64,000 nt of DNA, from NCBI GenBank assembly GCA_951812395.1, contig CATOSD010000001.1, positions 1,833,108 to 1,897,107 of the forward strand, read 5' to 3'. Each line of letters opens with the position of its first letter. The stretch's first letter is position 1. This stretch comes from an uncultured Dehalococcoidia bacterium (GTDB lineage Bacteria; Chloroflexota; Dehalococcoidia; Lucifugimonadales; CATOSD01). The position numbers and the translations under genes are program-made. The notes beneath the pieces were generated by a model, which saw nothing but the letters and a program-made list of their open reading frames with translations, did no database searches and had not been told where the DNA came from. Shown in pieces: positions 1-64,000 of the stretch.

Positions 1-417
1 CAGGTACACGAAGTACGTGGTAGAGGCCGACAGGGTGCACGAAGTCGTCGTAAACGTCTTTGTTCCGCCGGAACCCAGGTTGTTGGGATTCGTAAGCGCG
101 CACACCGAGGCATCCGGAAGGCCGGCCGCGGTGCTGCTCCAAATCGCAGCCGTCGTAGTATCTTTCGACCCGCCGTCGAATCTGAGTTGGACAGTCTCAA
201 GCTGACCGCCTGCCGTGCCCGTTGTGAACGCCTGAGCATATTGTCTGTCATCCCTTAGCACGATAGTGCCGAAGGCGTCGGATTGCCCCATGTTGCTGAC
301 GAACGGCTCGCCTATGGCGAGGGCCGGCGGGGCGGAGGAGAGGAGCAGGGTGAAGGCGGCGGCGGCGAGAGCGCCGGCAAGCACCAGCGCCCGTGTGGAG
401 AATCTAACGTGGTCCAT
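1..417 (-). CDS. N-terminal part of giant secreted surface protein (paralogue A), continues beyond the window start
   Basis: ATG (complement 415-417) starts MDHVRFSTRALVLAGALAAAAFTLLLSSAPPA..., nearly identical to the signal peptide and N-terminal domain of the proteins starting at 7870 and 24254; open to the window edge. Confidence 0.8.
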   Translation of the reverse strand, partial: MDHVRFSTRALVLAGALAAAAFTLLLSSAPPALAIGEPFVSNMGQSDAFGTIVLRDDRQYAQAFTTGTAGGQLETVQLRFDGGSKDTTTAAIWSSTAAGLPDASVCALTNPNNLGSGGTKTFTTTSCTLSASTTYFVYL

Positions 418-548
418 CGTACATCCTCACTCATTAGGGACAATTCCGAAACGCGGCGCCTGTTGTGTAGTCAACCCAAAAGGCAATTTTCAAAAACTTG
501 GCCAATGCTACCATTCGCCGGGCCGCCTGTCCAGCAGCCCGGCAGCGT

Positions 549-610
549 CCCTTCCCCCTCGGATGGGGGAAGGGCCTGCCCTGAGCCTGTCGAAGGGTCA
601 GGATGGGGGC
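549..610. repeat. Dispersed hairpin repeat (CCCTTCCCCCTC...GGGGGAAGGGCCTGCCCTGAGCCTGTCGAAGGG...GGATGGGGG)
   Basis: CCTTCCCCC/GGGGGAAGG inverted repeat plus CCCTGAGCCTGTCGAAGGG; shared with 8064, 10829, 24530, 51281 and shorter forms elsewhere. Confidence 0.7.
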
Positions 611-655
611 GCCGGTTCAGGCACGACCGGTGCGATTCCAAAAGCCTACCCTAGG

Positions 656-988
656 TCAGCCCTCACGGGGGGATGGGACTCTGGAAAGGCTGTCGGCGCC
701 CGGCGCGGCGGTGACCTGAAGGCGCAGCCCCAGGGCGCGCATCACCTTGAGGACGGTTGCGAATTCCGGGTTGCCGTTGGCCGAGAGCGACTTGTACAGG
801 CTTTCCCTGCCCAGTCCGGTCTCGTGCGCGACCAGAGCCATCCGCTGAGCGCGGGCGATGTCCCCAAGCGTCGCCAGGATCAGGCCCAGGTCGCCCTCAT
901 CCAGCGCCACGTTCAAGTAGGCAGCCATGTCCTCCTCGGTCTCGAGGTGCTCGGCCGGGTCCCATGGCCGCGTGTGTGTCTTCGCCAT
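656..988 (-). CDS. HigA-like putative addiction-module antidote protein (HTH), copy 1
   Basis: MAKTHTRPWDPAEHLETEEDMAAYLNVALDEGDLGLILATLGDIARAQRMALVAHETGLGRESLYKSLSANGNPEFATVLKVMRALGL resembles the small antidote family paired with RelE/HigB-type toxins; near-identical copy at 8160-8501. Confidence 0.8.
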   Translation of the reverse strand: MAKTHTRPWDPAEHLETEEDMAAYLNVALDEGDLGLILATLGDIARAQRMALVAHETGLGRESLYKSLSANGNPEFATVLKVMRALGLRLQVTAAPGADSLSRVPSPREG

Positions 989-1000
989 ATCCGCATCCTC

Positions 1001-1087
1001 CTACAGTCCCCTTGCCAACTCCAACGCTCTTCCGATGCCCCGCTGCTGGCTGTCCTTGTCACCACCGGCCAATCTGATGCAAGGACC
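1001..1087 (-). pseudogene. C-terminal remnant of the RelE/HigB-like toxin partner, copy 1
   Basis: Minus strand directly upstream of the antitoxin reads ...IRLAGGDKDSQQRGIGRALELAKGL*, resembling the C-terminus of addiction-module killer proteins; no toxin N-terminus is present. Confidence 0.55.
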
Positions 1088-1116
1088 ACCTATGGCAGGA
1101 TCATTCCGTCCCCCCC

Positions 1117-1145
1117 TTGACACGCCAGCACATCCGTGCTAACAT
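1117..1145 (+). promoter_or_regulatory. Sigma70-like promoter TTGACA-N17-TAACAT (P1)
   Basis: TTGACA 1117-1122, 17 bp spacer ending ACATCCGTGC, TAACAT 1140-1145; duplicated at 10497 and related sites at 24841 and 62513. Confidence 0.5.
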
Positions 1146-1448
1146 CCCCTTCATAACAACCTACCGGCCACTTAACAACCGAAGACCGGCCACCGACCAA
1201 CCGGCACACCCCGTATCACCCTTGTCAACTAACCGTCAAACATTTTCCCATCCAACCGCAATCTGTTTCATCCATAACCAGAAACCCAGCCCGCCCAGCT
1301 ACGAAATCTGAGGAGATAGAACAAAAGAAACGAAACGGGACACTATTTTCTAGGCGTATTGTCCCACCCGGCAGGTAGCCCCTGCTTTAGCCCGGATGCG
1401 ACTCCGCTTGGTAGCCCGTCACCCGTCCACCCCGCCCCGACCTGTTGT

Positions 1449-1487
1449 CCCTTCCCCCTCGCAGGGGGGAGGCTGGGATGGGGGTGA
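1449..1487. repeat. Dispersed hairpin repeat, short form
   Basis: CCCTTCCCCCTCGCAGGGGGGAGGCTGGGATGGGGGTGA; the longer version is at the equivalent place in the second spacer (10829). Confidence 0.6.
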
Positions 1488-4400
1488 CCGAGGCGCAAAA
1501 CCAGCCCCGACCCGTACCGCGCACGCCACCTGGCCGGCGCGGAGTTCCGGTCGAGGCTCTGCCCAGCCTTGCCGACCGCGATCCCCGGCCCAAACAAGCG
1601 GTAGCAGGCCAGGAGGTGCTGCGCGGCCTGTCTTCATGGCCGCCGCGCGAGCCAGTCCCGGCCCTGCCGCCCACCCATACGCGCTACCCGCCCTCAGCTT
1701 AATATGAAGCCGTGGCGGCGCCGGAACCTCCCGGCATGGTCCGCTTCGACGTAGCCTCGCCCGTTGCTGAGGCGTCTGGCGCATTCACGACGCCTGCCTC
1801 GAACATAGCCTCGCGGAACCGGCCAGACATGTTCCCCCGGACTGGCGGCCGCATTCAGGTTCGCCCGAACCCGCCTCCATCGGCGTACCGGCGCGGCCTC
1901 AGGCCGTTTGTCTGCGCGTTTGCAAGAGCCTGAGGCCCGCGGCCGTCAGGGCGGCGCCTGCAATCAGCAGCGCCAGCAGGATGTGTCCGGGGACGTGGGC
2001 GCCGCCTGTCCTGGGCAACAGATCGCTCGAGGCCAGAGCCTGCGCGATCACCTCGTCATCGAGCACAAGCACAAAGTCGCCGAATCTGAAAATCGAGCCG
2101 GAGACCGTGGCCTGCCCAGTCTCCTCGTCGACGCTCAACGTGACCGCCACCTCTGTCCAGGAGCCGGTGGCCGCGTCACGCTTCAGAAGTCTCAAGCCAC
2201 CCAGATCGTTCGCTGTGCGCAGCATCGATAGTCCGCCCACGTCCTCGACCTGCTCTGGGGTGAGCGTGATGTTCACGCCGGCCGGGGTGCTGAGCTGTGC
2301 GTCCCGCTCCCGCTGTCCGGCGGCGTCGAACAGGTTGACGGTGACGCAGGCCAGGAGAGGCCCAACGGCCGGGTCCTCGATCGTGCATCCGGTGACCCTG
2401 GCCTGGAACGCATCCTGCCTGGAACTGACCGGGAAGACCACGGTGACGTCCTGTTCGGCGGCGGCGACGGTGGTCTGTTGGTCGGGGTTGACCACCACCA
2501 CGGATTGGTCAGTTTCTTCATCTGCCGCCACGGCGGTTATCTCGCCGGGAGGCCCGTCGATAACCGGCGCGACCGGGACCGGCGCCGCCGGCCCCGCAGA
2601 GGCAGCGGCTGAACGCTGGGCGCGGCTGTCCTCCTGATCGGTGGGGGCCTCGTCCACGGTCACCGTGATGGTCCATGTCGCGGGATCGTTGCTCGAGACC
2701 CCGTCCGAGGCGGACACGACGATGGTCGCGCTGCCCGCGGATATCGGGGTGACGCTCAGCGTTCCGGCGCTGGTTATGCGGGCGCTTGCCACGCCGTTCC
2801 GGTTCGAACTCACCGAGTAGGTGAGCGAATCGCCGTCATCGTCCGCGAAGTTGCTCGACAGGTCCAACCTCCAGGGGGGATCACCCGCCGTCAGGGTTGT
2901 CCGGTCGATGACCGTGCCCACCGTCGTTGGAGGGTCGTTCACGTTCCTCACAGTGACGGACACGTCGAGCGTGTCTGCGAACGTGCCGTCGGAGACGGTC
3001 AGGGTTACCAGGTATACGTTGTCGCGGTTGGCGTCAGCCGGATTCTCGAAGTCGGGCGCTGCCTTGAATCTGAGCGTTGCTGCGCCCCCGTCGAAACTGA
3101 AGAGACCCGCGTCGACTCCGGACAACGCCTCCCAGGTGGTGGGATCGCCATTCGGGTCGCTGGCGTTGTAGGTCCCGACCGGTCCCACGCCGTTCTCATC
3201 GTAGTTGATGTTCGCGGGTCCGGACACGTCCGGCGGCGTGGGACGCAGCTTGCGGAACACACTGACGGTGTAGGTCCTGGTGCGCAGGGGGTCCGTCCCC
3301 TGGATCGTCACCGCTATCTCGATGGTGGTCGTGCTCACCTCGCCGCCCAGGTCGATTGGTACGTCGGAACCGTGGGTCGTCGGCGTGTTGTTCAATGTCA
3401 TAGTTATGTTGTCTGAATGCGGACCCGCGACCAACGTGGGGGTCACCACGACGCTGTCCACGGTGCTTTCCACGCTTGCGGAGTACTCCGTGACCTCCGG
3501 GTTGAAACCCAAATCAGAGGCCAGGTCCGAGACGGCAAGGTCACTCAGACGCCAAATGCTGTCGTCTATCAGCACGGTTACCGCGCCGGTGGCGGCGCCG
3601 CCCCGGCCATCGGAGACGGTGTAGGAAACACTCGTTTGGCCATAAGCCCCTGGGTTGGGCGTGAACTCGACGGCGGCGCCATCGTTGGTGGTGGTGGCGC
3701 TGCCTATGGCTGCTCCGGTCATGCTGGCGTCCGTAACGGCGAGGGGATCGCCGTCCTCGTCCGTATCGTTTTCCAATACGCCAATCACTATGCGAGCGTC
3801 CGGCAGGGTGGCGACGCTTTCCGAATTCGCCACCGGCGCGTCGTTCTCGTCGGTCACCGTGACCCGGACGTTCATCCTGCTCGCCTCGTCGTCCGTAGCA
3901 TCCGCGGTAGTCCCGTTGTCGTCGGTGGTCACCACGGTCACTTCGTAGACGTTGTCCTGGTTGGCGTCAGCCGGGAACTCGTAGTTGGGTGGGCTGCTGA
4001 AGTCCAACTCGCCGCCTCCGGAAGGGATCTCGAATTGGTCTGCGTCCGGTCCCTCCAGGCTCCACGTGACGGTCCCCACGGCGCCGGTGGCGGAGTAGGT
4101 GTCCACCGGGTCCTTGCCGTTCTCGGCGTAGGAGTGGGTCGAGGTCCCGGACGCTGCGCTCACCGCCGGCAGGTCGGTTACGGTTACCCTTACCCGGATG
4201 CTGGTTGAAAGGTAAGTCGACGTGGCGGCCGTCGAGGATCCGGTCTTCACAGTCAGCGTCATATCGTACGTGTTGTCGGCCCCGAGGTCTGTCGGGTTCT
4301 CGAAGTCGGGCGCCGTATTGAAGCTCAGGGTGACCGTGGCCGTACTCGTAGACGAAGTGGCGCTGAAACTACTGTAGGCAAGATTGTTCAAGGTTACTTC

Positions 4401-5249
4401 AACGATTTCGTGTCCTGCGTCGTCGTCATCGACGGTCAGGGTGGCCACTGTCGAAGTGCCGTGCTCCGGGAAGTCGGGGGCGGTGGCCAGGCGGCTGGCG
4501 CCCGTACCGGTTACGGTCACACCGGGTCCGCCGTGAATAACCGGCGGCTCGTCGATCAGGCTGGTCACAGTCACCGTGACCGCAAGCTCGCTCGTTACGG
4601 TATTGCCGGTGGCATCGTCCGTTATGGAAGCCGTCACGACCACGTTGTAGACGTTATCCCCATCGCTGTCCGCCGGACTCTCAAGGTCGGGGGGTGTGAC
4701 GAAGTTGAGCTCGCCGTTGTCGCCGAGCTCGTTGGAGATTGTGAAGTCGCCGGCGTCGACCCCTGCCAGGCCCCAGGTGGGGCTGCCGTTGGCGGTGTAG
4801 GTGGCGACCGTGCCCTGGCCGCTCTCCGAGTAGGAGGTCGTTGTCGCCCCGGTTATCTCCGGCGCCACGTGAATGGTCAATGTGTAGGTGTCCGCGCTGT
4901 ACTCGTAGCCGTCGTTTACCCTGAAATCGAACGACGTGAAGGCCGCGCCATTCTGGTCGGCCGGCGGGGTGTACTTGAGCTTGTTGATGTCGGCCAGGGC
5001 TATCATGGTGGTGGTGGAGATTGCTTCGCCGGTGTCCAGGGTCCCGCTGTCATCGGAGTCGAGCCACAGAGTGCCTCTTTCCGGCAGGCCGGTGATCCTC
5101 ACAGAGCCCTGGTCGGTGGTGTCGGCATCGACGAAGAGAAAGGAACTCGTCGCGAACGTGTAGACCGTGTTCTCGTCGGCGGTCACCGCGGCGTCGGCAG
5201 AGGTTGGGAGCGCGTTGGGGATGCTCTCGCCTTTCAACCCCATCATTAG

Positions 5250-6447
5250 GGAACCTCTGAACAACTGAGGTCATCTCGTATGTGATGGACAGTAAGTGGG
5301 CTGTCCGAGGTATTTCTTCCTCCTACGGTGTGTCGATAGAGGTCTTGTGGTCCTGAAACGGCTCTGCTAAGGCGTATCTGCGTTCGTTTGTCCAGCTTGG
5401 GCGCACTCCGCCCTTGTCAGGCTGCCAAGTACCGCTCCGCCCTTATCAAGTTCGTCATTCCCAGTAGCAACGCCAGTCGTTGCGTGTTCTTTGCCAACCC
5501 TCGGTAACGCACCTTGGCGTATCCAAAGTGGCGCTTCACGTACAGGAACGGATGCTCCACCTTCGCCCTGGTCGACGCCTTGCGCTTCTCCACTAGCACC
5601 TCATAGCTTCCCGGCTCCAGTTGCCGACGTCTCCCGGGTCTCAGCGCTACCTGCCAGTCCACATCCAACTCGCGGTTCTCCAATCGCTTGCCGACTCCCT
5701 GATACCCCGCATCGCCCCACACCCGATTCTCTCCACCGTGCAGTAGCCGGTGAGCCTCCGTCACGTCATGAACGTTCGCAGGTGTCGTCGTTACGCTATG
5801 TACTACTCCCGTCTCAGCGTCCGCACCGATGTGTACCTTCATCCCGAAGTGCCACTCATTCCCCTTCTTCGTTTGACGCATCTCAGGGTCTCGCTCACCT
5901 GCACGATTCTTCGTCGACGATGGCGCCTCAATGATGCTCGCGTCCACGATCGTCCCCTCCCGAAGTCGCAGCCCCTGGGACTCCAGGTGACGGTTGATCT
6001 CCTCGAACAGAACCTGTCCCAACTCGTGCTCTTCCAGCAGATGGCGGAAGTTCAGGATCGTCGTCTCGTCCGGGAGCGGGCCCGATAGCCTCAACCCTAC
6101 GAACCGTCTCACCGACTCGACCTCGTAGAGCATGTCCTCCATGCCAGGATCACTGAGGTTGTAGAACGCCTGCACACAGTGAATCCGCAGCATCACAGAT
6201 AACTCATAAGGTCGCCGGCCCCGGCCTGCCTTGGGATAGAACGGGCGGATGCGTTCTACGAGCTGCTCCCACGGGATCAGACCGTCCATGCGCTCAAGGA
6301 ATATCTCCCGCCGGGTCTTGCGCTTCTTGCTCTCGTACTCCAAGTCGGCAAATGTTGGCTGGTCCATCGTGCCTTCACCCCAAACATCTCTGCTTTGTGT
6401 ATGGCATTTTACTATGCCACAACACACCAGACTTGTTCAGAGTATCC
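5250..6447 (-). mobile_element. IS5-family insertion sequence (1198 bp) with TTAG target duplication
   Basis: Imperfect terminal inverted repeats GGAACCTCTGAACAA / GGATACTCTGAACAA; TTAG at 5246-5249 and 6448-6451 (fits the YTAR target of the IS5 group); encodes a DDE transposase. Confidence 0.88.
5417..6367 (-). CDS. IS5 family transposase
   Basis: MDQPTFADLEYESKKRKTRREIFLERMDGLIPWEQLVERIRPFYP...LSDPGMEDMLYEVESVRRFVGL...TIVDASIIEAPSSTKN...KVEHPFLYVKRHFGYAKVRYRGLAKN; ATG at 6367 preferred over the longer ORF. Confidence 0.9.
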   Translation of the reverse strand: MDQPTFADLEYESKKRKTRREIFLERMDGLIPWEQLVERIRPFYPKAGRGRRPYELSVMLRIHCVQAFYNLSDPGMEDMLYEVESVRRFVGLRLSGPLPDETTILNFRHLLEEHELGQVLFEEINRHLESQGLRLREGTIVDASIIEAPSSTKNRAGERDPEMRQTKKGNEWHFGMKVHIGADAETGVVHSVTTTPANVHDVTEAHRLLHGGENRVWGDAGYQGVGKRLENRELDVDWQVALRPGRRRQLEPGSYEVLVEKRKASTRAKVEHPFLYVKRHFGYAKVRYRGLAKNTQRLALLLGMTNLIRAERYLAA

Positions 6448-7964
6448 TTAGTGATATATTGCCAAATCGTGTCCAGGTCGAGGTGGCGGTTCTGGCATGG
6501 CGCGCTTGCCCTCTGATGATTATCCATCCAGCGTCTTCTACGGCAGCATCAAACGTGTACGCCCAATTGGCGTAGCCACCGTCGACCGCCTCTTCAAACA
6601 GCACGTGGTACCGCGTGCCTCTCTCCAGGGCGCATACGTTGGTCGATGTGGAGAACAGGAGTATGTCGCCCGATTGCCTGGCGGGCGTGCCGCCGAAGTC
6701 GCAGTGATCAGCGCCCGGTTCGGTCGAAGTACTGTTCCGCACTATCTTCAGGTTTACACCTTCGGTCTCGCTATTATCATCGACCCTCAAATCGACGCTT
6801 TGGACCCGGTAGCCCTTGGGGTTGCTCCCCGTGACGAAGCCCTGGGCGCGCCTGCGTTCCGCTGTCCTATTGCCGTCGTTACTTTTGCCGGTGTTGCTGA
6901 CCAGACGCGTGAACACGTCGATGGTCATGGTGTATGTCGACACGCTGTCGAGGTCGCCGTCGCTGACCGTGAAGTTGAAAGTGGCCAGCCCGGCCCCACC
7001 GCCGGTGTCCGGCGCCGTGTACCTGAGCTTGTCGTTGTTGAGTTCGTCGCGGGTAATGGTGGTGCTGGTGGTGGAGACGGCTTCGCCGGCGTCGAAGGTA
7101 TCGTTGTCATTGGCGTCGAGCCACAAGACGCCCCCGCCGGCCACAGAGGATATCGTCACCTCTTCCAGTTCGTCCCCACTATGGTCCGAGAAGAGGAAGT
7201 CGTCCCGGTGAAACTCGTACGTGTAGCCCAGTTCGGCCTGGAGCGTATTGTCGGCGGCGGTGGGGGCGACATTGGCCCCCCGCAAGCGGATTTTTATCAC
7301 TGCAGTGGCGCCGGAGGATAGCTCTGCCCAACTGCCGCTGCCGGATTTTGCGTGGTGCCAGTCGGTGATTCTCCAGCCTGGGAGTTTCTCGCTGTCTTCA
7401 CCATCGGAGTCCGTAACTCGGAGACCGTAGGAATCGGCGCCCGAACCTGCATAATGAATGTACACGAAGTACGTGGTAGAGGCCGACAGGGTGCACGAAG
7501 TCGTCCTAAACGTCTTGGTTCCGCTGGAACCCAGGTTGTTGGGATTCGTAAGCGCGCACACCGAGGCATCCGGAAGGCCGGCCGCGGTGCTGCTCCAAAT
7601 CGCAACCGTCGTAGTAGCTTTCGACCCGCTGCTGAATCTGAGTTCGACAGTCTCAAGCTGACCGCCTGCCGTACCCGTTGTGAACTCCTGAGCATATCGT
7701 CTGTCATCCCTTAGAATGATATTGCTTCCGTCGGATCTCCCCATGTTGCTGACGAACGGCTCGCCAATCGCGTGGGCCGGCGGGGCGGAGGAGAGGAGCA
7801 GCGTGAAGGCGGTGGCGGCGAGAGCGCCAACAAGCAGCAGCGCCCGTGTGGAGAATCTAACGTGGTCCATCGTACATCCTCACTCTTAGATGGGAAATCC
7901 GAAACCTGGCGGCTGTTGTACCAGCCACCAAGAAGCCTGGTTTTCAAGTTCACAACAGCGGGAA

Positions 7965-7994
7965 ATGTTACCATGTGTCGGGCCACCCGTCCAA
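7965..7994 (-). promoter_or_regulatory. Candidate promoter of paralogue B (TTGGAC-N18-TAACAT)
   Basis: Minus-strand TTGGAC (989-994) and TAACAT (965-970), about 95 bp upstream of the start; aligns with TTGAAC-N18-TAGCAT upstream of paralogue D. Confidence 0.4.
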
Positions 7995-8063
7995 CAGACT
8001 GGCGACTTCCAGATCCACCGCCTAATGTCCGCGGCGGCGCTTCGGCGGGGGGTCTACAATTTT

Positions 8064-8123
8064 CCCTTCCCCCTCGCAGTGGGAAGAGCCTGCCCTGAGC
8101 CTGTGGAAGGGTCAGGATGGGGG
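8064..8123. repeat. Dispersed hairpin repeat
   Basis: CCCTTCCCCCTCGCAGTGGGAAGAGCCTGCCCTGAGCCTGTGGAAGGGTCAGGATGGGGG. Confidence 0.65.
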
Positions 8124-8159
8124 CGCCGGTTCAGGCACGACCGGTGCGATTCCAAAAGC

Positions 8160-8501
8160 CTACCCTGGTCTGCCCTCGCGGGGGGAAGGGACTCTGGAAA
8201 GGCTGTCGGCGCCCGGCGCGGCGGTGACCTGAAGGCGCAGCCCCAGGGCGCGCATCACCTTGAGGACGGTTGCGAATTCCGGGTTGCCGTTGGCCGAGAG
8301 CGACTTGTACAGGCTTTCCCTGCCCAGTCCGGTCTCGTGCGCGACCAGAGCCATCCGCTGAGCGCGGGCGATGTCCCCAAGCGTCTCCAGGATCAGGCCC
8401 AGGTCGCCCTCATCCAGCGCCACGTTCAAGTAGGCAGCCATGTCCTCCTCGGTCTCGAGGTGCTCGGCCGGGTCCCATGGCCGCGTGTGTGTCTTCGCCA
8501 T
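8160..8501 (-). CDS. HigA-like putative addiction-module antidote protein, copy 2
   Basis: Nearly identical to 656-988 (A/E difference in LILxTLGD). Confidence 0.8.
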   Translation of the reverse strand: MAKTHTRPWDPAEHLETEEDMAAYLNVALDEGDLGLILETLGDIARAQRMALVAHETGLGRESLYKSLSANGNPEFATVLKVMRALGLRLQVTAAPGADSLSRVPSPREGRPG

Positions 8502-8513
8502 ATCCGCATCCTC

Positions 8514-8600
8514 CTACAGTCCCCTTGCCAACTCCAACGCTCTTCCGATGTCCCGCGGCTAGCTGTCCTTGTCACCACCGGCCAATTTGATGCAAGGACC
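8514..8600 (-). pseudogene. C-terminal toxin remnant, copy 2, with an additional nonsense codon
   Basis: Minus strand reads LAGGDKDS*PRDIGRALELAKGL*; the CAG of copy 1 is TAG here (8559-8561). Confidence 0.5.
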
Positions 8601-8620
8601 ACCTATGGCAGGATCATTCC

Positions 8621-10482
8621 CCCAAATCCACCGCCTAACCGCGGCGGGGGGGGGTGTGGTGGGTTGGCGAGGGTGAATGTGCGTTTTGGGGCCGGTCAGT
8701 TGGCGTGGGGAAGGTCGATGCGACGGTCTGGGGGCGTGAGGCGGTTCCTGAGAGGGTAGTTGGAGGGTTTTGGGCGAGTTTCGGACACGGCGAAGCCGAC
8801 GACTTCGGTTCAGTCGCCTCGAGTGTGGGTGGATTCCTGAGGAGAATCAGGCCCGGAGCGGCGTGTTTGCCAGAGCGTGTATCCTGCGTTGCGCACTCAC
8901 GAGCAGGTCATGGGTTGGGTGTCCTCTCGCGAGACGGATGGTGAGCCTCCTTGCGTGTCTGACCACTCTCCCGGCAACGCAGATGACCCCGAAGCGCACC
9001 GCCTTCAGACGCTTGCTCACCCACTCTTCGCCCAACACCAGCCGCTTCATCGCTGAGTTCAGATTGAACGCCAACACCACTATCGCCCACCACGCCGCGT
9101 TCGACCCGAACTTCCCCGACGGCAGCCTGCCCCCCGCAAGATCCTCCTTCAGCACCGAATGGACCTCCTCCCCTTTGCCGCACCTCTGCCTGTACCACCG
9201 GACCAACTCATCCCCAGGCAGCTCTCGGTTCGTCACCATCCCTGTCACTTTGTACAATTTGCCATCCCCCATCTCCATAACGGGAACCGACAGCTTCTCC
9301 CCATCCATGTCGAACAGCGGCGGGTTCGGCATACGCTCCCTTATCGCGATGAACCTGTAGTCGGGACTGTTCTTGCTGTATCCCGTCCAACTGGTCACGT
9401 AGCACACCTCGGCGTACTGCTGTCTTGTGGCCTCTCGTTGCTCACCCTCTGTCCTGTACAGGTCGTGCCATCCTTCCTCCTCTACCTCACTCACCGCCGC
9501 CCTGAACTCGGCCATCACGTTCACTCCCACACAGAACTCGATCACTCCGAACCGCTCATCCCGCCCCTCGGCGCAGTACTTCAACAGCTCCTTCTGGTAG
9601 CCCGCCGAGTCAGACCTCATCATCACCTTGCTCACCCCTGGGGGCAGACACTCCAGCGACTCCTTCAACACCCTGAGCTGTTCGTAGCCCGCGTTCACGT
9701 TGCCGTCTCTGAACTCGGAGTGCACCACAAGGTCCGCCTCATACCAGTAGGTGGTCAACGGCTGGTACGCCTTGTGCTTTTTGTAGCAGAAGCACGCCTG
9801 CCGCTTGTGCGTCCCTATCAGCGTGGCGTCCATGTCCAATGTCGCTTCGGTGTGTCCTGAATGGCCTCCCGCGAACCTCACCAGGTCCGCGTTGACCTTC
9901 CCAAGCCCTCTCAGCGCGTCGTTGGCCGCCGGTATGAACGCCTTGCGAGACCGTCTCCTGGCCTCCTCAGCCTCGTCGTGGAAACGGTCCAGATACCTGA
10001 ACACCGCCGTGGGCGACGGCACCGTGCGGCTACGCTCCTTACGCCACCTTCTGAGCTGCGCCCTGCGCTCTGCCCGCCGCACTCCGTGAGTCTCCGCGGT
10101 GAGCAGCGCCCTGCCCAGCCCCTCGTCCTTCTCCAGCAGCCGCAGGTCATCCACCGACTCACCACCGGCCAGGTTGAGCATCACAAGCGCCGTCACATTC
10201 TGGGCGTCCGTCCACCCCTGTGTGCCCTCTCTCACTCCCACGTGACGGCGCACCGACTGCCCCAGTCGCGCAACAAACGCCAGGTCCAGGTATGCCGGCA
10301 ACCCCGACAACGCCGTCATACCAGTAGACTCGGTCTCCTCTGCGTAGTGGAAAGGAAGCGTTGCTTGCTGCATAATAGTCGCACCTCGTTGGTGATGGGT
10401 TGTTGTTGATAACTACCATCATAGCCAGCTTTACAGCCGGCTCCAACGAGGCCTTCTTTTGCAACTAGGCGGTGGATCTGGG
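8621..10482 (-). mobile_element. IS1380-family insertion sequence, copy 1 (1862 bp), TSD ATTCC
   Basis: Terminal inverted repeats CCCAAATCCACCGCCTA / CCCAGATCCACCGCCTA; ATTCC at 8616-8620 and 10483-10487; uninterrupted ATTCC site at 1103-1107 in the duplicated spacer. Confidence 0.92.
8847..10373 (-). CDS. IS1380 family transposase
   Basis: 508 aa MQQATLPFHYAEETESTGMTALSGLPAYLDLAFVARLGQSV...LNLAGGESVDDLRLLEKDEGL...; near-identical copies at 57267 and 59140. Confidence 0.9.
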   Translation of the reverse strand: MQQATLPFHYAEETESTGMTALSGLPAYLDLAFVARLGQSVRRHVGVREGTQGWTDAQNVTALVMLNLAGGESVDDLRLLEKDEGLGRALLTAETHGVRRAERRAQLRRWRKERSRTVPSPTAVFRYLDRFHDEAEEARRRSRKAFIPAANDALRGLGKVNADLVRFAGGHSGHTEATLDMDATLIGTHKRQACFCYKKHKAYQPLTTYWYEADLVVHSEFRDGNVNAGYEQLRVLKESLECLPPGVSKVMMRSDSAGYQKELLKYCAEGRDERFGVIEFCVGVNVMAEFRAAVSEVEEEGWHDLYRTEGEQREATRQQYAEVCYVTSWTGYSKNSPDYRFIAIRERMPNPPLFDMDGEKLSVPVMEMGDGKLYKVTGMVTNRELPGDELVRWYRQRCGKGEEVHSVLKEDLAGGRLPSGKFGSNAAWWAIVVLAFNLNSAMKRLVLGEEWVSKRLKAVRFGVICVAGRVVRHARRLTIRLARGHPTHDLLVSAQRRIHALANTPLRA

Positions 10483-10496
10483 ATTCCCTCCCCCCC

Positions 10497-10525
10497 TTGA
10501 CACGCCAGCACATCCGTGCTAACAT
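10497..10525 (+). promoter_or_regulatory. Sigma70-like promoter TTGACA-N17-TAACAT (P2), 14 bp from the IS1380 end
   Basis: Identical to P1; IS1380 right end at 10482. Confidence 0.5.
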
Positions 10526-10828
10526 CCCCTTCATAACAACCTACCGGCCACTTAACAACCGAAGACTCGCCACCGACCAACCGGCACACCCCGTATCACC
10601 CTTGTCAACTAACCGTCAAACATTTTCCCATCCAACCGCAATCCGTTTCATCCATAACCAAATATCCAGCCCGCCCAGCTACGAAATCTGAGGAGATAGA
10701 ACAAAAGAAACGAAACGGGACACTATTTTCTAGGCGTATTGTCCCACCCGGCAGGTAGCCCCTGCTTTAGCCCGGATGCGACTCCGCTTGGTAGCCCGTC
10801 ACCCGCCCACCCCGCCCCGACCTGTTGT

Positions 10829-10890
10829 CCCTTCCCCCTCGCAGGGGGAAGGGCCTGCCCTGAGTTTGCCGAATGGGCTGGGATGGGGGT
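10829..10890. repeat. Dispersed hairpin repeat, long form
   Basis: CCTTCCCCCT-CGC-AGGGGGAAGG forms a perfect 10 bp stem, followed by GCCTGCCCTGAGTTTGCCGAATGGGCTGGGATGGGGG. Confidence 0.7.
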
Positions 10891-11303
10891 GACCGAGGCG
10901 CAAAACCAGCCCCGACCCGTACCGCGCACGCCACCTGGCCGGCGCGGAGTTCCGGTCGAGGCTCTGCCCAGCCTTGCCGACCGCGATCCCCGGCCCAAAC
11001 AAGCGGTAGCAGGCCAGGAGGTGCTGCGCGGCCTGTCTTCATGGCCGCCGCGCAAGCCAGTCCCGGCCCTGCCGCCCACCCATACGCGCTACCCGCCCTC
11101 AGCTTAATATGAAGCCGTGGCGGCGCCGGAACCTCCCGGCATGGTCCGCTTCGACGTAGCCTCGCCCGTTGCTGAGGCGTCTGGCGCATTCACGACGCCT
11201 GCCTCGAACATAGCCTCGCGGAACCGGCCAGACATGTTCCCCCGGACTGGCGGCCGCGTTCAGTTGCGGCCGGACCCGCCTCCATCGGCGTACCGGCGCG
11301 GCC

Positions 11304-14300
11304 TCAGGCTGTCTGTCTGCGCGTTTGCAAGAGCCTGATGCCCGCGGCCGTCAGGGCGGCGCCTGCAATCAGCAGCGCCAGCAGGATGTGTCCGGGCACG
11401 TGGGCGCCGCCCGTCCTGGGCAACAGATCGCTCGAGGCCAGAGCCTGCGCGATCACCTCGTCATCCAGCACAAGCACAAAGTCGCCGAATCTGAAAATCG
11501 AGCCGGAGACCGTGGCCTGCCCAGTCTCCTCGTCGATGCTAAGACCGACCGCCACCTCTGTCCAGGAGCCGGTGGCCGCGTCACGCTTCAGAAGTCTCAA
11601 GCCACCCAGATCGTGGGCTGCCTGTAGAACCGATAGGTCGCCCAGGTCCTCGACCTGCTCTGGGGTGAGCGTGATGTTCACGCCGGCCGGGGTGCTGAGC
11701 TGTGCGTCCCGCTCCCGCTGTCCGGCGGCGTCGAACAGGTTGACGGTGACGCAGGCCAGGAGAGGCCCAACGGCCGGGTCCTCGATCGTGCATCCGGTGA
11801 CCCTGGCCTGGAACGCATCCTGCCTGGAGCTGACCGGGAAGACCACGGTGACGTCCTGTTCGGCGGCGGCGACGGTGGTCTGTTGGTCCGGGTTGACCAC
11901 CACCATGGTGTCGTCGGATTCTTCATCTGCCGCCACGGCGGTTATCTCGCCGGGAGGCCCGTCGACAACCGGCGCCACCGGGACCGGCGTCGCCGGCCCC
12001 GCAGAGGCAGCGGCTGAACGCTGGGCGCGGCTATCCTGCTGATCGGTGGGGGCATCGTTCACGGTCACCGTGATGGTCCATGTCGCGGGATCGTTGTTCG
12101 AGGCGCCGTCCGATGCGGACACGACGATGGTCGCGCTGCCCGCGGATATCGGGGTGACGCTCAGCGTTCCGGCGCTGGTTATGCGGGCGATTGCCACGCC
12201 GTTCCGGCTCGAACTCACCGAGTAGGTGAGCGTTGGGTTGTCAACGTCCGCGAAGTTGCTCGACAGGTCCAACCTCCAGGCGGGGTCACCCGCCGTCAGG
12301 GTTGTCCGGTCGATGACCGTGCCCACCGTCGTTGGGGGCTCGTTCACGTTCCTCACAGTGACGGACACGTCGAGCGTGTTGTCGAACGTGCCGTCGGAGA
12401 CGGTCAGGGTTACCAGGTACACGTTGTCGCTGTTGGCGTCAGCCGGGCTCTCGAAGTCGGGCGCTGCCTTGAAGCTGAGCGTTGCTGCGCCGGCGTCGAA
12501 GCTGAAGAGACCCGCGTCGACTCCGGACAACGCCTCCCAGGTGGTGGGATCGCCATTCGGGTCGCTGGCGCTGTAGGTCCCGACCGGTCCCACGCCGTTC
12601 TCATCGTAGGAGATGTTCGCGGGTCCGGACACGTCCGGCGGCGTGGGACGCAGCTTGCGGAACACATTGACGGTGTAGGTCCTGGTGCGCAAGGGGTCCG
12701 TCCCCTCGACCGTCACCGCTATCTCTATGGTGGTCGTGCTCACCTCGCCGCCCAGGTCGACGCTTACATTGGGATTGTCGCTTGTCGCCGGCGTGCCGTT
12801 CACCGCCACTGATTTGTTGTCATATGACTCGCTGAGCGAATCCACATATCGCCTGGGAGTCACCACAACGCTGTCCACGGTGCTTTCCACGCTTGCGGAG
12901 TATTCCGTGACCTCCGGGTTGAAACCCAAATCCGACGTCAGGTCCGAAATGACAAGGTCATTCAGATACCATGCGCCGTGGTAAACCAGGACGGCTACCG
13001 AGCTGGTGGCGGCGCCGCCCCGGCCATCGGAGACGGTGTAGGAAATAGCAGTTTGCCCAATAGCCCCTGGGTTGGGCGTGAACTCGACGGCGGCGCCATC
13101 GTTGGTGGTGGTGGCGCTGCCTATGTTATGGCCGGTCACGCTGGCGCCCGTGACGGTCAGGGGATCGCCATCCTCGTCCGTATCGTTTTCCAATACGCCA
13201 ATCACTATGCGAGCGTCCGGCAGGGTGCCGACGCCTTCCGGATTCGCCACCGGCGCGTCGTTCGCGTCGGTCACCGTGACCCGGACGTTCATCCCGCTCG
13301 CCTCGTCGTCCGCGGCATCCCCGGCAGTCCCGTTGTCGTCGGTGGCAACCACCGTAACTTCGTAGTAGTTGTCCTGGTTGGCGTCAGTTGGGAACTCGTA
13401 GTTGGGTGGGCTGCTGAAGTCCAGCTCGCCGGTGCCGGAGTCGATGTTGAATAGGTCTTTGTCGTCTCCCTCGAGGCTCCACGTGACGGTCCCCACCGTG
13501 CTGGTGGCGGAGTAGGTGTCCACCGCGTCAGTGCCGTTCTCGGCGTAGGAGGGGGTCGAGGTCCCGGACGCTGCGCTCACCGCCGGCAGGTCGGTGACAG
13601 TCACCCTTACCCAGATTCTGGATGAAAGATATGTCGACGCGGCGGCGGTCGAGGAGGCGGTCTTCACCGTCAGCCTCACGTGGTACCTGTTGATGGACCC
13701 GAGGTCTGTCGGGATATCGAAGTCGGGGGCCGTATTGAAGCTCAGGGTGACTGTGGCCGTACTCGTAGATGAAGTGGCGCTGAAACTACCGTAGTCAAGA
13801 CCGCTCAAGGCTACTTCAACGATTTCGTGTCCTGCGTCGTCGTCATCGACGGTCAGGGTGGCCACTGTCGAAGTGGAGTTCTCCGGGAAGTCGGGGGCGG
13901 TGGCCGTGCGCTTGTTGCCCGTACCGGTTACGGTCATATTGGGTCCGCCGTGAATGACAGGCGGCTCGTCGGTCAGGCTGGTCACAGTCACCGTGACCGC
14001 AAGCTCGCTCGTTACGGTATTGCCGGTGACGTCGTCCGTTATGGAAGCCGTCACGACTACGTTGTAGACGTTATCCCCATCGCTGTCCGCCGGACTCTCG
14101 AGGTCGGGGGGCGTGACGAAGTCGAGTTCGCCGTTGTCGACGAGCTCGTTGGAGATGGTGAAGTCGTCGGCGTCGACCCCTGCCAGGCCCCAGGTGGGGC
14201 TGCCGTTGGCGATGTAGGTGGCGACCGTGTCCTGGCCGCTTTCCGAGTAGGACGTGGTCGTAGCGCCGGTTATCGTTGGCAGCACGCCGACCGTAGCGGT

Positions 14301-17300
14301 GGCCGTGGCGGTCAAGCTGCCGTCCGTCACGGTGTAGGTAAAGCGGCCGAAGCCGGCGAAGCCCGGGTTGGGCGTGTAGGTTGTGGTGCTGACGGCGCCG
14401 GCGTCCAACACGGCGGCGCCGTTGGTCGGGTCCGTAACGTCAGTCAGACTGAGAGTGTCCCCCTCCACGTCGGTGTCGTTAGCCAACACGTTCACTACAA
14501 CCGCCGTGCCCTCGGTGGTGGTGGCGTAGTCATCTACCGCCACAGGGGCGTCGTTGACCGCAGTCACCGTTATGGTAACCCAACTCGTGGCGGTCAGCGC
14601 GCCGTCGGTCACCGTGTAGACGAACGAGCCGACGCCGTTCCAGTTAGGCGCGGGCGTGTAGGTGACCGTTGTGCCCCCATCGGTGATGGTGGTGGTGGCG
14701 CCGTTCGTCACACTGCTGACCGAATCGACCGAGAGCGTCCAATCGCCGTCCCCGTCCGTGTCGTTGGCCAGCACTCTGATGACGACCGCCGTGTCCTCGG
14801 TGGTGGTGGCGGAGTCCGCATTCGCCACCGGCGCTTCGTTCACGTCGGTCACCGTGATCCGGACGTTCATCCTGTTCGCCTCGTCGTCCGAAGCATCCAC
14901 GGTAGTCCCATTGTCGTCGGTGGCCACCACGGTCACTTCGTAGACGTTGTCCCGGTTGGCGTCAGCCGGGAGCTCGTAGTTGGGTGGGCTGTCGAAGTCC
15001 AGCTCGCCGGTGCTGGTGGCGAATGTGAATGCCCCGCTGTCCGCTCCCTCGAGGCTCCACGTGACGGTCCCCACGTTGCCTGTGGCGGTGTAGGTGTCCA
15101 CCGCGTCGCCGCGGTTCTCGGCGTAGGAGGGGGTCGAGGTCGCTGACGCTGCGCTCACCGTCGGCAGATCGGTGACGGTTACGAGCACCCTGACGGAGGT
15201 GGATTTGTTGACTTGGGCTGTGCCGGTGATCGCTTCCAGGGATACCTGGTAGGTGTTGTCTCGATCATAGTCCCCAGGCGCCTCGAAATCGGGCGTGCTA
15301 CCTGGGCGGAAACTCAGGGTCACGACACTGGTCGATGCGACGAAGGTCACCGTCAGTTTGCGGTGATCATCCGGGCTGGAAGCCAATTCGTTCACATTAA
15401 CGCTAAGAAGTGGGTCCCCGTCGTCGTCGCTGACGTCGAAGGTGGCTATGGAAGACGTGCTGTTCTCCGGGAAGTCGTCGGTGACGGCCCACGTGCCGTC
15501 TGGCAATTCGACAAATTCCACCTTTGTCTTCGCGGTGATGGTCGGGGGTTCGTCCACGTCGCTTACTGACACCGTTACGTCGAGCGTGCCGGTGGCGAAG
15601 TATTGGACGTTGGCCACCACATTTGTGACCACGGCCTCCACCGTTACCTGGTAGTCGTTGTCGGCGTTGGCGTCCTGGGGGTCTTCGTAGTTGGGGCTGT
15701 TAATGAAATTCAGGACGCCGCTGCCGGAGATGGTGAAATGACCGCTGTCGTCCCCGGACAGGCCCCAAGTGGGACTGCCGTTGGCAGAGTACGCCCCCAC
15801 AGTGCCGGCGCCGTTCTCCGCGTAAGAGGTCGTTGTCGCCCCGGTTATCTCCGGCTCCACGTGAATGGTCAATGTGTAGGTGTCCGCGCCGTCCTCGTAG
15901 CCGTCGTTGACCCTGAAATCGAACGACGTGAAGGCCGCGCCATTCTGGTCGGCCGGCGGGGTGTACTTGAGCTTGCTGATGTCGGCCAGGGCTATCATGG
16001 TGGTGGTGGAGACTGATTCGCCGGTCTCCAGGGTCCCGTTGTCGTCGGCGTCGAGCCACAGAGTGCCTCTGTCCGGCAGGCCGGCGATTTTCACAGAGCC
16101 CTGGTCGCCCGTGTCGGCATCGGCGAAGGGAAAGGAACTCGTCGCGAACGTGTACACCGTGTCCTCGTCGGCGGTCACCGCGGCGTCGGCAGAGGTCGGG
16201 AGGGCGTTGGGAAAGATATGGCCTTTCAACCCCATCTTTAGTGATATATTGGTGACTTGTGTCCACTCCGACGTGGCGGTTGTGGATTGGCGGGCTTGCC
16301 CTCTGACGATCCTCCATCCAGCGTCTTCTACGGTTACCGTAGCATCAAACGTGTACGCCCAATTGGCGTAGCTACCGTCGACCGCCTCTATAAACACCAC
16401 GTGGTACCGTGTGTCTTTTTTCAGGTCGCAGTCGCTGACCGGTGGGGAGAACCGGAGCACGTTGCCCGATTGCCTGGTGGGCGTGGAGCCGAAGTCGCAG
16501 TGATCAGCGCCCGGTTCGGTCCAACCACTGGTCCGCACTATCTTCAGGTTTACACCTTCGGTCTCGCTGTTATCATCGACCGTCAAATCGACGCTTTGGA
16601 GCCGGTAGCCCTTGGGGTTGCTCCCCGTGACGAAGACCTGGGCGCGCCTGCGTTCCTGTGTCCTTCTGCCGTGGGTATCTTGCTCCAAGTTGCTGATCAA
16701 ACGTGAGAACACGTCGATAGTCGTGGTGTGCTGCGCGCTGTCGAGGTCGCCGTCGCTGACCGTGAAGTTGAAAGTGCCAACACCGGCGCCGCCGGGGTGT
16801 ACCTGAGCTTGGCATCATCGATTTCGTCGCCGGTCACGTCGGTGCTGGTGGTGGTGGAGACCGCTTCGCCGGCGTCGAAGATATCGTTGTCATTGGCGTC
16901 GAGCCACAAGACGCCCCCGCCGGCCACCGAGGATATCGTCACCTCTTCTGGTTCGACCACACTATGGTCCGAGAAGGGGAAATCGTCCCGGTGAAACTCG
17001 TACGTGTAGCCCAGGTCGGCCTGGAGCGTATTGTCGGCGGAGGTGGGAGCGACGTTGGCCCCCCGCAAGCGGATTCTTATTGCTCTACTGGAATCATTCG
17101 AGTCCTGTTGTCGCCAGTTGCCGTCGTTAAGGTGGAACCTGTCGGCGATGCTCCAGTCTGGGAATCCCAAGCTGTCTTCATCATCGGACGTCGTAGTTCG
17201 CACCCGGTAGGCATCGCTGGAAGTACCTGAAAAAGCCAAGTGCACGAAGTACGTGGTAGAGGACGACAGGGTGCACGAAGTCGCGGTAAACGTCTTAGTT

Positions 17301-17665
17301 CCGCCTCTATCAAGGTTGTTAGGATTCGTCAACGCGCACACCGAGGCATTCGGAACGGTGCTGGTGCCGATGACGGTGCTGCTCCATATCGCAACCGTCG
17401 TAGAAGCGGCGCGGTTCGTCCCCCGGTTAAACCTGACTTCGACGGTTTCTACATCATAGCCGCCTGTCGAACCCGTTGTGAACGCCTGAGCATATTGAGT
17501 GCTATCGCTTGGCGTGAGAACAGTGGAGTCTGACTTATCAATGTTGCTGACGAACGCCTCGCCAATCGCGTGGGTCGGCGGGGCGGAAAAGAGGAGCAGC
17601 GCGCAGGTGGCGGCAAGAGCGCCGGCAAGCAGCAGCGCCCGCGGAGAGAATCTAACTTGGCTCAT
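11304..17665 (-). pseudogene. Giant cadherin/Ig-like repeat surface protein (paralogue C) with one frameshift near 16795-16805
   Basis: ORF 16697-17665 (signal peptide, N-terminal domain) reads DDAKLRYTPAAP then goes out of frame; the other frame reads PGGAGVGTFNFTVSDGDLDS and continues as ORF 11304-16712 to the LPRTGG tail. Confidence 0.8.
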
Positions 17666-17855
17666 CGTTCATCCTCGCCCTTAGGAGACGATATCTTAAA
17701 GCTTGCGCCTGTTGTGCCGGCTGCAGTTAGGACAATATTACAAGTACTCGGACGCCAACAATACAGCACATCGGGCGGCCTGTCCAGCAAACCGACAACT
17801 CCACAGTCGGTTCAGGCGCGGACGGACCCGCCTCCATCGGCGTACCGGCGCGGCC

Positions 17856-20800
17856 TCAGGCTGTTTGTTTGCGCGTTTGCAGGAGCCTGAAGCCCGCGGC
17901 CGTCAGGGCGGCGCCTGCAATCAGCAGCGCCAGCAGGATGTGTCCGGGGACGTGAGGGCCGCCCGTCCTGGGCAGCAGATCGCTCGAGGCCAGAGCCTGC
18001 GCGATCACCTCGTCATCGAGCACAAGCACAAAGTCGCCGAATCTGAAGATCGAGCCGGAGACCGTGGCCTGTCCTGACTCCTCGTCGACGCTTAACGTGA
18101 CCGCCACCTCTGTCCAGGAGCCGGTGGCCGCGTCACGCTTCAGAAGTTTCAGGCCACCCAGATCGTGGGCTGCCTGCAGCACCGATAGGTCGCCCAGGTC
18201 CTCGACCTGCTCTGGGGTGAGCGTGATGTTCACGCCGGCCGGGGTGCTGAGCTGTGCGTCCCGCTCCCGCTGTCCGGCGGCGTCGAACAGGTCGACGGTC
18301 ACGCAGGCCAGGAGAGGTCCAACGGCTGGGTCCTCGATCGTGCAGCCGGTGACCCTGGCCTGGAACGCATCCAGCCTGGAGCTGACCGGGAAGACCACGG
18401 TGACGTCCTGTTCGGCGGCGGCGACGGTCGTCTGTTGGTCGGGGTTGACCACCACCATGGTGTCGTCGGATTCTTCATCTGCCGCCACGGCGGTTATCTC
18501 GCCGGGAGGCCCGTCGATAACCGGCGCCACCGGGACCGGCGCCGCAGGCCCCGCAGAGGCAGCGGCTGAACGCTGGGCGCGGCTGTCCTGCTGATCGGTG
18601 GGGGCCTCGTCCACGGTCACCGCGATGGTCCAGGTTGCGGGATCGTTGTTCGAGACCCCGTCCGATGCGGAGACGACGATGGTCGCGCTGCCCGCGGATA
18701 TCGGGGTGACGCTCAGCGTTCCGGCGCTGGTTATGCGGGCGCTTGCCACGCCGTTCCGGCTCGAACTGATCGAGTAGGTGAGCGAATCGCCGTCATCGTC
18801 CGCGAAGTTGCTCGACAGGTCCAACCTCCAGGGAGGATCGCCCGCCGTCAACGTTGTCTGGTCGATGACCGTGCCCACCGTCGTTGGGGGCTCGTTCACG
18901 TCGTCCACGGTGACGGAGACTTCGAGCGTGCCGTCGAGCGTGCCGTCGGAGGCAGTCAGGGTCACCAGGTATACGTTGTCGCGGTTGGCGTCAGCCGGGC
19001 TCTCGAAGTCGGGCGCTTCCCTGAAGTTGAGCGTTCCGGAGCCGGCGTCGAAACTGAAGAGACCCGCGTCGACTCCGGACAACGCCCCCCAGGTGGTGGG
19101 ATCGCCATTCGGGTCGCTGGCGCTGTAGGTCCCGACCGGCCCCACGCCGTTCTCATCGTAGGGGATGCTGTCGGGTCCGGACACGTCCGGCGCCCTGGGA
19201 CCCAGCATCCGGAACACGCTGACAGTGTACGTCCTGGTGTACAGGGGAACCGTCCCCTCGATCGTCACCGCTATCTCGATGGTGGTCGTGCTCGCCTCGC
19301 CGCCCAGGTCGACGCGTACACTGGGACGGTCGCTAGTCGACGGCGTGCCGTTCACCGCCACTGTTATGTTGTCATATGGCTCGTTGGCCAAATCCACATA
19401 CGGCGTGGGGGTCACCACAACTCTGTCCACGGTGCTTTCCACGCTTGCGGAGTATTCCGTGATTGCGGAGTACTCCGTGACGTTCGGGTTGAGACTCAAA
19501 TCCGAAGTCAGGTCCGAGATGGCAAGGTCTCTCAGACGCCAAATGATGTCGTCTATCAGGACGAATACCGAGCCGGTGTCGGCGCCGCCCCGACCATCGG
19601 AGACGGTGTAGGTAACAGTCGTTTGGCCATAGCCGGTACTCCCGGGGTTGGGCGTGTACTCGATGGCGGCGCCATCGCTGGTGGTGGTGGCGCTGCCTAT
19701 GGCTGCTCCGGTCACGCTGGCGTCCGTGACGGTGAGGGGATCGCCGTCCTCGTCGGTGTCGTTTTCCAACACGTGAATCACCAGTCGAGTGTCTAGCAGG
19801 GTCGCAGCCCTATCCGGATTCGCCACCGGCGCGTCGTTCTCGTCGGTCACCGTGACCCGGACGTTCATCCCGCTCGCCTCGTCGTCCGCGGCATCCCCGG
19901 CAGTCCCGTTGTCGTCGGTGGCAACCACCGTAACTTCGTAGTAGTTGTCCTGGTTGGCGTCAGTTGGGAACTCGTAGTTGGGTGGGCTGCTGAAGTCCAG
20001 CTCGCCGGTGCCGGAGTCGATGTTGAATTGGTCTTTGTCGTCTCCCTCTAGGCTCCACGTGACGGTCCCCACCGTGCTGGTGGCGGAGTAGGTGTCCACC
20101 GCGTCAGTGCCGTTCTCGGCGTAGGAGGGGGTCGAGGTCCCGGACGCTGCGCTCACCGCCGGCAGGTCGGTTACGGTTACCCTTACCCGGATGCTGGTTG
20201 AAAGATATGTCGACGTGGCGGCGGTCGAGGACGCGGTCTTCACAGTCAGCGTCATATAGTACACGTTGCCGGCCCCGAGGTCTGTCGGGTTCTCGAAGTC
20301 GGGCGCGTTCTTGAAGCTCAGGGTGACTGTGGCCGTACTCGTAGACGAAGTGGCGCTGAAACTACCGTAGTCAAGATTGCTCAAGGCAACTTCAACGATT
20401 TCGTGTCCTGCGTCGTCGTCATCGACGGTCAGTGTGGCCACTGTCGAAGTGGAGTTCTCCGGGAAGTCGGGGGCGGTGGCCTGGCGGCTGGCGCCCGTAC
20501 CGGTTACGGTCACACCGGTTCCGCCGTGAATGACCGGCGGCTCGTCGGTCAGGCTGGTCACAGTCACCGTAACCGCAAGCTCGCTCGTTACGGTATTGCC
20601 GGTGGCATCGTCCGTTATGGAAGCCGTCACGACTACGTTGTAGACGTTATCTCCATCGCTGTCCGCCGGACTCTCAAGGTCGGGGGGCGTGACGAAGTTG
20701 AGCTCGCCGTCGGCTCTGGCCTCGTTGGAGATTGTGAAGTCGTCGGCGTCGACCCCTGCCAGGCTCCAGGTGGGGCTGCCGTTGGCGATGTAGGTGGCGA

Positions 20801-23800
20801 CCGTGTCCTGGCCGCTCTCCGAGTAGGACGTGGTCGAAGTGCCGGTTATCGTTGGCAGCACGCCGACCGTAACGTCGCCTACGACGCGCAAGGCCGGGAC
20901 GCCGTTGTCCGTCACGGTGTAGGAAAAGTGGTCGAAGCCCGCGAAGCCCGGGTTGGGCGTGTAGGTTGTGGTGCTGACAGCGCCGGCGTCCAACACGGCG
21001 GCGCCGTTGGTCGGGTCCGTAACGATAGCGGAAAGACTGAGAGTGTCCAAGTCCACGTCCGAGTCGTTGCCCAACAAGTCCAAGATTATGGCCGTGTCCT
21101 TGGTGGTGGTGGCGTAGTCATCTACCGCCACAGGGGCGTCGTTGACCGCAGTCACCGTTATGGTAACCGAGCCGCTGGCGGCCAGCGCGCCGTCGCTCAC
21201 CGTGTAGACGAACGAGCCGACGCCGTTGAAATCCTGCGCGGGCGTGTAGGTGACCGTTGTGCCCCCATCGGTGCTGGTTGCGGTGCCGTTCGTCAAATTT
21301 CTGACGTTAACAACCGAGAGGTCCGAATTGGCGTCCTCGTCCGTGTCGTTGTCCAGCACTCTGATGACGACCGCCGTGTCCTCGGTGGTGGTGGCGGAGT
21401 CCGCGTTCACCACCGGCGCTTCGTTCACGTCGGTCACCCTGACCCGGACGTTCATCCTGTTCGCCTCGTCGTCCGAAGCATCCGCGGTAGTCCCATTGTC
21501 GTCGGTGGCCACCACCGTCACTTCGTAGACGTTGTCCTGGTTGGCGTCAGCCGGGAGCTCGTAGTTGGGTGGGCTGTCGAAGTCCAGCTCGCCGGTGCTG
21601 GTGGCGAATGTGAATGCCCCGCTGTCCGCTCCCTCCAGGCTCCACGTGACGGTCCCCACGGCGCCGGTGGCGGAGTAGGTGTCCACCGCGTCCGTGCGGT
21701 TCTCGGCGTAGGAGGGGGTCGAGGTCCCGGACGCTGCGCTCACCGCCGGCAGGTCGGTGACGGTTACCCGCACCCTGATGACGCTGTTCCTGATGTCTTG
21801 GGCTGTGCCGGTGATCGCTAGCAGGGTTGCTTGGTAGGTGTTGTCTCGATCATGGTCCCCAGGCGCCTCGAAATCGGGCGTGCTACCTGGGCGGAAACTC
21901 AGGGTCACGACACTGGTCGATGCGACGAAGGTCACCGTCAGTTTGCGGTGATCATCCGGGCTGGAAGCCAATTCGTTCACATTAACGCTAAGAAGTGGGT
22001 CCCCGTCGTCGTCGCTGACGTCGAAGGTGGCTATGGAAGACGTGCTGTTCTCCGGGAAGTCGTCGGTGACGGCCCACGTGCCGTCTGGCAATTCGACAAA
22101 TTCCACCTTTGTCTTCGCGGTGATGGTCGGGGGTTCGTCCACGTCGCTTACTGACACCGTTACGTCGAGCGTGCCGGTGGCGAAGTATTGGACGTTGGCC
22201 ACCACATTTGTGACCACGGCCTCCACCGTTACCTGGTAGTCGTTGTCGGCGTTGGCGTCCTGGGGCTCTTCGTAGTTGGGGCTGTTAATGAAATTCAGGA
22301 CGCCGCTGCCGGAGATGGTGAAATGACCGCTGTCGACCCCGGACAGGCCCCAAGTGGGGGGACTGCCGTTGATCCTGTATCTCGCCACACTGCCAGTGCC
22401 GCTCTCCGCGTAGGGGGGCGTTGTCGCCCCGGTTATCTCCGGCTCCACGTGAATGGTCAATCTGTAGGTGTCTGAGCTGTCCTCGTAGCCGTCGTTGACC
22501 CTGAAAAAGAACCACGCAAGGGACGCGCCCCTCTGGTCGGTCGGCGGCGTGTACTTGAGCTCGTCGATGTCAGCCAGGGCTACCGTCTCGTCGCGGAAGA
22601 CTGATTCGCCGGCGTCTCGGGTATCATCGTCATCGGCGTCGAGCCACAGACTGCCTCTGTCCGGCAGGCCGGTGATCACCACAGATCCCAGAGTGTCGCC
22701 CGCGTCGGCATCGGCGAAGGGAAAGGAACTCGGCGCGAACGTGTACACCGTGTTCTCGTCGGCGGTCACCGCGGCGTCGGCAGAGGTTGGGAGCGCGTTG
22801 GGGATGAGCTCGCCTTTCAGGCCCATCTTTAGTGAATGAGCGGTGGATGTGGATATGTTCCAGCTCCCGGAGACAAGGTAGTAGGCGTGGTCGAGGATGC
22901 TCCATCCAGCGGCCCCGCCAGAGTCTATCTGGCCTTCATCAGCCGTGTACACCCATCGAGCGTAGTTACCGTCAAGCGTCTCTACAAGCTCCACGAAGTA
23001 CGTTGTGTCTCGATCCAGGTCGCACTCATTGGCCGGTGGGGAGAACCGGAGCACCTTGTCCGATTGACTGGTGGGCGTGGAGCCGAAGTCGCAGAGATCA
23101 GCGCCCGGTCCGTTCGTACCACTGCTCTCCAGAATCTTCAGGTTTACACCATCAGTGTTATCGTTTTCAAGGACCGTCAAATCGATGCTTTGGATCCGGT
23201 AGCCCTTGGGGTTGCTCCCAGTGACGAAGCCTTGGGCACGACTGCGTTCCGGTATCCTATAAGAGGTGGTAGTTTTGCCGGTGTTGCTGACCAGACGCGT
23301 GAACACGTCGATGGTCATGGTGTATGTCGACACGCTGTCGAGGTCGCCGTCGCTGACCGTGAAGTTGAAACTGGCCAGTCCGGCCCCACCGCCGGTGTCC
23401 GGCGCGGTATACGTGAGCTTGTCGTCGTTGAGTTCGTCGCGGGTAATGGTGGTGCTGGTGGTGGTGGAGACCGCTTCGCCGGCGTCGAAGGTATCGTTGT
23501 CATTGGCGTCGAGCCACAAGACGCCCCCGCCGGCCACCGAGGAAATCGTCACTCCTTCCACTCGGTCCCCACTATGGTCCGAGAAGCTGAAATCGTCCCG
23601 GTGAAACTCGTACGTGGAACCCAGGTCGGCCTGCACCTTACTGTCGGCGGCGGTGGGGGCGACATTGGCCCCCCGCAAGCGGATTTTTATTACTAAGGAG
23701 GATTGCTCTGTCCAACTGCCGCCGGATCTTCGGTGGTATGAGTCGGCGATGCTCCAGCCCGGGAGTCCCCCGCTGTCTTCACCAGCGGACGTCGTATAAT

Positions 23801-24254
23801 CGAGACCGTAGACATCGCTGGACGAACCTGCATAATGCACGGACACGAAGTACGTGGTAGAGGCCGACAGGGTGCACGAAGTCGTGCTAAACGTCTTTGT
23901 TCCGCCGGAACCCAGGTTGTTGGGATTCGTCAACGCGCACACGGAGGCATCCGGAAGGCCGGCCGCGGTGCTGCTCCAAATCGCAACCGTCGTAGTAGCC
24001 TTCGCCCCTCCGTTGAATTTGAGTTGGACAGTCTCAAGCTGACCGCCTGCCGTACCCGTTGTGAACGCCTGAGCAAATCGTAAGTCATCCCTTTGCACGA
24101 TAGTGCCGGGGCCGTCGGATTTCCCCATGTTGCTGACGAACGGCTCGCCAATCGCGTGGGCCGGCGGGGCGGAGGAGAGGAGCAGCGTGAAGGCGGCGGC
24201 GGCGAGAGCGCCGGCAAGCACCAGCGCCCGTGTGGAGAATCTAACGTGGTCCAT
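17856..24254 (-). CDS. Giant secreted cadherin/Ig-like repeat surface protein (paralogue D, intact, 2132 aa) with LPXTG-like C-terminal anchor
   Basis: Signal peptide MDHVRFSTRALVLAGALAAAAFTLLLSSAPPAHA; repeated cadherin-like motifs (YAEN...VDTYSATG, DVNEAPVVNADSATTTEDTAVVIRVLDNDTDED, DENGVGPVGTYSASDPNGDP); C-terminus LLPRTGGPHVPGHILLALLIAGAALTAAGFRLLQTRKQTA. Confidence 0.88.
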   Translation of the reverse strand: MDHVRFSTRALVLAGALAAAAFTLLLSSAPPAHAIGEPFVSNMGKSDGPGTIVQRDDLRFAQAFTTGTAGGQLETVQLKFNGGAKATTTVAIWSSTAAGLPDASVCALTNPNNLGSGGTKTFSTTSCTLSASTTYFVSVHYAGSSSDVYGLDYTTSAGEDSGGLPGWSIADSYHRRSGGSWTEQSSLVIKIRLRGANVAPTAADSKVQADLGSTYEFHRDDFSFSDHSGDRVEGVTISSVAGGGVLWLDANDNDTFDAGEAVSTTTSTTITRDELNDDKLTYTAPDTGGGAGLASFNFTVSDGDLDSVSTYTMTIDVFTRLVSNTGKTTTSYRIPERSRAQGFVTGSNPKGYRIQSIDLTVLENDNTDGVNLKILESSGTNGPGADLCDFGSTPTSQSDKVLRFSPPANECDLDRDTTYFVELVETLDGNYARWVYTADEGQIDSGGAAGWSILDHAYYLVSGSWNISTSTAHSLKMGLKGELIPNALPTSADAAVTADENTVYTFAPSSFPFADADAGDTLGSVVITGLPDRGSLWLDADDDDTRDAGESVFRDETVALADIDELKYTPPTDQRGASLAWFFFRVNDGYEDSSDTYRLTIHVEPEITGATTPPYAESGTGSVARYRINGSPPTWGLSGVDSGHFTISGSGVLNFINSPNYEEPQDANADNDYQVTVEAVVTNVVANVQYFATGTLDVTVSVSDVDEPPTITAKTKVEFVELPDGTWAVTDDFPENSTSSIATFDVSDDDGDPLLSVNVNELASSPDDHRKLTVTFVASTSVVTLSFRPGSTPDFEAPGDHDRDNTYQATLLAITGTAQDIRNSVIRVRVTVTDLPAVSAASGTSTPSYAENRTDAVDTYSATGAVGTVTWSLEGADSGAFTFATSTGELDFDSPPNYELPADANQDNVYEVTVVATDDNGTTADASDDEANRMNVRVRVTDVNEAPVVNADSATTTEDTAVVIRVLDNDTDEDANSDLSVVNVRNLTNGTATSTDGGTTVTYTPAQDFNGVGSFVYTVSDGALAASGSVTITVTAVNDAPVAVDDYATTTKDTAIILDLLGNDSDVDLDTLSLSAIVTDPTNGAAVLDAGAVSTTTYTPNPGFAGFDHFSYTVTDNGVPALRVVGDVTVGVLPTITGTSTTSYSESGQDTVATYIANGSPTWSLAGVDADDFTISNEARADGELNFVTPPDLESPADSDGDNVYNVVVTASITDDATGNTVTSELAVTVTVTSLTDEPPVIHGGTGVTVTGTGASRQATAPDFPENSTSTVATLTVDDDDAGHEIVEVALSNLDYGSFSATSSTSTATVTLSFKNAPDFENPTDLGAGNVYYMTLTVKTASSTAATSTYLSTSIRVRVTVTDLPAVSAASGTSTPSYAENGTDAVDTYSATSTVGTVTWSLEGDDKDQFNIDSGTGELDFSSPPNYEFPTDANQDNYYEVTVVATDDNGTAGDAADDEASGMNVRVTVTDENDAPVANPDRAATLLDTRLVIHVLENDTDEDGDPLTVTDASVTGAAIGSATTTSDGAAIEYTPNPGSTGYGQTTVTYTVSDGRGGADTGSVFVLIDDIIWRLRDLAISDLTSDLSLNPNVTEYSAITEYSASVESTVDRVVVTPTPYVDLANEPYDNITVAVNGTPSTSDRPSVRVDLGGEASTTTIEIAVTIEGTVPLYTRTYTVSVFRMLGPRAPDVSGPDSIPYDENGVGPVGTYSASDPNGDPTTWGALSGVDAGLFSFDAGSGTLNFREAPDFESPADANRDNVYLVTLTASDGTLDGTLEVSVTVDDVNEPPTTVGTVIDQTTLTAGDPPWRLDLSSNFADDDGDSLTYSISSSRNGVASARITSAGTLSVTPISAGSATIVVSASDGVSNNDPATWTIAVTVDEAPTDQQDSRAQRSAAASAGPAAPVPVAPVIDGPPGEITAVAADEESDDTMVVVNPDQQTTVAAAEQDVTVVFPVSSRLDAFQARVTGCTIEDPAVGPLLACVTVDLFDAAGQRERDAQLSTPAGVNITLTPEQVEDLGDLSVLQAAHDLGGLKLLKRDAATGSWTEVAVTLSVDEESGQATVSGSIFRFGDFVLVLDDEVIAQALASSDLLPRTGGPHVPGHILLALLIAGAALTAAGFRLLQTRKQTA

Positions 24255-24348
24255 CGTTCATCCTTACTCTTAGATGGGAAATCCGAAACCTGGCGCCTGT
24301 TGTGCCGTCAACCCAAAAGGCGATTTTTCAAATTCACAACGGCAGTAA

Positions 24349-24378
24349 ATGCTACCATGTGTCGGGCCACCTGTTCAA
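24349..24378 (-). promoter_or_regulatory. Candidate promoter of paralogue D (TTGAAC-N18-TAGCAT)
   Basis: Aligned with the equivalent site upstream of paralogue B. Confidence 0.4.
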
Positions 24379-24504
24379 CAGACTGGCGACTGCGAAGCTG
24401 TGCCAGATTACCAGGCGCGCCCAAAACCATCTCCCCCGCGAACAGCCTGATCCCACACCCAACTCTGGGCCTACGGCCATCGCCTAGCGTTCGCCAAACT
24501 GCCT

Positions 24505-24620
24505 AGAGCCTATCCGATAACCCCCTTTAACCCCCTTCTCCCTTGACGGGGGAAGGGACTGCCCTGAGCTTGCCGAATGGGTTAAGACGGGGGTGATGAT
24601 TTGGTTGTCGGATAAGCTCT
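24505..24620. mobile_element. Putative MITE-like element (116 bp) containing a dispersed hairpin repeat
   Basis: Terminal inverted repeats AGAGCCTATCCGATAACC / AGAGCTTATCCGACAACC; no coding capacity; core CCCTTCTCCCTTGACGGGGGAAGGGACTGCCCTGAGCTTGCCGAATGGG. Confidence 0.5.
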
Positions 24621-24840
24621 TAACCACCCTCCCCCGGGCGCCCCAATGCACACCCCGGCCGCACTCCCCCGCCCATACCCGACCATTTCGCCCCCCAGCA
24701 CCCCGAAAACAGTGTCACCCTCCTGCGCCGCTCGTTCCCGCCACTACTCCACCCACCCCCATACGCGCCCAACAATGTCCCCGCGTCTGCGCCATTTCTC
24801 CCCATCAATCCGCCCCGATCCGGCGTTTTCGCCTGGGCCC

Positions 24841-24869
24841 TTGACCCCTACGTACATTTGTGCTATCAT
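24841..24869 (+). promoter_or_regulatory. Promoter-like TTGACC-N17-TATCAT (P3), related to P1/P2
   Basis: Spacer ends ACATTTGTGC; about 200 nt downstream lies CTCCCAGCTACGAA, as at the other sites. Confidence 0.4.
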
Positions 24870-25571
24870 CGCCTGTGCGAGAGACAGACCCCGTCGCCGG
24901 GAATCCCTGCCCCCAATGGGGATTATGCCCCAAGCATCCGTAGGGGCCTCGGAAACTGGCCTCCGGCCACCGACCCGCACCCTGTCCTGTTCTGCCACGC
25001 GGGGAGACACTTGTGCTCAGAAATCACCCGCCAGGCGTTACAGTTTGGCGCGGGACCGCCGGCACTCCCAGCTACGAACACAACAGAATGTCGCAGAATC
25101 GAGCAGATTTCGCTTTCGTGCTCTCGCGGGGGCAAAGGTGTTGGCGGCGCCTGGCCATCTGAAACAGTCTCGACGACTCCACCGTTGGTTCAGACGACCG
25201 TGAGCCAGGCCCCTCCCGGGCGCCATGTTCGTCAGATCTCGACTGACTGGTTGCGGTGGCTTCTCCGGCGGCCGACATAGCCTCTCCAAAGAGATCGAAC
25301 GGTCCGCCGTACGGGTCCGGGCGCCTGACGGGCACTTTTTTACATATCTGAAACCAATCTTACATTGACTGAGTTGCTGTTCCGTGCGTTACCCTGTACT
25401 GCATAGGGGTGTATGGCTGAATCATAAAGAAGCTCTTGAGACTCCAGCCGGCCTAGCCGCCGAACATGAGGGTCCCGGTGTTCGACGCCGGGTGGAACCG
25501 GATGCCGTCTCACCGGCGGCAGGCCAGCCGGGGGATGAGGACTCCGCCAGACGCCAAGAGCTGGAGGAAGC

Positions 25572-26564
25572 ATGATGTTCAAGAAGTTCCTGGTTCCAAT
25601 AAATCCCGACGATCGAGACATAGCCAGTGGAATCGTGGCGCAGGCAACGTGGCTCGCCGGCAGGCTATCTTCGGAGGTTGTGTTTCTTTCCGTCATTCCG
25701 TTCGATCGCACCAACATGGTGCCCGGAACAACGCAGATCTTCGAGCGGGCTAAGCGTGACGTCGAGGGGCGCCTGGAGAGCCTGGTGGAGGCCACCAGAG
25801 GTCCGAAAGTCAGACTGGAGACCATAGTCGAGTTCGGTTCCCCGGCCGAGACGATAGTCGAAACGTGCCGACGGTTGGCATGTGATATCATAGCCATGTC
25901 AACGCACGGCGGGGGCCTGCTGGCCCAGGCGCTTGTCGGCAGCGTGACGACGGACGTTATCGCCAGCGCGCCTGTTCCGGTGCTGGTGGTTAATCCCACC
26001 ATATCTGCCGACTCCCTCTCGGACGCAGTCGACATTTCGACCATACACGTGGCATTGGATGGCACCCCTGAGGCCGAGGCGGTGCTGCCTCACGTCGAGT
26101 ACCTGGCGGCCAGGCTGGGTTTCAACGTCGTACTGATGCGCGCCGTGGACGAGACCACCAAAGAGACGCCAAGCCAATCGGTGGCCAGACGAGTCATCCC
26201 GGGCGATGAGGTTGTGCTCTACCGTCGGGAGAGCTGGGACGCGGCCTCAAACGGGGCCGCGGCCGTCGCGTCAACCGCCGCGAACGTATCGACTCAACCT
26301 TCCGCGGCGTACTTGGCGCGTGTGGCGGAAGGTCTCAACAGTAAGGGTCTCAGCGTCAGGTGGGTGCTGCTCGAGGGTGATGCCAAGAAAAGCATTCTGG
26401 GGGCCTTCGAAGAATCGTCCAGCAACATGATCGCGGTCACTCACAGCGGCAGGTCGGGCCTGAAGCGCAGGTTCACTGGCAGCTTCTCAGTGGGACTGAT
26501 GAAGAAGACGGGGTACCCGGTCCTCGTAGTACCCACTCGAGTCGCGGCGACAGTCGTCGCATAG
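25572..26564 (+). CDS. Universal stress protein (two UspA domains)
   Basis: MFKKFLVPINPDDRDIASGIVAQATWLAGRLSSEVVFLSV...ADVIAMSTHGGGLLAQALVGSVTTDVIASAPVPVLVV, second domain ...MIAVTHSGRSGLKRRFTGSFSVGLMKKTGYPVLVV. Confidence 0.88.
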   Translation: MMFKKFLVPINPDDRDIASGIVAQATWLAGRLSSEVVFLSVIPFDRTNMVPGTTQIFERAKRDVEGRLESLVEATRGPKVRLETIVEFGSPAETIVETCRRLACDIIAMSTHGGGLLAQALVGSVTTDVIASAPVPVLVVNPTISADSLSDAVDISTIHVALDGTPEAEAVLPHVEYLAARLGFNVVLMRAVDETTKETPSQSVARRVIPGDEVVLYRRESWDAASNGAAAVASTAANVSTQPSAAYLARVAEGLNSKGLSVRWVLLEGDAKKSILGAFEESSSNMIAVTHSGRSGLKRRFTGSFSVGLMKKTGYPVLVVPTRVAATVVA

Positions 26565-26591
26565 GCCTGGGCGGCGAAACGGGGTGGGGAG

Positions 26592-27284
26592 ATGAACCAG
26601 GTACGGAGCCGCTTGAAATGGCGCTTCTACTTCGCCAAGGCCAGAGCGGGCCTTCATGTCAGGCGAACGATGATCGAGGGCGTGCTGCTTCTTGTGCCCA
26701 TAGTGATCACGTTCGTGATTCTGAAGTGGATATGGGATTTCATAGACGGCGTTCTCAGTCCATCGATCAGGACCACCACCGGCGTCAGCTTCCCCGGACT
26801 TGGCGTCGCCGCGCTACTGTTCCTGGTGTATGTCGCGGGGCTGACGTGGGAACTGGACCTTGGCCGGCGGCTGCTGGGCTCGGGTCAGCGCGTGTTGATG
26901 TCGCTGCCGATAGTCAAAATCGTCTACGCTCCAGCGCGTCAGTTGATCCAGTCGTTCTCGGGATCAGGCCCGTCCGGCTTCAAGCGGGTAGTGGTGATCG
27001 AGTATCCCCGACACGGAACATGGATGCTCGGATTTCTGACCTCGATAACAACCGGCAGAGATGGTGTCCGCTTGGGCGTCGTTTACGTCCCTACCGCCCC
27101 CACACCCAACTCGGGGTGGGTGGCGATGCTGCCGACTTCCGAGGTGTTCGATACCCAGTTGACCGTTCAGGAAGCTATGACCATGGTGCTTTCTGGCGGC
27201 ATCGCGACGCCGGATGAGATTGTGATGACCGAGTTCGACGAGCACCGACCTACGCTGGTCGAAAGCCAGGCAGCCGAGCCGTAG
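26592..27284 (+). CDS. DUF502 family membrane protein
   Basis: RRTMIEGVLLLVPIVITFVILKWIWDFIDGVLSPSI...VVVIEYPRHGTWMLGFLTS...VYVPTAPTPNSGWVAMLP. Confidence 0.85.
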   Translation: MNQVRSRLKWRFYFAKARAGLHVRRTMIEGVLLLVPIVITFVILKWIWDFIDGVLSPSIRTTTGVSFPGLGVAALLFLVYVAGLTWELDLGRRLLGSGQRVLMSLPIVKIVYAPARQLIQSFSGSGPSGFKRVVVIEYPRHGTWMLGFLTSITTGRDGVRLGVVYVPTAPTPNSGWVAMLPTSEVFDTQLTVQEAMTMVLSGGIATPDEIVMTEFDEHRPTLVESQAAEP

Positions 27285-27361
27285 TTGGGATCCTGTCACC
27301 GCCTGATCGGCAAGTTTGTCGTTTCCGGTCGCAGACGAGATGCGGATCGAGGGTGGCCTCG

Positions 27362-28237
27362 CTATGGAGACAACGCGATCAGGACCAGACCCAGGACTAT
27401 GGCCGAGGAACCCAACACCCGTCCTTTTCCGAAAGGCTCCTTAAGAAAGAACACACCCATAAGCACGCCCAGAACTATGCCAACCTCACGGGCCGGGGCG
27501 ACGTAGCTGACCCGGGAGATTGACAGTGCGGTCAGCACGAGGCCGTAGGCGAGAAAGACCAGCAGCCCCGCCGCCAGGATGGACCAGGAGTTTGACTTCC
27601 ACTCCAGCTTCAGCTCGGCCAGACCGCGCCTGTACAAAACGTATGGGGTCATGCCTATGGCCGATCCGAGGGTGAGAAGGTACAAATACAGAAACGGCTG
27701 AACGTGCGCCACGCCCTGCTTGTCCACAAGGCTGTACAGTGTGATTGTCATCCCGGTGAGGAGCGCGTAGCCCACGCCGGCGTCTCGGAACAGGACCGAC
27801 GGACGGGCGATGATCTGCCGGAAGCGGCCCCACCACGACACCAGGAATATGCCGGCAATTATGACGGAGATGCCCAGTGCGGCGGGCGGAGCAACATTCT
27901 CTCCCAGAATCGATACGGCCAGTACTGGTACGAGCGTAGGCCCGATTCCCCGGGCGACGGGATAGACAAGGGACAGGTCACCCTTTGAGTAGGCCCTGCC
28001 GAGCAGGATGAAGTACAGGAGGTGAGCGACCACCGTTGTCAGAACAAGCCAGTAGCCCGTCTGCGACATCGGGTAGAGCAGAAACAGTACAACGCCCAAG
28101 GGCAGCATCATCACGCTGCCGGCAACCAGCATCGCCCAGGTAAACACCTCCTGGTTTCCGGCGCGCTTCAGCAGCAGGTTCCAGGCGGCGTGGCAGACGG
28201 AGGAAGCCAGTACCAGACCCAGGGACAATGCGGTCAT
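27362..28237 (-). CDS. EamA/DMT-superfamily transporter
   Basis: MTALSLGLVLASSVCHAAWNLLLKRAGNQEVFTWAMLVAG...; start at 28237 chosen over the longer ORF; multiple TM segments. Confidence 0.8.
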   Translation of the reverse strand: MTALSLGLVLASSVCHAAWNLLLKRAGNQEVFTWAMLVAGSVMMLPLGVVLFLLYPMSQTGYWLVLTTVVAHLLYFILLGRAYSKGDLSLVYPVARGIGPTLVPVLAVSILGENVAPPAALGISVIIAGIFLVSWWGRFRQIIARPSVLFRDAGVGYALLTGMTITLYSLVDKQGVAHVQPFLYLYLLTLGSAIGMTPYVLYRRGLAELKLEWKSNSWSILAAGLLVFLAYGLVLTALSISRVSYVAPAREVGIVLGVLMGVFFLKEPFGKGRVLGSSAIVLGLVLIALSP

Positions 28238-28390
28238 AACGGGATTATAGTCTAGCCGATGTAGAAGAGTTCGGCGGCCGCGTGTTGACGAACACCGGAG
28301 TTTCCGGGAACATGGGCCGGACACGCTTACGCTGGAGAGCGGAGATTGCGAGCTGGGACGGGCCGCCGACTCGGCACAGGAGGCTGAACA

Positions 28391-29941
28391 ATGGCGATGT
28401 CGCTGGTGCGAGGAAAGTACGTCGTCTGCAAGGTCAACGACCCCTGGTCGGCGGACGTCATAGCCGACGGGGCGGTGCTGCAACGAGACGGGCAGATCCA
28501 AGAGGTGGGCGATTACGGAGAACTCAGCCGCCGGCATCCGGAGGCGCCGGTTATCGGTTCGCCCAATCACATCGTGATGCCGGGGCTGGTCAACGACCAC
28601 TTTCACACCGGGCTCACGCCCTTTCAGATGGGAGCGCCTGATCTGCCTCTGGAGATGTGGAGCCTCTCCAGGGTGGGGACGAGGCTGATCGACCCATACC
28701 TGGACCAGCTATACGGCGCGGTCCAGATGATCGAGACGGGCACCACCACGGTGCAGGCTATTCATTCACCGCCGCGCGGTTTCGGGCCGTTGAGCATGGA
28801 CATAGCGGACAAGGTGGTGGGCGCCTACCAGACCTCCGGAATGAGGGTGTCCTACGCCCCATCGATCGCCGACCAGAATTCCATGGTGGCGGGCGCGGAC
28901 GGTGGGGAGGAGGACTTCGCTTCCCGGTTGCCGGATCACTTGGCTCGCCGATACCGCTCGCTCATGGCTCCCAGCTATATGCCAGTCGAAGAGGTGATGC
29001 CGATCCTGGAGGAGATCTGCCGGAAGTACGGCAATAACCAGCATGAGCGAGTGCAGGTGACGATGGCGCCCAGCAACGTACATCGCTGCACCGACGAGCT
29101 GCTTGTCGCTCTGAAGGAGTTGGCGGGACGCTACAGCACTGGAATACACGTCCATTTGCAGGAAACGGTGTATCAGAAACTGTACGGCTACAAGGCCTGG
29201 AACAAGACTCCGCTGCAACATCTTCACGAGCTTGGGTTCCTCGGCCCGGAGGTGACCTGCGGGCACAGCGTATGGATTACGGATGAAGACCTCGAGATAA
29301 TGTCCGCTACCGGCACGAACATCTGCCACAACGCCAGCTCGAACCTGAGACTCAAAAGTGGGATTGCCCCCATGGGTCGCATCCTGGCTGCAGGCGTCAA
29401 GGTGGCCATCGGCAGCGATGAGGCCGGGCTGAACGACGACAAGGACCTGTTTCAGGAGATGCGCCTGGTGCTAAAGATTCATCGTGTGCCCGGCATCGAA
29501 CTGGACCCGCCCACCGCCTTCCAGGTGCTCCAGATGGCGACAGTCAACGGGGCCTACGCGAGCTGGTTCGGGGACCGTATCGGAACTCTCGAACCGGGAA
29601 AACGGGCCGATATGGCGCTGCTGGACTTGCGGAACATCGAGCGGCCTTACCTGGACCCGGAGGTGCCGGTGGTGGACGCCCTGGTCCACCGAGGGCGCGG
29701 GATAGACGTGGACACGGTCCTGGTCGATGGCGAAGTGGTCCTGCGGGACGGCCAACCGACCAGGTTCGACAAGGAGGCGCTCTTCGAGGAGATACGAGGG
29801 GCATTAGACCGCTCGCTGTCTCCCCAGGAGGAGGACAGGCGAGAGGTGGCACGGCTGGTAGAGCCCCACTTACGGCAGTTCTACCGGGGGACGTTGCCGA
29901 AGGACTCACAGCCGTTCACAGTCTACAACTCAAGGTCCTGA
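28391..29941 (+). CDS. Amidohydrolase family protein (cytosine deaminase/chlorohydrolase-like)
   Basis: GSPNHIVMPGLVNDHFHTGLTPFQ ... GIHVHLQET ... CGHSVWITDEDLEIMSATGTNICHNASSNLRLKSGIAPM ... IGSDEAGLNDDKD ... GTLEPGKRADMALLDL. Confidence 0.85.
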   Translation: MAMSLVRGKYVVCKVNDPWSADVIADGAVLQRDGQIQEVGDYGELSRRHPEAPVIGSPNHIVMPGLVNDHFHTGLTPFQMGAPDLPLEMWSLSRVGTRLIDPYLDQLYGAVQMIETGTTTVQAIHSPPRGFGPLSMDIADKVVGAYQTSGMRVSYAPSIADQNSMVAGADGGEEDFASRLPDHLARRYRSLMAPSYMPVEEVMPILEEICRKYGNNQHERVQVTMAPSNVHRCTDELLVALKELAGRYSTGIHVHLQETVYQKLYGYKAWNKTPLQHLHELGFLGPEVTCGHSVWITDEDLEIMSATGTNICHNASSNLRLKSGIAPMGRILAAGVKVAIGSDEAGLNDDKDLFQEMRLVLKIHRVPGIELDPPTAFQVLQMATVNGAYASWFGDRIGTLEPGKRADMALLDLRNIERPYLDPEVPVVDALVHRGRGIDVDTVLVDGEVVLRDGQPTRFDKEALFEEIRGALDRSLSPQEEDRREVARLVEPHLRQFYRGTLPKDSQPFTVYNSRS

Positions 29942-29986
29942 ATGCCGGCTCAGCCTCGACGTCCGCGCTCAAAGGAGTCGCTACCG

Positions 29987-31189
29987 ATGACCACTACAGA
30001 AGGAGCTCGAAGAGTAGCCGTTGTCGGCGCAGGAATACTGGGCGCGTCCATCGCCTGGCGCCTAGCGCGGCGGGGCGTCCGTGTCGTGCTTGTCGACAAG
30101 GGCGGCGCGGGGCATGGCGCGTCGAGTCATAGCTTTGCCTGGATCAACGCCGGCGGCAAAGAACCCATTGGCTATCACAACCTGAACCGCCGCTCGATGG
30201 AGATGTGGCCCCGTTTCGCCGCCGCGGTCGGTGACTGTGGAGACCCGGACAGTGTAGGCCTCCGCTGGGGCGGCAAGGTATCCTGGGAGTCCAACACGGC
30301 CGCGGCCAAGGCTCTGGCGGACCGAGTGCGACTGCTCCAGTCCTGGGGCTACCCGACCCGGCTGATCGACGCCTGCGAGCTGAAGCGCCTGGAGCCTGCC
30401 CTGGACGTGGGCGATGTGACCGCTGCCGAGTACAGCCCCAACGAAGGACAGGTTGAGCCGCAGATGGTGGTGGACGCATGCCTGCGCCGGCTGCGTGAGT
30501 TGGGTTGCGATGTTCTGGAGTACACTGAAGTCACAGGCTTTGAGCAGAGCGATGACGGCCGAGTTCACGTACTGGGGACGTCCTCGGGCGACCTGGAGGC
30601 TGACGTGGTGGTCGCTGCCGCGGGCGCCGGAACGACGCATATTGCCGCCCTTGCCGGCGTCAGTGTTCCGCAAGCGAGAAGCCCCGGCGTGGTTGTTCGG
30701 ACGAACCCGCTTCCTCGATTGCTCGGAAACGTGCCGGTCGTCTACGCGCCGGCCCTGGACCCGGCTCGCCCGGAGATACATATGCGTCAATGCGCCGACG
30801 GTCGCATGATGATCGGCGAAGGCGACCAGGAGAGCCTGGCCGAGGACGACACCCAGGCACACGCCGACGAACTGCTGGAACGCGCCTGTCGCTATCTTCC
30901 GGGCCTGGCCGGGGCAAGGGCAGTGCCGGTGCCAGTGGGCTGGCGTCCCATGCCGCTGGACGGCTATCCGGCGATGGGTTTCGCGTCTGAGGCGCCCAAC
31001 TTGTACGTGGCAATCACACACAGCGGCGTAACTCTCACCCCGGTGTTGAGCCAACTGGCCGCCCAGGAAGTCTGCGACCGAACGCCGGCCGACGCGGTGC
31101 TGGGGCCGTATCGCCCGCAGCGCTTTGACGGGATTACACTCGACGAAGTGGCGTCCGCGCCTAATCCACGCATGGCCAAACTGCGCTAG
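29987..31189 (+). CDS. FAD-dependent oxidoreductase (DAO family)
   Basis: RRVAVVGAGILGASIAWRLARRGVRVVLVDKGGAGHGASSHSFAWINAGGKEP... Confidence 0.87.
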   Translation: MTTTEGARRVAVVGAGILGASIAWRLARRGVRVVLVDKGGAGHGASSHSFAWINAGGKEPIGYHNLNRRSMEMWPRFAAAVGDCGDPDSVGLRWGGKVSWESNTAAAKALADRVRLLQSWGYPTRLIDACELKRLEPALDVGDVTAAEYSPNEGQVEPQMVVDACLRRLRELGCDVLEYTEVTGFEQSDDGRVHVLGTSSGDLEADVVVAAAGAGTTHIAALAGVSVPQARSPGVVVRTNPLPRLLGNVPVVYAPALDPARPEIHMRQCADGRMMIGEGDQESLAEDDTQAHADELLERACRYLPGLAGARAVPVPVGWRPMPLDGYPAMGFASEAPNLYVAITHSGVTLTPVLSQLAAQEVCDRTPADAVLGPYRPQRFDGITLDEVASAPNPRMAKLR

Positions 31190-31314
31190 CCGGGGAAGCT
31201 CACCCGGCGAAATGCGGTGAGTGAAGTCGAGCCTTGCGAGCGGCAAGTTCTGGCGTGAACTGCGCTCGCGAGTGGACAATTGTGGCAGCTCATGCACTGT
31301 CGAGGAGCGACTAC

Positions 31315-31968
31315 GTGAGCACATTGAAATGGCTGGGCCTTACCTCGTGTGTGACCATGGCCACCGTGCTGTTTGCCGCCTGCGGCAGCGACGAGCCCGG
31401 ACCTGACGCGGCTATGTCTCAGCCAGCTGCTGCGTCCGTGACCCAGCCGACCGCGGCCCCCGCCGGGGCTGCGTCGACTGAGAGCGCCCCGGTGCCTGCC
31501 GCGGCTACCGTGGCCCCTGCCACGCCGTCCGTTGAAGTCGGCCTAGACGTCGGCCAACGGGCTCCGGACTTTACGCTGACCAATCTGGAAGGTGAGAGGG
31601 TCACGCGGGCCGGCCTGGAGGGCCGGCCGGTGCTGCTCTACTTCTACACAACGTGGTGACCGTCTTGCCGTGCCTCGTTGAGGCAACTCAAGAATGTTCA
31701 CACCGATTTTGCGGACAACGTTGACATTGTGGGCGTGGGCGTCGACCCCGGCGAGGACGCTTCGGACATTCAGTCGTACATAGACAACCACGATTTCACT
31801 TGGGAAATGACCCTGGCAGACACTGACATGCTGGAGACGTACAAGGTCAGACAACAGGCGGGTTACATGGCGCTCGATGCCAACGGAGTGATAGTAACCG
31901 ACCTTACCTACGGGCCGAAGTCGGACGGCGGCTGGCGCGAGCTGTTTGAGGAGATGGCGAGGCCGTAG
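31315..31968 (+). CDS. Candidate selenoprotein: TlpA/thioredoxin-like lipoprotein with in-frame TGA (31657-31659) read as Sec in a UxxC motif
   Basis: GTG start after GAGGAG; lipobox VLFAAC-GS; one frame joins ORFs ...DFTLTNLEGERVTRAGLEGRPVLLYFYTTW-(TGA)-PSCRASLRQLKNVHTDFADNVDIVGVGVDPGED...; TGA replaces the first Cys of the WCxxC motif; SECIS-like hairpin follows. Confidence 0.72.
31664..31692 (+). promoter_or_regulatory. Putative bacterial SECIS element downstream of the TGA
   Basis: CTTG-ccg-TGCCTC-GTT-GAGGCA-act-CAAG: 6 bp upper stem, triloop beginning with G 18 nt after the TGA, 3x3 internal loop, 4 bp lower stem. Confidence 0.6.
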
Positions 31969-32178
31969 GTCGCACCTACGCGGACCTAGTTCTCGTTCCG
32001 GGGCACCTCTCGCAGTGCCTCTATAAATCGGGCGCACTCCTCAGGCCGGCGAGTACACTTTCAAGCGCCACTCCTCACCGCCCGTACCCGCCTCGCCAGT
32101 CCAGAACTACTCCGCCATTCACAATGAGGCCCTTACTTAGAGCAGCGAACTCTTACCCTGCTATGGAAAAAGGGCGCC

Positions 32179-32955
32179 TTACAAGTGCAATGCCTCTCTA
32201 GCTACGACGGAGACACTGGTGATGATCGTCACTCCGATTACTGCTTTACGGAACACAGCCTCGTTCATTCGGCCAACCAATGTTGTTCCGAGACGCAACC
32301 CGACCAGCACCGGAACGATCACAATCATGATCAGGATCAACCGCTCCAAGGTGTAAAGGCCAGCGACTGCATACCCTAGTACGGAGACGATGTCGATTGC
32401 CAACAGGAAGAAGGCCATGGACGCCCTCATAGTGAGGGGAGGCCGATTGAGAGCCAATAGGTACAGTGCGACAACAGGGCCCCCGACACCGAAGGCGGAA
32501 AGAGAAAGCGCCGCCAAAAAGCCCGCAACCGGACCTGCTAGACGAGGCCGAGGCATCCGGGCGCGCAAATCGAGCGCGACGACCAAAGCCAAGGCGACAA
32601 CAATGGCTGAGATGGCAATACGAAGAACGCCCGAGTCAACCGAGCTGAGAATGTAAACACCCACGGGAACTCCCACAAGGCCGGCCAGAGCGATAGGCGC
32701 CATCTCGCGAAGTGGGAGATGTTCCCTCGATTGTACGACCACCGAGGCTTCCAGGCCCAGCGCCACAGTATTCAAGACAACCACTGCGGTCTGAGGAGAC
32801 AGCACCAACAGCAATGCGGGCATGGACGCCATCCCAATGCCGAATCCAATGGTGCTGAGAATAGTAGAACCTACAAGCAGTGCGGCGGCTGTGACGGTTA
32901 GTTGAAGAGGGCTGAGCAAAGACATCTCCCGGAGATCAATGTGTTGGATCGCCAA
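32179..32955 (-). CDS. TauE/SafE-type membrane transporter
   Basis: MSLLSPLQLTVTAAALLVGSTILSTIGFGIGMASMPALLLVLSPQTAVVVLNTVALGLE...LAGLVGVPVGVYIL... Confidence 0.78.
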   Translation of the reverse strand: MAIQHIDLREMSLLSPLQLTVTAAALLVGSTILSTIGFGIGMASMPALLLVLSPQTAVVVLNTVALGLEASVVVQSREHLPLREMAPIALAGLVGVPVGVYILSSVDSGVLRIAISAIVVALALVVALDLRARMPRPRLAGPVAGFLAALSLSAFGVGGPVVALYLLALNRPPLTMRASMAFFLLAIDIVSVLGYAVAGLYTLERLILIMIVIVPVLVGLRLGTTLVGRMNEAVFRKAVIGVTIITSVSVVAREALHL

Positions 32956-33685
32956 AGAACTTGTCTGAAGCGATGACGATGGCGCAGTTATATGGGAACG
33001 CGCGCAGCGGTCGTTGGGGAGGGGTGCGCTCCATGGCGGATATGGGGCGTCCCATTCAGGCCACGGGGTGGACTCTGGCCACAGATTCAGGCAAAGGTTG
33101 GTCCAGCCCGACTGCCATCAGGAGGGTGAGGGCGTTGAGAAGAAGACCGTCCCACCACAAGGAGAACATATCAGGGGAGATGATAGTATCTCTGAATAGA
33201 TGTTTCTACACCTCAAGATGACCACTCCGCCTGAAACACAGTGACTCGCGGCCTCCGAACTGTCCATTCGGGGGGTCCGAATCCTGCGGCACTGGCCCTC
33301 GTCCGAGGCCGTTCTAAAGAGAAACCATACATGGCACACTACGCCACCAAATCAGATTTCCCGCTGGCTTCCACAGGATTGCCGCGCGAGTCGCGTTTAT
33401 AGGCTCTGCGCTCTTGTTCATTCAGCTACCAATCTCCGAGCACTACCACGACGTCGACCTGGACCTATTGTATGCAATCGGTAGCTTGGGCGCGGTGGGC
33501 ATTTTCGTCTGGGTGATCATTCTTGGCGTGGCACTCTACAGGGGATTCAGCGGGTTCACTTCTAGCACGCCTCGCGAGCGGTTGGCATAGAATGCCCTTG
33601 CCCTAGGGATCTGGGTTCCATCTGATTGACCTGTCCCGCGATCGCGGTTCTCAACTCGTGACAAAACGGCTGCGGTGAATGGAAT

Positions 33686-34394
33686 ATGTCGAACGACTCT
33701 GCGACTCCGGTTGTCCAGGCAAGGGACGTGCACAAGACTTACGGCTTTGGAGAAGTGGAGGTGCACGTTCTCAGGGGCGTGAGCCTAGACGTGCAGCGTG
33801 GGGATTTAGTCGCCATAATGGGGCCGAGCGGCGGCGGCAAGACCACGCTTCTCAACTGCCTCTCCGGACTGGACGACATCGATTCAGGCCTCATCAACAT
33901 CGGCGGGTCCGTCCTGTCCAAGATGAACGATACGGAGAAGACTCGTTTCCGGGCCACCCGAATGGGATACATCTTCCAGTCCTTCAATCTGCTGCCGGCG
34001 CTCACGGCGCTGGAGAACGTGGAGATACCTCTGCTGGTGTCAGGATTCCCGAAAAGGAGGCCAATCAGAAGGCGCAGGAGCGCTGTCGCTCGTTGATCTC
34101 TCGGACCGCGCCGGGCACCATCCGGCGCAAATCTCCGGAGGCCAACAGCAGCGCGTCACCATTGCCCGTGCCCTGGTGAACGGTCCGGAGATAGTCTGGG
34201 CTGACGAGCCGACGGGCAACCTGGACAGCAAGAACGCCCGAGAAGTGATGGACCTCCACATCCGGTTGAACAAGGAACTTGAAGAGACGTTCGTCATCGT
34301 CACCCACTCGGACGCCATGGCGGAGATGTCGCACCGGACGGTCCGCATGCAGGACGGCCTCATCGTCGATGACGGCAGGGGCAACGCGATCTAA
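33686..34394 (+). pseudogene. ABC transporter ATP-binding protein (MacB/LolD-like), two frameshifts
   Basis: Walker [14 protein letters not shown]; signature [18 protein letters not shown] and Walker [16 protein letters not shown] lie in another frame; shifts near 34049 (CCC run) and 34075. Confidence 0.82.
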
Positions 34395-34400
34395 TCCCCT

Positions 34401-37400
34401 ATGGACGAGCTGTTCGGGGCGCCCATTACGAACATCGCGGCTGTGCTGACTGTCCCCTTCGGCTTAGCGGTCGTTTTTCTTCTCTACATAAGAATGCGGC
34501 ACCCCATCCTGGTCCGCATGGCTATTCGCAACGTGGTTCGCAGGCCGGGGCAGAGCCTGCTGATCATCTCGGGATTGATGCTGGCCACGGCCATCAACTC
34601 CAGCGCGTTTACCGTCGGTGACTCCGTAACCTACAGCATCAAGAACTCCGCCGCCGCCTCTCTCCGCTCCGTCGACGAGATACTCGTAGTGGACGAAGAC
34701 TCGAACTTCTGGGAGGGTCGCGCTCTCCCTGACGGCTTCTAGCAGACCGTCTTTCAGGAGCTGGCGCCTGATCCCGACGCCGATTCAGACGTTGACGGAG
34801 TGCTGCCCACGTTGACGGAAAATGTGGCGGCCATCAACTCCGACAGCCAGCAGTTTGAGTCCTCCACTCGGCTGGCGGGATTGGACCCACGGCGGGCTAT
34901 GGTCTTCGATGAGCTGTTCGACGCTGAGGGCGAACCGCTCGACCTCACGGTCCTGGGGCCCAATGAGGTCTACACAAACAGAGTAGGCGCCGATGCGTTG
35001 CTGGCCGGAACCGGCTCCAAGCTTAGCCTGGCGTTGGGAGCGGGAGTGCTGACACCCCTCACCGTCCGTGGCGTGGTCGACGGGTCATACAGCAAGCCGG
35101 TGGGCACGGACGTAGTCATGATGGCGCCGCTCTCGTCCGTCCAGCAACTATTGGGCCGCCCCGGAGAGCTCTCCGTAATTCTCATCTCCAACCGCGGTGG
35201 CGTGTTTAGCGGTGCGGCACTGACGGACACCGTGGTCGAACGCTACGAAAACCACGCCGCCAGCGGCGGGGGCTGGAGCTGTTGTCCGTCAAGCACAATG
35301 CGATAGATCAGGCCAACGATACCGGTGCACTCTTCGTCTCCTTGTTCACCACGTTTGGCCTCTTTTCGATCGGTGTGGGAATGCTGCTGATCTTCTCCAT
35401 GCTGGCCACCGAGCGCAAGAGTAATATGGGCATGGCTCGCGCCGTTGGTATGCAGCGACAACACCTGGTGCGCATGTTCACGGTGGAGGGCGCCATCTAC
35501 GGCATCGGTTCCGCAATCGTTGGCGCCTTGATTGGCGTCGGGCTGGGATTCGTGCTCGTGGAGGCTGTATCCGCCATTGCGAGCCAGACCATCGAACAGT
35601 TCACATTCACACCGTAAGTTCAGCCCGTGAGTTTCATGGCGGCATTCCTGGCTGGCGGCGCTCTCACCTTAGTCACCGTGATTCTCTCCGCACGGCGAAT
35701 CAGCCGGCTCAACATCGTGCGGGCCATCCGTGACCTGCCGGAACCCCAGATCGAAGGTTCCCGGCGTGGCCCGTTGCTTCGGTCCGCGGCGACGGTCGTG
35801 TTCGGTCTGCTCGTCTTCGTTGCGGCGTTTCAGGCCGCGCGCCTGCCCTTCTTCGGGCTGGGGATCTCCGTCATCGCCCTGGGAGTCGCGATGGCGTTGC
35901 GCGCGTTGGGAGTCTCGCAACGACAAGTGTTCACGGGCGTCGGGCTGCTTTTGGTCGTGTACTGGTTGGTCCCGCACAGCTTCCTGAAGTCTCTCAAGCC
36001 GGACTTCACGGAGGACATGTCCGGGTTCTTCCTGATCGGCGCCTTCCTGGTTACTGGGACTGTGTTGGTTACCGTCAACAACGCCCCGATTGTGCTGGGT
36101 GTAGCAAGTAAGACCATTGGCCGCATCAGGCGCTACACACCCATCGTGAAGTCCGCGTTGGCCTATCCGCTCCAGTTCCGGTACAGGACAGGGCTGTCAC
36201 TGGCGATGTTCTCTATCGTGATATTCTCCGTGACGGTGATGGCGACGTTCGTGGATGTGCTGGACAACCAGGAGCGTATTGGCGGCGGATATGAAGTCGT
36301 CGGATTCGTAGGCGCCGAGCTCAACCCCGTTGGTGACTTGAGAGTCGCGGTTGAGGCCAACCCGGACCTCGCCTTCATCGAGCGCGTCGTAGGAGTCCCC
36401 TCCGTTTGTACATTCCATACCATCTTGCAGGCCGACGCCCGGCTGGCATCCGACACCACTGGTCAGTTCGCCGACACCACGGTGACCGGCGTAGGAAACG
36501 ACTTCTTCGCGACAAACCGGTTCGGCATCGCGCTGGCCGCGCCGGAGTACTCGGGGGACGACGGCCCGGACGCGACGGCGGTGTGGAGCGCGGTCCAGGC
36601 CAACCCTGGGCTGGCCGTGGTCAACGACACAATCGTCCCGAGACGCACCAACACAGGTTTCGTGCTGGCCTCGGACCAGTTTACGCTGAACGACGTGCAG
36701 AGGCTACTCGTCGAGAACAACTTCATGGACCCCGTGAACAACACCGTGGGGGACCTGGAAAGACCGTGCGGGACCTGGAAAGCGGAAACTCCTTTGAACT
36801 GACGGTGATAGGGGTTCTGGACACTCTTGCTTCCGCCGGACCGGTGCCCGTTGGATTCTACGTGTCTCCAGACACTATCGGCCGCGATGTCGACGCGACA
36901 CAGTTCTTCTTCAATGTCGGAGACGGCGCAGACGGCGCAGCCGCGGCCATAGAGGCGGCGTTTTTCGAGAACGGCGTGGAAACCCTGGGCCTCAAGGAAT
37001 CTATCGCCGAAACTCAGGCGGCCCAGAAGGCCCGCTTCAACCTGCTGATCGGCTTCATGTCGTTGGGTCTGCTGGTGGGAATCGTGGCACTCGGCGTCAT
37101 CACCGCGCGGGCGGTGGTGGAAGGGCGGCACGGCATCGGCGTGTTGCGGGCCATCGGATTCTCCCCTGCAATGGTCCAGCTGAGCTTCCTGGTCGAGGCT
37201 TCTTTTCTCGCCAAACTCGGAATTAGCTTGGGGCTGGGCCTCGGACTGATCACTTCCGTCGGAGTAATCGACGAGATGCGGGTGGACGAACCAGAGGTTG
37301 AGTTCGTGCTGCCGTGGCCGAAGGTGATTCTCATTTCCTTGGGAGCGTACATCTTCTCTCTCCTCACCACGATCCTGCCCGCTCGGCATGCAGCATTGAT

Positions 37401-37431
37401 CGCCCCCGCGGAAGCGCTCCGGTACAAGTAG
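34401..37431 (+). pseudogene. FtsX/MacB-like ABC transporter permease, multiple lesions
   Basis: Sequential fragments of one permease: TAG at 34740-34742, frameshift near 35262 (G run), TAA at 35615-35617, frameshift near 36764; C-terminus ...LITSVGVIDEMRV...LLTTILPARHAALIAPAEALRYK. Confidence 0.82.
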
Positions 37432-37492
37432 TCTGGGTACCTCACCACTACGGAAGAATACCCCGGTTGTGCTATAATCTGCTGCGCTTGAT

Positions 37493-38407
37493 ATGAAAGA
37501 CCTAGTTTGCGTACGCGTTCCCGCGACTACCGCGAACATGGGCCCGGGCTTCGACTGCCTGGGCATGGCGCTGGACGTGTGGAACAGCGTTCGTGTGGAA
37601 AGTCGCCGCGGCCCCCTCCGAATCGAGGTTATCGGCGAGGGGGCGGGCGAGGTGCCCGACGACGCCACGAACCTGGTGTATCGTGGCTTCAGCCTGCTGT
37701 TCGAGGGTGCCGGCGAATCGCCGCCCGACGTGAGGATCACCTGCGATAATCGCATTCCGCTGGGTAGGGGACTCGGCAGCAGTTCCGCGGCGGCGGTGGC
37801 AGGCCTGGTTGCCGCCAACGAAATGCGCGGCGACCAGCTTTCCCGGCTAGAGCTGTTGGAGATAGCCGCCAGGCTGGAGGGCCACCCGGACAACGCCGCG
37901 CCGGCGCTGTTCGGCGGCTGCAGGATAGTCGCCAGGGACGAGAGCGGCGAGCTGCTATCGGCGCCGGTGCCCGTGCCCGACGACCTGATGGCCGTGTTGT
38001 TCGTCCCGGACGTCGCGATGCCTACGAACGAGGCACGCGCCGTGCTGCCCTCGGAGGTGCCCCGCAGCGACGCGGTCTACAACATAAGCCGGGCCGCGCT
38101 GCTGGTCCGGGCCTTCGCCACCGGAGACCTGGCGCACCTGGACGTCGCCACCGGAGATCGCCTGCACCAGCCCGCCCGGCAGGCCATCTTCTACCCAATG
38201 CGTAACATCTTCCGCGCCGCCCGCGACGCCGGCGCCCTCGGCGTATTCCTGTCGGGAGCCGGATCGAGCGTGCTGGCGCTGACCAGGGGCCGGGAGTACA
38301 CGATCGGTTACGAGATGGCCGACATAGCGGCCAAGTCGGGCGTGGGAGGCTCGATCAAGGTCACCAGGCCCACGACGAAGGGCGCCCAAGTCGAGAAGAG
38401 CGCCTGA
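37493..38407 (+). CDS. thrB: Homoserine kinase
   Basis: VRVPATTANMGPGFDCLGMALDVWN...NRIPLGRGLGSSSAAAVAGLVAANE (GHMP kinase motif); precedes lysC. Confidence 0.92.
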   Translation: MKDLVCVRVPATTANMGPGFDCLGMALDVWNSVRVESRRGPLRIEVIGEGAGEVPDDATNLVYRGFSLLFEGAGESPPDVRITCDNRIPLGRGLGSSSAAAVAGLVAANEMRGDQLSRLELLEIAARLEGHPDNAAPALFGGCRIVARDESGELLSAPVPVPDDLMAVLFVPDVAMPTNEARAVLPSEVPRSDAVYNISRAALLVRAFATGDLAHLDVATGDRLHQPARQAIFYPMRNIFRAARDAGALGVFLSGAGSSVLALTRGREYTIGYEMADIAAKSGVGGSIKVTRPTTKGAQVEKSA

Positions 38408-38487
38408 CGCAAGACGGACCGGACTACAGCACGATTGACACGCGACATCTCGTCCGGTCCACAAGTCAACGCTGGCAAGAGGAAAAA

Positions 38488-39729
38488 TTGTCACTTGTAG
38501 TCCAGAAGTACGGCGGAAGCTCGCTGGCCGACGCCGCCAAGATTCGAAACGTGGCCCAGCGAATTGGACGGACGCGCGATGCCGGCAACGACGTCGTCAG
38601 CGTGGTCTCGGCCATGGGCGACACCACCGACGAGCTCATCGAGCTCGCGGGCCAGGTGTCGGGCCGACCGGAACCTCGCGAAATGGACTTGCTGCTCTCC
38701 ACGGGAGAGCTGGTGTCCTGCACCCTGATAGCCATGGCGCTGCGCACGTTGGGCTACGAGGCCATCAGCCTCAGCGGCGCGCAGGCCGGCATCCGTACAG
38801 ACACCAGCTACGGACGCGCCCGCATTGCGCTGATGCAGCCCGAGCGGGTCGCGCGCGAGCTGGAGCAGGGCCGTATCGTCATAGTGGCGGGCTTCCAGGG
38901 CATCACTGATGACCTGGACATAACCACGCTGGGGCGCGGCGGCTCCGATACAACCGCGGTCGCGCTCGCTGCCAGCCTTGAGGCAGCTCGGTGCGAGGTG
39001 TACACCGACGTGGAGGGTATCTACACCGCCGATCCCAGGCTGGTGCCCAAAGCCCGCAAGCTTGACGAGGTGGACTACGAAGAGATGCTGGAGCTCGCCA
39101 GCTACGGCGCGAAGATGAACGCACGATCGATCGAGATGGGCATGTTCTACAAGGTCCCAATCCTGGTCGCCTCCAGCTTCTCCGACGCCCCGGGTACCCT
39201 CATTCACGAAGGAGCGGATATGAACACAACCGTCGGCGAGATAAGAAACCGCATCAGGGGCATCGCCGTCGATACCAATGTCGCCAAGATCACAGTCCGC
39301 GGCGTGGTTGACAGGCCCGGAATCGCCGCCGGCCTGTTCGAGCCGCTCAGCGCGGCCGACGTCAGCGTAGACGTCATAGTGCAGAACGCCAGCGTCGACG
39401 GCACCACCGACATGACCTTCACCGTCAAGCGCACCGACCTGGGACGCGCCCTCGAAGTGACGCGGCTGGTGGCCCGGCAGCTAGGCAACGGCGAGGTGGC
39501 GAGCGCGGACAGTCTCGCCAAGCTCAGCATCGTGGGCACCGGAATGCAGGACGCCCCCGGCTACGCCTCCACCATGTTCCGCACATTGGCCGACAACGGC
39601 ATCAACATCGACATGATAACCACGTCCGAGATACGCATCACCTGCATTGTCGACGAGGCCCAGGTCGGCATGGCCGCGCGCGCCCTGCACGACTCATTCC
39701 ACCTCGACAGTCCCACGCAGGTCCCGTAG
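38488..39729 (+). CDS. lysC: Aspartate kinase
   Basis: VVQKYGGSSLADAAKIRNVAQRI...GRGGSDTTAVALAASLEAARCEVYTDVEGIYTADPRLVPKARKLDEVDYEEMLELASYGAKMN...; ACT domains; TTG start. Confidence 0.94.
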   Translation: MSLVVQKYGGSSLADAAKIRNVAQRIGRTRDAGNDVVSVVSAMGDTTDELIELAGQVSGRPEPREMDLLLSTGELVSCTLIAMALRTLGYEAISLSGAQAGIRTDTSYGRARIALMQPERVARELEQGRIVIVAGFQGITDDLDITTLGRGGSDTTAVALAASLEAARCEVYTDVEGIYTADPRLVPKARKLDEVDYEEMLELASYGAKMNARSIEMGMFYKVPILVASSFSDAPGTLIHEGADMNTTVGEIRNRIRGIAVDTNVAKITVRGVVDRPGIAAGLFEPLSAADVSVDVIVQNASVDGTTDMTFTVKRTDLGRALEVTRLVARQLGNGEVASADSLAKLSIVGTGMQDAPGYASTMFRTLADNGINIDMITTSEIRITCIVDEAQVGMAARALHDSFHLDSPTQVP

Positions 39730-39765
39730 GCGGCCGCCGCCGGTGGAACGCGGTCCGAGCGCATC

Positions 39766-40521
39766 TTGACCAACCCTCACCTCTCGGTCGTCATCCCTGC
39801 CTACAACGAGGCTACCCGCATCGTCGCCACCCTCGACGCGGTGGCCGGTTACCTGTCCGCGGAGCCGTTCTCGTGGGAGATAGTCGTGGTGGACGACGGC
39901 AGCTCCGACGGCACCGCCCGCCTGGTGCGTTCGTGGTCGAAAGACGACAGCCGAGTCCGCGTCGAGTCCATTCCCCACGCCGGCAAGGGCTGGGCCGTGC
40001 GGAGCGGCATGCTGGCCGCACACGGGCGCTTGCGTTTCATGTGCGACGCCGACCTCGCCATGCCCATTTCCAACCTCGACAACTTCCTTAAACGCATCGA
40101 CGACGGCTACGAAGTGGTCATCGGCTCCCGCGAAGCTGAGGGCGCCCGCCGGTTCGACGAGCCGGCGCTGCGCCACGTCATGGGCCGCGTGTTCAACTGG
40201 TCGGTCAAGGCCATCGCGGTGCCGGGCATACAGGACACCCAGTGCGGCTTCAAGTGCTTCCGAGCCGCCGCCGCTGAAGACCTCTTCCGCCTCCAGCGCG
40301 TGCCCGGCTTTGGCTTCGACGTGGAAATCCTCCACCTGGCGTTCAAGCGAGGCTATCGCGTGCACGAGCTTCCCATCGACTGGCGCTACCAGCCGCAGAG
40401 CAAGGTCAGACCCGCCGTGGACTCCTTCCAGATGCTCAAGGACGCGCTGATGGTGCGCTGGCGCTCGATTCGCGGCGCCTATGACAGCGCCCCAACTCCG
40501 AAACCGCGCGAGGAGCGGTAA
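39766..40521 (+). CDS. Glycosyltransferase family 2 (dolichyl-phosphate glucosyltransferase-like)
   Basis: LSVVIPAYNEATRIVATLDAV...WEIVVVDDGSSDGTARLV...DADLAMPISNLDNFL...DTQCGFKCFRA. Confidence 0.88.
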   Translation: MTNPHLSVVIPAYNEATRIVATLDAVAGYLSAEPFSWEIVVVDDGSSDGTARLVRSWSKDDSRVRVESIPHAGKGWAVRSGMLAAHGRLRFMCDADLAMPISNLDNFLKRIDDGYEVVIGSREAEGARRFDEPALRHVMGRVFNWSVKAIAVPGIQDTQCGFKCFRAAAAEDLFRLQRVPGFGFDVEILHLAFKRGYRVHELPIDWRYQPQSKVRPAVDSFQMLKDALMVRWRSIRGAYDSAPTPKPREER

Positions 40522-40538
40522 CCGCCAGGGATGCTACG

Positions 40539-41543
40539 ATGAAGTCGAAACGCCTCTACGCCAAGCATCTCACCCCTATCCTAACCCTCCCCCATCAAGA
40601 AGGGGGAAGGGACTTTGAAAGGCTCCTCCTCGTGCTGGCCGCGCTCCCCCTCCTCGCGCTCCTCACCGCCTGCGGCCCCAGTGACGCGCCCGCCACACCA
40701 GCCGCCCCAACCCAGGCCGCGCCAGCCGTGACTACCCCCATTCCGGACGCCGCCAACCTGCGACTCCTTCTCGCGTCCACCGACCTCAGCGTCGGCGCCA
40801 ACCGCGTCGTATTCGCCCTGGTCGCAAGTGGCTCAGGTCCAGTCCGCGAGCCGGACGGCGTTCGCCTTCAGACCTACTACCTCGCCCCCACGGGTCAGGA
40901 AGGCCCCATCCAGACCGTCAGCGCCACGTACCGCGAGTGGGGTGACACCGGGCGCGGCGCGTACACTGTCCGCCTGAACTTCGACAGGGCCGGCGACTGG
41001 GGCCTCGGCGTCAGCGTGGAGAGTCCGAACACCGGGGTGTCTTCCGCATCCGCGCGCGTGGCCGTCCGCGAGCGAAGCCTCACGCCCGCCTTGGGTGCGC
41101 CCGCGCCGCTCACGAAGAGCAAGACCCTTTCCGACACGACGGAGATGAGCGAGCTTACGTCCGACACGCAGCCCGACTCCGAGCTGTACGCGATGACCAT
41201 CGCCCAAGCAGCCGCGTCGGGCGAGCCGCTGGTCGTCGCCTTCTCGACCCCAGCATTCTGCACCACCGCCACGTGCGGCCCGCAGCTCGATGTGCTGAAA
41301 CAGGCCAAGGAGCGCCACTCGGACCGGGCGAACTTCATCCACGTCGAGGTTTACGACAACCCTCACGAGATCCAAGGCGATCTATCCAATGCCAGGATCG
41401 CCCCCGCTGTCACCGAGTGGGGACTCCCCAGCGAGCCGTGGACGTTCGTAATCGGCGGCGATGGTCTTGTGGCCGCCAAGTTCGAGGGCTTCGCCACGCT
41501 CGACGAACTGGAGCAGGCGCTCCAAGCGGTGTTGGGTCCTTAA
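40539..41543 (+). CDS. Lipoprotein with C-terminal thioredoxin-like domain
   Basis: Hydrophobic LLLVLAALPLLALLTACGPS lipobox; C-terminal PLVVAFSTPAFCTTATCGPQLDVLKQAKERH...EPWTFVIGGDGLVAAKFEG. Confidence 0.7.
   Translation: MKSKRLYAKHLTPILTLPHQEGGRDFERLLLVLAALPLLALLTACGPSDAPATPAAPTQAAPAVTTPIPDAANLRLLLASTDLSVGANRVVFALVASGSGPVREPDGVRLQTYYLAPTGQEGPIQTVSATYREWGDTGRGAYTVRLNFDRAGDWGLGVSVESPNTGVSSASARVAVRERSLTPALGAPAPLTKSKTLSDTTEMSELTSDTQPDSELYAMTIAQAAASGEPLVVAFSTPAFCTTATCGPQLDVLKQAKERHSDRANFIHVEVYDNPHEIQGDLSNARIAPAVTEWGLPSEPWTFVIGGDGLVAAKFEGFATLDELEQALQAVLGP
40571..40612. repeat. Dispersed hairpin repeat (inverse orientation) inside the coding start of the lipoprotein
   Basis: CACCCCTATCCTAACCCTCCCCCATCAAGAAGGGGGAAGGGA; complementary to ...AGGATGGGGGTG forms elsewhere. 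Confidence 0.55.
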
Positions 41544-41634
41544 CCGGCGCCTCTAGCTAATCTTCCCCCGGCCTTTAAGCCCCGCCAGAAGTGTTATGAT
41601 AGGCGCACTCACCAACCGATAAGGGGGCATCGTC

Positions 41635-42627
41635 ATGCTCGGACTCCGACTCTCTTCACCTTGGCCAGACAACTGCACCACCGCAGGAGCGACTGGCGCG
41701 TGCAGCGCCGACGGTCGTGCGCTGATCGGCAGCACCAGCGACGACCCGTTCACCACCCGGACGCGGCTGGTGGTGGAAGAGCCGCCGGACGGCTACCGGT
41801 ACGTCGGCACCCAGATCGTGTCCCAGGACACGAACACCGTGGCCGACTTCAACCACATGCACACGCGCGGCCTGAACGAAAAGGGATTCGCTTACACGTG
41901 GTCGGGGGCAGGCCCGGACCCGGACATCGAGCCGGACAGCAAGCGCGCGGTGGGTGTGCCCTTCTACCGATTCGGCGACCTGCTGCTGAGCCAGGCCGCC
42001 TCCGTCCAGGACGCGATCGGCCTGCTGGAGTCCTATCCCAGGGCGATTCACGGCAACTTCCTGTTCGCCGACTCCGGCGGCGAGGTGGCCCTTGTCGAGG
42101 TGAGCACCCGGTCGCTGCACATAGAGACGCGCACCACCGACGGCTGGATTGGCCGCTCCAACCACTGGATTTCGCCTGAGATGTCGCAGATCACCTACAC
42201 GCCGGCGGACGGCGACTCGACGGTGGTTCGCTACGATCGAATCACGACACTGATGGCGGAGGGCGCCGGCTCCATCGACCCGGCCTACCTGGCGTCTTGC
42301 TTCCGCGACCACTCGACGCTGGAGGAAACGGGCTGGAGCATTTGCGCCCACGGCCACGCCAGGCGGCCCGGCTCGGAGAACCGCGGGGGCAGCGTGAGCT
42401 CCGAGATACTCCAGCCTGCACAGGGCGTGATGTACTACTGCTACGGCTGGCCTTGCGGCGGCCCGTCGGAATACGGCGAGGAGCAGCTCTATCAGGACCG
42501 GTCGTGGGGTAAGTACGTGCCGTTCAAGCTCTCGCGTATGGAGCCGGGCGAGTACGTGACCGTAGACGGACGGCTCACCCCGCTGGCCGTGCGCTACCTC
42601 ACGTCGGGAAACGCCGCGGGCGTGTAG
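41635..42627 (+). CDS. C45/acyltransferase-like Ntn-hydrolase family protein
   Basis: CTTAGATGACSADGRALIGSTSDDPFTTRTRLVVEEPPDGYRYVG...HMHTRGLNEKGFAYTWSGAGPDPD; family placement by resemblance only. Confidence 0.6.
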   Translation: MLGLRLSSPWPDNCTTAGATGACSADGRALIGSTSDDPFTTRTRLVVEEPPDGYRYVGTQIVSQDTNTVADFNHMHTRGLNEKGFAYTWSGAGPDPDIEPDSKRAVGVPFYRFGDLLLSQAASVQDAIGLLESYPRAIHGNFLFADSGGEVALVEVSTRSLHIETRTTDGWIGRSNHWISPEMSQITYTPADGDSTVVRYDRITTLMAEGAGSIDPAYLASCFRDHSTLEETGWSICAHGHARRPGSENRGGSVSSEILQPAQGVMYYCYGWPCGGPSEYGEEQLYQDRSWGKYVPFKLSRMEPGEYVTVDGRLTPLAVRYLTSGNAAGV

Positions 42628-42722
42628 CCGGGCCCTGGGCATCGAGGATCGAGCCTTCCAGATTTCTCTACCCCTTTGATGGGCTGACAGGGGCAGGTAC
42701 TGGGAATGAGCCTTCCATAGAG

Positions 42723-42772
42723 TCCCTTCCCTTTCGACGGGGTATTCACAGAGGGAAGGTTAGGATGGGGGT
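42723..42772. repeat. Dispersed repeat variant
   Basis: TCCCTTCCCTTTCGACGGGGTATTCACAGAGGGAAGGTTAGGATGGGGGT. Confidence 0.5.
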
Positions 42773-42905
42773 AACTAACAGGACGCGACCGCCTTGATTT
42801 CTTGATTCCTACCCCTGCCAGCCCTTGATGGGGGAAGTTTAGAGCTGGCCACGTACTCGTTACGGAGATGGGCGTGAAGCCGCTGAAGAGAGAAAGGACA
42901 AAACC

Positions 42906-43889
42906 ATGGTCAACGACAACAAGCAGCAGGCCGGCCCCGGGCGATCGTACCCGTTCGTGGGCATACCTTCGTTCCTGCGCTCCGAGATCTGCACCAACCT
43001 GGACGCCCTGGACGCCGACATTGCGGTGATGGGCGCCCCGACCGACGAAGGCTCTCCATTCCTGCCCGGCGCGCGTTTTGGCCCCCGAGGCATACGCGAG
43101 CACTCCCTGCGGTTCGGGCCGCGCGGGTACTTCGACCAGGATGAGGACAAGGCCTTTCTAGAGCGCGAGCTTACCAACGGCCGCATCGTGGACGTGGGCG
43201 ACGCCGACGTTCTGCCCACCAACGTCGAGCAGACCTTCGCCAACATCACCGACCTCACGCGCCGCATTCTCGACAAGAACGCGCTTCCGGTGGTGCTGGG
43301 CGGCGACCACGCCATCACATTCCCGGTGGTGCGCGCCTACGACGAGCCGCTCCACGTAGTCCACTTCGACGCGCACATAGACTATGCGCCATTCATGCAC
43401 GGCTTCGAGTTCACCAACGGTCACGCCTTCAGGCACATCTACCACATGGACCACGTGGAAAGCCTGACCCAGGTGGGCATACGCAGCCTGCGCAACAACC
43501 GCGAGCATTTGCAGGACTCGGTGAACGACGGCAACCGCGTTATAGGCATGTCCGAGACGAGGGAGCTGGGCGGACCAGGCATCGTGGAGCCGATCCCGCG
43601 TGACGCCAACTGCTACGTGAGCATAGACATCGACGTGCTGGACCTGCCGCTGGTGCCCGGCTGCGTGTCCGCAGAGCCCAACGGCATGACCTACGCGGAG
43701 CTGCGCGAGGCGCTTATCGCCATCGCCCGGCACACCAACGTAGTCGGCTTCGACCTTGTCGAGGTAAACCCGCAGCTCGACGTGGGCACCGGCATCACGT
43801 CCTACGTGGCCGCTCACACCATCCTGGAGTTTCTAGGGCACATCTGCGACCAGCCGCGTTGGGCCGCCAGGGTGGGCGCGGCCGGTTAG
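42906..43889 (+). CDS. Agmatinase/arginase-family ureohydrolase
   Basis: DIAVMGAPTDEGSPFLPGARFGPRGIREHSLRF...VVLGGDHAITFPVVRAY...VVHFDAHIDY...YVSIDIDVLDLPLVPG. Confidence 0.88.
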   Translation: MVNDNKQQAGPGRSYPFVGIPSFLRSEICTNLDALDADIAVMGAPTDEGSPFLPGARFGPRGIREHSLRFGPRGYFDQDEDKAFLERELTNGRIVDVGDADVLPTNVEQTFANITDLTRRILDKNALPVVLGGDHAITFPVVRAYDEPLHVVHFDAHIDYAPFMHGFEFTNGHAFRHIYHMDHVESLTQVGIRSLRNNREHLQDSVNDGNRVIGMSETRELGGPGIVEPIPRDANCYVSIDIDVLDLPLVPGCVSAEPNGMTYAELREALIAIARHTNVVGFDLVEVNPQLDVGTGITSYVAAHTILEFLGHICDQPRWAARVGAAG

Positions 43890-43923
43890 CCGTCCCCCCT
43901 TACAGCACAGGCTCGCCGTATCC

Positions 43924-45159
43924 ATGCCCCGCATTCAGCTTCTGGATTCCTGGCGAGGCTACCCGAACTACAGGCTGATCTGGACGGCCAACTTCTTCGC
44001 CAACAGCGCTCAGTGGCTGCAACTGCTCACCGTGGGCTGGCTGGTGCAGCGGCTCGCGGAGGGAGGGTTGGCGACGCCCCTGCTGGTGGTCACGGTCGGG
44101 GGACTGAACACCCTGCCCGGGCTCATAGTGAGCCCGTGGGGCGGTGTGATGGGAGACCGCCTGGACCGGCGCAAGCTGGTCATGGCTCTCCAGGCGCTGA
44201 TGGCCGTGCTCGCCCTGCTGTTCGCGTTCTTCGTGCGCTCCGGCGCCGCGGAGGTGTGGCACGCCTACGCCTACGTCTTCATAAGCGGCTGCTGCATATC
44301 GATAACGCAGCCCATGAGCCAGGCGCTGATAGCCAACACCGTGCCGCGCGAGAACCTGTCCAACGCCTACGCCGCGAACGTGCTCACCATCACCGGCACC
44401 CGCTTCATCGGCCCGTTCGTGGGCGGCGTGCTGATAGCCAACCTGGGCTTCTTCTGGAACTTCACCATAGAGTCGCTTCTCTACGCCGGGGTCGTCCTCG
44501 CGCTGCTGCCGATGAAGACGCCGTACTTCCAGGAGCGCTGCGCCGAAGACCGCGGCTCTGTGCTGCGGGACCTGGTGGAAGGCGTCCGCTACGTGTGGAG
44601 CGGCAACCGAGCAATATTCCTGCTGATAGCGCTGGGCATGATTCCAAACGTGGTGCTCCAGCCGCTGATGTTCATGCTGCCGGTGTTCACCGAGCAGGTG
44701 CTGAACAAGGGCGCGGACGTGGGCGGCTACCTGCTGGCGGTCAACGGCGGCGGCGGGCTGGTGGCCGCGCTGATGATGGCCTCGCTGGGCTTCCTGTTCA
44801 GGCGCGGGCCGATAACCCTCACAGCGGCGATAGCCAGCTCGGCGCTGGCGCTCGCGTTCGCGCAGGCGCAGTGGCTGCCCGCGGCGTTCGTCATCATCGC
44901 GATGTTCGCGTTCAGCCAGTCGTGGTTTCGCACCACCAGCGGCGCGCTCATACAAACGCTGGTGCCCGACACGCTCCGCTCCCGCATCACCAGCTTCCAG
45001 TCCTACGGCCGCGGATTCGTCGTGCCGGCCAGCCTGCTCGTGGGTTGGCTCACCGGGCTTACGTCCGTGCCGTTCGCCATCACCGTCATGGGGCTGGTCA
45101 GCTTGGCGGGGGCGCTCGCGTTCCTGGCCACGGCGAGCAGCCTGCGCCGCCTGGAGTGA
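43924..45159 (+). CDS. MFS transporter
   Basis: RLIWTANFFANSAQWLQLLTVGWLVQRLAEG...GVMGDRLDRRKLVMALQALMAVLALLFAF; 10-12 predicted TM segments. Confidence 0.88.
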   Translation: MPRIQLLDSWRGYPNYRLIWTANFFANSAQWLQLLTVGWLVQRLAEGGLATPLLVVTVGGLNTLPGLIVSPWGGVMGDRLDRRKLVMALQALMAVLALLFAFFVRSGAAEVWHAYAYVFISGCCISITQPMSQALIANTVPRENLSNAYAANVLTITGTRFIGPFVGGVLIANLGFFWNFTIESLLYAGVVLALLPMKTPYFQERCAEDRGSVLRDLVEGVRYVWSGNRAIFLLIALGMIPNVVLQPLMFMLPVFTEQVLNKGADVGGYLLAVNGGGGLVAALMMASLGFLFRRGPITLTAAIASSALALAFAQAQWLPAAFVIIAMFAFSQSWFRTTSGALIQTLVPDTLRSRITSFQSYGRGFVVPASLLVGWLTGLTSVPFAITVMGLVSLAGALAFLATASSLRRLE

Positions 45160-45252
45160 GTCCGGCCGCTCCACGCGTTATCCTTGCCCCGACCCGCGCT
45201 CGTATCTATACTGGTGCCCAACGGCAAGGGAACCAGACGGGGGGAGGCAGCT

Positions 45253-46662
45253 ATGTCAGAGCGAGTTGACACCATAGTGCGCGGCGGCCTCGTGGCGACG
45301 TCCACGGGCGAGTTCCGCGCCAGCATCGCCATTAGAGGCGAGCGCATCGTGGCCGTCGGGCCGGACGACACGTTGCCCCAGGCCGACGAGTGCGTCGACG
45401 CCTCAGGCAAGCACGTGCTTCCCGGCGCCATAGACTGCCACGTGCACCTGAGACCCACTCCGAACGACGACTGGGCCGTCGGCTCGGTCGCGGCGGCCCA
45501 CGCCGGCCTCACGACCATCATCCCATTCGGGGCCTACGACGCCGAGACGCGCGAGACGCTGCCCCAGGCGATAGAGCGCTGGAAGGCGGAGGCGGAACGC
45601 GATTCGGTCGTGGATTTCGCCTTCCATTACATTCTGAGCAACACACCCTACATCATCGACGGCCTGGCCGAGGCTATCTCGATGGGCGTCGCGTCATTCA
45701 AAATGTTCATGACCTACGACCACCGCGTGTCCGACTCGTTCATTGCCAGGGCGATGGAGATCGTCGGCGCTAACGGCGGGCTGGTGCAGCTCCACGCCGA
45801 GAACGGCGACGTGATCGAGCACCTGATGAACAAGGCCATCGCGGAGGGCCGCACCGCGCCGACGGACTTCCCCGCCACCTGCCCTACCTGGGCCGAGGCG
45901 GAGGCCATCAACCGCGGCGTACTGATGGGCGCGATGACCGACTGCCCCGTCTACATCGTCCACCTCAGCACCCACGAGGGCCTCGAACGCATCAAGGAGG
46001 CACAGCGCCACGGCCAGCGCGTATGGACGGAGACCTGCCCCCAGTACCTGCTCCTGGACGAAACGATAATGGAGCGCATGGGGCCGCTGGCCAAGATCGG
46101 GCCGCCGCTGCGCCCCGCCGACGGCGTGAACCAGGCGGCCATGTGGCAGGGCAGCGAGCACGGCTACATCTCCGCCATCGGCAGCGACCACTCGCCCGGA
46201 CCCCCGGAGCGAAAGAAACACGGCTGGGCCAACATCTTCCGCAGCCCGGACGGTGAGCCGGTGCCCTTTGGCGCACCGTCGCTGGAGACACTGGTGCCGC
46301 TGGTCTACAGCGAAGGCGTCGCTAAGCGCGGCCTTCCCCTGACCTGGATGGCCCGCGTGTTGGCCGAAAACCCCGCCCGCATGTTCGGTCTGTATCCCCG
46401 CAAGGGTGTCATCCAGCCCGGCGCGGACGCCGACCTGCTGATCATCGACCCCGACGCAGAGACGACCATCTCGGCAGCAAACCACCACGGACGCTCCGGG
46501 TTTACCCCCTACGAGGACTGGAATGTGAAGGGCAGGATCGAGACCACCATCCTGCGCGGCAAAGTGCTGCTTCGCGACGGCAAACTGGAGCAAAACGCCG
46601 GCTACGGCAGCTTCATCCACGCGGGCAGACCCACGCCGCCGATCGCGGGCGCGGTCAGATAG
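45253..46662 (+). CDS. Dihydropyrimidinase/hydantoinase family amidohydrolase
   Basis: DTIVRGGLVATSTGEFRASIAIRGERIVAVGPDD...VLPGAIDCHVHLRPTP...SFKMFMTYDHRVSDSF...AIGSDHSPGPPERKK; ATG preceded by GGGGAGGCAG. Confidence 0.9.
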   Translation: MSERVDTIVRGGLVATSTGEFRASIAIRGERIVAVGPDDTLPQADECVDASGKHVLPGAIDCHVHLRPTPNDDWAVGSVAAAHAGLTTIIPFGAYDAETRETLPQAIERWKAEAERDSVVDFAFHYILSNTPYIIDGLAEAISMGVASFKMFMTYDHRVSDSFIARAMEIVGANGGLVQLHAENGDVIEHLMNKAIAEGRTAPTDFPATCPTWAEAEAINRGVLMGAMTDCPVYIVHLSTHEGLERIKEAQRHGQRVWTETCPQYLLLDETIMERMGPLAKIGPPLRPADGVNQAAMWQGSEHGYISAIGSDHSPGPPERKKHGWANIFRSPDGEPVPFGAPSLETLVPLVYSEGVAKRGLPLTWMARVLAENPARMFGLYPRKGVIQPGADADLLIIDPDAETTISAANHHGRSGFTPYEDWNVKGRIETTILRGKVLLRDGKLEQNAGYGSFIHAGRPTPPIAGAVR

Positions 46663-46671
46663 GAGCCGAAC

Positions 46672-48018
46672 ATGACTGACTATCTCGACACCTTGTCCGT
46701 GCTCGTCAGCGAAGCAAGTATCGATTCGCTGTCCCCCGACACGCTAAACGCCGTTCGGGACGTGACGCTCGACACGTTGGGCGCCATGGTTGTGGGCAGT
46801 CAACAGCCCGAAAACGTCGCATTCGCGTCCACGATGACGCAGCGCTCGTCCTCGGCCACGGCGACCGTGTTCGGCCACGGCCTCAAGGCCGATCCAATGA
46901 CCGCGACGCTCATCAACGCCACGGCCGGCGTGGCCCTGGAGGTGGACGAGGGCAACCGTTTCGGCGGAGGCCATCCGGCGATCCACTCGCTGCCCGGGGC
47001 CATCGCGCTCGCTGAGGAGATGGGCGCGACCGGGCGCGACTTCGTGGAGAGCGCCCTGGTGGGTTACGAGTTGGAATCGCGAATCGGAGGCGCGACTAAG
47101 CCGCGGTTAAACGTCCACTCCCACGGCCACTGGGGCGTCATCGGCACCGCGGTCGCCGCCGCCAAGCTCAAAGGCTACTCAGCGCGACAAGTGCGCGAGG
47201 TGATCAACATCGCGGCGTCCATGAGCCCGGCCAATAGCTGGCAGCCCGCGTTTCGCGGCGCGACGGTGCGCAATCTCTACCCCGGCCGGTCCGGCCACGA
47301 CGGCCTGCTGGCCGTAGACGTGTACGAGAGCGGTTTCACCGGCTTGGACGACGCCCCTGCGGACGTGTTCGGCACCATCCTGGGCGAGAGCTTCGACCGC
47401 GCGGCGGCGATGGCCAACATGCCCGGCGAGTACCGCATCGAGCAGAACTACTTCAAGTTCTACGCCTGCTGCCGGTTGAACCACCCCGCGCTGGACGCCG
47501 TGTTCGCCGCGGGCGCCGGCGCGAGACTCGACCCGGACGAGGTGGTCGCCGTGGACATCTCTGCGCCGAGTATGCTCGACGGCATGTTAGGCGAGTACCC
47601 CGAAAACATGCTCGCAGCCAAGTTCAACGTTCCCTACGCGGTCGCGGCCTCCCTCGTGCGAGGAAGCGCGGGCGTGGACGAGTTCTACTCGGACGCGAGA
47701 GGGGACGAGCGCATACGCGAGTTGGCGGCAAAGGTGAGCGTCAATGTCGAGCCGCCTCCGACGCCCGTGCCGGCCGGCGGCGTGCCCCCGACCGAAGCGC
47801 GCATCCGGCTGGCTGGTGACCGCGAACTGGTGGGCCGCGCAGCCATCATCAAGGGAGACTACGGCAACAGGCTGCCGCGCGAGCGCCTGGTGGAAAAGTT
47901 CCACGCGCTCAACGACCCCATCCTGGGAACGAGCCGCGCCGCAGAGGTCGTGGACGCGGTGTCACGCCTGGAGGAGTTGTCCGACGTCCGCGAGATTACG
48001 GCTCTGCTCGCCGGCTAG
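46672..48018 (+). CDS. MmgE/PrpD family protein
   Basis: DVTLDTLGAMVVGSQQPENVAFAS...LINATAGVALEVDEGNRFGGGHPAIHSLPGAIALAEEMGATGRDFVESALVGYELESRIGGA. Confidence 0.87.
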   Translation: MTDYLDTLSVLVSEASIDSLSPDTLNAVRDVTLDTLGAMVVGSQQPENVAFASTMTQRSSSATATVFGHGLKADPMTATLINATAGVALEVDEGNRFGGGHPAIHSLPGAIALAEEMGATGRDFVESALVGYELESRIGGATKPRLNVHSHGHWGVIGTAVAAAKLKGYSARQVREVINIAASMSPANSWQPAFRGATVRNLYPGRSGHDGLLAVDVYESGFTGLDDAPADVFGTILGESFDRAAAMANMPGEYRIEQNYFKFYACCRLNHPALDAVFAAGAGARLDPDEVVAVDISAPSMLDGMLGEYPENMLAAKFNVPYAVAASLVRGSAGVDEFYSDARGDERIRELAAKVSVNVEPPPTPVPAGGVPPTEARIRLAGDRELVGRAAIIKGDYGNRLPRERLVEKFHALNDPILGTSRAAEVVDAVSRLEELSDVREITALLAG

Positions 48019-48055
48019 GCGAGCACCCTGGACTGCGCTGTGGCGGCAATGCTGC

Positions 48056-48580
48056 CTACGGCGCCACGGACAGCATCACCGAGCTGCTGCTCAGCACCGC
48101 CTTGGTGATGGGCTGCTCTTCACGCTCGTCAGCGATGATCTGGTAGGTGAAGGCCAGCACGTACGGAGAGCCGTTCAGGTCAATCGGCAGCGTGTACTCC
48201 GCGTCCGCGCCGTAGCGCCGCTTTTCGGTAGTCTTGCTTCTTGCAATCACGATGACGCGGGTGGCCGTTACGCTCGCCTCCCCGATTGACGCTGCGCTCA
48301 CCGCCTGTGCCAGGGCCGCCTTGTCCACCGGGTTGCCCTCGGGATCGTTCACATCACCGAAAAGCCCCTCGATGTCCGTCGACAGCATGGCCAAAAGGTG
48401 GGTCGGCGTCCACGCTTCCACGATGCTCTGAACTGCCACCTCTTTGACCGGCGTCGGTCCGGGCGTCGGCGTCGGAAAGGTCTGGCGGTCCGCAATGGAC
48501 GCGCCGGTGCCGCGCTCTCCGCACGCCAAAGCGAAGAGCAAAATGACTGCCGGAATGAGTATTACGAGACGCGCTCCCAT
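48056..48580 (-). CDS. Hypothetical lipoprotein
   Basis: MGARLVILIPAVILLFALACGERGTG: lipoprotein signal; no family recognised. Confidence 0.6.
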   Translation of the reverse strand: MGARLVILIPAVILLFALACGERGTGASIADRQTFPTPTPGPTPVKEVAVQSIVEAWTPTHLLAMLSTDIEGLFGDVNDPEGNPVDKAALAQAVSAASIGEASVTATRVIVIARSKTTEKRRYGADAEYTLPIDLNGSPYVLAFTYQIIADEREEQPITKAVLSSSSVMLSVAP

Positions 48581-48801
48581 CTACATCTCCTGAAAGTGAC
48601 TTTGATTTCATCTATAGTTTAGCTTGCGAACAAGACGCAAGCAACCGGCAGACTGCGTGGACATCCAGAATTGGGCGGTATGCTCCGATGTGGCGGCACA
48701 TGCCTTCCGGTGTGTCCGTACCCATGCGCCTGTGACGTGCCCCGAGGCAGGTCCTAAACCTGCCTGCTGTCTGGCACGTCGGCCGAGCGGGGCCGGTGCC
48801 G

Positions 48802-49971
48802 CTACTCGCCTACGTTCGCCTCCATCACGCGCATGGTGTTCTCGCCGAGTATCTTGCGAATGTCCGCCTCGGAGAACTCGCGCCTAAGCAACTCCTCGGT
48901 GATGGCCGGGAACTTGGAGCAGTCCTCCAGTCCGACGGGGCCGCCCGGGATGCCGTCGAAGTCAGACCCCAACCCCACGTGGTCCACTCCCGCTACCTTC
49001 GCGATGTGCTCTATGTGGTCCACCACGTCGGACAGCGTGGTTTGAGGCGCCTCGCTCCAGGACGCCATGCGCCGCGCCTGAATCTCGGCGCGCTGCTGAG
49101 CGACGTACTCCGGCGTGCCGGAGTAGTGGGCGATGGCCGAGCGGCGGGCAAACTTCTCTACTTCCTCTATCTCTTCCCAGGTCTCCACCTGTAGCCTCTC
49201 GAAGGCGAGCCTCGTTTCCTCGCCGACGAACGCGGGGAAGAAGTTGACGTTCACCACGCCGCCGTTCGTTGCCACCGCTCGCAGCATGTCGTCCTTCATG
49301 TTGCGCGGATGCTGGCAGATGGACCACGCCGAGGAGTGAGATGCCATGATCGGCTTGTCGGTCACCTCGATCGAGTCCCAGAAGGTCTTGTCGGACACAT
49401 GGGATATGTCCACCACCATACCCAACCGGTTCATCTCGCGGATCACGTCTCGCCCGAACAGGCTCAGACCGTTGTTGCGCACCGCGTCCGTCGAGGCGTC
49501 GGCCCAGTTGTTCGTGTTGAAGTGGGTCAGCGTGATGTACCGCATCCCGAGCTCCCAGTAGAGCCGTAGCACCGCCAGGCTGTCGTTGATGGCATGCCCG
49601 CCCTCGATGCACGGCACCGCGGCGTGCTTGCCCTCCGCCACGATGCGGCGGCAGTCGGCGGCGGTTAGCGCGATTTCCACGTCGTCGGGATTAGCCGCGC
49701 AGAACCGATTCAGACCGTCCAGGAGTTGCAGGCAGCGGTCCAGCGTGTTCTTTTCGGGAATCTCCTTCGCGGCAACGTAGCAGGACCACCACTGCACGCC
49801 CAGGTTGCCCTCCCTTATCCGCGGCAGGTCCAAGTGGCCCTTGCCGGTCGCAGTCGCCAGGTCATCCCCGTCGTCGGTCATGCGGCTTATCGTGTCGGCG
49901 TGAGTGTCCACAACAAGCGACGAAAAGTGTAGGTCGCGCGCGCGCTGGGCAATAGAATCTTGTGTTGCCAT
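48802..49971 (-). CDS. Membrane dipeptidase (peptidase M19)
   Basis: LVVDTHADTISRMTDDG...GVQWWSCYV...MRYITLTHFNTNNWADAS...VVDISHVSDKTFWDSIEVTDKPIMASHSSAWSICQHPRNMKDDML...VDHVGLGSDFDGIPG. Confidence 0.93.
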   Translation of the reverse strand: MATQDSIAQRARDLHFSSLVVDTHADTISRMTDDGDDLATATGKGHLDLPRIREGNLGVQWWSCYVAAKEIPEKNTLDRCLQLLDGLNRFCAANPDDVEIALTAADCRRIVAEGKHAAVPCIEGGHAINDSLAVLRLYWELGMRYITLTHFNTNNWADASTDAVRNNGLSLFGRDVIREMNRLGMVVDISHVSDKTFWDSIEVTDKPIMASHSSAWSICQHPRNMKDDMLRAVATNGGVVNVNFFPAFVGEETRLAFERLQVETWEEIEEVEKFARRSAIAHYSGTPEYVAQQRAEIQARRMASWSEAPQTTLSDVVDHIEHIAKVAGVDHVGLGSDFDGIPGGPVGLEDCSKFPAITEELLRREFSEADIRKILGENTMRVMEANVGE

Positions 49972-49998
49972 ATCACGTTCTCCTCGTCTACGAACAAT

Positions 49999-50038
49999 CC
50001 CTTCCCACTCGATGGGGGAAGGCTAGGATGGGGGTGAA
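49999..50038. repeat. Dispersed repeat variant between dipeptidase genes
   Basis: CCCTTCCCACTCGATGGGGGAAGGCTAGGATGGGGGTGA. Confidence 0.55.
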
Positions 50039-50057
50039 CTCCCGGCGCACCGCCCGC

Positions 50058-51257
50058 CTAGCCGACCACGTCGCGGAACACGCGAAGATAGTTCTGCCCC
50101 AGCAGCTTGCGCAGCTCATCCTCGTTGAAGCCGCGCTCGGCGAGCTTGACGGTCAGATTGGGCCAGTCGCTGAAGTCATCGTACCCCACGATGTTGTATT
50201 CGTCGGTGAGCCGGTGCTCGTCCAGCCTGAATCCGCTGAAGTTGAAAGTGCCGGGGCGCTCTCCGGGCATGTCGCTCGGCCACTCGATGAGCGATGAGGT
50301 CCGTGCGCCGGGCCCACCTTTGTCGGTGCCCACGCCCACGTGATCTATGCCCATCACGTCCACCAGGTGAACCACGTGGTCCACGAAGTCATCCAGCGTC
50401 GCCTCCGGGCTGGCCTGGATGAATCCCGGAATGATTACCACGCCGAAGAAGCCGCCCTGGTTGGCAATCGCCCTCGCCAGATCGTCGCTCTTACCACGGT
50501 CGTGGTAGGCCACGGCCGAGCTGGACGAGTGAGAGACTATGACCGGCGCAGTCGAGATTTCCATCGCGTCCCAGCCCACCTGCTCGCTGCAGTGGCTCAC
50601 GTCCACGATGATGTCCAGCTCGTTGAGGCGTTGTACTACGGCCTGCCCGAAGTACGTCAGGCCGCTCTTATGTATCTCGGTGCACCCGTCGCCGACTAGC
50701 GTTCCCAGGTTGTAGGTGAGCTGGCACATACGCAGGCCCATGTTGTGGAACAGGTCGATGCGCTCCAGCTTGTCGCTAAATGGCGTCGTGTCCTGGAAGT
50801 CGATGACCACCCCGTACTTGCCCTCGCGGTGGGCCCGCTCGATGTCCTCTGCCTTGCGCACCATCAGCATCCGATCGTCCATCGCGTCGATCATGGCGCG
50901 CGCCTGCGCAATGCCCGTGACTGACTTCTCGAACGCGGTATCAAACGGACCCGGCCCGGCGTAGGTACCGCCGGCAACGTTCACGCCGGAGGCGGCCCAC
51001 AGCCCCAGGTACTCCTCCCTGGCCGCCGCGTTCGTCTTTATCTCGTGCGTGGCCATCGCCTGTAGCAGCGGCGTCGCCTCGTTGCGCGTCATGCCCATGG
51101 CGTGGTACTCGTTTAGCGCCTCTCTCATGTTCTCGGTAAAGAGGAAGCCGCTGGTCAATGGCGGCTGCTGGCTGTCTACAACCAGCGTCTCGCCGTGAAG
51201 CTGCCGCGCCTCCTCTGCGCTAAGTACGGGGTTTCTCACGTTCTTCCGTTCTGCCAA
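50058..51257 (-). CDS. Membrane dipeptidase (peptidase M19)
   Basis: TTG start after AGGAGAAGAGAA; GLRMCQLTYNLGTLVGDGCTE...IIVDVSHCSEQVGWDAMEISTAPVIVSHSSSSAVAYHDRGKSDDLARAI...IDHVGVGTDKGGPG. Confidence 0.9.
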   Translation of the reverse strand: MAERKNVRNPVLSAEEARQLHGETLVVDSQQPPLTSGFLFTENMREALNEYHAMGMTRNEATPLLQAMATHEIKTNAAAREEYLGLWAASGVNVAGGTYAGPGPFDTAFEKSVTGIAQARAMIDAMDDRMLMVRKAEDIERAHREGKYGVVIDFQDTTPFSDKLERIDLFHNMGLRMCQLTYNLGTLVGDGCTEIHKSGLTYFGQAVVQRLNELDIIVDVSHCSEQVGWDAMEISTAPVIVSHSSSSAVAYHDRGKSDDLARAIANQGGFFGVVIIPGFIQASPEATLDDFVDHVVHLVDVMGIDHVGVGTDKGGPGARTSSLIEWPSDMPGERPGTFNFSGFRLDEHRLTDEYNIVGYDDFSDWPNLTVKLAERGFNEDELRKLLGQNYLRVFRDVVG

Positions 51258-51280
51258 TTCTCTTCTCCTGCTTCCAACGG

Positions 51281-51343
51281 CCCGTCTCCCTCGATGGAGC
51301 GGGTAAGAGCCTGCCCTGAGCATGCCAAAGGGTTGAGTGTGCC
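51281..51343. repeat. Dispersed repeat between tandem dipeptidase genes
   Basis: CCCGTCTCCCTCGATGGAGCGGGTAAGAGCCTGCCCTGAGCATGCCAAAGGGTTGAG. Confidence 0.5.
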
Positions 51344-51362
51344 CCCCGGCGCATCGCCCTCT

Positions 51363-52559
51363 CTACCCGACCACCTCGCGGAACACCCGCAGGTAATTCT
51401 GCCCCAGCAGCTTGCGCAACTCGTCCTCGTTGAACCCGCGCTCGGCCAGCTTGACGGTCAGGTTGGGCCAGTCGCTGAAGTCGTCGTACCCAACGATGTG
51501 GTACTCGTTCGATATCCGGTGCTCATCCCTGAATCCGCTGTAGTTGAACACGCCCGGACGCTCTGTGGGCATGTCGCTTGGCCACTCGATCAGGGAATCC
51601 GTGCCCGGCCCAGGGCCGGCCTTGTCGGTGCCCACGCCCACGTGGTCTATGCCCATAACGTCCACAAGATGGACCACGTGGTCGACGAAGTCGTCGAGAG
51701 TCGCTTCCGGGGTCGTCTGAATGAAGCCTGGAATAATCACCACGCCGAAGAAGCCGCCCTGGTTGGCAATGGCCCTGGCGAGTTCGTCGCTCTTGCCCCT
51801 GTCGTGGTAGGCGATTGCGGCGCTGCACGAGTGCGACACGATCACCGGCGACGTGGATATCTCCATCGCGTCCCAGCCCACCTGCTCGCTGCAGTGGCTC
51901 ACGTCCACGATGATGTCCAGCTCGTTGAGACGCTGCACCACCGCCTGGCCGAAGTACGTCAGGCCGCTCTTGTGGATCTCCGTGCAGCCGTCGCCCACCA
52001 GCGTGCCCAGGTTGTAGGTGAGCTGGCACATCCGCAGGCCCATGTTGTGGAACAGGTCGATGCGCTCCAATTTGTCGCTGAAGGGCGTCGTCTCCTGGAA
52101 GTCGATGACCACCCCGTACTTGCCCTCGCGGTGGGCGCGTTCGATGTCTTCCGCCTTGCGCACCATCAACATCCGGTCGTCCATCGCGTCGATCATGGCC
52201 CGCGCCTGCGCGATGCCGGTGATGGACTTCTCGAACGCCGTGTCGAACGGCCCAGGCCCGGCGTAGGTGCCGCCTGCGACGTTCACGCCGGACGCGGCCC
52301 ACAGTCCCAGGTACTGCTCCCTGGCCGCGGCGTTGGTCTTGACCTCGTGGGTGGCCATGGACTGGAGCAGCGGGGTCGCCTCGTTGCGCGTCATGCCCAT
52401 GGCGTGGTACTCGTTCAGCGCCTCCCGCATGTTCTCGGTGAACAGGAAGCCGTTTGTCACCGGCGGCTGCTGGCTGTCTATCACCAGCGCCTCGCTGTGT
52501 AGCTGCCGCGCCTCCTCGGCGCTCAGCACGGCATTTCTAACGTTCGTGCGTGTTGCCAA
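51363..52559 (-). CDS. Membrane dipeptidase (peptidase M19), tandem paralogue
   Basis: Near-identical to the protein at 50058-51257 over its full length; same TTG start context. Confidence 0.9.
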   Translation of the reverse strand: MATRTNVRNAVLSAEEARQLHSEALVIDSQQPPVTNGFLFTENMREALNEYHAMGMTRNEATPLLQSMATHEVKTNAAAREQYLGLWAASGVNVAGGTYAGPGPFDTAFEKSITGIAQARAMIDAMDDRMLMVRKAEDIERAHREGKYGVVIDFQETTPFSDKLERIDLFHNMGLRMCQLTYNLGTLVGDGCTEIHKSGLTYFGQAVVQRLNELDIIVDVSHCSEQVGWDAMEISTSPVIVSHSCSAAIAYHDRGKSDELARAIANQGGFFGVVIIPGFIQTTPEATLDDFVDHVVHLVDVMGIDHVGVGTDKAGPGPGTDSLIEWPSDMPTERPGVFNYSGFRDEHRISNEYHIVGYDDFSDWPNLTVKLAERGFNEDELRKLLGQNYLRVFREVVG

Positions 52560-52622
52560 TTCTCTTCTCCTTGCCCGCTTACGACATCCCGTCTCCCTCA
52601 AGTAGGAGGAAGGGCTGACGGA

Positions 52623-54215
52623 CTAATCTGAAAAATCGCGTATCACCTGCCCAGGCGTTTGCCCCGTGTACTCCCCGTTCTCGACCGCCAGCACGCCGTT
52701 GACAGCCACGTGGGGCACGCCCACCGGGTAGCTGTGCGGCGCCTCGAACGTGGCCGTATCGGTCACCGTGCCCGGGTCGAGCGCCACCAGGTCGGCGGCG
52801 AATCCGGGTGCGATGCGGCCCCTGCGCGTCAGCCCCAGTCGCTGCGCCGGCAGCGTGGTCATCTTGCGAATCGCCTCGGGCAGCGACACCAGCCCGCGCT
52901 CGCGCTGGTAGTGCGCCAGGTAGCGCGGATTCGTGCCGTAGCTGCGCGGATGCGGCAGACCCTGGGACAGCACGCCCTCCGCGGACAGCGAGGTGCCGTC
53001 GGAGGCGACCGAGATTAGCGTATGCTTCGCTATCGTCTCCACGTCGTCCTCTTGCATCCCGTGGCTAATGACGGACGCCTCGGCCTCGTAGTACAGGCTC
53101 AGCACCGCCTCCTCGGGCGACACCTCCGTGTCGGTGGCGATCTCGCCAACCGTCATGCCCTCGTAGCGTTCCTGGGGCACGTACCTGGCGATGACCGTCG
53201 CGTCCGGCCCGCGCCCCACGTCGAATCGAGTGGCGATGTCGGCCAGCATCCGGTCCCGCTGCGCCGCGTCGGCCATGCGCCGCAGCGTGGCGTCGCGTCC
53301 GCCGGACAGCGCCCAGCGCGGGAACATTGCGCCGGTGAGCGACGTGCTGGAGGCCGTGTAGGGATACTGATCGCCCGCGACGTCGATGCCCTCGCGCCGG
53401 GCCTCCTCGAAGATCGAAAGCGCGTCCGCCGCGCGCCCCCACATCAGGTCGCCGATGCACTTGACGTGGGAGATCTGCACGCGCACGCCTGTCCTGCGGC
53501 CCACCTCGATCGCCTCGTTGATGGCGACGAACAGGCCTACCGTGCCCGCGCCCTCGTCGCGCATGTGCGTGGAGTAGACGCGGCCCCTGTTGGCGGCCTC
53601 CTGGGCCAGCGCGATCACCTCATCCAGCCGCGCGTAGTTGCCCGGCGCATAGAACAGGCCCGTCGAAAGCCCCATCGCGCCCGCGTCCAGGCACTCGCCA
53701 ACCAGCCCGGCCATCCTGTCCAACTCGTCACCGGTGGGCGCGCGGTCCTCCTGGCCCACGATGCAGGTGCGTATGGTGCCGTGTCCCACCTGAAACGCGA
53801 CGTTGAGCGTCGAGCCGGCGCGCTCCACGGCGTCGATGTAGCCGCCGAAGTCGGTCCAGTCCGGCTCGAAAATGTCCGTGTAGGCGGACATCCGGCTGCG
53901 GAACTGCTCCTCGGCCTCCCCGATGAGCGGGGCGCAGAAGCTCATGCCGCAGTTGCCGGTAAGCTCCAGCGTCACGCCCTGCCGCACCTTGCTCTGTGCG
54001 GTCGGGTCCAGCAGAAACGACAGGTCGCTGTGCGTGTGTAGGTCGATGAACCCCGGCGTGATCGCCAGCCCCGCCGCGTCGATAGTCTTGGCGGACTCGC
54101 CCTCGACGCGGCCGATAGCGGCAATCTCGCCGTCCTTGACTGCAACGTCCGCCGTGTACGCGGGGCTGCCCGTGCCGTCAATGACCGAGCCGTTCCTGAA
54201 AACGAGGTCGAACAC
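52623..54215 (-). CDS. N-acyl-D-amino-acid deacylase (D-aminoacylase family)
   Basis: FDLVFRNGSVIDGTGSPAYTADVAVKDGEIAAIG...ITPGFIDLHTHSDLSFLLDP...VTLELTGNCGMSFCAPL...STHMRDEGAG...HVKCIGD; GTG start overlapping the upstream stop (TAGTG). Confidence 0.88.
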   Translation of the reverse strand: MFDLVFRNGSVIDGTGSPAYTADVAVKDGEIAAIGRVEGESAKTIDAAGLAITPGFIDLHTHSDLSFLLDPTAQSKVRQGVTLELTGNCGMSFCAPLIGEAEEQFRSRMSAYTDIFEPDWTDFGGYIDAVERAGSTLNVAFQVGHGTIRTCIVGQEDRAPTGDELDRMAGLVGECLDAGAMGLSTGLFYAPGNYARLDEVIALAQEAANRGRVYSTHMRDEGAGTVGLFVAINEAIEVGRRTGVRVQISHVKCIGDLMWGRAADALSIFEEARREGIDVAGDQYPYTASSTSLTGAMFPRWALSGGRDATLRRMADAAQRDRMLADIATRFDVGRGPDATVIARYVPQERYEGMTVGEIATDTEVSPEEAVLSLYYEAEASVISHGMQEDDVETIAKHTLISVASDGTSLSAEGVLSQGLPHPRSYGTNPRYLAHYQRERGLVSLPEAIRKMTTLPAQRLGLTRRGRIAPGFAADLVALDPGTVTDTATFEAPHSYPVGVPHVAVNGVLAVENGEYTGQTPGQVIRDFSD

Positions 54216-55645
54216 TAGCTCACCTCCGGCAGCTTGTCGGCCCACGGCCTGGCGGCCTCGAATGCCGCGGACGCCGCGAGCACCGTCTCCTCGTCCTTCC
54301 TGCGCCCGATGATGTGCAGTCCCAGCGGCAGCCCGTCGGACGAGAATCCGCACGGCGCGCTGGCCGCCGGGTTGCCGGTGCGGTTGAACAGCGCGGTGAA
54401 GGGCGAGTAGCCGAAGCCGGTGACGTCGCGCCCGTCGATGACCTTGGGCGCCTCGCCGCAATCGAAGGCCGGCACTGCCAGCGTGGGCGTGAGCAGCAGG
54501 TCGTACCGCGAGAAGTAGTCCGCCACGTATGCCCGCATCTTCTCAAGCTCGCACAGCGCGTGGCCGTAGTCCTGCGCCGAAATGGTCTTGCTATGGGCGA
54601 TGGCCCTGCGCACGTTGGGCATCAGCATGTCGGGGTCGCGCTCGTAGAGCTCGCCATACTGCACGTATGTCATTGGCCCAAGGTTGTCCGCCCAAGCGCT
54701 CATCGCCTCCAGATCGATGTCGAACGGCGCGTCCTCGATGTCTGCGCCCAGTTCGCCGAACACCTGCGCGGCCCGCTCGGCGGCCTCCCGCGCCTCGGGG
54801 TCGACAGCGGCCGAGCCGCCGAAGTCGGCGCTCCAGCCGATGCGCAGGCCGGCCACGCCCCGTTCGAGCGCCGCGGCGTAGTCTGCCGGCTCGTCCTGTA
54901 TCGTGCCGTGTTCCGCCTCGGCGTGCGGCCCGGACAGCACCTGCAGCAGCAGCGCCGAGTCTCGCACGGTGCGCGACATCGGCCCCATGCACGAGAAGTT
55001 GACCGGATGCCAGCTTGCGAGTCCGACGTTCAGTCTCGGCACGCGGCCCTGTGTGGCCTTGATGCCGTAGATGCCGCAGAACGCGCTCGGTATGCGAATC
55101 GAGCCGCCGCCGTCGCTGCCCTGCGCCACGGCGTTCATGCCGGACGCGATGGAGCTGCCGGTGCCGCCGCTGGAGCCGCCGCTCACCCTTGCCGGATTCC
55201 ACGGGTTGCGGCAGTCGTCGCCGAGCTTGTTCTCGGTGGTGCCGGACATCCCGAACTCCGGCGTGTTCGTCTTGCCCAGGATGATCATGCCCGCCTCTTT
55301 CATGCGGCGGACGCCAAGCTGGTCGTAGTCCGGCACGTGGTCCTTGAAGAAGAGCGAGCCGCGCGTGGTGCGGACTCCCTCGGTGGGTTCCAGGTCCTTG
55401 ATCGACGTGGGAATCCCGTGCAGGGGGCCGACCTCGTCGCCTCGTGCGACCGCTGCCTCCGCCTCTCGCGCGGCGGCCAGCGCCTCGTCCGCGGTAACGG
55501 TCAGAAAGGCGTTGAGCGTCGGATTGAGCTCCTCTATACGGCGAAGGCTGATCTCGGTCAGCTCTACCGGCGAGACCTCTTTGGCGCGCACCATCCGGTT
55601 CAATTCATACGCCGGAGTGAAGGCGATATCCCGCTCTCTGGTCAT
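54215..55645 (-). CDS. Amidase (amidase signature family)
   Basis: LHGIPTSIKDLEPTEGVRTTRGS...ILGKTNTPEFGMSGTTENKLGDDCRNPWNPARVSGGSSGGTGSSIASGMNAVAQGSDGGGSIRIPSAFCGIYGIK. Confidence 0.93.
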   Translation of the reverse strand: MTRERDIAFTPAYELNRMVRAKEVSPVELTEISLRRIEELNPTLNAFLTVTADEALAAAREAEAAVARGDEVGPLHGIPTSIKDLEPTEGVRTTRGSLFFKDHVPDYDQLGVRRMKEAGMIILGKTNTPEFGMSGTTENKLGDDCRNPWNPARVSGGSSGGTGSSIASGMNAVAQGSDGGGSIRIPSAFCGIYGIKATQGRVPRLNVGLASWHPVNFSCMGPMSRTVRDSALLLQVLSGPHAEAEHGTIQDEPADYAAALERGVAGLRIGWSADFGGSAAVDPEAREAAERAAQVFGELGADIEDAPFDIDLEAMSAWADNLGPMTYVQYGELYERDPDMLMPNVRRAIAHSKTISAQDYGHALCELEKMRAYVADYFSRYDLLLTPTLAVPAFDCGEAPKVIDGRDVTGFGYSPFTALFNRTGNPAASAPCGFSSDGLPLGLHIIGRRKDEETVLAASAAFEAARPWADKLPEVS

Positions 55646-55773
55646 GGCAAGACCCCCTGTCTCAGAATGGGGTAAGCATAGCACAAGTGGGGGTGTGGGG
55701 TGGGAAATCATTGGCGGACGGCGCAAGTGGTATCATCACCACTGAGCCGTGAAAAATTGCTGGGAGTCTAGCC

Positions 55774-56043
55774 ATGAGCGTGAGCAACGGAATGAGGCCG
55801 GTACACCCCGTAGAGATTCTGAGGGAGGAACTCGATGAGCTCGGGTTGTCGGCCAACGCGCTGGTCAAGGCTCTGGACGTGCCTGCGAATCGAATCACGG
55901 CGATCCTGAATGGGCGGCGTGGCGTGACGGCCGATACGGTTCTGCGCCTGGCGCGTTACTTAGGCACCACACCTCAACTCTGGATGAACCTCCTACAGTC
56001 GTTCGAGCTTCGCGTAGCAGAGCTAGAAGGGGAAGAAGATTGA
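55774..56043 (+). CDS. higA: HigA-family (XRE) addiction-module antitoxin, no adjacent toxin
   Basis: MRPVHPVEILREELDELGLSANALVKALDVPANRITAILNGRRGVTADTVLRLARYLGTTPQLWMNLLQSFELRVAE. Confidence 0.88.
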   Translation: MSVSNGMRPVHPVEILREELDELGLSANALVKALDVPANRITAILNGRRGVTADTVLRLARYLGTTPQLWMNLLQSFELRVAELEGEED

Positions 56044-56200
56044 GGAGCGGGTCCAGCTACGGGAGGCGGCGCAAGCGGGCAGCGGTTGATACAGTGGCGG
56101 AGCAGTGGAATTCAAAGATTTTTCTGCCTACCCTTTCGCCCAAACCGGTACACATCAAACGGGAAGAGTGTGCAAGACGCAGACCCCTCCTGCACTATGT

Positions 56201-56881
56201 TCAGTAGGTGTAAGAGTCCGCTAGGCGTCGGATAGGGTGGTTGGGGTTGTCGGCCACTTCCAGACCCGCTACTTGTTGTACCATATGGCGTTCTAGGTCG
56301 CGGTCAACTACCCACCACTGTTGGTTTGCCCGTAGGCACAAGTACTCCGGCACATCCTGTTGGTCGGCGGTTATTTCGCTCTCCCAGTATTGCCACTGCG
56401 CGTATGTGGGTTTAGGCACGCTCCGGAACGTTAACGTCCCAGAGGTGCGGTCAAGTATGCCGGTTGAGTAATCACCTTCCGTAGGGTTGGCAATTGACCC
56501 GTACTCAGCCCTGTAGGTATCGTCGCTTAGCAGACTTACGACGACCTTTCGATTGGGAGTTGGCTCGCCAAACCTTACGCGCGCCGCCCAATCGTTGATC
56601 GTCGGTAGGTCAACGTTGCCGATATCCGCAACCTTGCTGATATATAGCGCCACAATGGACTCGCCGGTTCGGGCGTCTTCCTGCCCATCTACCCTCACGA
56701 TCAACTCCATTTTGGGGTTGGGGTCGCCGCAGAAGGGGCAAACCTCACAGCGCGAATGCCTATCCATAAGGAGTCCGCAGAGGGCAAGGAGGGCGTGGTG
56801 TTTCACGTACGGTAGGTCTGTGGAGACAAACGGGATGGCTTCAGGTTGGGCAGCAGGTCTATTGCGCCTGAAGAATCGCAA
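56201..56881 (-). CDS. Hypothetical protein (226 aa)
   Basis: Intact ORF with CxxC-type pair (CEVCPFCGDPNP); no family recognised. Confidence 0.6.
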   Translation of the reverse strand: MRFFRRNRPAAQPEAIPFVSTDLPYVKHHALLALCGLLMDRHSRCEVCPFCGDPNPKMELIVRVDGQEDARTGESIVALYISKVADIGNVDLPTINDWAARVRFGEPTPNRKVVVSLLSDDTYRAEYGSIANPTEGDYSTGILDRTSGTLTFRSVPKPTYAQWQYWESEITADQQDVPEYLCLRANQQWWVVDRDLERHMVQQVAGLEVADNPNHPIRRLADSYTY

Positions 56882-57039
56882 AACGACCTCCTAGTGTAGT
56901 GGGGGCGGTATGCTTCGGAAAGAGAAGGAGAGCCTCCCTCTTTGCAGCCAGTTCAGAAAGACCCTCGTTTACGACGGGCTCACGTGCCCAACAGCCAGCT
57001 TAGGTTACGGAGCTTCCCTAACGCAAGAGTGTAAGAGGC

Positions 57040-58902
57040 CCCAAATCCACCGCCTAACCGCGGCGGGGGGGGGGTGTGGTGGGTTGGCGAGGGTGAATGT
57101 GCGTTTTGGGGCCGGTCAGTTGGCGTGGGGAAGGTCGATGCGACGGTCTGGGGGCGTGAGGCGGTTCCTGAGAGGGTAGTTGGAGGGTTTTGGGCGAGTT
57201 TCGGACACGGCGAAGCCGACGACTTCGGTTCAGTCGCCTCGAGTGTGGGTGGATTCCTGAGGAGAATCAGGCCCGGAGCGGCGTGTTTGCCAGAGCGTGT
57301 ATCCTGCGTTGCGCACTCACGAGCAGGTCATGGGTTGGGTGTCCTCTCGCGAGACGGATGATGAGCCTCCTTGCGTGTCTGACCACTCGCCCCGCAACGC
57401 AGATTACGCCGAAGCGCACCGCCTTCAGACGCTTGCTCACCCACTCTTCCCCCAACACCAGCCGCTTCATCGCTGAGTTCAGATTGAACGCCAACACCAC
57501 TATCGCCCACCACGCCGCGTTCGACCCGAACTTCCCCGACGGCAGCCTGCCCCCCGCAAGGTCCTCCTTCAGCACCGAATGCACCTCCTCACCCTTGCCA
57601 CACCTCTGCCTGTACCACCGGACCAACTCATCCCCAGGCAACTCTCGGTTCGTCACCATCCCCGTCACTTTGTACAATTTGCCATCTCCCATCTCCATAA
57701 TGGGAACCGACAACTTCTCCCCATCCATGTCGAACAGCGGCGGGTTCGGCATACGCTCCCTTATCGCGATGAACCTGTAGTCGGGACTGTTCTTGCTGTA
57801 TCCCGTCCAACTGGTCACGTAGCACACCTCGGCGTACTGCTGTCTTGTGGCCTCTCGTTGCTCACCCTCTGTCCTGTACAGGTCGTGCCATCCTTCCTCC
57901 TCTACCTCACTCACCGCCGCCCTGAACTCAGCCATCACGTTCACTCCCACACAGAACTCGATCACTCCGAACCGCTCATCCCTTCCCTCGGCGCAGTACT
58001 TCAATAGCTCCTTCTGGTAGCCCGCCGAGTCAGACCTCATCATCACCTTGCTCACCCCTGAGGGCAAACACTTAAGCGACTCCTTCAACACCCTGAGCTG
58101 TTCGTAGCCCGCGTTCACGTTGCCGTCTCTGAACTCGGAGTGCACCACAAGGTCCGCCTCATGCCAGTAGGTGGTCAACGGCTGGTACGCCTTGTGCTTT
58201 TTGTAGCAGAAGCACGCCTGCCGCTTGTGCGTCCCTATCAGCGTGGCGTCCATGTCCAATGTCGCTTCGGTGTGTCCTGAATGGCCTCCCGCGAACCTCA
58301 CCAGGTCCGCGTTGACCTTCCCAAGCCCTCTCAGCGCGTCGTTGGCCGCCGGTATGAACGCCTTGCGAGACCGTCTCCCGGCCTCCTCAGCCTCGTCGTG
58401 GAAACGGTCCAGATACCTGAACACCGCCGTGGGCGACGGCACAGTGCGGCTACGCTCCTTACGCCACCTTCTGAGCTGCGCCCTGCGCTCTGCCCGCCGC
58501 ACTCCGTGAGTCTCCGCGGTGAGCAGCGCCCTGCCCAGCCCCTCGTCCTTCTCCAGCAGCCGCAGGTCATCCACCGACTCACCACCGGCCAGGTTGAGCA
58601 TCACAAGCGCCGTCACATTCTGGGCGTCCGTCCACCCCTGTGTGCCCTCTCTCACTCCCACGTGACGGCGCACCGACTGCCCCAGTCGCGCAACAAACGC
58701 CAGGTCCAGGTATGCCGGCAACCCCGACAACGCCGTCATACCAGTAGACTCGGTCTCCTCTGCGTAGTGGAAAGGAAGCGTTGCTTGCTGCATAATAGTC
58801 GCACCTCGTTGGTGATGGGTTGTTGTTGTTACCTACCATCATAGCCGGCTTTACAGCCGGCTCCAACGAGGCCTTCCTTTGCAACTAGGCGGTGGATTTG
58901 GG
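57040..58902 (-). mobile_element. IS1380-family insertion sequence, copy 2
   Basis: CCCAAATCCACCGCCTA ... TAGGCGGTGGATTTGGG inverted repeats; same structure as 8621-10482. Confidence 0.92.
57267..58793 (-). CDS. IS1380 family transposase, copy 2
   Basis: 508 aa, a few substitutions relative to copies 1 and 3 (SLKCLPSG, WHEAD, SVPIMEM). Confidence 0.9.
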   Translation of the reverse strand: MQQATLPFHYAEETESTGMTALSGLPAYLDLAFVARLGQSVRRHVGVREGTQGWTDAQNVTALVMLNLAGGESVDDLRLLEKDEGLGRALLTAETHGVRRAERRAQLRRWRKERSRTVPSPTAVFRYLDRFHDEAEEAGRRSRKAFIPAANDALRGLGKVNADLVRFAGGHSGHTEATLDMDATLIGTHKRQACFCYKKHKAYQPLTTYWHEADLVVHSEFRDGNVNAGYEQLRVLKESLKCLPSGVSKVMMRSDSAGYQKELLKYCAEGRDERFGVIEFCVGVNVMAEFRAAVSEVEEEGWHDLYRTEGEQREATRQQYAEVCYVTSWTGYSKNSPDYRFIAIRERMPNPPLFDMDGEKLSVPIMEMGDGKLYKVTGMVTNRELPGDELVRWYRQRCGKGEEVHSVLKEDLAGGRLPSGKFGSNAAWWAIVVLAFNLNSAMKRLVLGEEWVSKRLKAVRFGVICVAGRVVRHARRLIIRLARGHPTHDLLVSAQRRIHALANTPLRA

Positions 58903-58906
58903 CCTA

Positions 58907-60775
58907 CCCAGATCCACCGCCTAACCGCGGCGGGGGGGGGGGGGGGGTGTGGTGGGTTGGCGAGGGTGAATGTGCGTTTTGGGGCCGGTCAGTTGGCGTG
59001 GGGAAGGTCGATGCGACGGTCTGGGGGCGTGAGGCGGTTCCTGAGAGGGTAGTTGGAGGGTTTTGGGCGAGTTTCGGACACGGCGAAGCCGACGACTTCG
59101 GTTCAGTCATCTCGAGTGTGGGTGGATTCCTGAGGAGAATCAGGCCCGGAGCGGCGTGTTTGCCAGAGCGTGTATCCTGCGTTGCGCACTCACGAGCAGG
59201 TCATGGGTTGGGTGTCCTCTCGCGAGACGGATGATGAGCCTCCTTGCGTGTCTGACCACTCGCCCCGCAACGCAGATTACGCCGAAGCGCACCGCCTTCA
59301 GACGCTTGCTCACCCACTCTTCCCCCAACACCAGCCGCTTCATCGCTGAGTTCAGATTGAACGCCAACACCACTATAGCCCACCACGCCGCGTTCGACCC
59401 GAACTTCCCCGACGGCAGCCTGCCCCCCGCAAGATCCTCCTTCAGCACCGAATGGACCTCCTCCCCTTTGCCGCACCTCTGCCTGTACCACCGGACCAAC
59501 TCATCCCCAGGCAGCTCTCGGTTCGTCACCATCCCTGTCACTTTGTACAATTTGCCATCCCCCATCTCCATAACGGGAACCGACAGCTTCTCCCCATCCA
59601 TGTCGAACAGCGGCGGGTTCGGCATACGCTCCCTTATCGCGATGAACCTGTAGTCGGGACTGTTCTTGCTGTATCCCGTCCAACTGGTCACGTAGCACAC
59701 CTCGGCGTACTGCTGTCTTGTGGCCTCTCGTTGCTCACCCTCTGTCCTGTACAGGTCGTGCCATCCTTCCTCCTCTACCTCACTCACCGCCGCCCTGAAC
59801 TCGGCCATCACGTTCACTCCCACACAGAACTCGATCACTCCGAACCGCTCATCCCGCCCCTCGGCGCAGTACTTCAACAGCTCCTTCTGGTAGCCCGCCG
59901 AGTCAGACCTCATCATCACCTTGCTCACCCCTGGGGGCAGACACTCCAGCGACTCCTTCAACACCCTGAGCTGTTCGTAGCCCGCGTTCACGTTGCCGTC
60001 TCTGAACTCGGAGTGCACCACAAGGTCCGCCTCATACCAGTAGGTGGTCAACGGCTGGTACGCCTTGTGCTTTTTGTAGCAGAAGCACGCCTGCCGCTTG
60101 TGCGTCCCTATCAGCGTGGCGTCCATGTCCAATGTCGCTTCGGTGTGTCCTGAATGGCCTCCCGCGAACCTCACCAGGTCCGCGTTGACCTTCCCAAGCC
60201 CTCTCAGCGCGTCGTTGGCCGCCGGTATGAACGCCTTGCGAGACCGTCTCCCGGCCTCCTCAGCCTCGTCGTGGAAACGGTCCAGATACCTGAACACCGC
60301 CGTGGGCGACGGCACAGTGCGGCTACGCTCCTTACGCCACCTTCTGAGCTGCGCCCTGCGCTCTGCCCGCCGCACTCCGTGAGTCTCCGCGGTGAGCAGC
60401 GCCCTGCCCAGCCCCTCGTCCTTCTCCAGCAGCCGCAGGTCATCCACCGACTCACCACCGGCCAGGTTGAGCATCACAAGCGCCGTCACATTCTGGGCGT
60501 CCGTCCACCCCTGTGTGCCCTCTCTCACTCCCACGTGACGGCGCACCGACTGCCCCAGTCGCGCAACAAACGCCAGGTCCAGGTATGCCGGCAACCCCGA
60601 CAACGCCGTCATACCAGTAGACTCGGTCTCCTCTGCGTAGTGGAAAGGAAGCGTTGCTTGCTGCATAATAGTCGCACCTCGTTGGTGATGGGTTGTTGTT
60701 GTTACCTACCATCATAGCCGGCTTTACAGCCGGCTCCAACGAGGCCTCCTTTTGCAACTAGGCGGTGGATCTGGG
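58907..60775 (-). mobile_element. IS1380-family insertion sequence, copy 3, head-to-tail with copy 2
   Basis: CCCAGATCCACCGCCTA ... TAGGCGGTGGATCTGGG; separated from copy 2 by CCTA (58903-58906); AGGC flanks the pair (57036-57039 and 60776-60779). Confidence 0.92.
59140..60666 (-). CDS. IS1380 family transposase, copy 3
   Basis: 508 aa, near-identical to copy 1. Confidence 0.9.
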   Translation of the reverse strand: MQQATLPFHYAEETESTGMTALSGLPAYLDLAFVARLGQSVRRHVGVREGTQGWTDAQNVTALVMLNLAGGESVDDLRLLEKDEGLGRALLTAETHGVRRAERRAQLRRWRKERSRTVPSPTAVFRYLDRFHDEAEEAGRRSRKAFIPAANDALRGLGKVNADLVRFAGGHSGHTEATLDMDATLIGTHKRQACFCYKKHKAYQPLTTYWYEADLVVHSEFRDGNVNAGYEQLRVLKESLECLPPGVSKVMMRSDSAGYQKELLKYCAEGRDERFGVIEFCVGVNVMAEFRAAVSEVEEEGWHDLYRTEGEQREATRQQYAEVCYVTSWTGYSKNSPDYRFIAIRERMPNPPLFDMDGEKLSVPVMEMGDGKLYKVTGMVTNRELPGDELVRWYRQRCGKGEEVHSVLKEDLAGGRLPSGKFGSNAAWWAIVVLAFNLNSAMKRLVLGEEWVSKRLKAVRFGVICVAGRVVRHARRLIIRLARGHPTHDLLVSAQRRIHALANTPLRA

Positions 60776-60846
60776 AGGCGCGGATGTTTTACAAATCCCG
60801 CGATGCCCCCGGAGGCTGTGTCAGAATACTAGGTGCACCCACAACC

Positions 60847-60874
60847 GTCGTTCCCGCGAAAGCGGGAATCCAGG
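60847..60874. repeat. Small palindromic repeat (GTCGTTCCCGCGAAAGCGGGAATCCAGG)
   Basis: CCCGC-GAAA-GCGGG hairpin; matches a dispersed intergenic repeat type common in many bacteria. Confidence 0.6.
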
Positions 60875-60930
60875 GGCAGAGGGAATGTCTGGCTCGGCTA
60901 GGGAAACTGCTTTGGCCCGCGAGGCCAATG

Positions 60931-61896
60931 CTATCTGCTGCCCTCCAACCGTCTTAGTCCAACTGCCATTAGCCCTAAGCATTTTGCGCTGCCCCTGATC
61001 ACGACAAAGCAGACCGCGGCAGAAGCGCCTCCAAAAATCAGACAGATGACGATGAAGCCGCCAGCTATCGAGGCCATCGCCGCCCACGTCATGAGCGAAA
61101 TTGAAAGCCCCGCGCTAACTGCAATGATGAATGAAGTGGCTCCGATTACGCTCCACGACAAGACTACTGGCCACCAGCGGCCCTTGAATGCGCGAAATCT
61201 AAATGACCTGCTGCCGACACTCACCATAAGGACAACTGTAACTAGAGCGAACGCGAATTGAGTCAGGTCCGAAATCGAGTCCGCAACCAGGTCCGCAAAG
61301 AACTGGGGATTCTCGTACAAGCGGAAATGGAGCACGACCCAAGTAATGAGACCAACAATTGCCATAATCATCACACAAACGTAGCAATTGATGATTCGGC
61401 GTGCCCACTTCCGTTCTCGGTTCCACATCACAAAAGTCACGATTGGGATTGAGCCGTTTAGAAAAACCCATTCAATCCACGTTTCATTCTGGTCTGACAT
61501 AAACAGTCCCAGATTCATGAATCCGAGCAGAGCCAATGCTGCAACGAGGAACCCTGGCGTGCGCATGTGACCAATAGATTCACTTCCTCTCTGCAAACGC
61601 TCCTCCAAGGTTGAAGGAAGATACGGCATTGACCACGCCACATCATCTTTCATTCCCCAAACTATGCGAATTAGCACCTGAACTGCTATCTCGTCTGGCC
61701 TATGACCCTCCGCTCGAGAATCTTCAATATGCTCATGCAAGTCCGAGAGAACTTCTGCGCGCCGATTCTCCCGCTCATCCCTTGGAGCGGTTGAAGTGTA
61801 TAACCGAGTCCACAGCTTGGCGAATGATCTGGCTATTGACAATGCGAATGCCCGGATAACAACCATGAATACCACCGAAAGTATGATGCCGCTCAA
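60931..61896 (-). CDS. Multi-pass membrane protein, translationally coupled to the PadR regulator
   Basis: N-terminal ENRRAEVLSDLHEHIEDSRAEGHRPDEIAVQVLIRIVWGMKDDVAWSM, then several TM segments; overlaps the upstream gene by 4 nt. Confidence 0.7.
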   Translation of the reverse strand: MSGIILSVVFMVVIRAFALSIARSFAKLWTRLYTSTAPRDERENRRAEVLSDLHEHIEDSRAEGHRPDEIAVQVLIRIVWGMKDDVAWSMPYLPSTLEERLQRGSESIGHMRTPGFLVAALALLGFMNLGLFMSDQNETWIEWVFLNGSIPIVTFVMWNRERKWARRIINCYVCVMIMAIVGLITWVVLHFRLYENPQFFADLVADSISDLTQFAFALVTVVLMVSVGSRSFRFRAFKGRWWPVVLSWSVIGATSFIIAVSAGLSISLMTWAAMASIAGGFIVICLIFGGASAAVCFVVIRGSAKCLGLMAVGLRRLEGSR

Positions 61897-62264
61897 CTTT
61901 GGATTGCCCAGCTTGGTCGAATCTGTGCACCACCGTTGCTACCTCCGGACAACTCCAAGGCTGCCGTTGCTCCAGCGGTTGTTCCAGTTGCGGTCAGCCT
62001 ATATAGCTTCCGTCGAGGCCGGTTCTCCTGTGCGGCAGCAAAAGGATCTTCCCAACGACTTCTGAGATACCCTTGTTTTTCTAATCTTCCAAGAGCTCGG
62101 TAAAGAGTTCCGTGGCCTGTGAGTAATCTGGCGTCCTTCTGCCACTTGACCTCCTTGGCGATTCGGAATCCGTGAAAATCCACGTCTCCACATTTGTGGA
62201 GTTCGAAGGCCGCAGCGAGAATCGACTGCTCTATCGGAATCAAGGCGCCTGCTTTTCGTCTCAT
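61893..62264 (-). CDS. PadR family transcriptional regulator
   Basis: IEQSILAAAFELHKCGDVDFHGFRIAKEVKWQKDARLLTGHGTLYRALGRLEKQGYLRSRWEDP...RRKLYRLTATG (winged helix). Confidence 0.87.
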   Translation of the reverse strand: MRRKAGALIPIEQSILAAAFELHKCGDVDFHGFRIAKEVKWQKDARLLTGHGTLYRALGRLEKQGYLRSRWEDPFAAAQENRPRRKLYRLTATGTTAGATAALELSGGSNGGAQIRPSWAIQS

Positions 62265-62512
62265 ATCATCAGAATAAGCAGATATATGCGTATTGTCAAG
62301 ACCTCTGCCAATCGAATGTGCGCCTTAGGCTACGGGCATCTCTTGAGAGCCACACCTCATACGGCCTCAGCAAGACGAGCGGTACAGGCATAGCAGCGTG
62401 TCATTCCCTTGGGCGCAGCATCGCCTCCCTAGCTGCTTGTTGTTGACCAAGGCCATTCGTAAACTGGGAATCACACCTTCTCTGAGGTCCCACGCCAACT
62501 TCTCCAAGGCTC

Positions 62513-62541
62513 TTGCAGTCTCCGCACATCCGTGCTACTCT
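62513..62541 (+). promoter_or_regulatory. Promoter-like TTGCAG-N17-TACTCT (P4), related to P1-P3
   Basis: Spacer ends GCACATCCGTGC exactly as P1/P2; followed about 155 nt later by CTCCCAGCTACGAA. Confidence 0.4.
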
Positions 62542-62906
62542 CCCCACATGACAAACCCACACCGCAACTCGCCATCCACCGCGGCTCCCACCGGCGCCTC
62601 CCGCCGACCGTCCCATCTGCGACGCACAGAGGTGCTTTTCGGCCAGAAAACCGCCCCATGCGGCACTCACAACGCCGCAGATCGCCAGTACTCCCAGCTA
62701 CGAAGTGGAACAAAACGGAACAGAATGGAACACATTTCGGCGAAACCCCCTCTCGTGGGCGGTCTCCGCACCCACACAATCGTCGTTCCAAACCCACGGC
62801 CGCAATCCGGCGACAGACTGGCCTCACCCACCATCCTGGCAACACCGCCGGTTTGCTGGTAACATTGACGTGCTTTAGCCCACCATGCCCGTGGCGGAGG
62901 TCTGAC

Positions 62907-63338
62907 CTGAATATCTTCTTTGACGTGGACTACACCCTGCAGTCTATGGACGGCAGCCTCAGACCCGGCGCCCGCGCTGTATTCGAACAACTCGTCAGCG
63001 ATGGCCACACAATCTTCATATGGTCAGGCGTAGGCCTCAGGACAGCGGATGTGGAGCGCCACGATCTGGAGGACCTGGTCTCGGGCGTGTACCAGAAACC
63101 GCTGGAGGACTTCGAGGCCGGTCTCGAGACGTTTGGCGTGCCGGTCCGCCCCGATTTCGTCATCGACGACTACCCTGAGATAGTGACCGAGTTCGGCGGG
63201 GTTGTCGCCCGGCCTTACTACTTCCGGCAGTTCAAGGACACCGAGATGGACCGCATCTACCAGATCGTCCGGGAGTACGTGGAGTACGGCTACTCCGACG
63301 AGGTGGGCTTCCGCCCGGGGGTCAACGGCGCGGGCTAG
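62907..63338 (+). CDS. HAD-like hydrolase (start uncertain)
   Basis: NIFFDVDYTLQSMDGSLRPGARAVFEQLVSDGHTIFIWSGVGLRTADVERHDL...PDFVIDDYPEIVTEFGGVVARPY; the ORF track extends it upstream without homologous-looking sequence. Confidence 0.65.
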   Translation: MNIFFDVDYTLQSMDGSLRPGARAVFEQLVSDGHTIFIWSGVGLRTADVERHDLEDLVSGVYQKPLEDFEAGLETFGVPVRPDFVIDDYPEIVTEFGGVVARPYYFRQFKDTEMDRIYQIVREYVEYGYSDEVGFRPGVNGAG

Positions 63339-63354
63339 CCCCGGAGGGCGTCCC

Positions 63355-64000
63355 ATGACAATCCGCGTGCTCGCCCCCGACGTGGCGTCCAGAATCGCCG
63401 CAGGCGAGGTTGTTGAGCGCCCCGCGTCCGTCGTCAAGGAGCTCGTCGAGAACTCGCTGGACGCGGGCGCGTCAGACGTGTCGGTCCAGGTGCGCGGTGG
63501 CGGTGTGGACCGCATTCGCGTCGCGGACGACGGCGCCGGCATCCCGCCCGACGAAGTCGAGCTGGCCTTCCAGCGCTTCGCCACCAGCAAGCTGGAGACC
63601 GCGAGCGAGCTCGATTCAATAGCGTCGCTCGGCTTCCGCGGCGAAGCTCTCCCCAGCATCGCAGCCGTCTCGCGCGTCTCTATCGTGTCCCGCACCGCGG
63701 ACGAGGACGCCGGCACTCGCCTGGAGCTTGCCGGCGGACGGATCGTCGCCCGCGAGCGGCTGGGCGCGACGCAGGGCACCGCCATTGTCGTCGGGCGGCT
63801 CTTCGAGGACGTGCCCGCGCGCCGGAAGTTCCTGCGCTCCCCGGCCACCGAGAACTCCCGCATTCACACCGTCGTGGCCCGCTACGCCCTCGCCTACCCC
63901 CACGTGCGCTTTTCATTGGATACCGGCACCTCGTCCTCGTTCGCAACCCCCGGAAGCGGCAACGCCCGCGAGACCTTCGCCGCCGTGTACGGGCTGGACG
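63355..64000 (+). CDS. mutL: DNA mismatch repair protein MutL, N-terminal part (continues beyond the window)
   Basis: IRVLAPDVASRIAAGEVVERPASVVKELVENSLDAGASDVSVQVRGGGVDRIRVADDGAGIPPDEVELAFQRFATSKL...LGFRGEALPSIAAVS. Confidence 0.96.
   Translation, partial: MTIRVLAPDVASRIAAGEVVERPASVVKELVENSLDAGASDVSVQVRGGGVDRIRVADDGAGIPPDEVELAFQRFATSKLETASELDSIASLGFRGEALPSIAAVSRVSIVSRTADEDAGTRLELAGGRIVARERLGATQGTAIVVGRLFEDVPARRKFLRSPATENSRIHTVVARYALAYPHVRFSLDTGTSSSFATPGSGNARETFAAVYGLD

Follow-up and report, generated by a model that had tools for sequence, protein, structure and literature searches.

The stem-loop at 31671–31685 on the plus strand of the window, the whole 64,000-nt stretch of DNA analyzed here, is almost certainly a bacterial SECIS element located within a selenoprotein coding region and directing the SelB-dependent incorporation of selenocysteine (Sec) at the UGA of 31657–31659. 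The assignment rests on the position of the hairpin, its covariation among homologues, a control for synonymous coding, the behavior of Cys-encoding homologues, and the Sec machinery carried by the genome. The host gene encodes a redoxin (31315–31968, plus strand) and comprises 217 codons and a stop codon (31966–31968) when TGA is read as Sec. It starts with GTG, forms one frame with a single TGA, and is preceded, 7 nt 5' of the start, by the putative Shine-Dalgarno-like sequence GAGGAG (31302–31307, plus strand). The in-frame TGA (31657–31659, plus strand) is codon 115 and stands where a WCPSC motif has its first Cys, giving W-U-P-S-C. Given the conservation of the TGA among homologues and the presence of selA, selB, selD, and tRNA-Sec in the genome, Sec is very probably inserted at this codon. 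Standard annotation would truncate the redoxin at the UGA or split the gene in two.

The extended hairpin occupies 31664–31692 (plus strand) and reads exactly as the earlier note had described it, CTTG-ccg-TGCCTC-GTT-GAGGCA-act-CAAG. Its 5' parts are CTTG (31664–31667), ccg (31668–31670), and TGCCTC (31671–31676), followed by the loop GTT (31677–31679), and its 3' parts are GAGGCA (31680–31685), act (31686–31688), and CAAG (31689–31692). The spacing between the UGA and the triloop is 17 nt, which puts the loop G at base 18 past the TGA, in agreement with the 18-nt distance given previously. RNA folding of 31657–31700, which the earlier note had suggested as a check, returned the described structure at −15.3 kcal/mol, compared with a mean of −8.0 kcal/mol for 200 dinucleotide shuffles of the same segment (z = −3.41), only one of which was as stable. 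The core hairpin by itself, consisting of the 6-bp stem TGCCTC/GAGGCA and the loop GTT, folds at −8.2 kcal/mol.

These properties were compared with the published consensus model of bacterial SECIS elements (PMC13188914, Fig. 2; PMC1088965), in which the UGA and the loop are 16–37 nt apart, the loop has 3–9 nt and a G as its first or second nucleotide, in many cases with G or U next, and the upper stem has 4–16 bp with an energy of −7.5 kcal/mol or lower. Like these elements, the hairpin family to which the window copy belongs is a stem-loop in the coding region just past the UGA, with a 6-bp upper stem, a spacing of 17 nt from the UGA, an energy below −7.5 kcal/mol, and a loop of 3 or 5 nt carrying G and then U early. 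It differs from them in that 23 of 84 relatives have one bulged nucleotide in the 3' strand of the stem, and the window copy differs in an additional C-G pair closing its triloop. A search of the window against Rfam gave no match.

Following the established bacterial mechanism, a ribosome translating the redoxin mRNA would arrive at the UGA, where SelB with GTP and Sec-tRNA(Sec) would bind the stem-loop 17 nt downstream and deliver Sec in place of termination by release factor 2. Translation would then run on to the stop codon at 31966–31968. Judging from its signal sequence, the product would be exported and lipid-anchored, and its U-P-S-C site, set in a predicted ResA-like fold, may act outside the membrane in the exchange of thiols and disulfides or in the reduction of peroxides. 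In bacteria generally, SelB and release factor 2 compete at UGA codons, and this could underlie a variant in which the SECIS is true but termination at the UGA is so frequent that the balance between short and full-length product acts as a selenium-controlled switch. This variant is very unlikely, as there is no sign of a function for the short product, from which a large part of the thioredoxin fold would be missing. A SECIS serving the synthesis of the full-length selenoprotein is the preferred reading.

The window protein, with Cys substituted for Sec, was used to search 147 genomes from the same order for homologues, and many matches carried exactly one internal TGA. In all of the single-TGA loci fetched, the CxxC motif begins with the TGA, except in L132, a differently built paralogue. 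At this exact position, a TGA was found in 94 homologue loci, which belong to tens of family groups within one order and yield 84 distinct element sequences. All of these can be aligned over the 39 nt of the element with no gap and at the same distance from the TGA. The invariant columns are the TGA itself, T10-G11 of the Cys codon, and the loop G21 (84/84), and the loop in most relatives is a 5-nt AGTTG, AGTTA, or AGTTT. A stem of at least 5 bp is present in 80 of the 84 distinct sequences; it is simple in 57 and carries a 1-nt bulge in 23, while four sequences have neither form. The published bacterial SECIS criteria are likewise satisfied by 80 of the 84. In the bulged form, the stem resumes past a single base at column 28, as in L036, L030, L037, L090, and L099.

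In the upper helix, 79.7% of cells are paired and all six pairs show double-sided compensatory changes; for the structure as a whole, the covariation score is 0.236, compared with 0.112 ± 0.008 in shuffles and 0.058–0.101 in slid registers. The earlier note had named conservation and compensatory change among TGA-containing homologues as a point on which its proposal could fail; the homologues keep the stem and the loop G, and the proposal holds. The lower helix, by contrast, pairs in only 47.6% of cells, and two of its four pairs (9-35 and 11-33) are broken in most sequences. The upper stem and loop of the original description are thus conserved, while the lower stem CTTG/CAAG with its symmetric internal loop, although formed in the window copy, was rejected as part of the signal as it is not conserved. 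The genuine SECIS is the upper stem and loop only. With such a deep set of homologues, the element becomes a strongly supported SECIS with measured covariation.

Since base pairs in a coding region can stem from the protein sequence, a control was run in which each homologue was re-encoded synonymously 100 times, and the window copy 5000 times, with the protein unchanged. The TGA homologues had a mean z of −2.30 relative to their own re-encodings, with 99% of them below −1, whereas the mean z of the Cys homologues was +0.08. For the window copy, 0.32% of the re-encodings attained the energy of its core hairpin. It could be imagined that the conserved C-R-A-E-L-R-R-L residues, encoded in a G+C-rich genome, give rise to the hairpin incidentally and that it has no function as RNA, and these residues do encode the stem, so that some pairing is expected from the protein. 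However, re-encoding abolishes the stem, the Cys homologues show no excess of stability, the Cys orthologues are stemless, and the paired columns co-vary, which makes a mere coding by-product extremely improbable.

In the maximum-likelihood tree, the TGA-encoded proteins formed one group (support 100/99) apart from the ResA-like Cys paralogues. Six Cys orthologues were nested within this Sec group in three places, namely G041, G031, and four genomes of one family, and none of the six retained the hairpin stem. They are best read as the products of three putative Sec-to-Cys changes, a minimum-change count on a tree whose root and several inner forks are weakly placed. The genomes G031 and G041 are without selA at 97% and 91% completeness, respectively. 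The branch leading to the window copy is long, with 0.63 changes per column versus about 0.15 for its two nearest relatives. The homologue set offers three apparent Sec-to-Cys conversions accompanied by hairpin loss, and it brings out a subfamily of the thioredoxin fold in which the active-site loop is altered.

A Cys codon (TGC or TGT) is one base away from TGA and Cys homologues exist, which would allow the TGA to be a recent nonsense mutation or a sequencing error in a Cys redoxin with an incidental hairpin nearby. It is hardly credible, however, that such an event should have produced a TGA at the same codon in 94 homologues of separate genomes together with a covarying hairpin, and the frame downstream is intact in the window as well as in those homologues that were read. 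The TGA is taken as a conserved Sec codon. The near-twins G077 and G089 differ at this codon: G077 has TGA, and G089 has TGG with the hairpin kept (L049, minus strand, position 963 of the reverse complement; L115); the TGG may be a recent loss or an error. The difference between these two genomes speaks for a reading of the UGA as tryptophan, or for general read-through, but the probability of this is negligible, as the TGG copy is a single one, the codon corresponds in the alignment to the catalytic Cys of the Cys-encoding homologues and not to a Trp, a Trp here would remove the nucleophile, and Sec machinery is present.

The genome of the window carries all of the components expected of a Sec-decoding genome. 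The selA (541 bits), selB (337 bits, with both halves in one 620-codon frame), and selD (396 bits, with one in-frame TGA) matches are over their cut-offs, and a tRNA-Sec with the anticodon TCA (UCA in the tRNA) was found. All three protein genes and the window are located on contig C1; the assembly has an estimated completeness of 95.8% and an estimated contamination of 6.4%, and the Sec genes are assigned to the window genome with that reservation. Together with the 84 distinct TGA homologues and the hairpin-less Cys orthologues, this machinery supports the SECIS reading put forward in the earlier note. Across the order, 130 of 147 genomes have selA, which shows that Sec decoding is a common trait there. 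The gene was detected in 64 of the 67 genomes with a TGA redoxin versus 66 of the 80 genomes lacking one (Fisher p = 0.018), a p value that is indicative only, being based on a hand tally over related species. The three genomes that have a TGA redoxin and no selA match (G040, G079, and G110) are all draft assemblies of 70–91% completeness. The TGA redoxin and selA are 8–15 kb apart in about a dozen relatives. A selenium island joining selA and the redoxin was considered and rejected, and the proximity was attributed to plain gene order, because two of the selA-linked regions (L157 and L159) contain housekeeping genes (ribosomal S2, EF-Ts, isoprenoid, riboflavin, and tRNA synthetase genes) and the two genes are far apart in the window genome.

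The window protein is predicted to be a lipoprotein-type, ResA/TlpA-like redoxin of the thioredoxin fold. Its signal is of the lipoprotein type (..TVLFAAC), with the lipobox LFAA|C and the Cys codon at 31381–31383. The protein matched the Pfam domains AhpC-TSA (1.2e-18) and Redoxin (9.6e-14), with PF00578 at 67.7 bits, over its gathering score of 26. An AlphaFold model of the window protein, with the TGA read through and 76 TGA homologues included, reached a pLDDT of 96.2 and a pTM of 0.90, and its best PDB matches in Foldseek were ResA-family thiol-disulfide oxidoreductases (4nmu and ResA structures) with TM scores of 0.81–0.86. None of the NCBIfam models matched the window protein at its cut-off. 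The protein resembles ResA and TlpA in its predicted fold and in a signal sequence that would place its CxxC-type active site outside the cytoplasm on a membrane anchor. It differs from them in the replacement of the first Cys by Sec, in the replacement of the cis-proline, in a sequence identity of about 20–25%, and in its score against the ResA model (PRK03147.1), which is 63.7 bits compared with a cut-off of 170.

Peroxiredoxin (Prx)-like selenoproteins with a UxxC motif have been described in genomes and in marine metagenomes (PMC1088965, PMC2398784, PMC1794560, PMC13188914). The window protein has PF00578 and a thioredoxin-like UxxC (U-P-S-C) in common with the Prx-like thiol:disulfide oxidoreductases among them, and it likewise has Cys homologues, with CxxC orthologues in six relatives. 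In contrast to these proteins, its subfamily has Q[SA] in place of the cis-proline and falls below every NCBIfam cut-off. By domain and motif, rather than by comparison with published sequences, the gene would belong to this known kind. Both the kind of SECIS and the UxxC Prx-like selenoproteins are thus already known, and the window gene adds a member. A literature search of partial coverage found no treatment of the window redoxin subfamily, which is weak evidence of absence.

In the alignment, the cis-proline site is Ser or Ala in 76 of 77 Sec proteins, and the preceding residue is Gln in 73 of 77. Q-S is also common to five of the six Cys orthologues, and the ResA-like paralogues have Pro. 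In the window protein, this site is Gln-Ala, encoded at 31855–31860. Whether the order possesses a clade-specific group of exported Sec lipoprotein redoxins, with Q[SA] for the cis-proline that is nearly universal elsewhere and some fused two-Sec forms with a SECIS for each Sec, is in our view an even call; if so, the chemistry of the subfamily would differ from that of the known ResA/TlpA proteins. Two redoxin domains in one frame, each with its own TGA and hairpin, were observed in G102, G079, and G010. The two-domain loci (L034:1357-2769, L038:1246-2838, and L033 on the minus strand) have a long linker rich in Pro, Thr, and Ala, and they encode putative two-Sec lipoproteins.

A genome-wide scan with a covariance model of the SECIS returned the window site as the sole strong match (41 bits, E = 2.5e-10), a score to be read with the window copy being among the sequences from which the model was built. 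The next matches, at 24.7 bits and below, were rejected, as those read sit outside selenoprotein-like frames. A second redoxin of the same genome (L132:300-869, plus strand; G000:C2:458953-459522) has a TGA within W-A-S-W-U-A-C, a UxC motif one residue shorter than UxxC, followed downstream by the hairpin GCTGCC-GGTCT-GGCAGC. It resembles the NCBIfam model NF041054 (ResA-like WAxxUGC) at 122 bits, below the cut-off of 300, and is therefore probably another selenoprotein. Selenophosphate synthetase is itself a selenoprotein in many bacteria. In the selD of this genome, the TGA falls within SCAG-U-ASKF (L020, minus strand, 2388-2386; within G000:C1:1530968-1531885), and the encoded selenophosphate synthetase is probably a selenoprotein as well.
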